Source of the DNA: Rhizophagus irregularis | Taxonomy: Eukaryota > Glomeromycota > Glomeromycetes > Glomerales > Glomeraceae | Direction: 5' to 3' | NCBI RefSeq assembly: GCF_026210795.1 | Contig: NC_089430.1 | Span: 5,952,001 to 6,016,000 of the forward strand | DNA length: 64,000 nt | Part shown: positions 1 through 64,000 of the stretch, piece by piece | Numbering within the stretch: the first letter of the stretch is position 1 | How the letters are laid out: every line of letters begins with the position of its first letter | Translations under genes and position numbers: made by a program | The notes under the pieces: model-generated | Databases searched by the model: none | What the model saw: only the letters and a program-made list of their open reading frames with translations | What the model was told of the DNA's origin: nothing

Positions 1-1252
1 TACCTTTTTTTACCTAAATTTTGAAATGATAGCCTTTTAATTTATTTCCCACTTTAAATGTCAATAACTTTTACTTTTTAAATTTCAAAATTAAAAAAAA
101 GACTATCCCTTAAACCATAAGCAATTGCAGGCAAATTTGCCCACAATTTTACCAAAATTTCAACTCTCATCTAATTTTATAAAAAATAAACAATTTTAAT
201 AAAATTTTTTCCAAAATAGTTTAAAATATATTGTGCAGCAATTATTATCATTTATTAATTATATATTAGAAAATCGAAAATTACCCATTGGTCAAAAGTT
301 GTATTTTAAGATAATCACAAAGTTTTAAAAAACTTTGCACTTAACTTTGATGATTTCATTATAATTAATTGTAGCTATATAAAAGCTTAATATAATATGT
401 AGAATTTGGTATGAGAAACAACTTTTGTTAATATGATTTTTAATGTTTAAAAGTAGGATTTTAACTTTATATAGAACCTTAATGAAAATTTTAATTATAT
501 ATATATATTCATAAAAATTAATTTTTTTATCTTTATTTTGTTTATAATAAATATTTAAATAGAGAAAAAATATGATAAGTTTAGATTTTATTATATAAAA
601 ATTCTGATACTATTTTTGCAGACTAATTTCTCATCAATTTTAATGATTAATCCCATATTTCATACAATTTATGGCCAGAATGAGATCAATTGGCTACAAA
701 TTATGTGATAATTTGGTCAAATTAAAGAATTTTTTATAGCATCATTTATTCTAATTTAGAAATTGTAAGCAAATTTACCTGCAAAATGGTTTAAAAATAC
801 TTTTACAGTATTTATTTTAATCAAACATAGTAATTTTACAGAATATAAAAACACTAAAATATAAGTTAAATCGATACTTGATTTAAAATTAAATAAGGTT
901 CTAGGTATTATTAAAGATCTGAATAGGTCAATTTAATCTGGATTATAGATGGTTCAAGAACACTATCTATTAATACTAGAGATATGATCTTTATTAAATA
1001 CTACCATTCAACATATCTCAGTAAAATGAATCTAATAAATATTAATTCATTTATGTATGATTATTGAATAACAAATAATGCTAAGTTTCACATTTTTTTT
1101 TACTTTTGAAAAAATTTATTTCTCATATAAGTGATTTTTCATTCCCTTAAATTTAATATATAAAAATGATGTCATATTGATCATTTGCCAATTATTTTTA
1201 AAAATGAAATACAAAAAAAATTTTTTTTAAAAATAAAACTTAATATAAATTT
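1..1252. other. AT-rich gene-free stretch
   Basis: No open frame of credible length, no RNA gene and no paired terminal repeats were recognised here. The base composition is extremely A/T-rich with many homopolymer runs, typical of intergenic DNA in this window. Confidence 0.7.
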
Positions 1253-1444
1253 ATATAATCAGGACCCCGGATATCTAATATAAAGGTCATAATGGACTTT
1301 TGGCCAAAAAAGTTCATCAAAATTGGACCACTGGATGCCGAGATATTTACAAAAAACGATTTTTTGAGCCCCTGAAAAATGGGCCAATCTGCCGAAAGTG
1401 TGACTTATGACCTGTTTTGGAGATATCCGGGGTCCTATATAATC
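1253..1444. mobile_element. MITE with AGGACCCC ends and 8-bp target duplication
   Basis: The element covers 1261-1436 (176 bp). It begins AGGACCCCGGATATCT and ends with the exact reverse complement, AGATATCCGGGGTCCT. It is flanked on both sides by the same 8-bp direct repeat, ATATAATC (1253-1260 and 1437-1444). It has no coding capacity. Similar AGGACCC ends are found at 48714-49795 and at 60033, suggesting one transposon family. An 8-bp duplication is typical of hAT and P superfamilies. Confidence 0.9.
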
Positions 1445-1911
1445 TTTAAAAATTATAATTTAAAGGTAATTTTAACTGCTTTACAAATTTATTTAATACT
1501 TTAAGAAAAATTATAAATACCATTTTTGACATTTTTGATAATTTATAACTTGAAGATAAGAAATATCAAATCTTACCTAAAGTGAAAAATAAATTTACTT
1601 TTTACTTTTTTAACATTTTAACATTATATTTTTATTTTATTTTTAGTTTCAGTTGATGAATATTAGAACTCTTAAACAGTTTTAAACTATCTAAAATTAT
1701 ATCTAAAACTGGTTTAGATAGTTTAAAATTATTCAATTAAAAAAACTAATTAGACAAGTTTAAAATTTAATACTACTATAAAGTTTCTGAAAAAATAAAT
1801 ATAATTAAAAATTTTATAATTATAAATTAATATATACACTTATAAATATATTATTTAATATAAAAATTAACTAAAATATAATAACTAAAAGATCCTACTT
1901 AACTTTTAATA
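1445..1911. other. AT-rich gene-free stretch
   Basis: Nothing supportable beyond low-complexity A/T sequence and a short near-repeat of a TTTAAACTATCTAAA-like motif around 1675-1735. Confidence 0.6.
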
Positions 1912-2185
1912 GAGGTTTTTAGGTGGGTCCTGTGAATGCCTTGCGTAAAAAGAAGGGCATTTATGCTAAGAATGGCCATTTTTAAATGAACTATAGCCTC
2001 TGAGCAAAAATTTCACCTGACAGTGCATACGTGGGATGCTCTACAGCATGACGAGTGGTTTGGTAGTTAATAATATTAAATAGTTAGAATAGGCTATACA
2101 ATTTGTATTTTTCTGATTCTTTTTGCTATTTAATAAACTATCAAATGCATTGCAGAAAAAAAAAAAAAAAAATGGAGGTTTTTAG
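1912..2185 (+). mobile_element. Retroposed transcript (SINE or processed 3' end) with poly(A)
   Basis: An insert of about 250 bp ends in a run of 17 A (2156-2172). The polyadenylation hexamer AATAAA lies at 2132-2137, 19 bases before the run. The insert is flanked by a perfect 11-bp direct repeat GAGGTTTTTAG (1912-1922 and 2175-2185). These three signs together indicate target-primed retroposition of a polyadenylated RNA. The body is visibly less AT-rich than its surroundings. I do not recognise the parent gene; the first codons are open in one frame but soon hit a stop, so a 3'-truncated coding end plus UTR is possible. Confidence 0.8.
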
Positions 2186-2810
2186 AAAAAATTTCAAATT
2201 TACTAGTAATTTTACCAGCAATTTTATTAATTTAAAAAAGAAAAAATTATAATAACTTTATGTAACATTTTTTTTTAGATGTAATTTATTTATATATAAT
2301 AAAATTTTTAAAAATTTTCAATTATAAATTTATTTTATATGTAAATGAATCTTATAACTAATAATATTATTTATTTTATGTTTATTAAAATGAAGAATAT
2401 TTAAAGTAGGAGCAAATCATAACTAGAAAAAAATTCATTTTCTAAATAAAACTTTTTACCATATATATATAATTTTTTAAATATACATGTTAAAATATAT
2501 TTTAGTCAGCTTTGCAAGTTTACTTGAAGCATAAAATAAGGTTTTGAATGCTATTTTTGATTTATTTGACTTTTATTTTTATTTATTTATTTTTAAATAT
2601 AATTGGCAAAAATCTTTTGCTTATATATAAAGTTAAAAATAGTATTCAAAATCTACTTTTTTTTTAAATAAATTTGTATAGTAAATTAATAAGATATGCT
2701 TATTTTATGATTTTCAAGTTTATATTAATTTTAATTTATAAAAAATTAGTTTACTCATATTATATTGAATTATGTGATTTGTTTTGCTTTAAATAATTCT
2801 CAAAAATACA
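2186..2810. other. AT-rich gene-free stretch
   Basis: No features recognised. Short open frames here consist of homopolymer-derived codons (F, K, Y, L) and are not credible genes. Confidence 0.6.
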
Positions 2811-3468
2811 TATTCCTGCGTAATAAGTTTAAGACCACCTTATTTTTGTTTATATTAATAAAGTTTTATTCTTATTTATATAAGTTTTTTTTTTGTAATT
2901 TCTTAAATAAATATAAAAAATATTATATTAATCTTTATAAATTATATAATACAAGATTTTTTTTTTTAATAACAAATTTTTAACCTTTTAACCAGAATGA
3001 TTATAACAAAATATAAGTAAATTTAAATAGTTAGGTAAAAATAAGATTATATTTCAAATTTTGTAAAGATTGAATTAGTAGTTATTGAGAAAATAATAAT
3101 TAAGAATTGACAATTTATATATAAAATCTAATAAATAATGATTTTCATATATAAATTATCAATCCTTAATTATTAATTTCTTAATAACTACTGACTCAAT
3201 TTTTATGAAATTTGAAATATAATTTTATTGTTAGCTAAACTATTAAAATTTTGTATTCATTTTACTATAACTGCAGAATTAAAATTTTTCTATTAAAAAA
3301 AAACTTTATTTTACATGATTTATAAATGCAAATATGATAATTTTTTATGTTTATTTAAAAAATTATAATACAAAATTTTTTTTAAAAAAAATAAATTATA
3401 TAAATAAGAATAAAACTTTATTAATATAAACAAAAATAAGGTGATCTTAAACTTATTATGTAGGAGTA
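2811..3468. mobile_element. Long foldback (inverted-repeat) element, Tc1/mariner-like
   Basis: The two halves are reverse complements over roughly 300 bases each, centred near 3136. The left arm starts TATTCCTGCGTAATAAG and the right arm, read on the minus strand, starts TACTCCTACATAATAAG. Both then continue with a matching stretch containing AAGTTTAAGA and TTATTTTTGTTTATATTAA. The arm ends lie on TA, which suits a Tc1/mariner MITE, but similarity seems to extend a little beyond them, so the limits are approximate. A short open frame at 2765-2983 is part of the arm and not a gene. Confidence 0.7.
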
Positions 3469-3664
3469 TATAGATATTTGCAAAAGTTTTAAAATTTTAT
3501 ATAAAGTTTTTTCAAAAAATTTTTTAATAAAAAAATATTTTTAAACTGAAAAATTATTCAGAACTGTAATTAGCATAAATATTTCCTTTTTAGATTTCAT
3601 GTAATATTATATAATATTTTATTTTCAATTTTTATTAGGTGGTAAAATATCCTTTTTTGGGATA

Positions 3665-4586
3665 GACTATAGCAGCATAGCGAACATGTTTTTATCACTT
3701 TGCCGATCATTCATTGATATCATGTCACATTAATTTTGAAGCTATGGTTAAAGCCATAAAATTCTTAGCCAAACTATACTAAGGCTAAAGAAATAAAATT
3801 ATTCGTTTCTCATGAAAAAAAATTGCTAAATTTGACCCGGCCGCCCGGAAAAAAAATTTATTTTCAAAAAAAATTTAGCCGATTCCTAGATGATGATTGG
3901 TTGATTTAATAAATTTTTTGCCGGGTACCCGGATGGAAAAAAAAATTATTTTTTTATGATTATGATTGGTCAAAACCAAAATCACATGACCAAATAAAAT
4001 AAATTTTTTTATTTTTTCGTAACATTTACATGACCCGTCCGGTCATGAGAAACGAATAAATTTATTTACTTGGCCTAATGTCTTTTTAGTAGTATAATTT
4101 ATGAAAAATAAAAAAAATTATATTGTTAAAGTTAACCTTAAACTGAAATTTTCAATAATTTGATATTTGCCTATATTTGCCGATCATCTGTTAATTTGAC
4201 TTTGGAGCTTCAGGCGAAACTACAGATTTACGGGCGAAACTTGAAATTTTCAAAATATATTATTTAGGTATTCAAGAATCAATAGCCAAAATAATCATGT
4301 AGAATTTTAGGTAATCAAAAAGTTATCATTGAACAAATGTTTATGAATATTATTAAAATATACATATAGACAAAATTTGTAAAACTTTATTAACTGTTTA
4401 AAGAATTTTTTTTGATAAATTTAATATGCAGTAAATTTAAATGAATGTTAAATTGTCTGTAAAATTATTATTATGTAGGATTTTCAACAAAAGTAATTAT
4501 AACGAAGTGATAAAATTGAATAAATGATTGACAAATGATCGACAAAATTGTGATAAAGTAAAGATGTCCACTATGCTGACTATAGC
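3665..4586. mobile_element. MULE-like non-autonomous element, 9-bp target duplication
   Basis: The element at 3674-4577 begins AGCATAGCGAACATG and its minus-strand end begins AGCATAGTGGACATC. Similarity continues inward for some 50 bases with indels (shared TTTATCAC and CGATCATT blocks). It is flanked by a perfect 9-bp direct repeat GACTATAGC (3665-3673 and 4578-4586), the size made by Mutator-like transposases. No transposase is present. It carries a second element inserted at 3780-4078. Confidence 0.8.
3780..4078. mobile_element. Nested Harbinger-like MITE with TAA duplication
   Basis: The element at 3783-4075 (293 bp) starts GGCTAAAGAAATAAA and its other end read in reverse is GGCCAAGTAAATAAA. 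Both are followed by a shared block TTATTCGTTTCTCATGA. The 3-bp repeat TAA flanks both ends (3780-3782, 4076-4078), which fits PIF/Harbinger. The interior is GC-rich for this region, with repeated CCCGG-type motifs around 3837-3935 and 4033-4045. Confidence 0.75.
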
Positions 4587-5090
4587 AGGAGTGTAAAGTG
4601 ACGCTAAGATTTCCTGAGCTGACACAGAAAATTTTAAAGCTGCCAGGCATAATGCACCACTTAGAATTTCTCGGGATTCTTTGAGTGGCTCTACAGGAAA
4701 TCTTTTTGCTATGGTTAAAAACTTGTAAGATCCTTTATGGTAATGGCAAGTGCCACCAGGTGTTACCCCTGCTCTAGCCTACCCTTTTTTGGTAAATTGT
4801 ATAACGTTATGTGATAGTGGCCAAAAATTAAATATTACTTGTCTGGCTAATTTAAATTAATTTTTGTTATATATGTTATAATGTTATATTTTATATTAAT
4901 TCATAATCTGTCTAAAAGTAAAGAATTTAATTAATAATATTCGGGAAAGTATAAAATTATAAAACAGATCTTTGCATGAATTTTCTTTACCAAAAGTTGG
5001 TTTAACACCAATTTCTACATTAGTATAGAGTAAATTTTACTTTTTGAACTTTGTATAATATCATTTAATGATGTGGTAAGTTAGAAGTCA
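4587..5090. other. Intergenic stretch without recognised features
   Basis: The portion 4587-4800 is less AT-rich than its surroundings and may be a decayed gene or repeat fragment, but no frame stays open and I recognise nothing. Confidence 0.5.
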
Positions 5091-5305
5091 TATATATGGG
5101 GATCATCTTACCACACCACCCTCGGCTATATGTTTATGGTAACACAGGTGACATATTATGCAGGTGACTAATAGAGATCAGACTACAAAACATTTCTAAG
5201 TCGCTGAGATAAATATAAACAACGCGAGCGCGAACGTCACGTGTACGGTGACGATTAGGCATCACATCTTTACGAGGTGGTGTGGTAAGATCATTCTATA
5301 TATGG
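5091..5305. mobile_element. MULE-like MITE with perfect 9-bp duplication
   Basis: The element at 5100-5296 (197 bp) starts GGATCATCTTACCACACCAC. Its reversed end is GAATGATCTTACCACACCAC. It is flanked by the identical 9-bp sequence TATATATGG (5091-5099 and 5297-5305). It is non-coding. Confidence 0.88.
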
Positions 5306-6198
5306 TTACACAGAAATTGTGATTGTTACACAGAATCTGAGTGTCGTACAAAAACTTTACCACATATAAAACATTTTTTTTATTTCTTTAGAAAAGGCAA
5401 CAAACTTTAAAGTAAATATAGCCAACTAATGTATTTATATATATTTAGCTTTAAATTTGAAATTATATTTAAGAAATACATACTTGTCTATAAAGGAAAA
5501 AATTACAAAGTTGCCCCAATTTTTAATAGTTAAAATCTCTACTTTTTATGCGGATTACGAATTAAATTTGTTACATAAAATGTTGTATATGTTAGATAAC
5601 ATGTTATATGCCCATCTATACAATCAATTATATAAAACAAGGTGACGCAAATTCATACATCAATACAATTTTGTTTATTATTATTTTAGCTCTTTTTTGT
5701 AAATGAAATATTTTTCAAATTATAGCTAACCCGTCTAGCACCCACCTGGTTTTGTTGATTTTTATTCAAGACTATATATATAATATCAGCACCTACCACC
5801 TCTTCTTGAATCCATCAATCTGAACCGTTCATCCATCCCTAAAAAGAAAAGAAAGTTAAGTGAAACAAAATTGAACCTCCCGCTGTCTCCAACGTCTAAC
5901 ACTCATCTAGTCTTGATTCTTATCCAAGGTTTTTTGAGTTCACTACGGAATATTTGGTCAACAGAATTCTACATTAGGTTGTTATTCATGTTAAGGACTC
6001 TTGGTATTATGATAAAGTAAGAAAGAAAAAAATTTTCGTAAATTGCAATTTTAAGTTTTTCGATCCGTCAGACAGATGTAACAATAATCAGATGACAGAT
6101 TTTCATAGGTCGAAACACTCAACCGGTAAAAAGGGGTAATAACCTTGTTGTTGATTTTAATGTTTTTTTTTTTTCTTTTTTAAAAAAAGAAAACTAAA
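5306..6198. other. Region upstream of the guanine deaminase gene
   Basis: No gene recognised. A short AT-rich open frame (5457-5645) has no family resemblance and is unlikely to be real. The interval 5740-5960 has a more balanced composition (CACCACCTCTTC-like stretches) and could hold promoter and 5' leader. A T-rich tract at 6160-6182 immediately precedes the start codon at 6199. Confidence 0.5.
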
Positions 6199-7683
6199 AT
6201 GCCAAATAAAATTTCCAAAGTCTTTTATGGAACATTAATTCATTCATTATCTCTTGCCAATCTTGAAATCCTACAAAATACTTTATTAGGAGTAGATATT
6301 TCTGGAAAGATAGCTTTCTTAGAAAAAAATGTTTTAGACGAAATAACTTTGAGTCATATTATTTCTCAATGGGAATTTCCTGAACAAGAGGTTATTAGAT
6401 TGAGTAAAAGACAATTTCTTATGCCTGGATTTATTGATACTCATACACATGCATCACAATATCCAAATGCAGGAACTGGTATGGATTTACCACTACTTGA
6501 TTGGTTGAATAAATATACATTTCCGCTTGAACAGTCATACTCATCATTATCGTTTGCTGAGAAAGTTTATCCAATAGTAGTAAATAATTTATTGCGCAGT
6601 GGAACGACAACGGCTGTTTACTTTGCAACAATTCATCTTGAATCAAGTAAATATTTAGCCAGATTAGTTAAGGAGAAAGGACAGAGAGGGTTTATTGGAA
6701 AAGTTAATATGGATTGTAATTCACCGGAGAATTATATTGAGTCATTAGACAATAGTGTTAAATCCACTGAAGAATTTGTAAAATATGTGTTAAATTTAGA
6801 AAAAGATGAAGGAAGAGGAAATGGATCGAGACTCGTTTATCCAATAATTACACCTAGATTTGCAATCACTTGTACATCGCAACTTATGAATTCACTTGGA
6901 TTATTAGCAAAAAAATATAATATGCCAATTCAATCACATTTATCAGAAAATATAGGAGAAATAAATTTTATTTCAGAACTATTTCCACATCTACCAGATT
7001 ATACAACAGTATATGATCATCATGGATTATTAAATGAAAAAACGATTATGGCTCATGGAATACACTTATCGTCAAAAGAACTTAAATTAATTAAAGAACG
7101 TAATATTGGTATATCCCATTGTCCTACTTCAAATTTTGCTATATGTTCAGGTGTATGTAACGTTAGACAATTATTAGATGAAGGTATTAAAGTTGGTTTG
7201 GGTACCGATTTAAGTGGCGGCTATTCAAAGTCTATTTTAAATGCTATAAGAAATGCAAACATAGCAAGTCGCGTTGTATTTATGGCTTCTTCAAAAGTTG
7301 ATGATAAACCTTTGAATAAATCTTTTCCGCACCTTACTTTACCTGAATTAACTTATTTAGCTACAATGGGAGGTGCTGAATTGGTCAATCTTGATAAGGT
7401 TATCGGAAATTTTTTAATTGGTAAAGAATTTGATGCTTTATTAATTGATCCTGATGCTTGTCAATCTCCCTTAGATATTTTTGATGATTTAGAAGATACT
7501 GAAAGAATTTTTGAAAAATTTATATTTCTTGGTGATGAAAGGAATCTTAAATCTGTTTATGTTAAAGGAAAGAAAGTATCTGGAACTGATCTGGTAAGTA
7601 TGAATTTACGTGAAAAAGAATTATTAAAAAATTTAAGTAAATTGGATGGTGGAAATTGTCATTTGTGTAATCCAAATTCATAA
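6199..7683 (+). CDS. Guanine deaminase
   Basis: A single uninterrupted exon of 494 codons in the amidohydrolase superfamily. It converts guanine to xanthine and ammonia, a cytosolic step of purine catabolism. The diagnostic metal-binding motif PGFIDTHTHASQYPNAG gives His82 and His84. Further ligands are His247 in IQSHLSE, His286 in IMAHGIH and Asp337 in GLGTDLSGG. HCPTSN at about 307-312 is the usual substrate-loop signature. The length is slightly above the roughly 450-residue animal enzymes, mainly through the N-terminus and loops. The start ATG follows a T-rich leader and AAAACTAAA, and no upstream in-frame alternative was found. The coding region is less AT-rich than its flanks and has no stops, so it looks functional. 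Other cytosine/adenosine deaminases of the superfamily are less likely given the THTHASQYPN signature. Confidence 0.95.
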   Translation: MPNKISKVFYGTLIHSLSLANLEILQNTLLGVDISGKIAFLEKNVLDEITLSHIISQWEFPEQEVIRLSKRQFLMPGFIDTHTHASQYPNAGTGMDLPLLDWLNKYTFPLEQSYSSLSFAEKVYPIVVNNLLRSGTTTAVYFATIHLESSKYLARLVKEKGQRGFIGKVNMDCNSPENYIESLDNSVKSTEEFVKYVLNLEKDEGRGNGSRLVYPIITPRFAITCTSQLMNSLGLLAKKYNMPIQSHLSENIGEINFISELFPHLPDYTTVYDHHGLLNEKTIMAHGIHLSSKELKLIKERNIGISHCPTSNFAICSGVCNVRQLLDEGIKVGLGTDLSGGYSKSILNAIRNANIASRVVFMASSKVDDKPLNKSFPHLTLPELTYLATMGGAELVNLDKVIGNFLIGKEFDALLIDPDACQSPLDIFDDLEDTERIFEKFIFLGDERNLKSVYVKGKKVSGTDLVSMNLREKELLKNLSKLDGGNCHLCNPNS

Positions 7684-7752
7684 TAGAAAAGAGCTAGAAT
7701 TTATATTAGTATTTTAATTATTTATTAGAAATTTGTATTACTATTATATAGA

Positions 7753-7758
7753 AATAAA
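7753..7758 (+). promoter_or_regulatory. Polyadenylation signal of the guanine deaminase gene
   Basis: AATAAA occurs 70 bases after the stop codon in the AT-rich 3' flank. It is the first canonical hexamer downstream, so it is the likely signal; the cleavage site cannot be read from sequence. Confidence 0.5.
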
Positions 7759-7958
7759 ACTTTTAATTTCTCTAATTTTTTACCTGTGTGGTATTACAAT
7801 ATTACTTGGCAAATTATAGTATTATAACATTATTTAATAATTATGTAATAAATTTCCGCTCGCTTATGTTTCGGTTCATTATAGAGTTTATGTCTACAAG
7901 GTGATAACTAAAAAAGAAGTCAATGTTTATTTTAATTAACAATATCAGATATTAACAC

Positions 7959-8290
7959 CTACTTACAAATCGAGAAGGACATTCTCGCAATATAACCGGA
8001 AATTTCATTCGAAACTTCAACTGTTTCCAGTACTGCGTCTATGTACTTTTCCAGAGCAATTGACCACGTACTTTCTAGAGTTAACTCTAAAATCGTTTTA
8101 TTGAAAGCACATATTACGGATATATATTCGGAGTATCTGGAGAAATTTGCGAGGCAAGAAACTATTAGATGCCTCTCATTCGTTAAGTGATACATAGCCG
8201 AGAGATTTACTTCTGAATTTCCATTTCCAACAGTCGCTTATTAAGAGTTGTCATCAACGAACTCAAACCCGTATCAGTCCTTTTTTTCCT
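7959..8290 (-). pseudogene. Decayed paralogue of the gene at 20916-22171
   Basis: The minus-strand frame 7959-8195 contains YSEYISVICAFNKTILEL and ALEKYIDAVLE. These match YSEDISVICAFDKSIAEL and DLEKYIDNVLK in the same order in the four-exon gene at 20916-22171. Upstream (to about 8290) a second short open stretch, KKRTDTGLSSLMTTLNKR, lies before an in-frame stop, so the fragment is broken. The rest of the paralogue (its exons 2-4) is not present nearby. It is a relic of an uncharacterised family with at least two members in this window. Confidence 0.65.
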
Positions 8291-8914
8291 GAAGGTTATA
8301 ACATATGCAATTAACGTTAACTATTAATGATTTGCGCGGATTAAACCGGTATGCCCTTGATGACCTTCACATATGGATAGCGTTAAATTCTTTTATTGTT
8401 AAAATTAAAGAGAGACCAAAACCGATCCTGCGAATTATATAAAGAGATGATATCCCGGTTAGTGAACCCTTTTATCCGCCTCATACAAATAAATAAAAAT
8501 CGAACGAAACTATCAAACTAATTTAACTTACCATTATTTGCATCATCGACATTTACAATCAAACGAACTCATATATTCCGCAAAGTAATAATAAGGTAGG
8601 ATTGGTTTATTGTTTGGATGGCTTCTTAAAACATGTCATTTTTACTTCTTTTTTTTTTCTTTTATTCACACACGACACTAATATTTAAAACACTTTTTAT
8701 TTACCAAAATCTTTGTAAAAAAAGCATTCTTTAATTTAGTTTACCCTACGATGCTAATCATTTTCCAGGATAAAACTAGCATTTGATCTATCATTGCGCA
8801 GTAAATATTGCAAATACAGTATATCACGTGTCCCGAGAACTCGCGTTAAATTTTGCCAGGTGTTCTGGATTATATAGGAAACATGTAGCGTACGTTGATC
8901 ACTATACAGATAAA
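8291..8914. other. Intergenic stretch without recognised features
   Basis: No credible coding frame or repeat pair. The open frame 8783-9031 runs into the terminal repeat of the adjacent MITE, so it is not a gene. Confidence 0.5.
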
Positions 8915-9146
8915 ACCCTAGTCATGGCAAAAAAAAAGTGGCAGACACGTGACTGCATTTTATTCATCACAACCGTCACACCCACTGCGTTTCCACTTTT
9001 TATATTTATCTTAGGGACTTTGTTTATGTAAAAACTTATTCGTCACCCCTTATCCGTCACTGTTTATTTTCACGTGTTAGTGCATAACGCCGTAATGCGG
9101 GCTAAAAGTCACGTGCCTGCCACTTTTTTTTTGCCATGGCTAGGGT
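8915..9146. mobile_element. MITE with CCCTAG ends
   Basis: The left end CCCTAGTCATGGCAAAAAAA and the reversed right end CCCTAGCCATGGCAAAAAAA agree over about 39 bases with two mismatches, continuing as AAGTGGCAG(A/G)CACGTGACT. The interior is non-coding. The target duplication is unclear because another element is inserted at its right edge (9144-9151). Confidence 0.75.
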
Positions 9147-9868
9147 ACTACCTAGGGGTTAGATAAATAAACGGGGGGTCCAACTCAAATGTTACACAGG
9201 CTAATCATTGAAATCATTGACCGCCAGAACTGTCACTCTCATATATTGGTTACACAAACGAATTTTCATATTAAAATTTCACTTTTTTTTTATTTTTTCA
9301 ACACGTACACATAGAAAAGCAGCCGATCCCAGAAGCCAAGGTTGTATATGCTAGCTCTATATAGGCGAAGTTTTTTCATTAAAATTAGATCACTGGTTGC
9401 TTTGTTCTTAATTTTATATGTTTTTTGCTCTTTTATGATAGTAAGTTAAAATTATATCCTTTTTTTTCGAGATTTCAACAAGTATATACTAAATATTTTT
9501 ACGTAAAACATTTTAAAATAGCTTTTTCTTCTTTTATTATGTATTATTTTCAAGTGTGTAAATAAACTTTTATATGTTTTTGAGGTATTTCAAACAGCCG
9601 ATCCAAAATTTTAAAAAATATAGACAGAATATTTCGAAAAAAAAAATATTTTCGTGTAGTTTCACATTTCGTCATTACCGATTTATCATTTTTTTTCATA
9701 GATTATATTGATTATCGGCAGATCTTTCACTTTAAACATGGGGTAATATTTAATTTTAATAGTAACACATAGTAATTTACATATGGCTTCAGTTCTGGCG
9801 ATCACTGATCAGTCTGTGTAACATTTGAGTTGGACCCCCCGTTTATTTATCTAACCCCTAGGTACTAC
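9144..9868. mobile_element. Non-autonomous P-element-like transposon
   Basis: The element at 9152-9860 (709 bp) has terminal inverted repeats of about 58 bases starting CTAGGGGTTAGATAAATAAA and continuing through ACTCAAATGTTACACAG. It is flanked by the 8-bp direct repeat GGTACTAC (9144-9151 and 9861-9868). Its left 300 bases match the left end of the transposase-bearing element at 57631 (same terminus, then shared blocks AGAAAAGCAGCCGATC and CTATATAGG). It therefore looks like an internally deleted derivative of that family. It has no open frame. Confidence 0.85.
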
Positions 9869-9928
9869 TATACAGACATACATAGGCCTCTAGTGCCTCT
9901 ATACATGACATGTTTCCGTTCTGTAATC

Positions 9929-9970
9929 GGTTGATCACGGGATCGGGCTCCTGCGGAGCCCGGATCAACC
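9929..9970. repeat. GC-rich perfect-stem hairpin
   Basis: GGGCTCC-TGC-GGAGCCC forms a 7-bp GC stem with a 3-base loop. Outer arms GGTTGATC and GGATCAACC also pair. This is striking in AT-rich surroundings and may be the core of a small foldback or a transcription-related structure. Confidence 0.5.
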
Positions 9971-10291
9971 AATCAAATTTGCATTTAATATGATAGGAAA
10001 AAATAGCGGATATCAAAAGGTAAGTGAAGCGAGTGTTGTAAGAGCAGCCTTTATTTCTTCATTTCCCCGTAAAAGTATTCTAAACGTTTCTCTATATCAA
10101 TATCTAGAAGAAGGGCTTTTATTATCCCACGTTCACTTCGTTGAAGAAAAGTTCATTTAATTTCAATTTCGCATCTTCCCACTTGCTATCCATTATCTGT
10201 TGGCAGAGATAATTGTAGATTATATATTTAATTACTACAACTACCATGATATCACGTACTCTTTATTATAAATTGAGACGCTAAGTTCTTT

Positions 10292-10452
10292 TACTGTATT
10301 TGCCCAAAAATAAACAACCTGTTTTTTATTATGAGTTGCTTATTTTTGGGTATAAAATTTCTTCAATATCTATAGCAAAACTTGCACTAATCTCAGCTTA
10401 TGATAAAAAATATTTAGAAATTTTACTTGCTTATTTTTGGGCAAATACGGTA
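10292..10452. mobile_element. Tc1/mariner-like MITE with TA duplication
   Basis: The element at 10294-10450 (157 bp) starts CTGTATTTGCCCAAAAATAA and its reversed end is CCGTATTTGCCCAAAAATAA. It is flanked by TA on both sides. An internal copy of the GCTTATTTTTGGG block lies near 10337. The open frames over this interval are repeat-derived. Confidence 0.8.
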
Positions 10453-10964
10453 ATTGTAAATAATAGAAATAATAATAGATAACAGTATCACACCAGTCTG
10501 AAAATTCCACAAAAAAATACTCATAGATTCTTTGTGATATTTTTACTCTCACCCTTTAAAATATTTACATATCTAATAAAAATTATCAAGTGATCAGATC
10601 CTGTAAAAGATTTAAAAATTTATTTGATAACTACTTATACAATATGCTTTTTCTGTTTATTTGGGGTATTATGATATTTAAAATTCCATCTTTATGAGAA
10701 GTCGCTCTTCAGGCTTTGTAGAAAATTATAAAATGATTTATATATAACGAAAAAACATTGAGAATGAGTTTTAAAATTTTTACAAATCAAAAGAAAAAAA
10801 AATTAGAATAAAGAAGGATTTTATGATATCGAGCTTATATTTTTATTCGATTAATGATTTCGTGTGGGTATATATAATATGTTGATGTACGTTAACAAAA
10901 ATAAATGTCTATTATCATCCTCTATTATTATCTCTATAATTTCGTTGTTTATTATTTTTGTAAA

Positions 10965-12232
10965 TCAGTCTTCAACCGAGACTTCTTGCATGAGCAATTC
11001 TCTTTCTGCTGAAGACATGACTTTTGAAGGTAGATATTGCTCTGATCCATCCGATAATCCCACGTACGGTAAAATAATACACACCCATTTAATTTTTGGA
11101 TTTTTTCCAAGCATTTTTGACCGGTCAAATATCGCGATTAAAAGTAAAGAGTAACATGAATATGACGCTGTCACGTGCCTAATATGGAAAATAGAATGAT
11201 TATTCAAAATGGTATCAGTATTATTGGGCAAAGATTGTTGTTAACTCACCACCAAGCATGTAATTGTGAATTCAATATTTTATTCATCCCGGTACAAAAA
11301 TGATAATCGATATTCCATCCAATGTATCCAATTAAAAATATTATAGATCCTCGAATCATTAATGCTCCTATACCTTTTTCATCCTTTAAATTAATTACGA
11401 TTGCAATTATATGTAGATATACGCAAATAGACATTAAGAAGAAAGAACCTATTTAAATGAGATGATAATAGTTAAAATTGCAATTTACTCGAATTTTCGG
11501 TACGTCAATTTAAGTAAAAATTCCTACCCTGAAAGATATAAAATTCAACTAATTTCATTATTCTGTTTTCATAATATTCCCCCAAAAATATTAATAATAT
11601 CGAAAAAATCAATCCCCACAAGAAAAGGGTGATCGGAAACCAGTTCCCAAATTTTCTTTCTTTCTTATTTTCATTTACAGAATAAAATAATATCAATAAA
11701 TAAAAAATCATTGGTATTCCATCAAAATGTTCAAACGGGAATATTAGCGTTCCGTGAAATAGAATTGACCCAAATCCTATAAACGTAATTCTAAAGATAT
11801 CATTGAAAGCGATTAATTTCGTGCAAAGGTGAAATTATTTGATTTATAAAACTTACGCTATAAAACATAATGAAAATCTATAATCAAAACCTTTAGAATG
11901 CATCATAGAGCCAAATATTCCTGCGCAAATGAGACATAACGATGATAAGGTATTAAAAAATTCCGCGATATAATATGATACTTCATAATTATTCTCGCAC
12001 CAATCTAGTGTACGAATCCAACGAAATTGTTTTTAAAAATAAAGACATGTGTATAGCTAGCAGTTAAGTAACAAATAAGAAAAATCGAATATTAACTCAC
12101 CAACTATATATATATATATTTTTTTCGAATGATCAGTTAATATTGTGGCGTAATGAATATAAAATTTCTAAAAAAATAGTCATTAATACCTGTAGAAGTG
12201 GGTTCTCCCCAAAATCCAACGGTGGAATTCAT
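10965..12232 (-). CDS. Alkaline ceramidase (ACER/YPC1 family)
   Basis: Five exons on the minus strand: 12232-12190, 12004-11857, 11790-11528, 11448-11250 and 11178-10965. They join in phase to 867 nt (288 residues), with GT-AG boundaries throughout. The product is a multi-pass ER/Golgi membrane hydrolase that releases a fatty acid from (phyto)ceramide. The N-terminal block FWGEPTSTDWCENNYE supplies the calcium-site residues Asp15, Trp16, Glu18 and Asn20, with Glu29 after them. These have the same spacing as in human ACER3. The catalytic zinc ligands are His76 in GFGSILFHGTL and His215/His219 in HAWWH. Hydrophobic helices fill the rest, and the length is typical of the family. The start is supported by the conserved N-terminal motif directly after the ATG. 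No damage is seen, so it is probably functional. Confidence 0.93.
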
Positions 12233-12353
12233 TTAATTGAATTATAATATATAGTACTGTATTCTAAAGTTCAAAAGTGAGTTGCTTTGAAAGCTTCGTC
12301 TCTAATAAATTTACAGGTCAAAATTTGGTCATTTATGTAATAAACATTGTGCT

Positions 12354-12768
12354 ACTCAATTTAAGGATGGTCAGTCGGTCTTTCGGTCCTGGACGGTCCT
12401 GCCCGGTCTTTGGGAAAGTTATAAGGAATGCACCCTTGAATTTTTAAGGCGCAGCAAGTATGGCTAAAGACCAATAAATGTCAAAATTTGGCCTTTATAC
12501 TTCTTCTTTTTTTAAGACCAGCAGAGGCGAAATTGGAAAAAGACCGAAAAAAGCAAAAAATACTGGTTTTGGCAAAATAAAAACCTGCCTAGCTCTAAAT
12601 TGGGTGATTAGATTGAGACCAAAATTTACCACTTTTTGGTCTTTAATCAGTTCTGTTGTGCTACAAAAAATTGGAAGCACAGCCTTATTACTTTTCCAAA
12701 AATTTCCTAAAGACCGATCAGGACCGATCAAAGACCGCAGGACCGACTGACCATCTCTAACTCAATTT
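12354..12768. mobile_element. MULE-like MITE with GGTCAGTCGGTC ends
   Basis: The element at 12363-12759 starts AAGGATGGTCAGTCGGTC and its reversed end is TAGAGATGGTCAGTCGGTC. It is flanked by the 9-bp repeat ACTCAATTT (12354-12362 and 12760-12768). Its terminal regions are rich in GGTC/GACC motifs. Open frames on both strands inside it are by-products of its composition. Confidence 0.82.
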
Positions 12769-13392
12769 GATGTAAATATGCATGTCGGGGCTAATTTGCT
12801 TGTTTATCGTTTTTTATTAATACCCCGAAATCAATATAGATAGATGCGATAATATGCATAATTATTTAAAACAATGCAATGTGTTTAGAAAGGATGTGAA
12901 AATATATCATATAAAAGATTAAAAATTTAAAAATTGACCTGTAACAGGACCTCGGAAACTCTATATAAAGAATTATCAAATATAAAACCAGTTGTGCAAA
13001 TTGGTTATTCGGATTTTGTAAAACCGGTTTGAAACAGATTGAACTGGTTGCACAATTTGGTTTTCAAAAATAGAACTGGTTCTAAACTCTAATTAAAAGC
13101 AGGTATTGTCACAATTTCTTTTTTTTGTTAGTCTTTATTGATTTATTGCCGGTAAAATGGGAAAAGATTAAAAATTTGTCATTGGGTAATATTATCATAA
13201 ATATATTTATGGTTAGTCGTTAAATTGGGCAAAAGTTATTATTAAAGGTGCAAACTTATTAGCCGTAACTGTGACGTAAATTAGTAAAGTCATATGTAAT
13301 AACTACAGTAGTTAAGTCATATAAAGATGTATGGACGTAATTTAAAAATTTGCATCATACATATATATATTTTAAGGGTATTATATTATAAA
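12769..13392. other. Intergenic stretch with short related repeats
   Basis: No gene. Around 12980-13090 the phrases ACCAGTTGTGCAAATTGGTT and GAACTGGTTGCACAATTTGG recur in inverted form, perhaps the relic of a small palindromic element. Confidence 0.45.
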
Positions 13393-13583
13393 AGTATTAG
13401 TTATTTACTGATCCAGACATCTATCTAGTAGTATATAAATGGGTTATAAATAACTTTTTTATCATCCAGATATACTAATTGGTCTGCCAGTTTATAATTG
13501 GCGGAAAAAATCCTAAATACCAATTAGTAAGCTAGGTGATAGAAAATATTATATACTACTAGATTAGTAAATAACTAATACTT
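13393..13583. mobile_element. Small MITE with AAGTATTAGTTATTTAC ends
   Basis: AAGTATTAGTTATTTACT at the left and its reverse complement at the right bound 191 bp. The subterminal CTAGTAGTATATA motif is also repeated inverted. The target duplication is not clear. Confidence 0.65.
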
Positions 13584-13869
13584 ATACAAACGACAATATT
13601 TTCAACCATTTATGTTTGGAATGGAAAATTTTTGACTCTTTACCATAAAAAACAAGTAATTAGCATTAATTGAATATAAAATCCAATAAGAGTCATTATC
13701 AGTTATATTTTTGTTTATAATAGGTAATTTTTATTTTAGGATGTTGCTCCGGGATAATGGTTTTGATTCGGGTTAATAATATTGGATGGGTTCGGGAAAT
13801 TTTCCATTTCGGGATATCTAATGGGATTCGGGGATTCGGATATTGGTTTCGGTATTCGGGAAATTAAAT

Positions 13870-14425
13870 AGTGTTTCAATCCGCGGATAATCCATTATCC
13901 GTCAATCCGATCCGATTAATATCCGTCACCCGTCAATCTGATCCGTCTAATAAAATACAATCCGGATATCCGTAGTGACGGATTGAAAATTATCCGGATA
14001 TCCTCTGATAATCTAAATATATGGGAATTTACTACGATATTTCCAAAGTTTAAGTGGCCGAAGAACCGAAGGATCTAAAGAAGGATCTAAAGAAGAAAAA
14101 CGAAATTAGTGAAAGAAAAGAAGCGAAAAAGGAAATTAGAAAATATTAACCATCCGTTGTCTCCAAAGTCTAAGGACTTTAAAGAAGAAAAATGAAAAAA
14201 GTAACGGAAAAAAGAAATAAAAAAGTTAACCTAACTATTGTCTCCGAAGTCCAGGTGGTCGAAGAACGAAGGATCTAACGAAATTAGAAAAGCTGAAAAT
14301 AAAAAAAACTTTTTTCACACGATAATATCCGTTACGGATATCGTTTAAAAAATCCTATCCGGATAACCGTAAATGGCGGATATCCGTCCACGAATACGGA
14401 TTGCGGATAAACGGATTGAAACACT
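13870..14425. mobile_element. Foldback element with AGTGTTTCAATCCG ends
   Basis: The left end AGTGTTTCAATCCGCGGATA and the reversed right end AGTGTTTCAATCCGTTTATC bound 556 bp. The terminal regions are packed with degenerate ATCCG/CGGAT motifs that pair across the element. The centre holds two related stretches (14042-14085 and 14246-14280) sharing GGTCGAAGAACGAAGGATCT-like sequence. No coding frame. The target duplication is not resolved. Confidence 0.65.
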
Positions 14426-14544
14426 AAATCAAGCTTCTCTCAAAGCTATATTCCTTCTGTGATTGAGAAACATATTTGTTTTACTTGATTCTGTTAGGGT
14501 CCTATGGGTCAAAAAGAAAATTTCAGGCACTCTTACACTACGTT

Positions 14545-14690
14545 GCATCAGTGCAATAGATTAGAGCATCTTGATATATAACTGTGGGATTTGGGTATTC
14601 GTGCTATTGCGCGTTTATGTCCTAAACTCAAACATCTTGACCTCGGTCAGTGTAAGATCGGTAATTCAAGATTTTATGTGTGAAACACTA
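14545..14690 (+). pseudogene. Leucine-rich-repeat (F-box/LRR type) gene fragment
   Basis: One frame reads LGIRAIARLCPKLKHLDLGQ followed by CKIGNS, the classic spacing of cysteine-containing LRRs in F-box/LRR and AMN1-like proteins. A stop codon and frame change interrupt it a few codons upstream, where EHLDI is visible. No full gene can be assembled. Such receptors act as substrate adaptors of SCF ubiquitin ligases, but this fragment cannot be functional. Confidence 0.5.
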
Positions 14691-15535
14691 GAAGGGACAT
14701 TTCATTCCAGATTTGGGAAAATAGTTCAAGGCAATTATCCAGTAACAGTTTATTATTTGAGGCTAAAGAAGTATAACGAAACAGTGATGATTGTCTCAAG
14801 TATATTTTCATGTATAATTTGTGTTGCGAGGTTTGAATTAGATCATGCTCTAGTTGAAATGATAGAAATGTTCGAGCAGAAAACAAAGAGACAAATCTGA
14901 GTGGTGATCATCAGCTCACAATGTGTGTACTCCTGATCACCATGTGACAAATATATGGATCACTAGACAAGCTCTGTGCGACATATTAATTTTCGGCCCT
15001 TCGTTCGGGATGAAAACGAGTTCATAGCTCTGAATAATTTTTTTCGAATACAATGCCTTCAAGCATGTTTAGGTTCATAGTTTCTAATAAACTTTCTAAT
15101 ACAATATCTTTCAAAGTATGTTTAGACTATCATTCCGCAGATCAAAGATTGGGGGATATTTTTTCCTGAACAAACATGAGAAAAATGTGAAAGAGTGTCT
15201 ATTTGCAACACAGGGCATACTCTATAAGTAAATAGTGTCGACGAAAGCATATGCTATGAAGAGCTGAGGACTTCGCAATTTTGAGATCGCCAGGCGTAAA
15301 ACCAAGTTTGTGTCTTGCAAGATAGATCTATATGTGCTTTCATGGAACTCTTGGCATCATACGACAATGCTAATTATGACTCATATCTCCTTAACTTTTT
15401 CCTAGTAAGATACAAAGCATGTAGTGGTATGTGGAAGCCAACTTTCCCGCAAAAATTTTAAGGTATGTACAGTATATGCCATAAGTTATGCTTACATGCA
15501 AGCGAAAATTTCTCACAATGGGCCTTGTCTTCCAG
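14691..15535. other. Gene-poor stretch, possible gene relics
   Basis: Composition is nearer to coding DNA than the flanks. The frame 14571-14900 overlaps the LRR relic in the wrong phase. I see no interpretable protein. Confidence 0.4.
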
Positions 15536-15790
15536 TGCAGATAATGATATTATCAGTCTTAACTTCCGCTATCGTAATGCAGAAAATAAAAATATAATTT
15601 TCGCGCTTGAGATTTCTAAGGATAAAAAAAGTTTCAGATCTTGAAAATGAAGTGAGAAAAAGGTTGGGGCCAATCGAACATAATGACTTCCTCCGTAAAA
15701 TTTATCCTGAGGAGAAGCCCTATACGAACAGAAGATAGGATTTTTTCCTATTTTAACGAGACGCCTGATGATGAGGATCGTATTCACATC
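15536..15790 (+). pseudogene. Unidentified gene relic
   Basis: Protein-like segments appear in more than one frame: DIISLNFRYRNAENKNIIFA, then VSDLENEVRKRLGPIEHNDF, then NETPDDEDRIHI before a stop. Stops and frame changes separate them. The composition suggests a decayed exon of a protein-coding gene, family unknown. Confidence 0.35.
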
Positions 15791-16518
15791 TGAATTCTTC
15801 CCTAACGAGTAGTTAGAGGTTTTTTTTTACCTATATTTGCATCATGTAAAGCGATCTATTTGCAATTTTTATATATTATTGTCCGCTTCCGGCGAGTTTA
15901 TTTCATAAATATTTATTTATTTATTTTATTTCTATTTATTTCATTATTATTATTTTACCAGTACATGAGAAAGCGGTCACGTGTAATGATGCAATGCCTG
16001 TGCGACATAAAAACATATATAACAATTGGTTAAATAGGTGCATTAGGTAGTATGGAGGGGAAGGAACTCTCATTTATTGATTAGAAACAACCGTTAACAA
16101 AATAAAGATTTCACTTGAACCTTTTTAAATTATGTAAGTTGTGTGTGCCAATTTTTATACTTTATTGATAAAAAGGAAGAAATGGAGAAGCGACCAAACA
16201 TGCACAAGTTTTACATAGCAATTGAGAAAAATATAGGTAGCAGAAAGAATAGAAAAGTTAAGACAAGATATTCCCTTATTCTTGCAATAGTAACTTGAAC
16301 TATGCTTTTTACTTTACATGACAAAAAATCGCGAAGAAGTAAGCTATACAATTTTTCATATTTGTGATAATAATGTTTGAGAAATCCAGATTGCTAAAAT
16401 AATTTTAAATGTGCCGATTTGATTTATCAGACTACGGATTGATTAACGTTATCGTTATTGTGTACGTGGTCAAATCTGTCCAATCATAATGCTATAATTG
16501 GTTAATAATAGTTGTTAA
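15791..16518. other. AT-rich stretch without recognised features
   Basis: Contains a TTTATTTATTTATTTT microsatellite near 15900-15955 and no credible gene. Confidence 0.5.
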
Positions 16519-17760
16519 TCAACGCAAAGCACAATAGCTTATCTTTGTTTCACGATAATTACGATGTTTGTAATTATAATCTAATTTATTCAATCCCACA
16601 GTAGAAAAATTTTGATCAGTATCTGAATCACCACTATCTGGATCACTATCAGAGATAGCAGTTATATTAGTATGGTTAATTATTTCTAGTCGTATGATAT
16701 TATCGAGTTCAAACATAGCATAATCTATGAATTCTTGCTTAAGGGGCATCTGGTAGTTTCCAAATATGGTATAGCTTCTTATGTGATCCAGAAATGGTAA
16801 TTTTATACCCTTTGCCCTTTGGATATTAGAAATTTGATATACAAATCACATAAAAAACACCATTTTTTAGATACTGCTATATAACCAATGTCCTTCTTGC
16901 CCCATTAACTTGACCAATACGTTTAATTCTGCGTGTAAACACAATTTTTTTGTTACTTCACAGTCCAACATACCTGGCGTTTCTTTGCCATTTTTGCCAT
17001 ATACACGTACTAGATTTTTCTTTATCACAGGATCATTCAAACATCTTTTCTTAAATTCATCAAATTTATAATTAGTTCGATCAAGAAAATAATGTTCGAC
17101 AGTATCACTCCATGAAGATACGGTTTTATCGACCGTATTAGGATTCAATAATTCCAATTCTATGCAAGAAAAAAGAGGTTTGTACTTTTGTTTACATGCG
17201 CAATTTGTGATATCAATAAAAGATGTAGTATAGGACGCTACTTTTTTCATATGTCTTAAAAATTTTTCCGGAATTGTCAGATCCTTTTTTGCTGTTGGAT
17301 AATAATGGTAACAAAACATAGATATAACCCTAACCTTAACCCTAACCCTAATCCTAACTAATTCTAATAATAGCGTGGATTTCACTAAGTATAACATCAA
17401 CATTTTCAGATTTAGCATAATCTAAAAAAGAATTAATATATTTTTTGTCTTTATTGACGGTTATATCTTTCCTAAGTTTGTTCAATCTCCTTATGAGCTT
17501 ATATTCACAGTACTCAAATATAGTAATTGCTAATTTTTTCACATCATCTCTTTCCTGTGCCTCTTCAAATGTCATGGGAGCATCTTTAGGATTTCTTTAA
17601 CTTTGTCGATATATTCATGATCTTTTTTTTGCCATTTATCATTTTTAGCGATATAAATTTTACACTTCTTTGATAAATTTTCCAAGTTTACTGCCATTAC
17701 TTCTTTATCCCTTGCTAGTATGGCTGTTAGTTTACCAATAAATTTGTCAAGATCTGACAG
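16519..17760 (-). pseudogene. OTT_1508-like nucleotide/nucleic-acid deaminase, decayed
   Basis: Read 17760 to 16519. An N-terminal helical region (about 17760-17590) continues after a frame change into 17575-17354. It is interrupted by telomeric repeats, then resumes in the frame 17320-16867. The zinc/catalytic His-Ala-Glu is in CLHAELNVLV near 16905-16935. The partner Cys-x-x-Cys occurs as KWCFLC near 16830, but in a different frame. A C-terminal block YKITISGSHKKLYHIWKLPD lies in a third frame, and a final block MPLKQEFIDYAMFELDNIIR in yet another. This order (HAE, CxxC, SGSH...LP) fits the fungal OTT_1508-like deaminase family. With at least four frame changes and an internal insertion the gene is dead unless the assembly is wrong. 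Its downstream end is acidic (SDSDPDSGDSDTD). Confidence 0.7.
17325..17360. repeat. Interstitial telomeric repeat tract
   Basis: Six tandem hexamers of the TAACCC type (TTAGGG on the minus strand), some with single substitutions, lie within the deaminase pseudogene, exactly where its reading frame is lost. The unit matches the telomere repeat of most filamentous fungi. Confidence 0.9.
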
Positions 17761-18420
17761 TATTCAACTCCTGGACCTTCCCTAAAGTGTGTGAGCTCTA
17801 TGAGCTTAGCGATGACCCGAATCCTAGTATTGATGTATATCCCGTTTTTCATTGTGGTTCTGTGGACACGAAGGATGGTAAGTATAAAGAGGCATTGCGA
17901 AAACTTTTTGATGAATTGGAGACACGCATTGCAACAACCCCACAAAAAGCATCTATTCCTACACTTATCTCGCCTCTGCAACTTTCCCGTTTAAAAGCCA
18001 AATAAAAATAGTACCTGAGAAGTTGGTTGAAGGTAAAAATGGACGCGGGAATCTTGACTATGGAATTGAATCGCGTACAACCGGGAGAACAATTGGTTTG
18101 ATCGAGGTCAAAAAAGATGACTTTAAGCAGGGCTTTGCTCAGGCTACTGTGCAGATGGAATCTTCTCTTTCTCGCAAGCGCAAAGCGAATGAAATAGACG
18201 ACGAGCACGAATATGGATAAAGTATAGGAATTGTAACAGATGCGGAAAAATGGTATTTTATGGAATGTACATTAGAAAATGAAAGGAAACTAGTGTTTAA
18301 GCTGTCGGCCTCTATTTGTTGCGTATGAAGGATGAGGTATGAAAGACATGGCGGAAAAAGTCGGCCGAGTCGTATTTTATGGTTTTAGAAGAAGCGCGAG
18401 AAGCAGGTGAAAAATAAAAA
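17761..18420 (+). pseudogene. PD-(D/E)XK-nuclease-like gene of an amplified fungal family, decayed
   Basis: The first segment (to 18005) reads ELYELSDDPNPSIDVYPVFH. After a stop, the second segment 18005-18220 reads EGKNGRGNLDYGIESRTTGR and then TIGLIEVKKDDFKQGFAQA. The Asp/Glu, Glu-x-Lys and Gln positions in LDYGIE, IEVKK and QATVQ resemble the core of PD-(D/E)XK nucleases. A third segment, SIGIVTDAEKWYFMECTLEN, follows another stop, and a degraded tail with further frame changes runs to about 18420. I remember this family as abundant in Rhizophagus, often near effector-like (Crinkler) genes; that is recollection. It starts within a few bases of the head-to-head deaminase relic. Stops and shifts make it non-functional. 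Confidence 0.6.
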
Positions 18421-18476
18421 GGGTAAGGTCAGGTGATCTTGCGGGGATTTAGGCATAGAAAATTCGTAATGTATCA

Positions 18477-18646
18477 CATAAGACCTGGGACAAACTAAAG
18501 TTTTGAACCCGATCCGCCGATCCGGTATTTTTAGATGGGCACGTGATCCTGATTTGATAGTTTGATTTGTAAAATAAATAACAACTGAACCGGATCGGTG
18601 GGTCGGCGGTCGGGTTCAAAAATTTATTTTGTCCCAGGTCTTATGA
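18477..18646. mobile_element. MITE with CATAAGACCTGGGACAAA ends
   Basis: CATAAGACCTGGGACAAA at the left and its near-perfect reverse complement at the right (18629-18646) bound 170 bp. Subterminal GAACCCGATCCGCCGATCCG and its inverse extend the pairing. Non-coding; target duplication not resolved. Confidence 0.75.
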
Positions 18647-18764
18647 ATACAGCTGTAAATAAAAAAAATTCTTGGCAAATTTCAGCCGGGGGCCCCGGCC
18701 AAAAATACGTATATATTTTTATTTTGAATAATTATGTACAGTGTATTAGTTATATATATAGATC

Positions 18765-20350
18765 ATGTCATCCGAGCTTGAATTATTGAAACAGCGCATC
18801 ACTGAGCTTGAGGCTGAGAATTCCGGTCTTAGAATCAAGCTCTCAGTGTCTGATGCTGAATAAGAGCGAATGGGGAATATAATAAGAGGCGTGATGCTGA
18901 AAATGCCAAACTCAAGGCCAGAATCGAGGAGTTGGAATCTGAGTTTAGAGATAGAATTATGAAAGTGGAACAGAAGCAGACACTAAATGATTATTCTTCT
19001 AATCTCAGTTCATCTAACTTCAATTTGGTTGCAGATCAGGTACCCATGGTAACGCATCACGAGAAATCATCGGTGGATACTTCATTACCTGAAGACAAGG
19101 AAACGGACGCTTTCTTGGATGAGGTGCATAAGAAAAAGGTTAGTAATGAGATTAGACAACGTAATAGAGAGAAGAAACTTCAAGCTCAAGAGTCTCTTCC
19201 AATATCTCCTGAAGAGAAAAGGCCTCAAGTTCTCGACTCGATTACTTATCAGCTAATTCAAAGTGCAAGAAGGGGAAGGGTGTGAATAAGCTTAAGCAAG
19301 AATTATTTGCTCCGGAGTTGTCTACACAAGATTGAACATGTGACCGAAATTTCCGAGACATTATGTCCCGGAAAATTTACCTCTGATAACAAATCTAGCA
19401 TTGATGAAGCCTTACAACATCTAGCTCAGTTATGCGATAGAGCTTTTGACGCTGAAGATAAAGCAAATCGAGCTAATCAGGAAGAAATTTTATGCCGGTG
19501 CCTCTATGCGAAGGATTTCATAATTCAGCTCAATGGATTATAGAAAACAGTGGAGATAAATTTGGTGAAAAGAAGGCAAAAGGCTTACTATATGATTCCA
19601 TTACAAAACAGCTTAACTTGCTTCGTAAACAGAGATCCCAAGAAACGGGGTTACAACTTCGAGATGTATCACGAGATAGTTTGCGCAAGAAAACTCAGAG
19701 AGCTGAGAAAGTCTATAAATTTATCGAACAAGTGGGCCTGGATAAAATCAAGTATATAAAATCTTATAGTGCAACTTCTATTTCAGAGCTTACTAATGAG
19801 CAAATTCAAGAGGTTATAGATTGTGGAATATCTTCGGAACAATTATCTCTAGTAACTGATCATGTGACTGAAATTTCCGAGACATTATGTCCCGGAAAAA
19901 AATTGCCCATACCTGAAGAAAATACATCATCCACACCTCAAATCGCTCCAGTTAAGGCAGAGATCAATCGACTATGATGATGTATATTTTGATGAAGAAC
20001 TTGATTATGATTCCACACCTCAGTCGGTGAAAGAAACGAATGAAGAAGTTGTTTCGCAATCAGTTAAGACAGACGATGATAGTAACTGTAATCGCAACAG
20101 TGATTCTGAAGAAGAGATACCAGACGATGGATATAATGGATACGGTGGATATAATGAATATGGTGAATGTGATAGAGGTTATTATTCTCGTGACGGAAGA
20201 TACGAAAGAAAAACCTCCCCAATGATGAGTCCTATTACCTCTCCGGTACCGCCTAGGAGAATTATCGGGCAGAACGCAAGACGAATTATTTGGATTATCT
20301 ATTTCTTTTTTTTTCGAATCACGTGGATGGCAATACATCATGCGCAGTAA
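18765..20350 (+). pseudogene. Coiled-coil protein of an amplified fungal family, frameshifted
   Basis: It starts MSSELELLKQRITELEAENS (18765), a heptad-rich coiled coil. A TAA at 18861 and a frame change lead to 18932-19285 (DAFLDEVHKKKVSNEIRQRN). A stop near 19283, a frame change to 19307-19543 (SSIDEALQHLAQLCDRAFDA) and another to 19492-19977 (RKKTQRAEKVYKFIEQVGLD) follow. The acidic, Tyr/Gly-rich tail is at 20027-20350. A 40-base block encoding VTEISETLCPGK occurs twice (about 19331 and 19859). I recall this family (N-terminal coiled coil, central helical domain, acidic tail) as highly repeated in Rhizophagus; its function is unknown to me. At least four disruptions make it a pseudogene or a badly assembled copy. 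Confidence 0.65.
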
Positions 20351-20481
20351 TAAGCTTATCAGCTTATCATGTGATTAGCCGTTAGATCCCGCTTCTATTG
20401 GTTGGAAGTGTGAACGATTATCATACTGTATTATTGATTTTGTTTCGTAAGACATCACTTTAATAACTTCCCATACTTCCC

Positions 20482-20763
20482 ATGCCTGTTCATGTTTACT
20501 TCAAACGAAATTCTGAGCACTGGGGTATTTTGGATTTTTTAAACAAATCTACTGAGGAACCTTTCAAACTCAAAATAGACACATACCTTAAATCTCTTGA
20601 GTTGATTATGAACAGTGAACAGGGAAAAAGGTGTGACAAAGCAAAGTTGTTATACGATGATTATAAGAAGGCAAGTAAAAATCTTTTTGCTGAAAGTGTT
20701 GAAATATGTGGCGTGACGGACCGAAATCTCTTAGATTGTTCGTCATTCAAAACTCTTAGTTGA
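20482..20763 (+). CDS. Hypothetical small protein
   Basis: An open frame of 93 codons beginning MPVHVYFKRNSEHWGILDFL, with an amphipathic helical middle (KIDTYLKSLELIMNSEQGKR) and a Cys-containing tail. Codon composition is balanced, unlike the AT-driven shadow frames, and an unremarkable 130-bp promoter-like gap precedes it. No family recognised. It may be a stand-alone gene or the first exon of the gene beginning at 20916, since the intervening 150 bases hold only a tandem duplication; no clear donor/acceptor pair joins them in phase. Confidence 0.5.
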   Translation: MPVHVYFKRNSEHWGILDFLNKSTEEPFKLKIDTYLKSLELIMNSEQGKRCDKAKLLYDDYKKASKNLFAESVEICGVTDRNLLDCSSFKTLS

Positions 20764-20886
20764 GCCACCAAACTAGTAATGGGGCACAGATGACCTCCTA
20801 GCTTGTCTGTTGTTAAAAAGACTCTTAGTCAATCCAGCACTAGACCCATTAGGGTACAGATGACCTCCTAGCCTTGTCTGATGTTC
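20752..20886. repeat. Tandem duplication, about 69-bp period
   Basis: Two units begin ACTCTTAGT (20752 and 20821) and share TACAGATGACCTCCTAGC-like sequence followed by TTGTCTG(T/A)TGTT. The first unit overlaps the end of the 20482-20763 frame. Confidence 0.7.
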
Positions 20887-20915
20887 TGATGGGATTAGAA
20901 ATCGAATGAAAATCA

Positions 20916-22171
20916 ATGAGAGTTGAAAAGAGTTTTACTAATTTCAAAACATTTTATTCAAGGAACCTCGATCCGATAAAAAGAAGGCGATTGATTGGGA
21001 TAAAGAGCGTTCAAGGAATCAAGTCCACATCCACCAGCAAATTTCTGGCAGTGGAACTGTATTCTGAAGATATATCTGTGATATGCGCGTTTGATAAGTC
21101 GATCGCCGAGTTGAATTTAGTAATCGGCGCGGAGCTTGCAAACAAGTTTTCTTCTGTACGCGATATTAACCCTGAAATATGGACGCCCGATTTAGAAAAA
21201 TACATTGACAATGTCCTAAAAAAATCCGGAAAACAATTTAAAAATGCTACGTTAGTTGATGTTCCGGACGACCTTTTCCGATTGTACTGTGAAAAAGTCT
21301 TCCTTGATTTGTAAGTAAATGTAGAGACTTATCGGTTAATCAAGAGAAAAAAAATACTGACAACAAATCTTTAGCTACAATCTAGTTGATATTAACCCCA
21401 CGATGGACAAAAAGATAGGCGAACGTAAATACATAACTTACCAAATTTCGTCAATTTATAAATATTATGAGAGAACATTCTTTAACCTCGATTTCGACTG
21501 GATCGAGTCTCATGCCCGCTCCGCAAGAATTACGAAATCCGTGACAAATTCAGGAATTGTCAAGGTAGATTCCATAGCGACTAGACATTACGATGGATTA
21601 AGTATATGGCACATGGAGGTAGCTGGCGGACCATGTAACGCGACGGACACACACACCTTGGGCGATACAAAAAAAACACTCCGTATGGATGTGTTAAATT
21701 TAATTGCAATATTGAGAAACCATTTTGATTGTAGTGTGGAACTCGCTACAAAAATAAAAGTTTTTTGTACCCAGGTTGTTGGTAAGTGATATATCTGTAT
21801 AGCTAGTGAGGTTGAAATTTTCTGTTACTTATGTTTTACTTTTTTAGGCACTCGGATGACTCTCTATGCACTTAGTATGCTCCCAGATGGAAGGTTTATC
21901 TCTTCAGAACTTGCTACCGCAGTAGTCCCTTTTAGCTTCCATGGCCGGAATCAGTTCAAAGCTATCTTCAGGATGATGGCTATTTTTCATGTATGTGTAT
22001 CTTATGATTTTTTTATTTTCCCAAAATATTTATTCGGGGGTGGTACTTTTTCTCCAGAATGAAATAACGAAACAAGAAGAACTTATGGGCGAGATTGATA
22101 GAGTTGTACTTCGATCCAAAGGAACGACAGTTCGACATGTATTGAAAATCCCTGAGGGATTATTCGAGTGA
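20916..22171 (+). CDS. Uncharacterised four-exon gene
   Basis: Exons 20916-21310, 21375-21781, 21848-21990 and 22058-22171 join in phase with GT-AG introns of 64-67 nt, giving 1059 nt (352 residues). The N-terminal region is basic (IKRRRLIGIKSV), then a compact domain contains AVELYSEDISVICAFDKSIA and LEKYIDNVLKK. Exon 2 carries YYERTFFNLDFDWIESHARS and WHMEVAGGPCNATDTHTLGD. The last exons hold LYALSMLPDGRFISSELATA and a short C-terminal helix. No signal peptide or membrane segment is evident. A decayed paralogue lies at 7959-8290. I cannot assign a function. The exact phase agreement of four exons and the coding-like composition argue that it is real. An additional upstream exon is possible. 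Confidence 0.7.
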
Positions 22172-23280
22172 GTTTATGTATTTAAGTTAGAATAATATAA
22201 TAGATTACCGTAGACATTAATTGTTTTATAATACATACACTAACATTAACGAATTACTTTTGCTATCATTATATATCTTTGCCATATATTTTAATCTTAG
22301 TATTAATGCACAAATAGATGCTGTTTTGCGTTATGCTCAATTAGTGCACTTTCCGTATAGTATCAATGATTAGAAAACCGATTATGAGTTAGTATTATTG
22401 GGGTGATGACCGGGATGTTTTAGTATAGAAAATCTTCTGCAAGATTTAATCTACATGTCATAGCACATACATTGTATCAAGAATGATTTTTATGATGACG
22501 TATTGTGCATTGGAAAATAAAAAAATGTTTTCGTATACATAATAACGTTTAGTGCATGGATGCCAAGGATTATTAAACTACAGATCGAAATTTTATCCTG
22601 AATTATTAAAACCGTTCCGTTCCCTCAGGGAACGATCAGAATTACACAAAATTTTCCGATCATGAAATTTTGTCCCGTTTGCCAAGAGAATGCCAGAAGT
22701 AAACGAGATCCACCAGTACGATATCGGAAAATTTCTTGTGTTACGCGATCATGTGATTTCCGATGTTGAATGATGATCCGATACAATTTCAGTACATTTG
22801 TGTACATGTCCATTTATGACGTTATGACGTTATGTGCCGATTTATATCGATATACAACTGCAGATTATTCTCGTGAAAGATTATTTTAAAAGTCAAAATA
22901 TTAGAAACATTAATAGCTAATAAATAATTAGATTTAATGTGGTCATATTTCTTTTTCGTTCCAGTTCGGTTATGGGTTTTTTAAACTTTAAAATTATGAA
23001 TTATTACATTTTATTTGAATATTGTGACAGACAGCACTGGTCAATAAAAGTCTGATTATTGCGCCAAATGTGGCTCGTGAACGTAATTCGGGTTAATGAC
23101 ATTCCTCGCATAAATTACCAATAATTTGAAAATTGAAATCTTATAAAGCGCAAGCTGGACATCAATATTACCCAAAAATTACGTAAAAATATTTCTATAT
23201 AAAGTCATGGATCCAAAAATATTTTCTGACTCGATACCGGTTGCGAATTTCTCTATTCAAGCAAACGTGTCAAGACGTCT
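22172..23280. other. Intergenic stretch; small inverted repeat at about 22640-22760
   Basis: No credible gene. Near 22640 TTACACAAAATTTTCCGATC is matched by GATATCGGAAAATTTCTTGT about 90 bases later in inverted order, a likely small foldback relic. Frames covering 23207-23437 are antisense to the gene relic described next. Confidence 0.5.
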
Positions 23281-24042
23281 TTACTTTCCTTTGTTCTGCG
23301 GCGTAGGAACAGTTGGTATCAATTTTACAGACATCCCATTACTACTACAAGATGAATCATCACGATTATCAAAGTTATTATTCTCGGAAATTTTCTTATT
23401 ATTCGCATTTATCAATTTCTCTATAATTTCTATTTGAATGATGGTTTCGTTGAGAAGATTGCGAGTTGTTACCAAGGTTTCAATAAACGTAATCAGGTCA
23501 CTTGGTATATCTGTTAGTAAATCAATTTTTAATAATTCTTGCATGTGAAATAACGGGTCGAACCAAAATAATGCTAGGAAATACTAACCATGTACAGTAT
23601 ATGTAAAGCATAAAGTTTAATACACTTAATATATGTGATATATGGTTGAATGAATCCAGGTCTTCACATTGATAATATAAATAGTCCCAGGAATCTTTGC
23701 AAAACTTTGCTCTCAACACTATTCCTATAAGTTAAAATAATTAAAAAAGTATTTTTGCAATAACTTCAAATTCAAATTACTTACCAAGCAAGATGAATAT
23801 TTTTTATTTCGCTTCGCAAATAATCAATAATGTGAACAATATATTGACAGATAAACGTAGGTTCAGATATTGCTTTTCGAATTGATCATCATCCCAAATG
23901 TTATCGTTTCTTTTTGTATCATGAAAAAGAACAAAAATTAAATTAAAAATGTAAAAACAAATAACTCACATTTGTCTATGAAAATTTTAATTGTTAGGAT
24001 AATGATTAAGAATAAATACTTGATGCATAAAAAAAATACCAT
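23281..24042 (-). pseudogene. Probable multi-exon membrane protein gene, apparently damaged
   Basis: Read from 24042: a hydrophobic start MVFFLCIKYLFLIIILTIKI, then an open stretch with HDTKRNDNIWDDDQFEKQYL and a transmembrane-like LSVNILFTLLII ending in an in-frame TAA. After a GTAAGT...TTATAG intron, the compatible frame continues ILLGIVLRAKFCKDSWDYLY and ILSVLNFMLYIYC. After a further intron the frame 23544-23281 gives TDIPSDLITFIETLVTTRNL and an Asn/Ser-rich tail. Hydrophobic segments alternate with polar loops, so a membrane protein is likely. One stop and one unresolved exon junction prevent a complete model. It could be a live gene that I have mis-spliced. Confidence 0.4.
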
Positions 24043-24305
24043 TTTGAATATCCTTTATGATTTTTATGCAATGAAGTAGATCGTCCTTTTCCATTAAAAG
24101 GAACGTATTGCCGCATCGGCAAGTGCATTGTTACAATTTCCTTTTTTGGGAATGGGTGACAAGTATACGTACGCATGTTACATTTTCCATATCAGTTCAA
24201 CTATCATATAATAGCTTGGGAAAAAATCGACTCTCAAAATTGTATTTTAACACCTCTAGCAAAAACAGTGTAACCCGCTCTTTTGAATCCTAAAAATTCA
24301 CCAAT

Positions 24306-27300
24306 ATGACTAGTGAAGAAAGGACTTTAGAGGAGTTATTAAGAGAAATTCTACGACTTAATTATGATAAGCCTAAAATTTGTGATTTAGTAAATGAAGG
24401 AATTTTGAGCGTTCAAGTAAATAAAGTTATGAAAGCTTTTGAAAATGATTCGGAAGTTTTTCCACAAGGAAATGAAATTAAGCATTGGAATAAAGTGAAT
24501 ATACGAAATTGGGCAGATTCTATAAAAGGAACAGAAATTACAAAGAATCCAGAGTTTTTAGAAGAAATGATAGCAGTTCTTAAGAGGACAAATTTCCTTT
24601 ATTGTAAGCATAATCTGAGAATAACACAAGTTTTAGCTATATTACTCTTTGTGTCACCAAATGAACAAGGAAGATTGTTACAAATATCAACAGGAGAAGG
24701 AAAGACTACCATATGTGCTATGCTCGCAAGTATTAAGGTATTGCAAGGAGAGAATGTGGATATAATAACAAGTTCCCCTATTTTAGCGAAAAGAGATGCT
24801 GAAGAGAGAGAAAGTTTCTATAAAATATTAGGAATCAGTTGTGGGTCTAATGAAGGCGAAGACTATTCATTAAGCATAGTAGATGGTCGTAATGGAATTC
24901 AATTAGAAACAAATAAGAACTGCTATTTTAAAAATATAGTATATGGGGATGTAAGCGAATTTCAGTTTGATTGGCTAAAACATGAACATAAGAAAATAGG
25001 TACTAAAGGAAATAGAGGGTTTGGTGTAGTAATTGTAGATGAAGTAGATACCATGATAATTGATGACTGTAGCAGGAGTGCAAGGTTAACAGGAGAACTG
25101 GCAGGGTTTGAATATTTAAATCCAGTATTTTGTGGGGTAGCAAATGAGTTAACTAGATTAAGCAAGCGAATAATACGGACAGAAGAGAATTTAATATATT
25201 TAGATGGTGAGTTCAAAGAAGGAGGAGAACTTATCTTAGGAGAAGAGATAAAATGCTATGAAATAAATAATTGGTATGAATTTATCTCTGAATATTTAAC
25301 AGAATTTACAATAAATATAATAAAAAAAAGGAAAATAGAACTGCCAGATTTTTTAAGAGATTTTTGTTTAAAGTCAGTAGAAGAGTTTGTTAAATCAGCA
25401 ATTGAAAGTTGGAATGTATATCAAGAGAAGATAGAATATCTAACAGTAAAAGGTAAAAATGAAAACTCGAATATTGCACCAGTTGACTATGAAAGCACGG
25501 GAATAGTGCAAGAGAATGAGACATTTTCTGATGGATTGCATCAATTTCTGCAGATAAAGCATGGGCTCAAACTTACACCTGAATCAGTAGCTACAAGCTT
25601 TGTTTCAAATATGGGATATTTTAAAAATATGGTGCTAAGATATATGGGTTAACAGGAACAATTGGATCTAAGGAGGACCAAGATATGTTATCCTCAATTT
25701 ATACAGTAGATTTTGGATTTATGCCAACATATAAAGCAAAAAAATTTAAAGAGTTAGAAGGGATAGTGACCAGTAATAAGAATGCATGGATTATGGAAGT
25801 AGTGAGTAATATAAAGCAAGAAGGAGAAAGAGGAAGAGCAGTACTAGTTATTTGCGAGACAATAGATAATGTAAAAACAATTTATGATATTCTAATAGAA
25901 GTTTATTCAACAAGGAAAATAAGGTTATATTCTAGAAATGATAATGATGAATGTTCAGCAGTAAAAGAAAGAGTTAACTCAGGAGATGTAATAATTGCAA
26001 CAAATTTAGCAGGAAGAGGAACAGATATCAAAACAAGTTTTAGCGTTGAAAAGAATGGAGGTTTACATGTAATAGTTACTTTTTTACCATCAAACTCAAG
26101 GGTAGAGGAACAAGCATTTGGGAAAACAGCAAGACAAGGAGCAAAAGGAACAGCCCAATTAATAATTAATAAAATATATACAGAAAACAAATTAAATATG
26201 ACTGGAATTTTAAGTAATATATATGAATTTAAGCAACTTAGAGATAGTAAAGAATATATAAGAATACAAACAGTTAAATTATATAAGGCAAAAGAAGTTG
26301 AATTAAGAGATAAATTATTTGAAATATATTTAGAGGTTGATAATGATTTACGAGAGATAGAAGAAAATAAGAAGAAAGAAAAGACGATATTAGACATATT
26401 AGAAAAAGATAAGAGATATAAATATAAATTACTGCAAGTAGAAGAAAAATGGGGATTAGAGCTAAAAATATTTGAAAAAACATTAGCTTATGATAGCAAA
26501 ACAAGAGAAGAACTAAAACAAGTAGCGAAAAAATTTGGATTTAAACCATATGGTAATAATGAAGCAATGTTTAGTTTATATAAGGCAATTAGTGTAAGTT
26601 TAGGAAATAAAGCAAGTAGTGAGCAGTTGCTATGGCTAGCAGTAGGTTATTTTTTAGATAATTTTACTGGAATGTATTACCGTAATGATATTAATTTTTA
26701 TAAAAAAGCTGCAAAAAGTTTTAGTGATAAAAAGGCATTAAAAAGTTTGACTTCAGTATTAGGAAGAAATATAGTAATAATAAGTAGCAATCAAGAAAAT
26801 TTGATGATTTACAAAATAAAGGATGTGAAAGAAACGATTTATATAGGTTTAGAAGATGGAAATAAAAAATATTTTAAAAATTATAGACCTTTAAGAAAAG
26901 TTTCGTATAATTATGATATAATAGAAAAGTATTCAATAAAAGTAGAAGTAAAAGCTACTGAGTATAAAAGTATTACAAATCTTTTTGAAAGAAAAGATTT
27001 AAAAAAATTGATAGATGAAATTATAAAACAAAAGTCAAAAGAAGTAGAAGAATGCAATCTAGCAAAAAGAAATGAGGGAATTAGTTATTTTAAAAATTTC
27101 TTTAATAAAATAAAAGAAGAATATAAAACAGGCAATAAAATAATGAAAAACTCAGCATATATGGTACAAATGGGAATTGAAAAGTCAGAAGTCAAAGAAA
27201 AAATAGATATATTAGAAGGTGCATGTAATTTAGAAAAAATATATTCATTGCCAGCACGTTATAATTTAGCTCATGCAGTAATTGAAGAACAGAAAGGAAA

Positions 27301-28933
27301 CTATAAACAAAAAGCCATTAAAAACTTATTAATAGCAAAAGATCAAATAAATGGAATATTAATACCTTACTTAGAATATATACAAATAACACTCCCATTA
27401 GGTCAAAGTTGTGAATTATTAAAGCAAATAATTAACAAAATAGAAATATTGAAGGCAATTAAATGTAATATTGAAGAAACAATTAAAAAATTTAGTAATG
27501 ATAATGAAGCAAACATTAAAATAAACAAAATTAGACTAGATGATTATTTTAATAAAGATAAGAATTTAAACATGGAAATAAGAGAACTAGAAAATGAAGG
27601 ATTATATTATATTTTTGATATAGAATTTGCAATAGATTGGGTTGGAGTAATATTCTTAGGAATAGCAGGAGTGGTACAAATTGGAATAGGAGCATTTTGT
27701 TTATACAAAGGACTTGATGAATTAGGGACATTTTTTATAGAAGAAGGTATTAGGGATTTAATAAATATAATAAACTTATTAATAAAAAAGCAAAAATTTG
27801 ACCTAAACGATTATATTAGTGAAAAAGCAATTAGTATATCAATGGATTTAGTTTTATTAGGAGCAAAAACAGTATTATCAAAATTACATAAACTTCCAAA
27901 AGAAATACAAATACCTAATAATTCTTCTAATTCATCCAATTTTTCAATTATATCCATATTAAAGAAAATAGGAAAAAATATGGTAATAAAGGAATGCATA
28001 CATACATTATTAGATACTAGTGCAGATAAATTTGTAAGTCTTTTTAAAGAAAAAGTAAAAGAGAATATATTAAAAGAATTAAGAGTAAGCCTAGATGACC
28101 AAATTATATTAATATATTTAAATAAGTTAATGGCAACAGATATATTATTTGAAGAAGTAGAATTAGATGAAATTACAACAAGTACATTAAAAATTTTAGA
28201 AGATAAGCGAAATATGTTTAGAGAGTTAATAGATGAAGGATTAGAAGAAATAATAAAAGATAAACATCCAGTATTTAAAGGAATTGCAATAGCAGCTAAA
28301 GTTGTAGATTCAACAATAATATTAAATAAAATAAATAAAGTAGCAAAAGAAGCAGCAAAAGAAATATCAACAACATTTAAAACTAAGATAAAAGAATCAT
28401 ATAAACAACAAACATTTGAGATAATCTTAGAAAGGGGGTTAAAGCCAAAAATAGATTTAAAAGATGCAAAAGAAATAATAATATTATTAAAAAAAGATAA
28501 AGTAATAAATGATGAAGAATTTGATGAAGACAAAGCACAAGAAATAGATTTTAAACAATATAACAATCATAAGTTAGAAATAATAAGAATATTAAGCAAA
28601 TATAATAAGTTAAGAAAAAAGGAGTACAGTTATAAAGGAAAAGAAGATTTAATAAAAAAATATGAAGAGTATATAACAAAATTTGTTTTAAATAAAATCA
28701 AAACTCAAGCATTAGGATGTTTAACAAATGTAATGACAGATAAGCTAACTGATTATATAAATGATAAGATAAGTAGTGAATGGAATAAATTTAGAAAAGA
28801 ACAAATCCAAAATTTAAAAAGTATAACTTCATTAAAGTTAGCAGAAGAATTTTCACAAAATAAAGAATTAGATAAAAAATTAAAATTGGAAATAACGAAA
28901 ATATTAAAAGCTAATTTTAAAAAAAATAAATAG
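24306..28933 (+). pseudogene. SecA-like DEAD/helicase ATPase with long C-terminal extension, one frameshift
   Basis: Two abutting open frames, 24306-25652 (448 codons) and 25685-28933 (1082 codons), form one intronless gene of about 1,540 codons. The first carries the SecA-type Walker A (QISTGEGKTTI, about 127-136), TSSPILAKRDAEE (motif Ia) and the Walker B IVDEVD (about 243-248). The second carries NLAGRGTDIK and KTARQGAKGTAQLI, the second RecA-domain motifs of SecA. They are separated by loss of one base in an A-run near 25625; the frame after it reads IYGLTGTIGS, the expected SecA element joining them. The C-terminal 900 residues are Lys/Glu/Asn-rich helices plus a hydrophobic stretch (DWVGVIFLGIAGVVQIGIGA). 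SecA drives protein export in bacteria and plastids; a fungal cell has no such pathway, so this role is doubtful here. Lack of introns and the bacterial domain suggest ancient transfer, possibly from an endobacterium. Confidence 0.85.
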
Positions 28934-29206
28934 TTATTTTTAATAATAATAATAGGGTATACATATACAGCCAATATAATATTTTTTTATAAAATTCAAA
29001 AATCAAATTGTAAATTATAAATTACATTTTATTTACAACATTAAAACATTTTATTATTTAAAGTTTAAGCCATCTAATTTTTGAAAAATTATTGAATTAA
29101 AAACTTCAAAGAAATTAAAGTAAAATCAGTAATCTATTAAATATTAAAGATTATATAATTTTGATGTACCAAATATATGATGTACTAAATTTGGAGTTAA
29201 TCAAAA
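28934..29206. other. AT-rich 3' flank of the SecA-like gene
   Basis: No feature recognised beyond low-complexity A/T. Confidence 0.5.
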
Positions 29207-29325
29207 CACAGGTCAAAAAGTGAAAATCAGGCATCAATCAGTCACCAATTGGTCACAAATCAGATAGCTGATTGGTAACCGATTGGTAACTGATTGATGC
29301 CTGATTTTTTACTTTTCGACCTGTG
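29207..29325. mobile_element. Near-perfect hairpin MITE
   Basis: CACAGGTCAAAAAGTGAAAA at the left pairs with its reverse complement at 29306-29325. Pairing continues almost to the centre (ATCAGGCATCAATCAGT and inverse), so the whole 119 bp folds back on itself with a very short loop. Confidence 0.75.
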
Positions 29326-30773
29326 AAAATTTTTCAAATTACAAATTAAAATATCTTAATGTAACAAAGATTATTATAAAATAAAGGCAATTTCTATTTG
29401 TATTGTTATCCTGGTAATGATTAAAGCTGACTGAAAAACTTTAACGCTTTAACAGGTTAACTGGAGTTTAACTTAATAGGAGAGTTTTAGATTGATTACA
29501 AATAATCATGTGAAATAACGTTGGATGTTCAGTTAAAGAAAATAGGTTTTTATTAAAATAAGATTTTAGATACGACGAAAAATATAGATAATCTCTTGGT
29601 TGCGAAATTAACTATCTTGAATTATACTACTAGAAATAATACTCTTTTCATATAACTCAAAAACTACAATACAATTCTTAACTAATTGACTGTAAAACTA
29701 ACGAACTACCCCTTTAACTTGGTAAATCCTATCACTATTTATAATAAAATAAAAATTAAGAATATTTGATAAAACAAATAAATAAAATAAATAAAATAAA
29801 ATAAATATAATAAATAAATTAAATAAAATAAATATATCAAATATAACAAATAAAATAAATAAAGTTAATAAAATAAATAAATCAAATATATCAAATTTAT
29901 CAAATTTATCAGATTTATCAAATAAATCAAGAAAATCAAGAAAATTGAAAAAATCAAGGGATCTACAAAATGGTCTGCAAAATTGATCTACATAAAATTA
30001 CTGCGCCACATTTCTACTTTAACAGTATATAGGTATTTGAATCTGAATCATATGATTATTACCATTTTAACTAATAGTATAAACTTCAAAATTAGTAGAT
30101 AAATGGATTTTTACCTGCTTTACAAAGTTTACATAAGGCAATTAATTTGCTGATTACTCTTAAAAAAATTTAGGAAATGATTGGTAAAAACAGTTTTTTA
30201 TATATAAGTCAAAAATGGTATTGTTACCCATGTTTGCCATAGAATTCTGAATATTATTACTAAAAAAACTCAGATCTGAATTTGTATAAACCTTATAATT
30301 AATTTCTATTCCAAATGTATAAAATTATATGTAGATTTTAGTCTCAAATTTTTTATCTCAGAATTCAGTGATTGGATTTTAATAATCTTTGGCTTGTTAG
30401 ATTTGTCTCAACAAGACAAACATTTTAATATATAATTCATTTTTTTAGGTATAATATTGACTGGGATATCACATTTTGAAATTTTAGTTATATAGAATCT
30501 GAGTTGTTTTAGTAATGTTTAGGGTCCTTCTGGCATCTGTAGATAAACAAATATTTTTTTTAATTATCCTATATTTTATTTTCTTTAACATTATTTTCAA
30601 ACTTGAAGAACTTCCCCATATTTTATTATTCTACTTTATTAATTTAAATATTAATTAACTCTTAGGTATATCATGAGCATATTCAAAATAATTTTTAATT
30701 ATTAATATTTCTTTATTAATAATTGAGTTAAAAAGATGACTGCTGAATTCCTATTGAATTCCATTTGTATTTA
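29326..30773. other. AT-rich stretch with microsatellite
   Basis: No gene. From about 29765 to 29960 there are runs of AAATAA-type repeats passing into TATCAAAT/AATCAAG-type repeats. Confidence 0.6.
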
Positions 30774-31005
30774 CACAGGCAATCTCAATAAATCAGATCA
30801 GTTAGTTCTAGTAAAAATATCTGATATATTAAGACATCCGATATATCAAAAAAATCTTGCTAAACCAGATTTATATAAAATATATGAAAATCTGAAATAT
30901 TAAGATATTATGTGATTTTTGTTCAAAATTTTTAAAATTCAAAAAACGAAATATAATTTTATTATTATGAAAGAACTATCTATTATATACAGATAAAAAA
31001 TATCT
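30774..31005 (-). mobile_element. Solo end of a pogo/Tigger-type element
   Basis: Starting CACAGGCAATCTCAATAAAT directly after TA, this stretch matches in reverse the right-hand 230 bases of the pogo element ending at 44211 (shared AAATCAGATCAGTTAGTT, ACATCCGATATATC, AAGAACTATCT). It is the terminal piece of another copy; its other end is not present. Confidence 0.75.
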
Positions 31006-31489
31006 AATTAAAATATAAAAAAAAACAATGGTAAAATTATATATAAAGTTGGGATTCATATTGTACTGTACCAGTACATTTTGTACTGCATATACGGGAC
31101 ACATTTATTTCACCAAAAATTATCTCACCAATGTAACCATGAGTATCGAACTTAATGGAATAGATAAATGATATATCGAATAGAAGATTACACGGTAGAA
31201 AGTCACATGATCGGATAAATAATTAGCCGGAAAGGATAAATGTTTAGGAGAAGGAATGATCTACATGATATAATGTTTATTAAATGATTAACGACGAACC
31301 AATAGATCAATCAGGGGGTCGATCAATGCGGCTTAGCAACCAGTTTATCAAGTTCATCAACAGGAATAATTAGAAGGAGGAACTATAAGCCACAAAAGAT
31401 AGATTATGGGAACAATGTATAAAATGAGACGATAGCGAATTAAAATCGAATTTAATGAAAATACATGAAATATTGAAAAACAAAAGATA

Positions 31490-31900
31490 ATATAAAAGAT
31501 AATGCAAAAGATAATATAAAAGATAATATGAAAAGATGATACAGAAAGACAGCACAGCCACAAAAAATGGATTATTTCTTTATGATATAATATTTGAAAG
31601 ATTATGTTATTTTAAAGAAAGGATAGTACAGCCACAAAAGATGGATTATTTCTTTACGATATAATATTTGAAAGATTATGTTATTTTAAAGAAAGGATAG
31701 CACAGCCACGAAAGATGGGTTATAAATTATTTCTTTACGATGTAATATTTGAAAGATAGAAAAGATAATATATAAAATAGTATATAAAATAGTATATTAA
31801 AAATAACATATTAAAAGATAGCATATAAAAGATAGTACATAAAAGATAGTACATAAAAGATAACACATAACATAAAATATTAGATAAGAAGTAAGAAAAA
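31490..31900. repeat. Tandem repeats: about 76-bp units and short AAAGATA units
   Basis: From about 31554 a unit starting ACAGCCACAAAA(G/A)ATGG and containing ATATTTGAAAGATTATGTTA recurs nearly three times with a period of about 76 bases. On either side short units of the AAAGATAATATA and AAAAGATAGTACAT type repeat. A minus-strand frame here (repeated IIFYIIFC) is only the repeat translated. Confidence 0.85.
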
Positions 31901-32094
31901 GAAAGAATAAGAAAGTTTGTTTAAATAGGAGTGGAATGGGAAGTGAATTCCACAGTCGTCAGTTAGGATTTTGAATTTTAGGTAATTTAGTTAGTTGTAA
32001 ATTTCATGAAGATCAAAATATAAATAAAGTACTTTTTACCCATTAATTAATGATTATCGACTCTTTTATACTGTTTTCTTATGATGAAAAAGTA

Positions 32095-33738
32095 CAGTGG
32101 CTTCCAAAAGTAACTGACCAAACGTTTATTAAATGCAAAATCACATGTTTATTGGTCATATGATATTATATGAATACAATATTGATTTTATATATAATAT
32201 ACTCCAAGATTATTATAATGTATTAATTTTAGTAATACTTAATAAACCAATTTTGTTTTAATCACGCAATATTTATTAAAACTATGGTCAGTGATTTTTG
32301 TCATATTCACTTTATATAATAAATTTAAAAAAAAAAATTTTAAAAATATGTTAAAAATTATAAAAAACATTATTTACCAACGCGTATAACCACCCTTAGC
32401 ATTAATAACATCTTGTATTCTTACCGGCATTGACTCTATCAATTTGGTACATATCTCTAATGTTGTTTCATTCCAAATCTGAGAAACATGCTCCTATAAA
32501 GCATCTTTTCCTCTAATTGTAACATTTAATGCCCTGAGTCACCGGTCAACATCGTTCCAGAGATGTTCTATCAGATTTAGATCTGGAGATTGTGATGGCC
32601 ACGGCAAGACTTCAACATTATTGTCCTCAAACCACTATTTGGTAAGTAAAGCAGTGTGTTTTGGATCGTTATCCTGCTGAAAAATAACGTCTGAAACACT
32701 TAAATCATAGTACCGCAAAGTCTCCATAAAGTCCTCACTTAATATTTGACGATAAAGCTCTGCATTCAGTCCTCCATCAATTTTACACAAAAAACCAACA
32801 CCACTTGAAGTAAAACAACCCCATACAAAAACACTAACACTACCAAACTTTACAGTAGGTTTGATATGAGCGTCTTTAAGTGTTTCTCCTTGTCTTTTCC
32901 AACAATATTCACGTTCGTCTGAGCCAAAAATTTGAAATTTAGATTCGTCGGACCACACTACTCTATTCCAATCACTTACTGTCCAGTCTTTAAATCGCTT
33001 AGCAAATTTAAGCCGATTTTCACAATGTTTTTTGGATAAAAGTGGCTTCTTGTGTTTAACTCTGGCCGACAAACCATTTCTTTTCAATGCTCTTCGTACG
33101 GTGTTGGAGCTGACATTGATCTCGTCATTAATTTGTAGGGATTTTTTTAATTGAACAGCATTTGAACATTCGTTTGTCATTAAGCGCCTTATAATAGTAC
33201 GTTCATTACGCTCATTTAACTTGCGTGGCTGACCTGAACGTTGCTTATCTTCAACTTTACTGGTTTTTTCATATTTTTTTTTAAGATTTAGGATTGTTAT
33301 GTGACTTTTACAACCAATTTTAGCGGCAATCTCTCTTGAGGCAAAACCTCTTTCAATCATTAAAATTGCCTGTGCTCTTTGTTCTGTAGTAAGTTTGGTC
33401 TTCGAATATAAAAGAAAAAAAAGGTATAAGTTCGAAATTGTGTAAGTATACTAGTATTTTTTATTAATGTTTATTATTAATTATAAATAAAAAATGCCTT
33501 TTTTCTAAATAAATTTTTTTCTTTCCTAAGTGACAAAAATTACTGACCATAGTTTGGGGTAAAATGATGACGTATCACTAAATGATGTAGTACAAGCAAG
33601 GGTTATTTTATACTATTTTAAAGATCTACATTTGTATTGTTTATTTATGAAAATATTAGATTAACGGATTTGTTTTGATTGACAAACACGTGATTTCGCA
33701 TTTTTTAAATTTTGGTCAGTTACTTTTGGAAGCCACTG
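32095..33738. mobile_element. Tc1-type transposon with IR/DR ends
   Basis: The element of 1644 bp is flanked by TA (32093-32094, 33739-33740). Both ends read CAGTGGCTTCCAAAAGTAAC inward. A second pair of related repeats (TATGGTCAGT.ATTTTTGTCA) lies about 190-210 bases inside each end, giving the inverted/direct repeat arrangement of Sleeping Beauty-like elements. It encodes one damaged transposase on the minus strand. Confidence 0.92.
32374..33420 (-). pseudogene. Tc1-family transposase, inactivated
   Basis: The N-terminal helix-turn-helix region (GFASREIAAKIGCKSHITIL) is followed by RRALKRNGLSAR and the DDE catalytic domain. The first Asp is in WSDESKFQIFG and the second in FQQDNDPKHTALL. 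An in-frame TAG at 32635-32637 stops translation just after the second Asp. Beyond it the frame continues WFEDNNVEVLPWPSQSPDLN with the third acidic motif region IEHLW, then another in-frame stop, and ends GGYTRW at 32374. The N-terminus before 33360 continues in frame to about 33420 (KLTTEQRAQAIL) without an obvious ATG, so a first exon or start is lost. Cut-and-paste transposition is its family role; this copy cannot supply full-length protein. Confidence 0.9.
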
Positions 33739-33740
33739 TA

Positions 33741-34228
33741 TGTTAAATAATGAATTCCTTTACCATTTGATATATGAGAAACGCACGAACATAATAGTTC
33801 GGTTAGTCGGAATGTACACAATCATATGGGTGAAGGGTTCATAAATGTTTGTAGAAACGTTAATTATTAAAAGTTATTTCGAATATACTTATGGTTCGCC
33901 TAAGTTTTAATTAATGTTAAATAAGTATTAAAATGATGAAGTAAATATGAATATAAAGAATTAAGGAGTCCCAAGTGTGACTCGTATTATTTTGAGAAAC
34001 CCGAGTATGGTTTATTGAGAAGCCCAAGTGTGGCTTATATATTAAGAAAGTCTGAGACCAGTGACTTTAGAGCCCAAGTGTGGCTAATGTATATTGAGAA
34101 GTCCGTGTGTGACTTAGAAAATGATGAAAATTAAGTTAAAGATTTAAAACTAAACCAAGCAAGAATATTAATATTTCGCTGAGAACACATATAACAGAAG
34201 CAGGGAACTTTGTTTACCGCCGAGTGGC
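33741..34228. repeat. Degenerate tandem repeats of an AAGCCCAAGTGTGGCTTAT type
   Basis: Between about 33966 and 34110 the phrase (G)AAG(C/T)CC(A/G)AGTGTGGCTTAT occurs four to five times at 35-45-base spacing. No gene. The TG...CA-type limits and this position make it possible that 31.1-34.2 kb is an old LTR interrupted by the Tc1 element, but I could not find the partner repeat. Confidence 0.5.
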
Positions 34229-36545
34229 AGACGGGGGTGATACCGACAATCAACTTACTGACAGTCATTTCACTGACAGGGTCATTTCACCTACAGTTGT
34301 TTTACCGACAATCATTTTACTGACAATATCATTTCACCAACAAGATCATTTCACCGACAACTAAAAATGTTAATAAAAAAAATACAAAAAAAATAGCATT
34401 ATGAAAAATTTATTATAAATCTTATTTTATTTAGCTGTTTTCTATATTTAACATATAATTTCATAATACTACTATATTTAATGCTTATGTAATTAAAATT
34501 TATATATATCTTAGAAATTCCATATCATACAGTATATTAACACTAATAAAAACTTATGCTTAATGCTTCTAATACATAAAATGAATAAAATATAAATATA
34601 TAAACTAATTAAAATGAAATATTGTGAGCTATTCCTCGAAGAAAATCTAATAATGGTCTATTTTTCTAATCATTATAAACCACCTGGATTCTGTTTTCAT
34701 GTTTTCTATTATGTTTTTTTTGCTTAGGTTGTGGATTTTCTTGAAGAATTGACTCAACCTTAATCTCAATTTGATGCTGCTCACTTTGCAACTCCTTTAT
34801 GATTTTAAATAATCCCACATGTGCACGACCCACTAATGTCTCCCATCTCCTATGCCATGCCTCTACTGAATTCTGTGTTCTTGGAAATGTATATTCTATA
34901 TTTTCAGTGACTAACCATAAAGATGGTGGAAATAATGGCTCGGAATGAACCACATTTCCATTTCTTAATCTACGAATTACCTTTCTATGGACATAATAAA
35001 TCTCAAACCAATCCAAAAGTTCATTGACTTCTGGTGGCATGTCTGGTGGCATGTTACTTCTTAATTCATCAAATGCAGCTGGAATATTATCACAAGGCAA
35101 AAATGCAAGTGCTGGGATATGTTTAACAAATAAACTAATATTTTCATCATTTGCATATTGAGAAGCAAGGCCAAATGCTTGCACTTTATGATATACACTT
35201 TGGGACAAATGAAAATGGCAGCCTTTATTTTGAACACCGTGTAATTCTATATGAACTGCATTGATTAAAGCTTTTTCAAAGTTTGTTAATACATATTGTG
35301 GTTGTAGATCAATGTTATGTTCATCACCAAGTTGATTAAATTTTGAAACAATGCTCTATAGTATTCCTCTGATTTACTTGACATTAGTGAAAATACAAGA
35401 GGCATAATTTTGGAGTTTTCACTATCTCCAACACTTCCATGAATTGTATAGAGTTGTTTAAAAATTGTTGGGACAGTCTTGAAAGTACCATCCATTATCC
35501 AAAAGGATGATTGAGACAGATAGTTGACATTATTAAATGTTGTAAAGATTAGCACTTTTTCATTACCTATGTTTAAATCCCTAATCAAAAATTTAGAATT
35601 ACTTAAAGTTTTTTGCAAATTATCAAGAATAATAAGATTTGCAAAAGATTGTGGCTCTGCTGGTAAATTAGCACGTCTAACTCATTTGACAGCTTGACGA
35701 AGTGCATCACGAGATGGCAAATGAGAACCTATTTCTTATGAACTACCAGCCAAAACACTTTGAATAACTTGTACAAGCTGGTCATTTGTTTGTTGGGCCT
35801 GTTCTTTTAATAAATTGAGACTTTTTACAACTTTAACTTGGCTTGCATCTGCAGCATGGTTGTGATCTGTAAACTTTACAAGGTGATATTGATTTTTGGT
35901 AAACATAGTTGTAGCTCGTCCATTGCATCGTAGTTGATCCCGTTTTTTACAATACCAGTAATATGAGTTGTTTCTTTTTTTGTCTTTAACCATGAGATAG
36001 CCATGAATATTGATTTTATTTTTATTTCGAATAGAAGAAACAGCTTCACAGATATCCATTTTGAAAAAAATAAAGAAGAGGATAAAGTATTTATTAGAAA
36101 AAAATTGAGTTTTACTTGTAAATACTACGAATATTGAAGAAAGTAAAATTTTTACTAGAGAATTTTATCATTTCACTTTATTTATTTGAGTGGTAAAAAA
36201 ATGATTCAAACAATAAATAAAAAAAATTAATATTTTATTATATTCAAATTACATAACATTCCTTTTATGTGTATATTAATAAAATTTTACATAATAAATA
36301 ATTTACTAATAATTGTAGCTATGTTATTTTTCACAATAAAAACTATTAAATATTAAATTAATAATTGTGGCTATGTGATTGATTATCAAATTACAGTAAA
36401 AAATTAAAATTCGGTGAAATGATTTTCAGAGAGATGATTTTTGGCGAAATAATCCTGTCGGTGAAATGAACCTGTCGGTGAAATGATTTTTGGTAAAGTG
36501 ACTGTCAGTAAGTTGATTGTCGGTGAAATGTTTTTCAGTGAAATA
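34229..36545. mobile_element. Mutator-like element with repeat-rich terminal inverted repeats
   Basis: Both ends contain CGACAATCAACTTACTGACA reading inward, followed by degenerate tandem copies of CATTTCACCGACA (34230-34370 on the plus strand and 36400-36545 on the minus strand). Between them lies a broken FLYWCH/MULE transposase. The outermost boundary and target duplication are not clear. Confidence 0.75.
34666..36059 (-). pseudogene. FLYWCH-MULE transposase, broken
   Basis: The first segment (36059-35736) has a FLYWCH-type zinc finger: YWYCKKRDQLRCNGRATT then KFTDHNHAAD gives the Cys2His2 spacing. A stop at 35736 follows. The second segment (35618-35286) reads FWIMDGTFKTVPTIFKQLYT, the MULE catalytic domain with its first Asp in MDGTF. 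A stop and frame changes follow. The third segment (35208-34666) carries FPRTQNSVEAWHRRWETLVG, the region of the catalytic Glu, and a basic tail. These are three consecutive parts of one transposase separated by nonsense and frame changes, so the copy is inactive. Confidence 0.8.
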
Positions 36546-37137
36546 AACTGAACCCTATATACAGTACAGTACTGTACTGAAACTTTTTACATATGGGCTG
36601 ATTTGTCTACTCTGCATTAAAAAGAGTTATTGAATTGATTTGCACAATTTTCGTTACTCAAAATTGTTTTGTAATACCAAAAAATCATCTGATTGATGAT
36701 CACTTGACTAAATAATAAGTTGAACAAAAATTTACATTTGCGAAACTTAAATTATTAAATGTAAAAGAGGTGTGAAAAAACTCATTTCACTAATAAAAAC
36801 CCCATTTCTTATATATATGGAATTTTTAATATATATTATTAAAAAGTAAGTATATTTTAATAAAATATAAAGTAAAATAAAAATTTATATAGTCTTAGTA
36901 GCTATAAATGTTTATAAAAGTATAATAAAAATATCATATAAAAGATGGTATCATAATAGATATTTTCAAACAATAAAAATAATTATTTTATGTCAGAATT
37001 TGTATTACCATCTTTAGACGCAAATATATCAAGATTCACTGATCCGTTTTTTATAAATTTAGGCTCTTCAGAAAGCCCTTGATCTGGTCTATATGAGCGA
37101 AAAAAGAGCTTGCTGATTGGATCATTAGATCTGGAGA
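36546..37137. other. AT-rich stretch without recognised features
   Basis: A short palindromic stretch of ACAGTACAGTACTGTACTG (36560-36580) is the only structure seen. Confidence 0.5.
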
Positions 37138-38508
37138 TACACAGGCAATCTCAATAAATCGGATCCTCGATAAATCGGATTTGGCACTATTTCGGATTTT
37201 TCTTTTGGAACCAAATCATCTATATTAAAACAGTCTTGATATATCGGACTTTATTAGTAAAATCTCAATATTTCGTAAATCGGATTTTATTTTAGATTAA
37301 CTATAGTTAAAAAATCTTGATATGACGTATTAATTTTTCAGAGTCCGAAATAATTATGTTAATCATTTATTAATTAGGAAAACAATTTTCTCACTGTTTT
37401 TTTTTCAAAATATACTTTAGTATGAGAGAAAACAAAGATACGAATAATAAAAAGAAGAAATCTTTAACATTAGCTCAAAAGAAAGAACTCTGTGAAAAAC
37501 AAAGAAATCAAAAACTTAGTGGTGTTCAATTAGCAGCACAATATGGAATTTCCACTAGCACAGTTTTTGATATTTTAAAAAGATCAGAACATTGGCTTTC
37601 CATTGATACCACTTTACCAAATGCAAATAATTTTCGTGAAAAATCTAGTGTTTATCCACAACTAGAAAAAGTAATGAGCATTTGGATTGATCAACAAATT
37701 TCAAGAAATTTAACTATAAATGGGCTTATTATCCAACAAAAAGCAGTAGAGTGTGCTAACTTACTTGATATCACCAACTTTTCAGCATCTGCAGGATAGT
37801 TAAGCAACTTTAAACAGAGAAATAATTTGCATACATATAAAAAAAAAGGAGAAGCTGGCAGTGCTCCTATTAATGAACTTTCACAAATAAGAGCTGAATT
37901 ACAAGAAATTCTTCAAGCATATAAACTAAAAGATATCTGGAACTGTGATGAAACTGCTCTTTTTTGGCGTTTAGAACCATCCAAAACAATAGCACATGAT
38001 CCTGTACTTGGTAAAAAATGTCTGAAATAATGTGTTAGTATTTTGGCAACTTGTAATGCTTCTGGTGATGAAAGATTGCCTTTAATTTTTATTCATAAAT
38101 ATGAAACACCACGTGTATTAAAGAGAATTGAAAAAAGATCTCTCCCTGTTTGGTATTATTGGAATTCTAAAGCTTGGATGCAAAGAAGTATTTTCAAACA
38201 TTATCTTAAAAAATTAAATTCCAAAATGCTTAAAGAAAATCGGCATATTATTTTACTAATAAATAATGCTAGATGTCATGAATCTGAGAACATCAATAGC
38301 ACTAGTCGAAAAAGGAATATTCGGCCTTAATACAATTTGGCCTATATTCGACTAAAATTAATAAAATTTGACTTCAATTAGTAAAGATCTACGATTAGAC
38401 ATATATTCAACCTAGTTGAATTATGTTAATCAAACGTTATGCATTACGTGATACACGTATTAAAATAAAAGTTTAAAAAAGGATGATCCTTTTTTAAACT
38501 TTTTTAAT

Positions 38509-38658
38509 TTTCTTCCTTCCCTCCCCGCCCTTTCCCTTCCTTTGTTCCCTTTTCCTTCATCCCAGTTTCTCTTCTTCCCCTTTCCTTCCCTTCGTTCTCC
38601 TTTCCCTTCCTTCGCTTTTCCCTTCCTTACTCTTTTCCCTTCCTTTCGTCACTTATCT
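38509..38658 (+). repeat. 150-base pyrimidine-rich tract
   Basis: Almost pure C/T of the CCCTTCCTT type immediately upstream of the first unit of the array. A similar T/C-rich tract (CCTTTTCCATCCCTTTCC) lies at about 48168-48250 within the second set of arrays. Confidence 0.85.
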
Positions 38659-38742
38659 CTTTCGAAGGTATACATATACCTTCAAATTTTCACTTCTTTT
38701 AACAAAACGTTTCACTAATGTTTTCGTTTTTTTCTTTTTTAG

Positions 38743-41700
38743 ATTCAAGACACCCATTTAAAAGGCTCGAATGGGCTTCTAAAGTACAGAAACCCCAAAG
38801 ATTCCTAAGTACGAATTCTTTGGAGTTTTTTTTTATATTTTTAATATGAACGGTTACTAACCATTTTTTTTTTACTTTTTTTTTAGATTTGGCTATTTGG
38901 GTGGGTTTCCGAAGTATAGAACCCCCAAAGATTCGTAAGTACAAATTCTTTGGAGTTTTTTTTTATATTTTTAATATGAACGGTTACTAACCATTTTTTT
39001 TTACTTTTTTTTTAGATTTGGCTGTTTGGGTGGGTTTCCGAAGTATAGAAACCCCAAAGATTTGTAAGTACGAATTCTTTGGAGTTTTTTTTTTATATTT
39101 TTAATATGAACGGTTACTAACCATTCTTTTTTTACTTTTTTTTTAGGTTCGGCTGTTCGGGTGGGCTTCCGAAATATAGAAACTCCAAAGATTTGTAAGT
39201 ACGAATTCTTTGAAGTTTTTTTTATATTTTTAATATGAACAGTTACTAACTGTTCTTTTTTTACTTTTTTTTTAGGTTCAGCCGTTCAGGTAGGCTTTTG
39301 AAGTATAGAAACCCCAAAGATTCGTAAGTACAAATTCTTTGGAGTTTTTTTTTATATTTTTAATATGAACGGTTAATACTAACCATTCTTTTTTATTTTT
39401 CTTTTTTAGGTTCGGCTTTCAAGTGACTTCTGAAAAATGGAAAAAACCAAGTTTCGTAAGTTCGAAACTTGGTTATTTTTTTTGTTTATTTTTAATATTA
39501 TGAACAGTTATTAATAACCGTTCTTTTTCTTTTTTTTTTTTAGGATCGGATGTTCGAAGGACGGAAAAATTCCAAGATTCGTAAGAATCTTGGATTTTTT
39601 TTATTTTTTTTAAAAAAAATATTATGAACGGTTACTAATAAAGCTCCGAACAGGTCGGTTTGGTCCGAATTATAGACGGTTTGGATTAGAGCCAAAATCC
39701 GTAAGAACCGAACTGAAAAACTGGCAGTTCGGTTCAATTTAATCCGATTTTTATAAAAATGCGAAAAATCAAATAGCCGGCCATCTAGTGATCGTATAAA
39801 GTCGAGCCATATTTCATTGGATTCGTCTCGATGAGACGCGACGAATGGTGCTAAGATCATGTCTCTAGCATCGATAGATCACACGTTAATCCACGCTAAA
39901 TGATTTATAAATAATTGGAATTAGCAAGCTATCTATCGGTGCTAGAGACATGATCTTAGCACCATTCGACGCGTCTCAGTGAGACGAATCCAATGAATAT
40001 AAATTCGTTCATGTACGACTACTGGATGGCGAATAATATCAAGTTTAGCATTTTTTAAAAAATTTCGAGCATTAAAAATTAAAAATTCCGATACATGAAT
40101 TTATTCGTCGTCCAATGGTCGTACAAATATGAATTATGACTCATTGGATTCGTCTTGATGAGACGAGTCGAATAGTGGTGAGATCATGTCTCTAGCATTA
40201 ATAGATCGTAAGTTAATTCACGCTAAATAATTTATAAAAAATTGGCATTAGCAAGCTTCTATCGATGCTAGAGACGTGATCTTGCCACCATTCGACTCGT
40301 CTTATCGAGACGAATCCAATGAGTCCTAATTCATATTTGTACGACCATTGGATGACGAATAAATTCATGTATCGGAATTTTTAATTTTTAACGCTCGAAA
40401 TTTTTAAAAAAATGCGAAACTTGATATTATTCGCCATCCAGTAGTCGTACACGAACGAATTTATATTCATTGGATTTGTCTCACTGAGACGCGTCGAATG
40501 GTGCTAAGATCATGTCTCTAGCACCGATAGATAGCTTGCTAATTCCAATTATTTATAAATCATTTAGCGTGGGTTAACGTGTGATATATCAATGCTAGAG
40601 ACATGATCTTAGCACCATTCATCGCGTCTCATCGAGACGAATCCAATGATATATGGCTCGACTTTGTACGATCACTAGATGGACGGCTATTCAATTTTTC
40701 GCATTTTTATAAAAAATCGGATTAAACTGAACCGAACCGCCAGTTTTTTGGTTCTAATACCCGAACTGAACCGAACCGAATTTTGAGCCAGTTTCGGATT
40801 GGTTCCCTGGTTTAGCCCGAACCGTTCGGAGTTTTAGTTACTAATAACCGTTCTTTTATTTTTTATAGATTCGGGTAGACTTCCGTGTTCTGAAGAACGG
40901 GAAAATTCCAAAGATTCGTAAGAATCTTGGATTTTTTTTTTATTTTTTTTTAAAAAAATATTATGAACGGTTACTAATAACCATTCTTTTCTATTTTTTA
41001 GGATCTAGTGGACTTCCAAAGAAAGGAAAACCAAGAAATCAAGATTAATAAGTAAGTACGAATCTTGGTTTAATTTTTTTGTTTTTTTTTTAATATATGA
41101 ACGGTTCTAACCGTTCTTTTCTTTTTTTTTAGGATCTGGTGGGCTTCCAAAGAATGAAAACCCAAAGATTCGTAAGTACGAATCTTTAATTTTTGGTTTT
41201 ATTTATTATTATTACGAATGGTTTACTAACCATTCTTTCTTTTTTTTTATAGATTCGGATGGGCTTCTGAAGAACGAAAACCCAAAGATTCGTAAGTACG
41301 AATCTTCAATTTTTTTTTTATTTATTATTATTACGAATGGTTTACTAACCATTCTTTCTTTTTTTTTATAGGTTCTGGTGGGCTTCCGAAGAATGAAAAT
41401 CCAAAGATAAAGATTCGTAAATACGAATCTTTATATATTTTTTATTTTTATTTTTTTATTATTTTGGAACGGTTTACTAACCGTTCCTTTCTTTTTTTAT
41501 AGGTTTGGGCGGGCTTTTGTGTGAAAAAACCAAGATTCGTAAGTACGAATCTTGGTTTAATTTTTTTAATTTTTTTTTTAATATTAATGAACGGTTACTA
41601 ATAACCGTTCTTTTTTTTTAGGATCGGGTGGAGTGGACTTCTGACCTTCGGGAAAAGAAGAACCAAGATTCGTAAGTACAAATCTTGGTTTATTTTTTTT

Positions 41701-42198
41701 GATTTTTTTTTTTTAATATTAATGAACAGTTACTAATAACCGTTCTTTCTTTTTTTTTAGGCTTTGGGTTGGCTTCTGATCTTTGGAAAAGTGAAACCAA
41801 GATTCGTAAATATAAATCTTGGTTTATTTTTTTTGATTTTTTTTTTTTAATATTAATAAACGGTTACTAATAACCGTTCTTTCTTTTTTTTTAGGCTTTG
41901 GGTTGGCTTCCGATCTTCAGAAAAGTGGAACCAAGATTCGTAAGTACGAATCTTAGTTTATTTTTTTTGATTTTTTTTTTAATATTATTATGAACAGTTA
42001 CTAATAACCGTTCTTTTCTTTTCTTTTTAGGTCTCAGGTGTCTCAGGTGGCTTCTGAAGAACGAAAAAAACCAAAGATTCGTAAGTAAGTACGAATCTTG
42101 GTTTTTTTTCTTATTTTTTTAATATTATAAACGGTTACTAACCGTTCTTCTTTTTTTTTATAGGTTCAGGTGGATTGCTAAAGAACAATCAAAGATTC
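38743..42198 (+). repeat. Array of 18 micro-exon/micro-intron units
   Basis: Exon-like units (consensus GGTTCGGGTGGGCTTCCGAA followed by AACCCAAAGATTC) are separated by intron-like units. Each intron starts GTAAGT or a close variant, contains TACTAAC/TACTAAT in a hairpin about 20-25 bases before the end, then a T-rich tract and AG. Clear exons are 38887-38934, 39016-39063, 39147-39194 and 39276-39323, each exactly 48 nt, with introns of 81-86 nt. Later units are 37-60 nt. In the first six units the same phase gives an open spliced frame with a 16-residue repeat such as SFGCLGGFPKYRNPKD. From the ninth unit phase is lost. A foldback insertion (39641-40836) sits in intron 7. Whether it is transcribed and spliced is unknown; the alternative is a subterminal-type repeat array that mimics splice signals. 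Confidence 0.75.
39631..40846. mobile_element. 1.2-kb palindromic foldback element
   Basis: The element 39641-40836 (1196 bp) is flanked by the 10-bp repeat GTTACTAATA (39631-39640 and 40837-40846). The two halves are near-perfect reverse complements about a centre near 40235. Within each half, blocks such as GATCATGTCTCTAGCA and CTCATTGGATTCGTCT occur again inverted, giving a palindrome within a palindrome. The ends read AAGCTCCGAAC and, reversed, TAAAACTCCGAAC. Non-coding. The related element at 44911-45468 shares the GCTCCG terminus. Confidence 0.88.
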
Positions 42199-43256
42199 GT
42201 ATATACGAATACATGAATCATGTAATTGTGGAATTGTATTTGAATTAGCAATATTTTTTGTAAATTAGATAGATAATGCAATAATAATAATATAATTATA
42301 AAGTATTTAAGCATTAATAAATACATTTATTTAATAAATTTGATAAAAAAATCAAAATAAATTCATAAATAGATGGGTTGTTATTAGACCATAATTCGGC
42401 TTAAAGTTTTAATGTCGAATATTGGTCAATTTAAACCTGAATAATGGTTGAATAATTTGTCCAAATTTGGGACGATTGGCACCCTAAATGCGTCCAAAAA
42501 TTTGACCTCAATTTGACACAGATTAGATCATCATTTGACCTATATTCGACCTGGTCAAATTTAAGTCAAATTGTTCTTTTTCGACTAGTGTAGTTTTTCA
42601 AATGTTAAGGTTCATTTTTTACCACCAAATACAACATCATTTCTTCAACCATTAGATCAAGGTATTATTTATAGTTTAAAAGCACAATATCGCAAATTGC
42701 TATGTCAAAATCATATTCAAGCTTATGATTTTTATGAAGAGGGAGACCCCATTCCACCCCCAATTAATATTTTTGATTCAATCAGTTTAATTGCTGATGC
42801 CTGGAAAAAAGTATCTAAAAAAACAATTCTTAACAGTTGGGCTAAAGCTGAAATCCTTCCCAATAATATGGAAGATTCTGAATATTCAGACAATTCCGAT
42901 TATGAAGAAGATAATATGGACATGAATTACAATTATTAATTGATGAGTTAGGATTCATAGATCCTTTAGCTATGAATGACTATATTAATATTGATAATAG
43001 AGCATCTGCTGAAGAGAAATTATCATTACAAGAAATTGTTGACGTTGTAAAGGGAACAAATGAAAGGGAAATTGAAGAGGAAAAGAAGCAAGATGAAATC
43101 TCTACAATAGTTGCGTTAAATAGCATTGAAAATGTAATTAAATATATTCAACAAAAAGATTTAGAAATTGGTAATTTAGAAATGAAAAATTTAATTAAAT
43201 TGAAAAAAAGGATCTTTTTTGATAATATGGTGTCGGAACTCTATACTCAAAAATAA

Positions 43257-44100
43257 AATTGTGATAATTATAAATCTTTCAACACTTTAATAAAATAAAA
43301 TTTCAAAGAAATAAACTGGTAACTTTGTTCTACAAGACAAGTACTATTAAATTACCGGTCAGATTTTCAAAAAAATATCTACATAAAAAGTTATAAGCGT
43401 TTGAAATTTGGTTATTTTTATATGATTGGCCCAAATTTGAAACAAAAAGTCACATAAATGCATTTATTTTATGAGAATTTACATAATTTGTATTGACATT
43501 TAATTATTTTAAGGCTTAAAATGGCTTAAAATGTCCTTAATTTACTTAAAAATCTAAATTTAACTCCATTTTAGCTTGATTGTTCTTAAATAAATACTAC
43601 TTTCTATACTTATCAGTGGAATTGAATTTTTGAATTATGACAGACGTAATTAAAATGCCGCAATTCACCGTAATTATATATTTTATTAGTAAACATTTGT
43701 ACTGACGTAATTATTTTTGGCTATGCCGTAATATTTTGACATTGACTTTTTAATTCTACTGAGAAATATACTAGAAATATACTACTTTCTGCTTTATTCT
43801 TAAGCCGATTTCCTTTTTTTTCCTTTTTTGTATATGCTCGTATCTGTTTTTTCTAAAATTGTGAATTTTTATTGGTTATTGTACTTCTCACGTAATAAAT
43901 TAAAAATTTGAAACATTTTTGAGTATAGAGTTCTGGCACCATATAAATGAAAAAAGGCAAAGTAAACTAAATGAATATTTTGATTTTAATGTATGACAGA
44001 TAGTTCTTTTATAATAATAAAATTATATTCATTTTTGAATAAAATTTTGAAAATTTTGAACAAAAAATCACGTGATTTCTTGGTATTTTGGATTTTTCAT
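43257..44100. other. AT-rich 3' part of the pogo element
   Basis: Non-coding except for homopolymer-driven frames. Around 43640-43740 a TGCCG(T/C)AA motif recurs, as it does at 45530-45655. Confidence 0.5.
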
Positions 44101-44595
44101 ATATTTTTATATAAATCCGGTTTGGCAAGATTTTTTCGATATATCGGATGTCTTGATATATCGGATATTTTTACTGGAACTAACTGATCTGATTTATCAA
44201 AATTGCCTGTGTATTTATGTTTAAAGTTGAGATACAAATTTTTAATATATATAGTAAGTGCTAAGAATTATATTAATTTAAAAGAAATATTTACCAACTT
44301 ATAGTATAATAACATTAAATAAAAGTTTTTTAATACTCAGTTACTCCTAATTTACTGTATATTATATAGTATTTTGTATAATAAAAATGTAATAAAATCA
44401 ATATTTTAATTAAAGATAGACAAATCAGCCCATATGAGTACAATACATTTTCATATATATGCAATATATGTAACTTATTAACTAATATTTATACAAGTTA
44501 TGTAAATTTATTTATTATATATTATAAAAGAAAATTATATATTAAAAGGATTACGCAAATTATTTTTAAATATAAATTCTAATTTCTATTTAGCA

Positions 44596-44850
44596 TTAAT
44601 ATTTTCTGCTAGATGTTTCAATATCTTTAACATTTATATCACTAAAATCTTTTTTACTTTCACTATATTCATCATGTTTACCATCATACTCATTATCTTC
44701 ATTTTGCTGTAGTTTTTCTAACCATTCATTTAAATGATCATTAAATTGAAAATTCAAATTTTCTTTTAAATCTATACTATTTTGATCATTATTAAGATCA
44801 TTATCATTTAATTCTTCATTTTGTAAATATTTTTCATTTTCATTTTTATT
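44596..44850 (-). pseudogene. Acidic C-terminal tail of an unidentified gene
   Basis: On the minus strand a frame ending at 44596 reads FQFNDHLNEWLEKLQQNEDN and ends SSRKY, rich in Asn, Glu and Asp, with no stop back to about 44850. There the sequence becomes a CATTTT-type microsatellite and is then cut by a foldback insertion. It resembles the acidic tails of transposases nearby, but no family is assignable. Confidence 0.35.
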
Positions 44851-44898
44851 TCATTTTCATTATCATTTTATTTTTATTTTTATTTTTGGTTATTATTA

Positions 44899-45480
44899 TT
44901 AGTAGATTCTAGTGCTCCGTACGAGCCAATCCAGCTCGAGCCAGCTCACGAGCCAGGTATATCAAGCTGAGCTGAGCCGTGGCTCATAATAAATTTGGCT
45001 CAGCTCATTCAAGCTGAACTTTGATACAGCTCGTTCGAGTTAGCTCGCGAGTTATGAGCTAGTTCGCGAGCTCCAGAACTTTTTTTCTTTATTATTGCCG
45101 GCATCACGTGATTTTTAATTTTGGCCAGAATTAAGTGATCAACATGGAAATTTCCTTTTTTAGAATCCTGTGCAATGCATTTCCCCATTTTTGATAAGAA
45201 ATAAAATTGCCTTTTGGATTGTATAACGTTACTCAGGTGTTCAAAAAAGGAAATTTCCATATCAATTATTTAATTCCGGCCAAATTAAAAAAATCACGAG
45301 AAATATGCAGAATTTGATAAAAGCTCAGTTCAGCTCGAGCTAAGCCACCTTAAAACTCAGCTCGGCTCGACTCGAGGTTGGCTCAATACAAGCCAAGCTC
45401 GAAAATTCTAATCGAACCGAGCCTGCTCAAATTTTAGCTCGGCTCGCTAAGCCGACTCGTGCGGAGCTTTAGTAAATTCT
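44899..45480. mobile_element. Foldback element with GCTCCG ends
   Basis: The element, about 44911-45468, starts AGTGCTCCGTACGAGCC and, reversed, AGCTCCGCACGAGTCGG. Its terminal 150 bases are packed with CGAGC/GCTCG motifs. An inner inverted pair GGAAATTTCC(TTTTTT) lies at 45145 and 45250. The flanks TTAGTAGATTCT (44899-44910) and TTAGTAAATTCT (45469-45480) agree at 11 of 12 positions and look like a target duplication. Confidence 0.75.
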
Positions 45481-45873
45481 TGTTGATCATTATTATATCG
45501 ATTATAGTTATAGATGCTGTCAGAATTATTTTTACGGTTATAGCATATGCCGTAATGCTATAATTAAATGCCATAAATCGTAAATACCGTGATGCTGTAA
45601 TGCCATAATGCCGTAATTTAATTTAACGCCGTAATGTTGTAAATAAATATGCTGTAAATGAATAAGACTAAACTTAATTTCAGCTAAGTTCGCAATGCTG
45701 GATCAATTTTTTTTCATGTTTTATCACGTGACATTACACGGATTTCAAAAAAATGAAATTTTGTCCCTCAATAAAATTGAATAATGAGTTGCACAAAGTT
45801 ACACAAGATTCCAAAAAAGAAAATATTCATATCAATCATTTAGCATTTGTAAAGGTCATGTGATCGTGATTAA
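45481..45873. other. Short degenerate repeats, no gene
   Basis: From 45530 to 45655 a degenerate ATGCCGTAAT unit recurs about eight times. The remainder is AT-rich without features. Confidence 0.6.
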
Positions 45874-48689
45874 TTATAACCTGATACCTCATCATTCGAC
45901 CAGTAGTTTAGTAACGTTTCTTAAAGAATATAATAAAAAAATCTACTCCCTAACCTCCTTTTTTACCTAAATTCCAAAGTCCAGTTCGTATTATTTGTCT
46001 GGCAACCTAAAAAAAAGAAAGAGAAGCGTTAGAACGTTTCTCTTAAAAAAAAATATTATTCCTCCTCTCCTTCACTTTACATAATTCCAAAGTCTGGTTT
46101 GTAGTTTTCGTCCAGCAACCTAAAAAAGAAGCATTTAGTAATGTAATAAAATAAAAAAAACCCACTTCCTGACTCCTCTTTTACCTAAATTCCAAAGTCT
46201 GGTTCGTATTATTCGTCTGGCAACCTAAAAAAAAGAAAGAGAAGCGTTAGAACATTTCTCTTAAAAAAATAAAATATTATTCTTCCTCTCCTTCACTTAC
46301 ATAATTCCAAAGTCCAGGTCGTATTATTCGTCTGGCAACCTAAAAAAAAGAAAAAGAGAAGCGTTAGAACGTTTCTCTTAAAAAAAAATATGTTATCCCA
46401 GTTTGTAGATATGATATTGACCGATTGATGATCAATTTCTTTTCCTGCAATTTGTGTCATTCGTGAATTGGGTGAGATGTGATCCGTAATCTAGATCAGG
46501 ATAATCTGATTTGGAAAAAAAAATTTCTTTTTTGTGAACAAAAAAAATTGCCGGACTTTGAGAATTGAAGTAAGAGAGGAGTTTTTCGTTGTTTTTTTTT
46601 AATAAATTAAACTAATTTATTTTTCTCTTTTGTAGGGTTACTGAATGAAAACTAGACTCTTGGAATTGAGGTAAGGGAGGGCTGAGGGAGAAGGTTTTTC
46701 GTTTTTTTTTAATATATTTTTTTCTTTTTTGTAGTGTTGCCAGATGAAAAATATTGCCGGACTTTTGGAATTGAAGTAAGAGAAGGCTGAGGGAAAGCTT
46801 TTTCATTGTTTTTTTAATAAATTAAACTAATTTGTTTTTTTCTTTTTTATAGAGTTGCCAGACGAAAACATTGCCAGATCTTTGGAATTGAAGTAAAAAA
46901 GGGCTGAGGGAAAGCTTTTTCATTGTTTTTTAATAAATTAAACTAATTTATTTTTTTCTGTTTGATAGGGTTGCCAGACAAAAAACATTGCCGGACTTTT
47001 GGAATTAAGGTAAGGGAAGGTCGGGAAAAGGATTTCATGATTTTTTTTTTTAAATAATTTAATTTATGGTTTTTCTTTTTTTAAGGTTAGCCAGACAAAA
47101 AATATGATCAGATTTTTGGAATTGAGGTAAAGGAGGACTGAGCAGAATCTACTTTTTTGTAGAGTTGCTGGATGAAAATATACTAGTGTTTCGTTCCTTT
47201 AAACTAATTTGAATCTTGATGAAAAATAGAGTTGTTTCTTTTCTAAGCAGATCCAAGGCATTGGAAAGTTTGGCTGGAACCTGGAATTTTTTAGACGTTT
47301 CTGGATCATTGATTTCGGTGGAACAGAGCAATTTTTTTTTTTAAAAAAAATTTTTTTATAACGAAATGCTTACTAACGTTTCAATTTTTTTTTTTATAGT
47401 TGAAGTATTCAAATTCGGTGAGCATTGTTTTTTATCTTTAATTCTTTTAATGAATAATCCCTAAAGGTTTATTCTTTTTTTTTCTTCTGTAGACGGCTGG
47501 TGCTTTGGAACATTTGGATGCATGTGAATCGGTAAGGAAGGTTTTTTGAATAATGAAGCGATACGGTTACTAATTATTTCATTTTTTTTTTTGTAGATAG
47601 TGATATTGGAATTCGGTGAATTTATTATTCAAAATATATTGTGAAGGCAATTGGATGATGATTATCTAACGAAGATTATGTTATAGAGTCTTTGAACAAA
47701 AAAATTTAAAGGTTCTTAAGATCTCCTTAAACGTAAGTATCGTTATGTTTATTTTTTTTTAAAAAAAAAATAATCTTTTTTAATGAATCGTTTATTAAAA
47801 TGTTTCGTTTATTTCATTTTTATAGACGACCAATTCTTCATTATCTTTGGACATGGATTTTGGTAAGGGGTGAATATTCTTGGATTATTTATTTAATTAA
47901 ATAATTACTAATGTTTGTTTGTTTAAAAATCTTTTAGACAGCTCTTCTACTCTTTAAACGTGGGAATTTGGTGAGTGTGATGTTTCTTTTAATTTTTTAT
48001 TCTATCTTTTAAAGGACATTAACTAATTTCTTTTTTTTAGATGGTTTGTTTCTTAGCTCTTTGGACGTGAAATTCGATGAGAACATTCCTTTAACAAGAC
48101 GTTTTGTATTCCAGGTCTTTAGATGAGTGAAAACTTTCGTAGGGATTAGGCCATCGAATATAAATCTACTCCACTTTTCCAACACTTTTGCCGTCTTTTC
48201 CATTCCTTTTCCATCCCTTTCCACACTTTCGTCTCCCCTTTTCCATTCTTTTTTCATTTCCATTTCTTTTATCTTTTTTAGATGACTTCTCAGCCCTTTG
48301 GATATGGCATTCTGGTAAGTTTTGTAATGGTTCTGTAAGGTAAAATCAAATATTAGTCCAAGATGGTTTTCAGTATATAATAAGGTAAAATTGTTTATAT
48401 TTCCGAACCTGTATAATATTTAGTCATTAGCGGATTAGATTTTTTCAATAACGGATTTAATAACATGTTTTAAAATATTTTTTTTTATACAGTTTTTATA
48501 AACTGGTTCAAAACTCTTTAAACTCCATATGGGAAGAGTTATATAGGATATCTGATGGAAAATTTTTTTTAAGAGATTTTCTAAGAGTTCATATGGGAAG
48601 GGTTCGTATGGGATATCTGATAGAAAATTTTTTTTTTTGAGAGATTTCCTAAGATTCCACTGGTCGAATGATGAGGTATCAGGTTATAA
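45874..48689. repeat. Divergent micro-exon arrays bounded by a perfect 31-bp inverted repeat
   Basis: The inverted repeat begins TTATAACCTGATACCTCATC at 45874-45904 and is repeated in reverse at 48659-48689. Inside, 45955-46385 carries about four units readable on the minus strand (TTTTTTTTAG, then GTTGCCAGACGAATAATACG...TTTGGAATT, then GTAAG). The interval 46636-47125 carries five units of the same exon type on the plus strand (exons 46636-46670, 46735-46775, 46853-46892, 46969-47009 and one ending near 47125). They diverge from 46390-46560. A third set follows on the plus strand: 47400-47417, 47493-47531, 47597-47615, 47826-47862, 47938-47970, 48041-48075 and 48282-48314. Each of these is bounded by T-rich AG and GTAAG/GTGAG, except one with ATGAGA. 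TACTAAC or TACTAAT is present in several introns. Confidence 0.65.
48527..48656. repeat. Tandem duplication of about 62 bp
   Basis: CATATGGGAAGAGTTATATA and CATATGGGAAGGGTTCGTAT begin two adjacent units that both continue GGATATCTGAT(G/A)GAAAATTTTTTTT and GAGATTT(T/C)CTAAG. Confidence 0.75.
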
Positions 48690-48705
48690 GCTATCATGAT
48701 GTATC

Positions 48706-49803
48706 GGTCAAATAGGACCCCGAACAATATATATAAAGGTAGGTTTTGAGTTTGCTTAACCAACATATAAAAATTTTTCCTATGTGAGATTTATTATTGC
48801 TTATTTGATACCATAATTTTTAAATAGTCAGATATAATTATGCGTAGCAGAGTATTAAATTATTAATAGTCAGATATATATTTGCGTAGCAGGATAGATT
48901 TTTTTAATATATATATATAATATAATATATATTTACATTTTTCACATTAAAAAAATTTAATAAAATATGTAAACAAAGTTATAAACATGTTTGTGTAAAA
49001 AAAATTTACTATTTTTAATACAAAGAATAAGTTAATTGTATACGTAATACAGGAATCATTTTTAGACGTGATTGTGTAACGTGTTTTTGATAAAACAAAT
49101 ACGCGTCCGCGTAACATTAAAATTATAAATTATATACGCGTCCATGTAACAGTAAAAAAATATATATTAAAAATGAGAGCAAGAAAAATAAGTGTTTTTC
49201 TGTTTTTTTATAATTTTACACTATAATTTTTGTAATAATCAGTAAAAGTTATTTCATTTTTACTTAGAAAATTTTTTAAAAATATTTTTTTTGACAAATT
49301 TTACAGTAAATTTTAAAAATAAAAATTCCGCGTATTGGTGGCGTTACAAAAAACATGAATAAATCCATAAATATCTATTCAATCGTGATAAAAATTTATA
49401 TGTAAGTAGATTCGAACCTGCTGAACAACTTTACTTAAGAAGGTTTTGGATGTTTCCTTTGACTAAAGTGCCTAAATTACGCTCTGAAGTCACAGAACAG
49501 ATATACGAAATATTAATAAGAAACATTTATAAGTTGTAATATTACAAAAAAATAATAATAGCTTTATCCATACTTTATTTCAAAAATTTTTGTTTTTTTA
49601 GTTTTTTTTATATACATATTTTATAAAAAAAATTATATATAAATATATATATGTCATAAAATAAATTGCTTAGCAGTGTAAAAAATTTATGGGTTAGATA
49701 AAAGTTTGCTTAGCAGACATGAAAAATATTTGCTTATTGACCTTAGTAAATTTTGAATTTTTTATCTGACCTATATATATATTGTTCGGGGTCCTGGTCA
49801 AAT
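48706..49803. mobile_element. 1.08-kb non-autonomous element with AGGACCCC ends
   Basis: The element 48714-49795 starts AGGACCCCGAACAATATATA and its reversed end is identical over those 20 bases. It is flanked by the 8-bp repeat GGTCAAAT (48706-48713, 49796-49803). No transposase. It belongs to the same terminal family as 1261-1436 and the element starting at 60033. It contains a tRNA-like stretch on the minus strand (about 49400-49480). Confidence 0.9.
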
Positions 49804-50080
49804 ATCAGAAATCTGATATGGCATGATAGGTATATTGGTATCCGATATTATTTATAAAATTATATCAGAAAATTTTAATATACCTATCAGTAATCCGATA
49901 GGTTATTGATATTTCTAAAAAACAATTGATTCATATCAGGAAAAGATTGACTCAAATTGAATGATTATCTGATTATTTTTTTCCAGAAACGAATTACAAA
50001 AAAAATAAACTCTTTCATGTAACATTTTATTTTTTTTTTCCAACAAAAAGTATCATTTATATTTTAAGAAACAATGACTG
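49804..50080. other. AT-rich stretch with an inverted TATC-type repeat
   Basis: TATCAGTAATCCGATAGGTT-like and GATAGGTATATTGGTATCCG-like phrases recur around 49810-49910. No gene. Confidence 0.4.
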
Positions 50081-50094
50081 AACGGTCAGTCTTT

Positions 50095-50950
50095 CAGTAG
50101 ACTTATAGGAATGCAAGAAGTGCAGAAGGTTAATATATTTTTTGTTTTTTTTTTCTTTTTCTTTTTTCTTTATTTTTTTCACCTTATTCTTATTTCTTTA
50201 GGGATGAGTCTTTTCTCTTGGAATGGCGATTTTGGTAACTACTGAGAATGCAAAAGATGCAGAAGGTTAATATATTTCTTTTTTTTTCATTTTTTTTTTT
50301 AATTTTATTGTTTTTTTCTTTACTTATTTAATTCTTATTTCTTTAGGAATGGGTCTCTTCTCTTGGAATGGCAATTTGGTGATTTCTAAAAATGTAAAAG
50401 ACGCGAAAAGTTAGTACTTAGTATATTTTTTTCATTTTCATTTTAATTTTATTGTTTTTTTCTTTACTTACCTAATTCTTATTTCTTTAGGAACAGGTCT
50501 CTTCTCTTGGAACGGCAATTTTGGTAATTTCTAAGAATGTGAAAGATGCGGAAAGTTAGTATATTTTTTTCATTTTCTTTTTTTAATTTTATTGTTTTTT
50601 CTTTACTTACCTAATTCTTATTTCTTTAGGAACGGGTCTCTTCTTTCGGGATAGTGATTGGGAATAGAGGTAAATGTGAAGTGGCTGTGTGTAGGTCAGT
50701 GTATTTATTGTAATTAAGAGACGTTCTCTTCTTTTTGTAGAACATTATTAATCAAGCAATTTAGACTCAGATTGATTCGACTCATCAACTCGTTTTGGAG
50801 CACTACTGCTTCAGTTCTGATTTTTGGGTTTGGATATATAGGTGAGTTTTGAAGAGAACTTTAAAAAATTTTTTTTAAAAAAATTTATTTAACTTTTTTT
50901 TCTTTTATTTTGTAGGTTTCAGCTTCAGTTTTTGGGTGTTGGATAGGTGA
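50095..50950 (+). repeat. Third micro-exon array
   Basis: Exon-like units 50202-50234, 50347-50378, 50491-50523 and 50630-50669 share GGTCTCTTCTCTTGGAATGG. They are bounded by TTTCTTTAG and GTAAC/GTGAT/GTAAT/GTAAA. The introns themselves are repeats: each begins with a segment ending (G)AATG(C/T)(A/G)AAAGA(T/C)GC and ends with a long T/C-rich tract. Two more exon-like pieces (50740-50850, 50916-50947) are bounded by TTTGTAG and GGTGAG. Unit sequences differ from the other arrays, so the relation is architectural. Confidence 0.6.
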
Positions 50951-51794
50951 GCGAAGCTTTGAAATTTTAAAAACCTTATTTTTTTTTAAAGTTTATTTAA
51001 TTTTTTTTCTTTCACTGGTCGAAATCAAAACTTTCGACCGTTAAGAGCTTTCGGCATAATTTTTGTTGATTGGTCATGTGATTCGTCACATTTTTTGACC
51101 AATGGCAAAAATCGGTAAAATCAATCACAAATCGACTGATACTGATTGTTAAATAAAAACTCGTTCAGTCTTTTGGTGAAAAATCGACTTATACCAATTG
51201 TTATACAAAAACTTGTTCCTTTAAGGTCATTCAGTAAATTTTGCCGATTGGTCACATAAATTGACACAATTTTGCCAAATAGTAAAAAACATTATTTTTT
51301 AATTCGAATTTTATACTTTATTTACATTGTTTATATTCAGTGCATAATCATTAACGAAAATTTTTATTGTAACATGAATTTCGACTTGTTTTTCGTCAAG
51401 TAATTATAATAAAAATACTACAAAAGAATCTTTTCGTAAAATGAAATTTTATCTAATAAACATGTCTCTCGTCAAGTAATTATAAAAATTAAAAAAATAA
51501 AAAAAATAATTCAGCCGATTTTTACCAAAACACTTAATTATTAACGAATTTGGAGTTTGCAATTAATTGGATTAATCGCCAAATATTCAATAGCATTACT
51601 CTGAGTAGAAATTTGATATTTTGATAGTATAAATCGACAAAGGATACTATGTACAGGAATAAGGTTGCTGGAGAAACTAGAGGGTTTTGGCAAGTTGGCG
51701 AAATGCTGAAATAGCGAAACTTTACTGAAACTATATGAAAGTCATATTAAAAAGTTAGCGAAACTCTAGAGAAAAGCGAAACCTAACAAACTTA
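50951..51794. other. Non-coding stretch between the micro-exon array and the tnp2 relic
   Basis: A CACTGGTCGAAATC motif at 51016 resembles a CACTA-type terminus, with TTTCGACC directly after it in inverted order. From 51660 to 51850 GCGAAAC/CTGAAAC-type short repeats recur. No gene. Confidence 0.45.
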
Positions 51795-53537
51795 TTATAA
51801 ATGCCAAAACTGCTGAAACCTTACCGAAACCATAATAAAACTATAGTAAAATCTTGGAGAAACTAATCGTAGAATTTTGGAGAGGTTTAGGCAGGCAACC
51901 TTATACAGGAATAATACAATCACGGCTTTCATCATAAAATTCAGATTTCCACAACTCGACGTTACAGCTCTCATCTTCATCATCAATATGAAAATAATAT
52001 TCGTACTAGCTGGTCGATACCAACAAATATATGCCAAATTATGTTCCATTTGTCCATTTGGCAAGTCGACTGTATGTTTGAAGAAGTATTGAATTTGTCC
52101 AGGATAACTGTCGACTTCTCCATCACTAGTTATAAATTTGGCTAGAACACACGAGCTTTTTGTATGTCGAACTGACATTGCGGAGCCAAATACTTTGGAA
52201 CTAATTTGGCATCTTCCAAATTGATTTATCTTTACTCGAATTGTTATAGAATCTTGGATAATTTCATCTGCTGGTTTGCGAAACTTGTACATTTCGATAT
52301 AAGAAGCATTATAAAAAGCAACCATCAGTTCGAGCATTGATTCAGTCATTATTGCTTCAGAACTAGGCTTCAGCATTTCTCCAGGAAACGGCTCGCATCC
52401 AGTAATAGTTAATTCCTGTATGTTTTTAGCATTTAGCAAAAACCGCTCTAGTTCATCTGAAGAAAATTGGTCCGCAGCCGATATTGAACCAGTTGTGGGT
52501 CAATCTTCAAGCAATTCTGAGCCTTTCGTTTGAATGTCAGAACTAATGATATCTTCAATTTGATTATCATTCATTATCTGACGCATTATTTCTGGTTCAA
52601 TTTGTCTATTACTTGTTGGCAACGAGCCTTAAAAATTATTAAAAATAAGACTAACAATGTAAACATCCGAATAAAGTAAAAAAAGTAAAAAAAAGAATAT
52701 CTTACCGAGTATTCCATTCATACGCTCAAATGAAAAATACCAAAATGCATACAATGGACCAAAATCATTCGAACAATCGCACAAATGAAGCGAAAGGTGA
52801 AGATTAGGCGTAATTTTTACTCTTCCATAGTGTACTTCAATAAGCTTAATTATTTTAATTAGCCTCTCATGAGCTTCTTCCATTAATTCAATTTCTAAAA
52901 TTCGGCTTACTAAAATAGAACAAACTCTAACGAAATGTGTCAAGATTTTTTGATCTTTTGACGGTAAATGTTCCCACAATGAGGTAGTTGCATAGATTAT
53001 AAAGAAAATTTGCCACTAATCAGCTGTATAGTTCGAAAACCCTTCTTCGCGCTCAATATTCCCAGGAATTCGTCCCAAATCAGCCGGTATTTTGAATTGA
53101 TTCATTTTTTCTTGAATCTTCTTTAGATCGTTTGGGTTAAAATACCCTCATCGATCCAATCCTCTTCATTATCCACCTTGCAATTCCTAAGAATAAGCAG
53201 TGCATTGGATCTACAATAATAAAACGAATTGAATCAAAGTACGGCAATCGAAGTAACTCTGACCACCTAACCCCTTTTTCACTAACGAAATTCTTTCTTG
53301 AATTGGTGGAATTGCAATTTCGCCATGCAAGAGCATTCTGACGATGTTCGGTCGAATCACGAGTAATGAACCAATTCTCCATATCCTCCATACCTGCAAA
53401 ATTATGTTGGTGGTCTTCATAATTTGCTCGTTTTATACACCGATGGCAAGAAACCAAAGCTGAAATATACCCGCATATTTTTTGAGCAGCAGGGATATCG
53501 CATGAAATTAGTACTAAAGCCGCACGAATATTTTTCC
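51795..53537 (-). pseudogene. CACTA-type transposase (tnp2/DUF4218 family), broken
   Basis: Read from 53537: IRAALVLISCDIPAAQK, then VSCHRCIKRANYEDHQHNFA, then LLRLPYFDSIRFIIVDPMHC, the conserved tnp2 block around the catalytic Asp. Frame changes near 53150-53110 and an in-frame TAG (about 53018, where the family has Gln) follow. After these LWEHLPSKDQKILTHFVRVC and LYAFWYFSFERMNGILG match the DUF4218 region. A GTAAG...TTTTTAAG intron (52707-52630) leads to an exon with an in-frame TGA near 52497. The frame 52439-51795 then gives the C-terminal part (FRKPADEIIQDSITIRVKIN). These transposases mobilise elements with CACTA ends, so it could be related to the mover of the 38300-42590 element. This copy is inactive. 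Confidence 0.85.
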
Positions 53538-53918
53538 TGTTTTGGCACTCAAATGTTCAATTTAAAGTTATTTCACTCCATAGTAAGGCCGCTCCAACAA
53601 ATAGTTTCGTTTAACATCACATGACATGAAAAAAATAGAGGGGGCGGGGGGGGTAAAATTTTGTACATATTAAATTTTAAACACATATATAAAGTCACGT
53701 TATTTTATTAGATGTAATGATTGTAACGTTAAGTTTGCGATATTGTATCACAATCGACCACTTGTATCAACACTTAATTTATATTATTAACATGTGAACA
53801 AATCGTATTTTCTTTTTCTTTTTTCTTTATTCGATAAACTTTTCTTTTTCTTTCGTGTAGTATCAGTAAATAAAACTGCAGAACTGACGATACTTTTTTT
53901 GGAAATTATATACATCAA
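53538..53918. other. Short non-coding gap
   Basis: Contains a G-rich run (GGGGGCGGGGGGGG, 53640-53654), unusual here; otherwise AT-rich. The plus-strand frame 53424-53624 is antisense to the tnp2 relic. Confidence 0.5.
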
Positions 53919-56900
53919 ATGTTGTATTTGTTTGTAACAGCCTATGAAAATGGCATATCTTTAGTAAAATCAGTAGTGGTTGGTATTAAAGAGTCCAGAA
54001 ATTTTGAAGATTTATTAAAAGAAGCACTTTCAAATGAACTTTTTTTAGAAGATAAGCTGGTAAAAGTTGATCTTCAATGTAATGATTCTTCAGCTTGACA
54101 TCCTATATTAAATGGTCTTACCGAAAATTTAGAAGCATGTTTTCAATTGAAGGCGCAGCATGTACGTTTTACAATATCTCATAGTATATTAATTCCCGAT
54201 GAGTTATCTAATGAAGGATCTTCAGCATTTAATTTCATGATGACACAACAACGCCTAAAAAAACTTCCACCACTTTACAACTCTCAATTTCGTAATGATT
54301 TGCTCTATAATGATTTTTTAAAAATTTTGCAAGAAAGGAAACTGGGATGGCTGAATGATAATCATTTAACTATTGGGCATTCTTTTATCCGCAGAGTTAC
54401 CAATTTAGTATGGTATTTGGATCCTCATCTTGGCAAATTGGAAAAACGTGGCTTGAAACTACCAAAAATTATAGCCAAACTTCCTGTATATGCTTCTGAA
54501 AGTCATTATAATCTCTATCATGATACTACGAAGCATAAAAAAATTGAAATATCACGAGAAAAACTTGAGTCATTTGTTAAAGCTTTAATTTATCTATTCA
54601 ACAACCTTGGACACGCCTATTACATTGGGAAGAAGTAATTAAAGATATTGATGATCTGATAAAAATAGCTCAAGAATATGCCAACTATCTTCAAGGGATT
54701 AATAATAGAATGTGTACTATACATACGAGTCGAGTTCCTGTAAGAAATGGGTGGGATGATATTACAGTTGAGGATATTGAAGCTGTTGACTTATATCCAT
54801 CTCAATATGAGTTTTTAGCACAGCTTCTTCGTGAATCCAATGATTATGATCTTCTAAATATAGATCATTTGCTTCCTCCCAAGCCACAAAATATATATCT
54901 CTTTTTTCAAAATATTTGTGCTGATGTATCCTTCACGCTATATCGTTATTATCATGGCAATTATCTCGGTACATTAAATTTTGTATGGAAAATTCCTTCT
55001 TTGGATAAATGTGACAAGACAAAAGAAGAAAAAATATTTCTGCAGCATATGACCAAATCCCAATCTATTGTACAAGACAAATGCGAAAAAATGTGATAAA
55101 TAAGGTTTTTTTCTTTTTTTTTTTTTGTTTATATTTCAGTTAAAATATTTCTTTTGAAAATATTGAAAATACTAAATATACACCAACCTTTTTATAGTAT
55201 TCTTTAATAGTTAAAGCATCACGCTCAATTCTGCAAGTACTTTATAAAGATTTAACAGGAGATGTATCAACATCAGATAATGAAATCAATAAGAAAACAC
55301 ATGAACGGATAAAATTGATGCTAGATACCCAAGATCCTGATATTATTATAGATCTTTGTAAGATTATTAATGAAAAAGGCACAAAATTTGATGTCTTTTG
55401 GAACGAAATGCAAGATTACTTTAATGAGGTAATGATTATTAATTTAAATACTATTTTTGTATTTATATCTTATATAATTTATATCAAGATCATCTCAAAT
55501 TTTAAAAAGGTTATGCCTGCAGTGCATGATCGACGATATACCTCAACTTTATATATGCCAATTGCCATCTCAGTTAAGGATCTGGTGCAAATCATAATTG
55601 AACGATTAGAAAATAAATATGGCACTATACCAAATGATATTGAAATACCTTCAACTGAATGGGTGCGATTACAATTTTGGCTAAAAACAGAATTTTCAGA
55701 AAATCGGTATACAGGCAGGTTTCAAATTCGATATATGATTCAAGCTCGTCAAATACGCAAGTCTCATATTAATTCACATTACTGTTCTGCACTTTGGAGA
55801 TATTTACGTGAATTTGCTATTAAATTTAAAGAGTATACAACATTAATTTGTGCTGATGACAAACATAAAGTTTCTATTTGAGAATCAGTTGCTACTTCAA
55901 CAGGAGTGAGAAATAAATCAGCATTAACTACTATAGATGGAATACTTAATTCTTGTGATCACGATTTTACAAAATTATCTTTGACCCCTTCGGCATCTTT
56001 ATTTGTTGACATTTCAAATAGTATATCAGATTCATTTTATCAGGGTCAAGTATATATAGCATATAAAGATACAATTTTCCAACCAAGTTCTGCTATACGA
56101 CATGCAATAGAATTCTATAATAATTATTCTATTCAATATCAAGATAATATTAACAAACCTAAAATTTTACTTTTATATACTAATGGTGGTCCAGATCACC
56201 GATGCACATATGGATCTGTTCAAATATCATTGATAGCCTTGTTTTTAAAAGGTAACTTTGATTTCTTAGCTGCTGTACGAACTGCTCCTTACCACAGTTG
56301 GGCCAATCCAGCTGAATGTATAATGTCAATATTAAGTCTTGCTTTGCAAGATGTTGCTTTGAAGCGAGAAGATATGAGTGGATTATCAGAACAAGCTGTT
56401 TAAAACTTTATCTGAAATCCGTGAAGAAGCTAATTCTAATTCACATTTAAAAGAAGAGCTTATTAAATCAATTAAAATTACTCAAGAATTCCTTGAAAAT
56501 CGTATTTCACGACTTTCTTTACATGATTTAAAATTCAAAATCACTTCTCCTGCCATAGAAACTGAAATTGATTCTTTATTTGAGGTATTTTTTATATTAA
56601 TATTTGCTTAAATTTATTTTTGTTAATCATTAATATTATAATAGTCTATATTAACAGCTGAAAGTCAGCTTACAATTAATGATACAACGCTAGTAGAATT
56701 AAGAAAATTTCATAAATTAAAGGAATTTATTGATACGCATTGTCAAATTAGACAATATTCATTTCAGGTATGTCAAATAGAGTAAAATGCACTTATATAT
56801 ATTCATTGTATTCGAAATTTATCACAAAACTCTAATTTCTGCAGATTAAGAAATGCAATAATAGTGAATGTACTATCTGTTTACCAGTTGAATTACCAAT

Positions 56901-57570
56901 TGAAGTATTTGATGAATTGCATTTTTTGCCTGATCCTGAACCATCTATTGGTAAGAATTATACAACCTTTTTGCATAAAGTGCTCAAATTTCTAATTATA
57001 TTTTTGGGCATTTTTATTTTAGCTGATTCTAATCATTATAAGGATTTTTCAAGTATATATGGGACTCAAACATCTGAAAACTTTCGTCCAAGTAAAGCAG
57101 AACAACTAGAAGCTGATAATTTACCCCAGGGCATTTTCAATAATAATCGTGTTCGCGAATTCGTTGAATGTGATTTTTGTGGAAAAATTCGATGCATTTA
57201 TAGTATGAGTGCTTTAAAAAAAGAGCAGATATCCACATTACAGCTCAAAATAAATGATAATGATTTTACTTGTGTAATTGAAGAATGGATGCCACCTTCA
57301 CATGAGCTGAAAGGTATTGTTTTTATTCATCAATCTCTTAGCTGTGATTCTCCAATTGAAAGTGGTTATTATTCAAATCGCCTAAAAAAACCTTCTATTT
57401 GTTATTATTGTGGTAAAAATAATTCATTGGTGAAGGCAACTAACGATTTACTTCATGGATATCAATCTGTATATCCACTTTGTTCTAATTGTCAACTTTC
57501 GGGTCATTCTTTTTATACTTGGGGTAAGAAAAAAGTTGGTGAATTAACAAGAAAAAGGAAAAGAGAATAA
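53919..57570 (+). pseudogene. DDE-type transposase of an unnamed fungal family with C-terminal zinc fingers, inactivated
   Basis: It starts MLYLFVTAYENGISLVKSVV (53919). In-frame TGA at 54096. A frame change near 54595 links LESFVKALIYLF to RLLHWEEVIKDIDDLIKIAQ. Later segments: SQYEFLAQLLRESNDYDLL (to 55096), an intron, NEKGTKFDVFWNEMQDYFNE, another intron (55433-55510), and VMPAVHDRRYTSTLYMPIAI. The catalytic core shows CADDKHKVSI followed by an in-frame TGA (55879), then TNGGPDHRCTYGSVQISLIA, where I would expect Asp at the Asn (56182-56184), and WANPAECIMSIL with the Glu at 56314. A frame change near 56399 precedes short exons with CNNSECTIC, and a last exon (57024-57570) with ECDFCGKIRC and CYYCGK...CSNCQ, probable zinc-binding pairs. 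Stops plus the Asn imply an inactive copy. Confidence 0.7.
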
Positions 57571-57630
57571 TTTTTGTATTATATAATCTTTTAATAAATA
57601 ATTTGTTAAGTAAAATGATTGTTATTTTAT

Positions 57631-60032
57631 CTAGGGGTTAGATAAATAAACGGGGGACCAACTCATAGGTTACACAGACTGATCAATAATAACCAGAACT
57701 GTCGCCACCATAAATTGGTTACACAATCGAAATCTACTATAAAATTGCGCAAATTTTTACTTTTTTTTAATTTTTTTCGACGCGCATTCATAGAAAAGCA
57801 GCCGATCTTAAAAACTAAGATTACTCAAGTTAGGTCTATATAGGAAAAGTGGTTTTATTTCAATTGAGTCACTATAGCTTTTGTAAATTGTTATTTTTTT
57901 CCTTGGAATAAGCTAATTTACTGTAGCAATTTACTTTAAGCACCGTTTTAATGTTATTTTTTATTTATATACCAAATATTTGGATAATAGACTTCATTAA
58001 CAACTATTCTATAATTTAAACTGTAAATATTTGACCCTTTGATATAGCTTCTTTGGAAAAAGAAGTACCCTTTTTCAGGTGTTCTAAAATTAAAGGTATT
58101 AAACTCTTTTTTCTTTTGTTATTTATATTATCTCCAAATGCCCAAAGTAACCATTGTAACTCACTCACTAGAAACAATTTTGAGAATAATCCTTCAGCAC
58201 TATCCAACTGTGCCCAGATTTGAAGTTGCACCAAACCAAGCATAGGATCTTTTGGTAAGTTGGACTTTTTTATTAAAGTAGGTATGTTATTTTCAGTATC
58301 ATTACGCATAGCTTTAAGATTTTCCCTAAGGCTTGAGGTTCCTTTTTCGGGGATGAGATCATTGAATTTTCGCCAGGATTTTTGTCTACTCTTCATATAA
58401 ATAATAATAATTCTTTCATAAAGAAATTCTCTAGCATCATCTTTTAACTCGTATTTTGTTATATTTATAGAGTCACACGTGGAAAGCATCTGAGTAGAGA
58501 TATTGATGAGTGTGTTAAAATTTTCTAACAATGGTAAGTTACATAATAAGCTATTGTGTATATATTGAAGAATATTGGGTCCAAATTCCGTATGCTTTTC
58601 AAATAATAATAACACTAATGATTCTATTTTATACATAAATTCTAAAAATTTCAGACCAGGAATCACATTTGTTGTTTGAGATCGAACATCCTGTTCATAA
58701 ACAACTTGTTCTGAATTTAGAGTCATAAGGTGAGTTTTAATTGCTTCAAATTCAGGACGCGATTTTGTTATATTGTCATTCTTTGTTAACTTATAAACAA
58801 TCCACCCAATGATGTAGGAAAATTTTGACGCCTCAGATGATTCCAAGACAATAATTTTTTCTGGTTTTAAATTATTATCTGCTGCTAAATGAGTTTGTGA
58901 GATATTTGATACTGTTTTTTCACTAAAGGTAATTTTAATAACCTCTTGTAAAAGCAAGTATGCAACGAGCCTTTTAGTTGAAGAATCATTTAAATTGGAC
59001 GCAATAAGAAAATCTTGATACCAGACTCCTGAGCATTTAAAATTATTTAGATAATTTTCAAGGTAAGAGCTCCAAGTAGCTAACCATTGAATTCCTGTTT
59101 TTTTAAGAATTGCTTTACAAGCGATATTTTTAATAATATCTTGCCACTTTTGTAGTAATTTATCAATAGAATCCTGATAAAGGATGGTTTCTATAAGTTG
59201 GTGGCGTTCACTCTGTAGGCGAAAAATTCTAATATTTTCCTGATCAACATTTTTATGGTATGGTCCTAATGGAAACTTGATTTTCCCCATAATTAAATCA
59301 TCTGTAAGAAGATTTTTAAACACATTGTGAGAAAGAGATGATATTTGTGCCAAACGAACCAAATGTTTTTGATAAATGTAATTATTTTCTTCATTATTTG
59401 TTGTTTTTTGTTTATCTTTTCGATAATCTTTAATTGTAAATAAAATATTTTAATTTATAAAGATGTAATAATAATATAATTTATAACATATGCATACCTT
59501 CTTACTAAAGTAGTAATACCAGTTCCAGTACTATCTGTTTTGCCATAATTAACACTCTTTATTTCTGACGAAACTAACATTGTAATTTGATATTTGTTTA
59601 AGGCATGTCCATAAGATTTAAGTGTTTGGGTGGAAGAGTCTCCACCAAGTTCTCGGATTATACCAAAAAGTCCCTCAAGCATATCTTGTGAAATCCTTTT
59701 TGCTTGAATCATTGCACTTGGATATTTATTTAAAATATATGTAAGCATTCCAATAAAACCATTGATAGATAAAACCAAATCAAATTGGCATTGTGATGAA
59801 ATCCACTCTTTAGATTCTGTCTTTTGTTTATCACCACATATAAACCAATCACGAATTTGTTTTAAAGTATTGATACGTGGATCTTCTAAAGATTGAAAAT
59901 TAATTTTACTATGCATTATTTCACGATACTTTCGTGAATATTTGATATAATCCTTAAAATAAATTATTATTATTAGTTTTTTTAAAGAAATTAATTATTA
60001 TAAATTAATAATTACTTACTCTTGTTCCTTCT
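57631..60032. mobile_element. Left part of a P-element-like transposon
   Basis: It begins CTAGGGGTTAGATAAATAAA, the same terminus as the short element at 9152-9860, and carries a minus-strand transposase. Its right end is not in the window because another transposon is inserted at 60033 inside one of its exons. The 8 bases before the terminus (TATTTTAT) would be the target duplication if the far end lies beyond 64000. Confidence 0.75.
58016..60032 (-). pseudogene. P-element-like transposase, split by insertion
   Basis: Read leftward: an exon end VLEGTR (60032-60020), a GTAAGT intron, then exon 59952 to about 59490 with QAKRISQDMLEGLFGIIREL GGDSS... (QDxLExxFGxIR...GG is the C-terminal catalytic signature of P-element/THAP9 transposases, containing the last acidic residue). 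After a second intron the large last exon (59362-58016) encodes 448 mostly helical residues ending SKGQIFTV, with no recognisable motif. The exact phase of the second intron is not resolved, so damage there is possible. The N-terminal half, where a THAP zinc finger and first catalytic residues are expected, is displaced by the insertion at 60033. P-type enzymes make 8-bp duplications, matching the derivative at 9152. Confidence 0.75.
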
Positions 60033-63000
60033 AGGACCCAGAAATATATATATAGGGGTAGGGTTTACCAATGCGTCGCCATCATAGTGGAGTTGGGCAG
60101 AGTAAGGTTTTGATTTGCGTATAATTTAGGATTTTTTTGTCCATAGTTAGGTCATCAGATTGCGTATTTTTTACCAAAATTTTTATATGTAAGAGATTTA
60201 GTTTGCATATTTTCGCCTATATTTGGCCGATCACATATATATATAGTATATCATGTACTTATTTGGCAAACCGCATTGTAATATTTACTTTAATTGAAAT
60301 GTAAATCAACTGATTGCGACAATCTTGTTCTTTTTCAAAAAGAAAAAAAATTTTTCAGATTTTTTTATTCTAGTTTGTACATGTAAATAGTATGACAAAT
60401 TGGAAATATAATTTTGAAAGACTTTCTAAACACAAATATGTTGCACATATTATACATCCCAAGAAAGTAATATGCATTTGTGGTAAAACAATAACACTCA
60501 ACCGAAAATGGGAAGAAGATTATCTTGACCGTCATGTTCGGCGTTCTGGATGTAAAGCTGATGAAGGACAAAGGACACTTTATAATTGGTTTAAACCAAA
60601 AAAAGAGCGACAAATTGAAGAAGCTAAAGATGTTGAAGAAGAAGAAGAATATGATTCTGACGTATATGATAATATGGATGATGATGATCTAATCCAAATT
60701 GATGAAATATTAAGCGAAGATCAAATGCAAGAATTATCAGCTATCGAAACTTTAAATATAAATGAAAAAAATACTAAAAAAAGATATTATTGTATTGGTC
60801 TCCGATCTGCAGAAATATCAAGATATATTCAGCGAACTCCTGCACAATTTGGTGGTTCTCGTCGTGTTGAGGTTATTGCACGTGAACTTTTTCCAAATTT
60901 ATTTTCACAGAAATTTAGTAGGAAAAAATTGAATGCAAAACAAAAAAGGCTATTGAATCGTACATTATTTGCAGAATCTATGTGGAAAATTGATCGAGCA
61001 AGTATGCATTATATTCTATTTGTCATAATTAATAATACATTATTATTAACAATCCTTTTAAATAAGGTAATGCTGTTCGTGCAAAAAGTTGTACTGGAAT
61101 TTCTGGAAAAGATAATGTGTGTGCTGAATGCTTTGCTATTCGATACAATCAAATTTTATGCAATAAAATTGTTCGTCCCTCACCATTACCTATTAATGTC
61201 AAGTTTACTCCAAAACACTATTGGGAAGATAATCCTCTAAAATATTTTCTCCAAAATCTTGATCTTCGTGATATGTGGAATGTACTTAATAATGAATCAG
61301 AAAATGTACCAGAAAACCCATGGATTGTTCTTGCTGATAAGGCATTAAAAGGTGCTTTTAAGGATACGCCGGTATTTACTGGTCTTTGTGAAGTAATGGG
61401 CAATGCAATTGAGAGAAAATGAAAAACAAAAGCAAAAGAAATTTGAAATATAGTGAAGAGTTTACAAGTTTTCTAGTCATATTAGGAGGATTTAGTACAA
61501 GGGCCTTGGATTTGTTTCGCCAAAATTTAGAAGGCAGAACGATTCAGTCAATCCGGTATATTAATTTTTAATTTTTTTTTTTAAACTCCAGTAAATAGCA
61601 AATTTATATATGGATACGTTAAGAAAATCATTTTATATGCATGTTGTTAATCTTACATAATTTTGATTTTAAATTTCATGTTTATAGACATTTGAGAAGG
61701 AATAGTGAAGACCATTTAACCAATCCAGATTTGTGTTTTGAAAATGTTGCTAGGTTTAAGCGGTTAATTGATTCAATTCAATATAATGGTCCAGTAGTAG
61801 TGATGACTGATAATACCAAGTTAAAATCTCGTCTTCGATATTCACCTACTTTTGGATGTATTATTGGATCCGTATTTCCTGTAGAAGAGACAAAAATTAA
61901 TGTGTATGCTGATATTCCCAATATAATTAGTAAAATTAAAAATGAAAAGGCTATTGCTAAAGATGTTCGTGCTTACATGTTACAGGTATTATTAAAATGT
62001 TTAAATTTTATTCTTTTAAATTTAACAAGAAAATTAATTTAATATTCTAATGGTAATAGATTCCTTTACCAAAATTTCCGCCTATCGCCGTCGCATTAAT
62101 ACCAAATAAAGGAAATGATAATTCAAAAACCATTAGTCAATTGCATAAGAAGCTTATTCAAGAAATTGCTTTTCAGCTTGAAATCCATATATTATCCATT
62201 GGTTCTGATGGTGCTATTACTGAATTTCAAGCACAACAATCAATAATAGATATTCAAACTTCCCAAAGACTTTTTATTCGTGAACCAACATTAAATATTA
62301 ATTTTTCCTGCCCCATTTTTGATAAGATTGGTCCAGTAGTTCGGGTTCAAGACCCAAAACACGCAAAAAAAACTGCAAGAAACGCGATAATATCTGGAGC
62401 TCGGCTTTTAACTTTTGGAATATCTTCAGTCCGATATGATCATCTTCTTACTTTAATTAAACAGCACGATTCAATTATGTACAAAAATGATGTAATCAAA
62501 TTAGATAAGCAAGACGATGCTGCTGCTTATCGAACTTTTTGTTCTGCAAATTTTAAGCAATGTCTTACACATGATTTTCAAGTAAAAGTAGGAATGGAAG
62601 GAACTATAATATATTTATTTATCATGGGTACGTAATATTAAACAAATTAAATTAAAATTGATAATTAATATTATTTAAATTAATTTTTATTTTAAATTAA
62701 TTAATTTTTTAACTTTTCATAATTAGGAGAAATTGTAGATTGCTATTTAAATCGTACTATTTCACCAATTGAAAGAGTACGTATGGCAATGACAGGTTAC
62801 TTTTTTCTTCATTTATGGCGCTTTCACATTACAACTCTACACCAAAAATATCCAGACTTTGTATCTATTAAACAAAATTTCCTGGCCGACCAAAGTTTTG
62901 CTATTTTTTCTTCTCTCTGTGAATCAATGGTATTACTTGTAAAAGCTCATCGAGACTATTATCCTCAAGTACCTTTTCTTCCTTGGTTGCATGGATCAGA

Positions 63001-64000
63001 GTCATGCGAGCATTTCTTTTTTGGTGTAGCAAGGCAGATAAATCCGGACTTTGATTTTGCTGAACTTATTCAAATGTTGCCTAAGATTTCACAATACACA
63101 AAAGCTCTACGGAATGGAAAGTTAAATTTTGATAAGGAAAGATCAGTACGTGAGGGTATATATATTTAACTATAATTAGTATTATAATTCTAATTATTAA
63201 TAATAATAACTGAAAAAAAAATTTTTAGGCTACCTTTTTGACTATACTTCTGAATTGGATAAGCTATCTTTAGAAAAACTTCGCTTATGGCCTAATGACA
63301 AGCAAATATCAGATACTATTCATCATTCATATCGTCTCGCTCAAGATCTTGCAGAATATGTTGGCATGATTCAACCATTTGATATCTCTGTTGATATTGA
63401 TACCCCACAGATCCTTATTGAATCACATGAAATTGATATTTCAAGTTCTGATGTTGACAAGCAATCCCATGATAATAATGATGATGAATACGATTTATCA
63501 ACTGCTATTGGTGAGGCTTCTTTAGAAATGAAACAAATTGCTGAAACTAGTGATGATAATGGGTGTGAATTCAATGATGATTTTACTGAAGGCCGTTCAC
63601 AGTTGGATGGAATTGCTAAGCCTCCTGAAAATTTGTATATTTTAAATGATGGGGATAGTGGTAAGCTTTATATTAACAATGAATATAAAAATTATATTTA
63701 TATTACATTTAATATTAATATTACCATATTTACTACAGTTGATTTATCATGTCGGTATTTATCCTTCAATAAATTGGATTTTGAATTCTTGTATAATCAG
63801 CGAAAATTCCATGAATCATATAGTTCAAGACCTCTTGAACGAAAATTTAAAATTGTTGGAGCAAATTCAAGAATAATAACAGAAGATCCAAATTCAATTC
63901 AACCAAATATGGCCAGTCATTTTGTTGCATATTTCACTAAAAATGAAAATCCAGAACAAAGATTCATAACTCAAAGGGAAAAACGATGGAAGGATAATCG
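60033..64000 (+). mobile_element. Transposon with AGGACCC end, running off the window
   Basis: It begins AGGACCCAGAAATATATATA and continues GGGGTAGGGTTTACC, close to the terminus of the element at 48714 (AGGACCCCGAACAATATATA, AAAGGTAGG). The insertion point lies in an exon of the P-like transposase. The preceding 8 bases TTCCTTCT (60025-60032) are the predicted target duplication. It carries a nearly intact multi-exon transposase and may be the autonomous partner of the short AGGACCCC elements. Confidence 0.65.
60392..64000 (+). CDS. Putative DDE-type transposase, seven exons, 3' end outside window
   Basis: Exons 60392-61001, 61067-61555, 61688-61985, 62060-62627, 62727-63155, 63229-63660 and 63739 to beyond the end; all junctions are GT-AG and in phase. 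An N-terminal BED-like finger (CICGKTITLNRKWEEDYLDR followed by HVRRSGC) precedes a GQRTLYNWF motif and an acidic linker. Exon 2 has a CTGISGKDNVCAECF zinc pair. The catalytic candidates are VVVMTDNTKL (exon 3), LSIGSDGAITEFQAQ (exon 4) and LHGSESCEHFFFGVARQI (exon 5), with RVQDPKHAKKTARNAIISGA between. The tail is acidic. A stop at 61420-61422 and a change of frame by about 61445 in exon 2 imply small indels or a missed intron. I recall similar proteins in Rhizophagus and basidiomycetes but cannot name the superfamily with certainty. Confidence 0.7.

Follow-up and report, generated by a model that had tools for sequence, protein, structure and literature searches.

Short repeats near the ends are usual in CACTA elements, and Tgm-Express and other gene-carrying CACTA elements of plants reportedly hold fragments of various host genes, exons and introns included. 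Rows of many very short exons are found in the micro-exon genes of schistosomes, where the reading frame is kept. Families of similar introns with inverted symmetry and possible RNA hairpins are described for Hypoxylaceae, as introner-like elements and symmetrical stwintrons; there the symmetry is reported to span the intron from one end to the other, and individual introns to reach new genes without target duplications (PMC8469720). In Rhizophagus irregularis itself, the SP7-like repeat effectors are described as secreted proteins with one conserved intron before the first repeat (PMC11333574, PMC3886924), and the repeats of arbuscular mycorrhizal fungi are reported to be largely unclassified (PMC11075540). 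A literature search covering the titles and abstract openings of open-licence papers found no description of a transposon built of an exon-intron array.

The locus described here lies in a window of 64,000 nucleotides of the R. irregularis genome (RefSeq assembly GCF_026210795.1, contig NC_089430.1, positions 5,952,001 to 6,016,000, forward strand), to which all coordinates refer. It resembles non-autonomous CACTA (En-Spm, CMC) elements in its CACTA terminal inverted repeats, 3-bp target duplication, short subterminal motifs (identified by eye) and Transposase_21-bearing relative, but differs in that its interior is a tandem exon-intron array with donor and branch sites embedded in hairpins. 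As in Tgm-Express, exons and introns lie inside a CACTA element; here, however, one module is repeated many times, and searches of the R. irregularis genome itself identified no host gene with the array exons. The run of very short exons recalls schistosome micro-exon genes, but the frame is not kept. The introner-like elements as described are likewise families of similar fungal introns with inverted sequences that may form RNA hairpins; each intron here, however, has two local hairpins, the first spanning the exon-intron border, in place of the end-to-end symmetry described there (PMC8469720), and the introns stand in tandem and are carried together by a transposon. Tandem repeats and introns in the same species are common ground with the SP7-like effectors, whose published descriptions (PMC11333574, PMC3886924) set them apart from this locus, where an intron accompanies every repeat and the frame is not maintained.

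Ends, insertion site and relatives of the element

The element is an insertion that splits a DDE_1 transposase gene, with the following features at the insertion site.

38300-42590, + strand: non-autonomous CACTA element, with ends CACTAGTCGAAAAA ... TTTTTCGACTAGTG
38297-38299: left target-site duplication, TAG (flank comparison)
42591-42593: right target-site duplication, TAG (flank comparison)
38040-38297, + strand: upstream part of the DDE_1 transposase gene (Pfam PF03184, E 3.8e-20, profile positions 8-93 of 177)
42595-42906, + strand: downstream part of the same gene (Pfam PF03184, E 6e-16, profile positions 100-177)

The terminal inverted repeats of the window copy start with CACTA and are exact at both ends. 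Both ends could be paired, with no more than two mismatches over 14 bases, in 16 of 25 loci checked (nine were unpaired), and 13 of the 16 paired copies carry a 3-bp target duplication. The paired copies lacking it are L008, L022, which is a nested arrangement, and L029, which was initially paired to a false inner end. At its true ends L029 measures 7.1 kb and is flanked by TCA on both sides. It carries an 814-residue frame with a Transposase_21 match (Pfam PF02992, E 9.3e-12), its ends correspond to those of the window element (left end, 77% identity over 111 bp; right end, 90% over 128 bp), and it is the one end-paired element with no array (0 modules). The target duplications in 13 of 16 copies, together with a relative whose matching ends enclose Transposase_21, identify the window element as a non-autonomous CACTA transposon, and so bear out the CACTA-ended mobile element proposed in a preliminary description of this DNA. 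The element is wider than the interval given there (38743-42198) and ends at 38300 and 42590.

Genome searches with the two ends give match counts that are lower bounds: at least 40 for the left end (120-base query; best 40 of 78 candidates scored) and at least 41 for the right end (114-base query; best 40 of 73 candidates scored). An exact 15-base end motif occurs 60 times in the genome, and its reversed control not at all. Transposase_21 itself has at least 155 matches genome-wide (best 150 of 393 candidates scored), and the enzyme encoded by full-length relatives such as L029 would be the one to move the window element in trans. Transposase candidates inside array copies, near L003 and at C4, fell outside the element ends. 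Long element candidates on C13 and C14 (L017-L021) contained other repeats, and the six frames tried in them gave no Pfam transposase.

The array of micro-exons and micro-introns

The interior of the element can be read as a leader, a leader intron, an array in which micro-exons, mostly of 36-57 nt, alternate with micro-introns of about 85 nt, and a final exon with AATAAA.

38467-38503: near-perfect 37-bp palindrome in the left part or leader region, common to several other copies (self-inverted match)
38528-38660, + strand: pyrimidine-rich tract, proposed promoter or leader (tandem-repeat rows at 38528-38646)
38668-38742, + strand: leader intron-like segment with the palindromic donor GAAG/GTATACATATACCTTC (by eye; acceptor at 38742)
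38805-38886, + strand: first array intron, its donor broken (CTAAGT, against GTAAGT elsewhere)
38935-39543, + strand: five intact intron modules found by strict search (38935-39015, 39064-39146, 39195-39275, 39324-39409, 39456-39543)
39581 (donor) and 40868 (acceptor), + strand: intron split by a nested element
39642-40837: nested 1.2-kb inverted-repeat element, between two copies of TTACTAATAA (39632-39641 and 40838-40847)
40918-42163, + strand: ten intact intron modules found by strict search (40918-41001, 41052-41132, 41172-41252, 41292-41371, 41417-41502, 41539-41621, 41672-41760, 41806-41894, 41940-42030, 42081-42163)
42164-42338, + strand: terminal exon and proposed 3' end, with two copies of AATAAA (42316-42321, 42333-42338)

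A strict module had to run from GTAA[GA][TA] through a TACTAA-like motif and then a T-rich tract to the first [CT]AG, over 60-110 nt in total. The interval 38743-42198 contains 15 such modules on the + strand and none on the - strand, while 200 dinucleotide shuffles of the same interval gave a mean of 0.03 and a maximum of 1; the remaining 59 kb of the window hold one on the + strand and four on the - strand. Signals of spliceosomal introns (GT donor, branch motif, T-rich tract, AG and intron length) are thus present in all 15 modules, which define introns of 80-91 nt separated by exons of 36-50 nt. The repeated units of donor, TACTAA, T-tract and AG in the preliminary description are thereby confirmed, and its splice pairs 38935/39015, 39064/39146 and 39195/39275 were recovered exactly by the module search. 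Its count of 17 introns is reached if the broken-donor intron and the split intron are added to the 15 strict ones, and its eighteen-unit array is real but not continuous, being interrupted at 39642-40837. It made no mention of the nested transposon, of the hairpins or of further exon-intron arrays in the window.

The nested element sits in the branch hairpin of one array intron, so that the array is split at this point. Its inner arms (458 nt) are 95% complementary, and its 10-bp target repeat is the branch-hairpin loop TTACTAATAA of the array. With this insertion in one intron and the broken donor at 38805, the window copy is damaged.

Other copies vary in the number of units. Among the 16 end-paired elements, 15 (the window copy included) hold between 3 (L001) and 18 (L013) modules on the + strand, and none of the 16 has a module on the - strand. 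A two-unit array query has at least 295 matches in the genome (best 40 of 374 candidate places scored), and the order of exon lengths is alike in several copies (47, 57, 46, 39, 39, 45, 36, 50 ...). A total of 285 introns parsed from 27 loci (L017 and L019 left out) have a mean length of 85.1 nt and a range of 65-108 nt. In copy L007, four of six adjacent 46-nt exons are identical, which points to recent tandem duplication; this and the 3-18 modules per array-bearing paired copy uphold the tandem amplification of an exon-intron module suggested earlier. The array would expand as complete exon-intron units are duplicated in tandem, and contract as they are deleted. In all copies read the introns stand in arrays, and a comparison of copies at the GT, branch and AG positions did not find these varying freely. 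Old copies decay at the splice signals too, as seen in their mismatch profiles: 54 of 315 donor-type hairpin loops no longer start with GT, and 21 of these start with AT.

Hairpins at donor and branch sites and their explanation

In most units the exon end pairs with the start of the intron, and the hairpin so formed holds the donor in its loop. In one class the arms CCAAGATTC and GAATCTTGG enclose the loop GTAAGTAC; in another, CCAAGTTTC and GAAACTTGG enclose the same loop. The branch motif lies in a hairpin of its own, between GAACGG and CCGTTC or between GAATGG and CCATTC. Of the 180 distinct junctions, 159 have stems of at least seven pairs, and examples of their loops are GTAA, GTAAGTAC, GTAAGTAAGTAC and GTAAGTATTCCGTATTAC; the length of the donor loop varies, and its start stays at the donor. 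A fold below -9 kcal/mol is reached by 84.6% of the 285 element junctions and by one of 49 intron-like donors elsewhere in the window. A search of 29 loci by the arms alone, with GT not required, found that 261 of 315 donor-type loops start with GT (41 of 76 distinct loops; a count without a computed chance level) and that 271 of 321 branch-type hairpins have CTAA or ACTA in the loop. An Rfam search of the window gave no match at the gathering score.

Hairpin arms match better within than between units. The mean fold energy of the 180 distinct donor junctions is -12.67 kcal/mol within the unit, compared with -9.26 with the intron arm of a different unit (300 re-pairings; sd 0.20, lowest -9.92) and -3.64 with a shuffled intron arm. 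For 147 distinct branch sites the corresponding values are -7.65 within the unit, -6.25 re-paired between units (300 re-pairings; sd 0.13, lowest -6.61) and -1.83 with the arm shuffled. A pairing test in fixed register, with loop lengths mixed, was significant only for the short branch hairpins (1 of 1000 shuffles reaching the observed value) and not for the donor hairpins (276 of 1000) or long branch hairpins (95 of 1000). Folds of the exons alone show no consistent excess over shuffles.

The better arm matching may be due to selection on RNA, to use of the sites in DNA, or to template-switch repair of imperfect palindromes. Were the pairs kept in RNA, G-U mismatches would be expected to outnumber A-C mismatches. 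In distinct sequences there is no sign of such upkeep, with 60 G-U against 48 A-C at the donor (p 0.29) and 35 against 44 at the branch (p 0.37). All donor copies, which are non-independent, lean towards G-U (91 against 58, p 0.009), and all branch copies give 39 against 53 (p 0.18). One degenerate junction pattern used to look for spliced retrocopies had no genome match, which is weak evidence either way. Strong hairpins over a donor should hinder U1 pairing.

On balance we favour a non-autonomous CACTA transposon whose interior is a transcription unit, a hairpin-bearing array of micro-exons and micro-introns yielding an RNA that would be spliced and mostly non-coding, the element itself being mobilised in trans. 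This rests on the strand-biased modules, the matching of hairpin arms, the loops that start with GT, the CACTA marks and exon phases that are not conserved (see below); counted against it are the absence of spliced retrocopy matches, the expected hindrance of U1, the wobble counts, the fixed-register test, the decay of splice signals and the open exon chains of four of nine copies, which could be translated. The pyrimidine-rich leader would drive transcription of the + strand. The start of each intron would pair with the end of the preceding exon, presenting the donor in a hairpin loop, with the branch motif in a second hairpin, and introns removed singly would leave a short, polyadenylated, mostly non-coding and stop-poor RNA (AATAAA at 42316 and 42333). 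AAUAAA is reported to be the main poly(A) signal of R. irregularis (PMC10234402). Splicing might depend on the opening of the hairpins during transcription, or the hairpins might be a by-product of array copying. A benefit to the element, such as shielding of its transcript from RNA silencing, can only be guessed at. The RNA half of the spliced repetitive RNA or protein envisaged in the preliminary description thus survives in part, since splicing would best explain why the donor and branch motifs persist in loops whose length varies. A spliced array would offer a natural series of near-identical micro-introns with varying donor loops and stems, so that existing RNA could show directly how local structure influences splicing in fungi. 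It would also be a case of a transposon that amplifies an exon together with an intron, and from which new intron-rich genes might arise.

A more far-reaching proposal, which we hold to be a long shot, is that more than one type of transposon in R. irregularis belongs to a class built on self-amplifying chains of structured micro-introns. Donor and branch sites presented in loops would permit splicing only once the hairpins open, a switch serving the element, for instance by concealing its RNA from silencing or controlling when the element is expressed. If true, the cargo of these transposons would be splicing units.

It is unlikely that the palindromes are features of the DNA, either sites for an accessory transposition protein or hairpins generated and kept perfect by template switching, with the central splice motifs as unused passengers. 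Such an origin would accommodate the palindrome at 38467-38503, outside the array, the mismatches in distinct sequences, where no RNA-specific tolerance is seen, and the short repeats usual near CACTA ends. It leaves unexplained, however, the T-tract and AG found at intron length 3' of each branch hairpin, the GTA start of loops of very different length, and the strict strand bias.

An exon-intron gene, captured or home-grown, that was tandemly duplicated and is now silent, its array a neutral by-product of transposon copying, appears improbable. The 54 of 315 loops without GT, the wobble test with no sign of upkeep, and the broken donor and nested insertion of the window copy would all fit such a history. 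Neutral duplication alone, however, would not give arm matching within units that far exceeds that between units, and unrelated exon-intron arrays occur in other repeats of the genome.

Coding potential, further arrays and neighbouring genes

Exon lengths show no bias to multiples of three (remainders 0, 1 and 2 in 79, 55 and 74 of 208 exons), homologous exons are in different phases in different copies, and the six 46-nt exons of L007 rotate through phases 1, 0, 2, 1, 0, 2. A shared protein product is therefore unlikely, and the protein among the products first envisaged is not supported as a conserved product. Of nine copies tested, four (L003, L007, L026 and L027) have joined micro-exons that are open throughout, a length equalled by 2, 41, 1 and 1 of 100 exon shuffles, respectively. 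The 21 consensus exons, which are related to each other, contain 13 stop triplets in three frames compared with 21.3 (sd 3.0) after shuffling, and antisense stop triplets are likewise depleted (6 against 15.0). A stop-poor RNA open in several frames is a curiosity in its own right. A secreted or DNA-binding repeat protein specified by the array at one repeat per exon, in the manner of repeat effectors or micro-exon genes, is very improbable, since the open chains and the shortage of stops, the latter qualified by exon relatedness and antisense depletion, are set against spread remainders and an exon class that changes phase between copies.

Two further exon-intron arrays lie in the window, downstream of the element. 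The second (46540-48320) has units of about 117 bp, with exons ending in TTGGAATTGAA before GTAAG, and becomes irregular towards 48320; several of its introns have a hairpin after the donor, and inverted exon copies lie at 45963-46360. The third (50100-51000) has units of about 144 bp. Genome searches returned at least 113 matches for the second array (48 candidates, best 40 scored) and at least 228 for the third (125 candidates, best 40 scored). The third led to a 4.8-kb repeat (L031-L033; L031 and L032 about 91% identical), in which its second exon type forms arrays of at least 20 introns elsewhere in the genome. The 10-kb loci L031, L032 and L033 gave 24, 28 and 29 parsed introns, a few of them outside the repeat. 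These introns have a hairpin just after the donor, and its arms again match better within the unit (-5.62, 52 distinct) than when re-paired (-4.39; sd 0.28, lowest -5.15 of 300). The 4.8-kb repeat has no CACTA ends; its 3' end reads CTAG/T, as in Helitrons, and its 5' end does not fit. The presence of unrelated arrays inside a 12-kb stretch of the window, and again at other places in the genome, suggests a process common to arbuscular mycorrhizal fungi.

CACTA-type ends (CACTGGTCGA) were also observed at 48658 and 51013. A frame on the - strand at 51795-52376 resembles by eye the frames beside the L029 transposase and has no Pfam match. Elsewhere in the window, a SecA-like gene of this fungal chromosome, in two adjacent frames (24306-28933, + strand), matches SecA_DEAD (PF07517, E 2.7e-30) as well as the SecA P-loop and Helicase_C, and a complete amidohydrolase frame of 494 residues (PF01979, E 1.7e-58) lies at 6199-7683 on the + strand.
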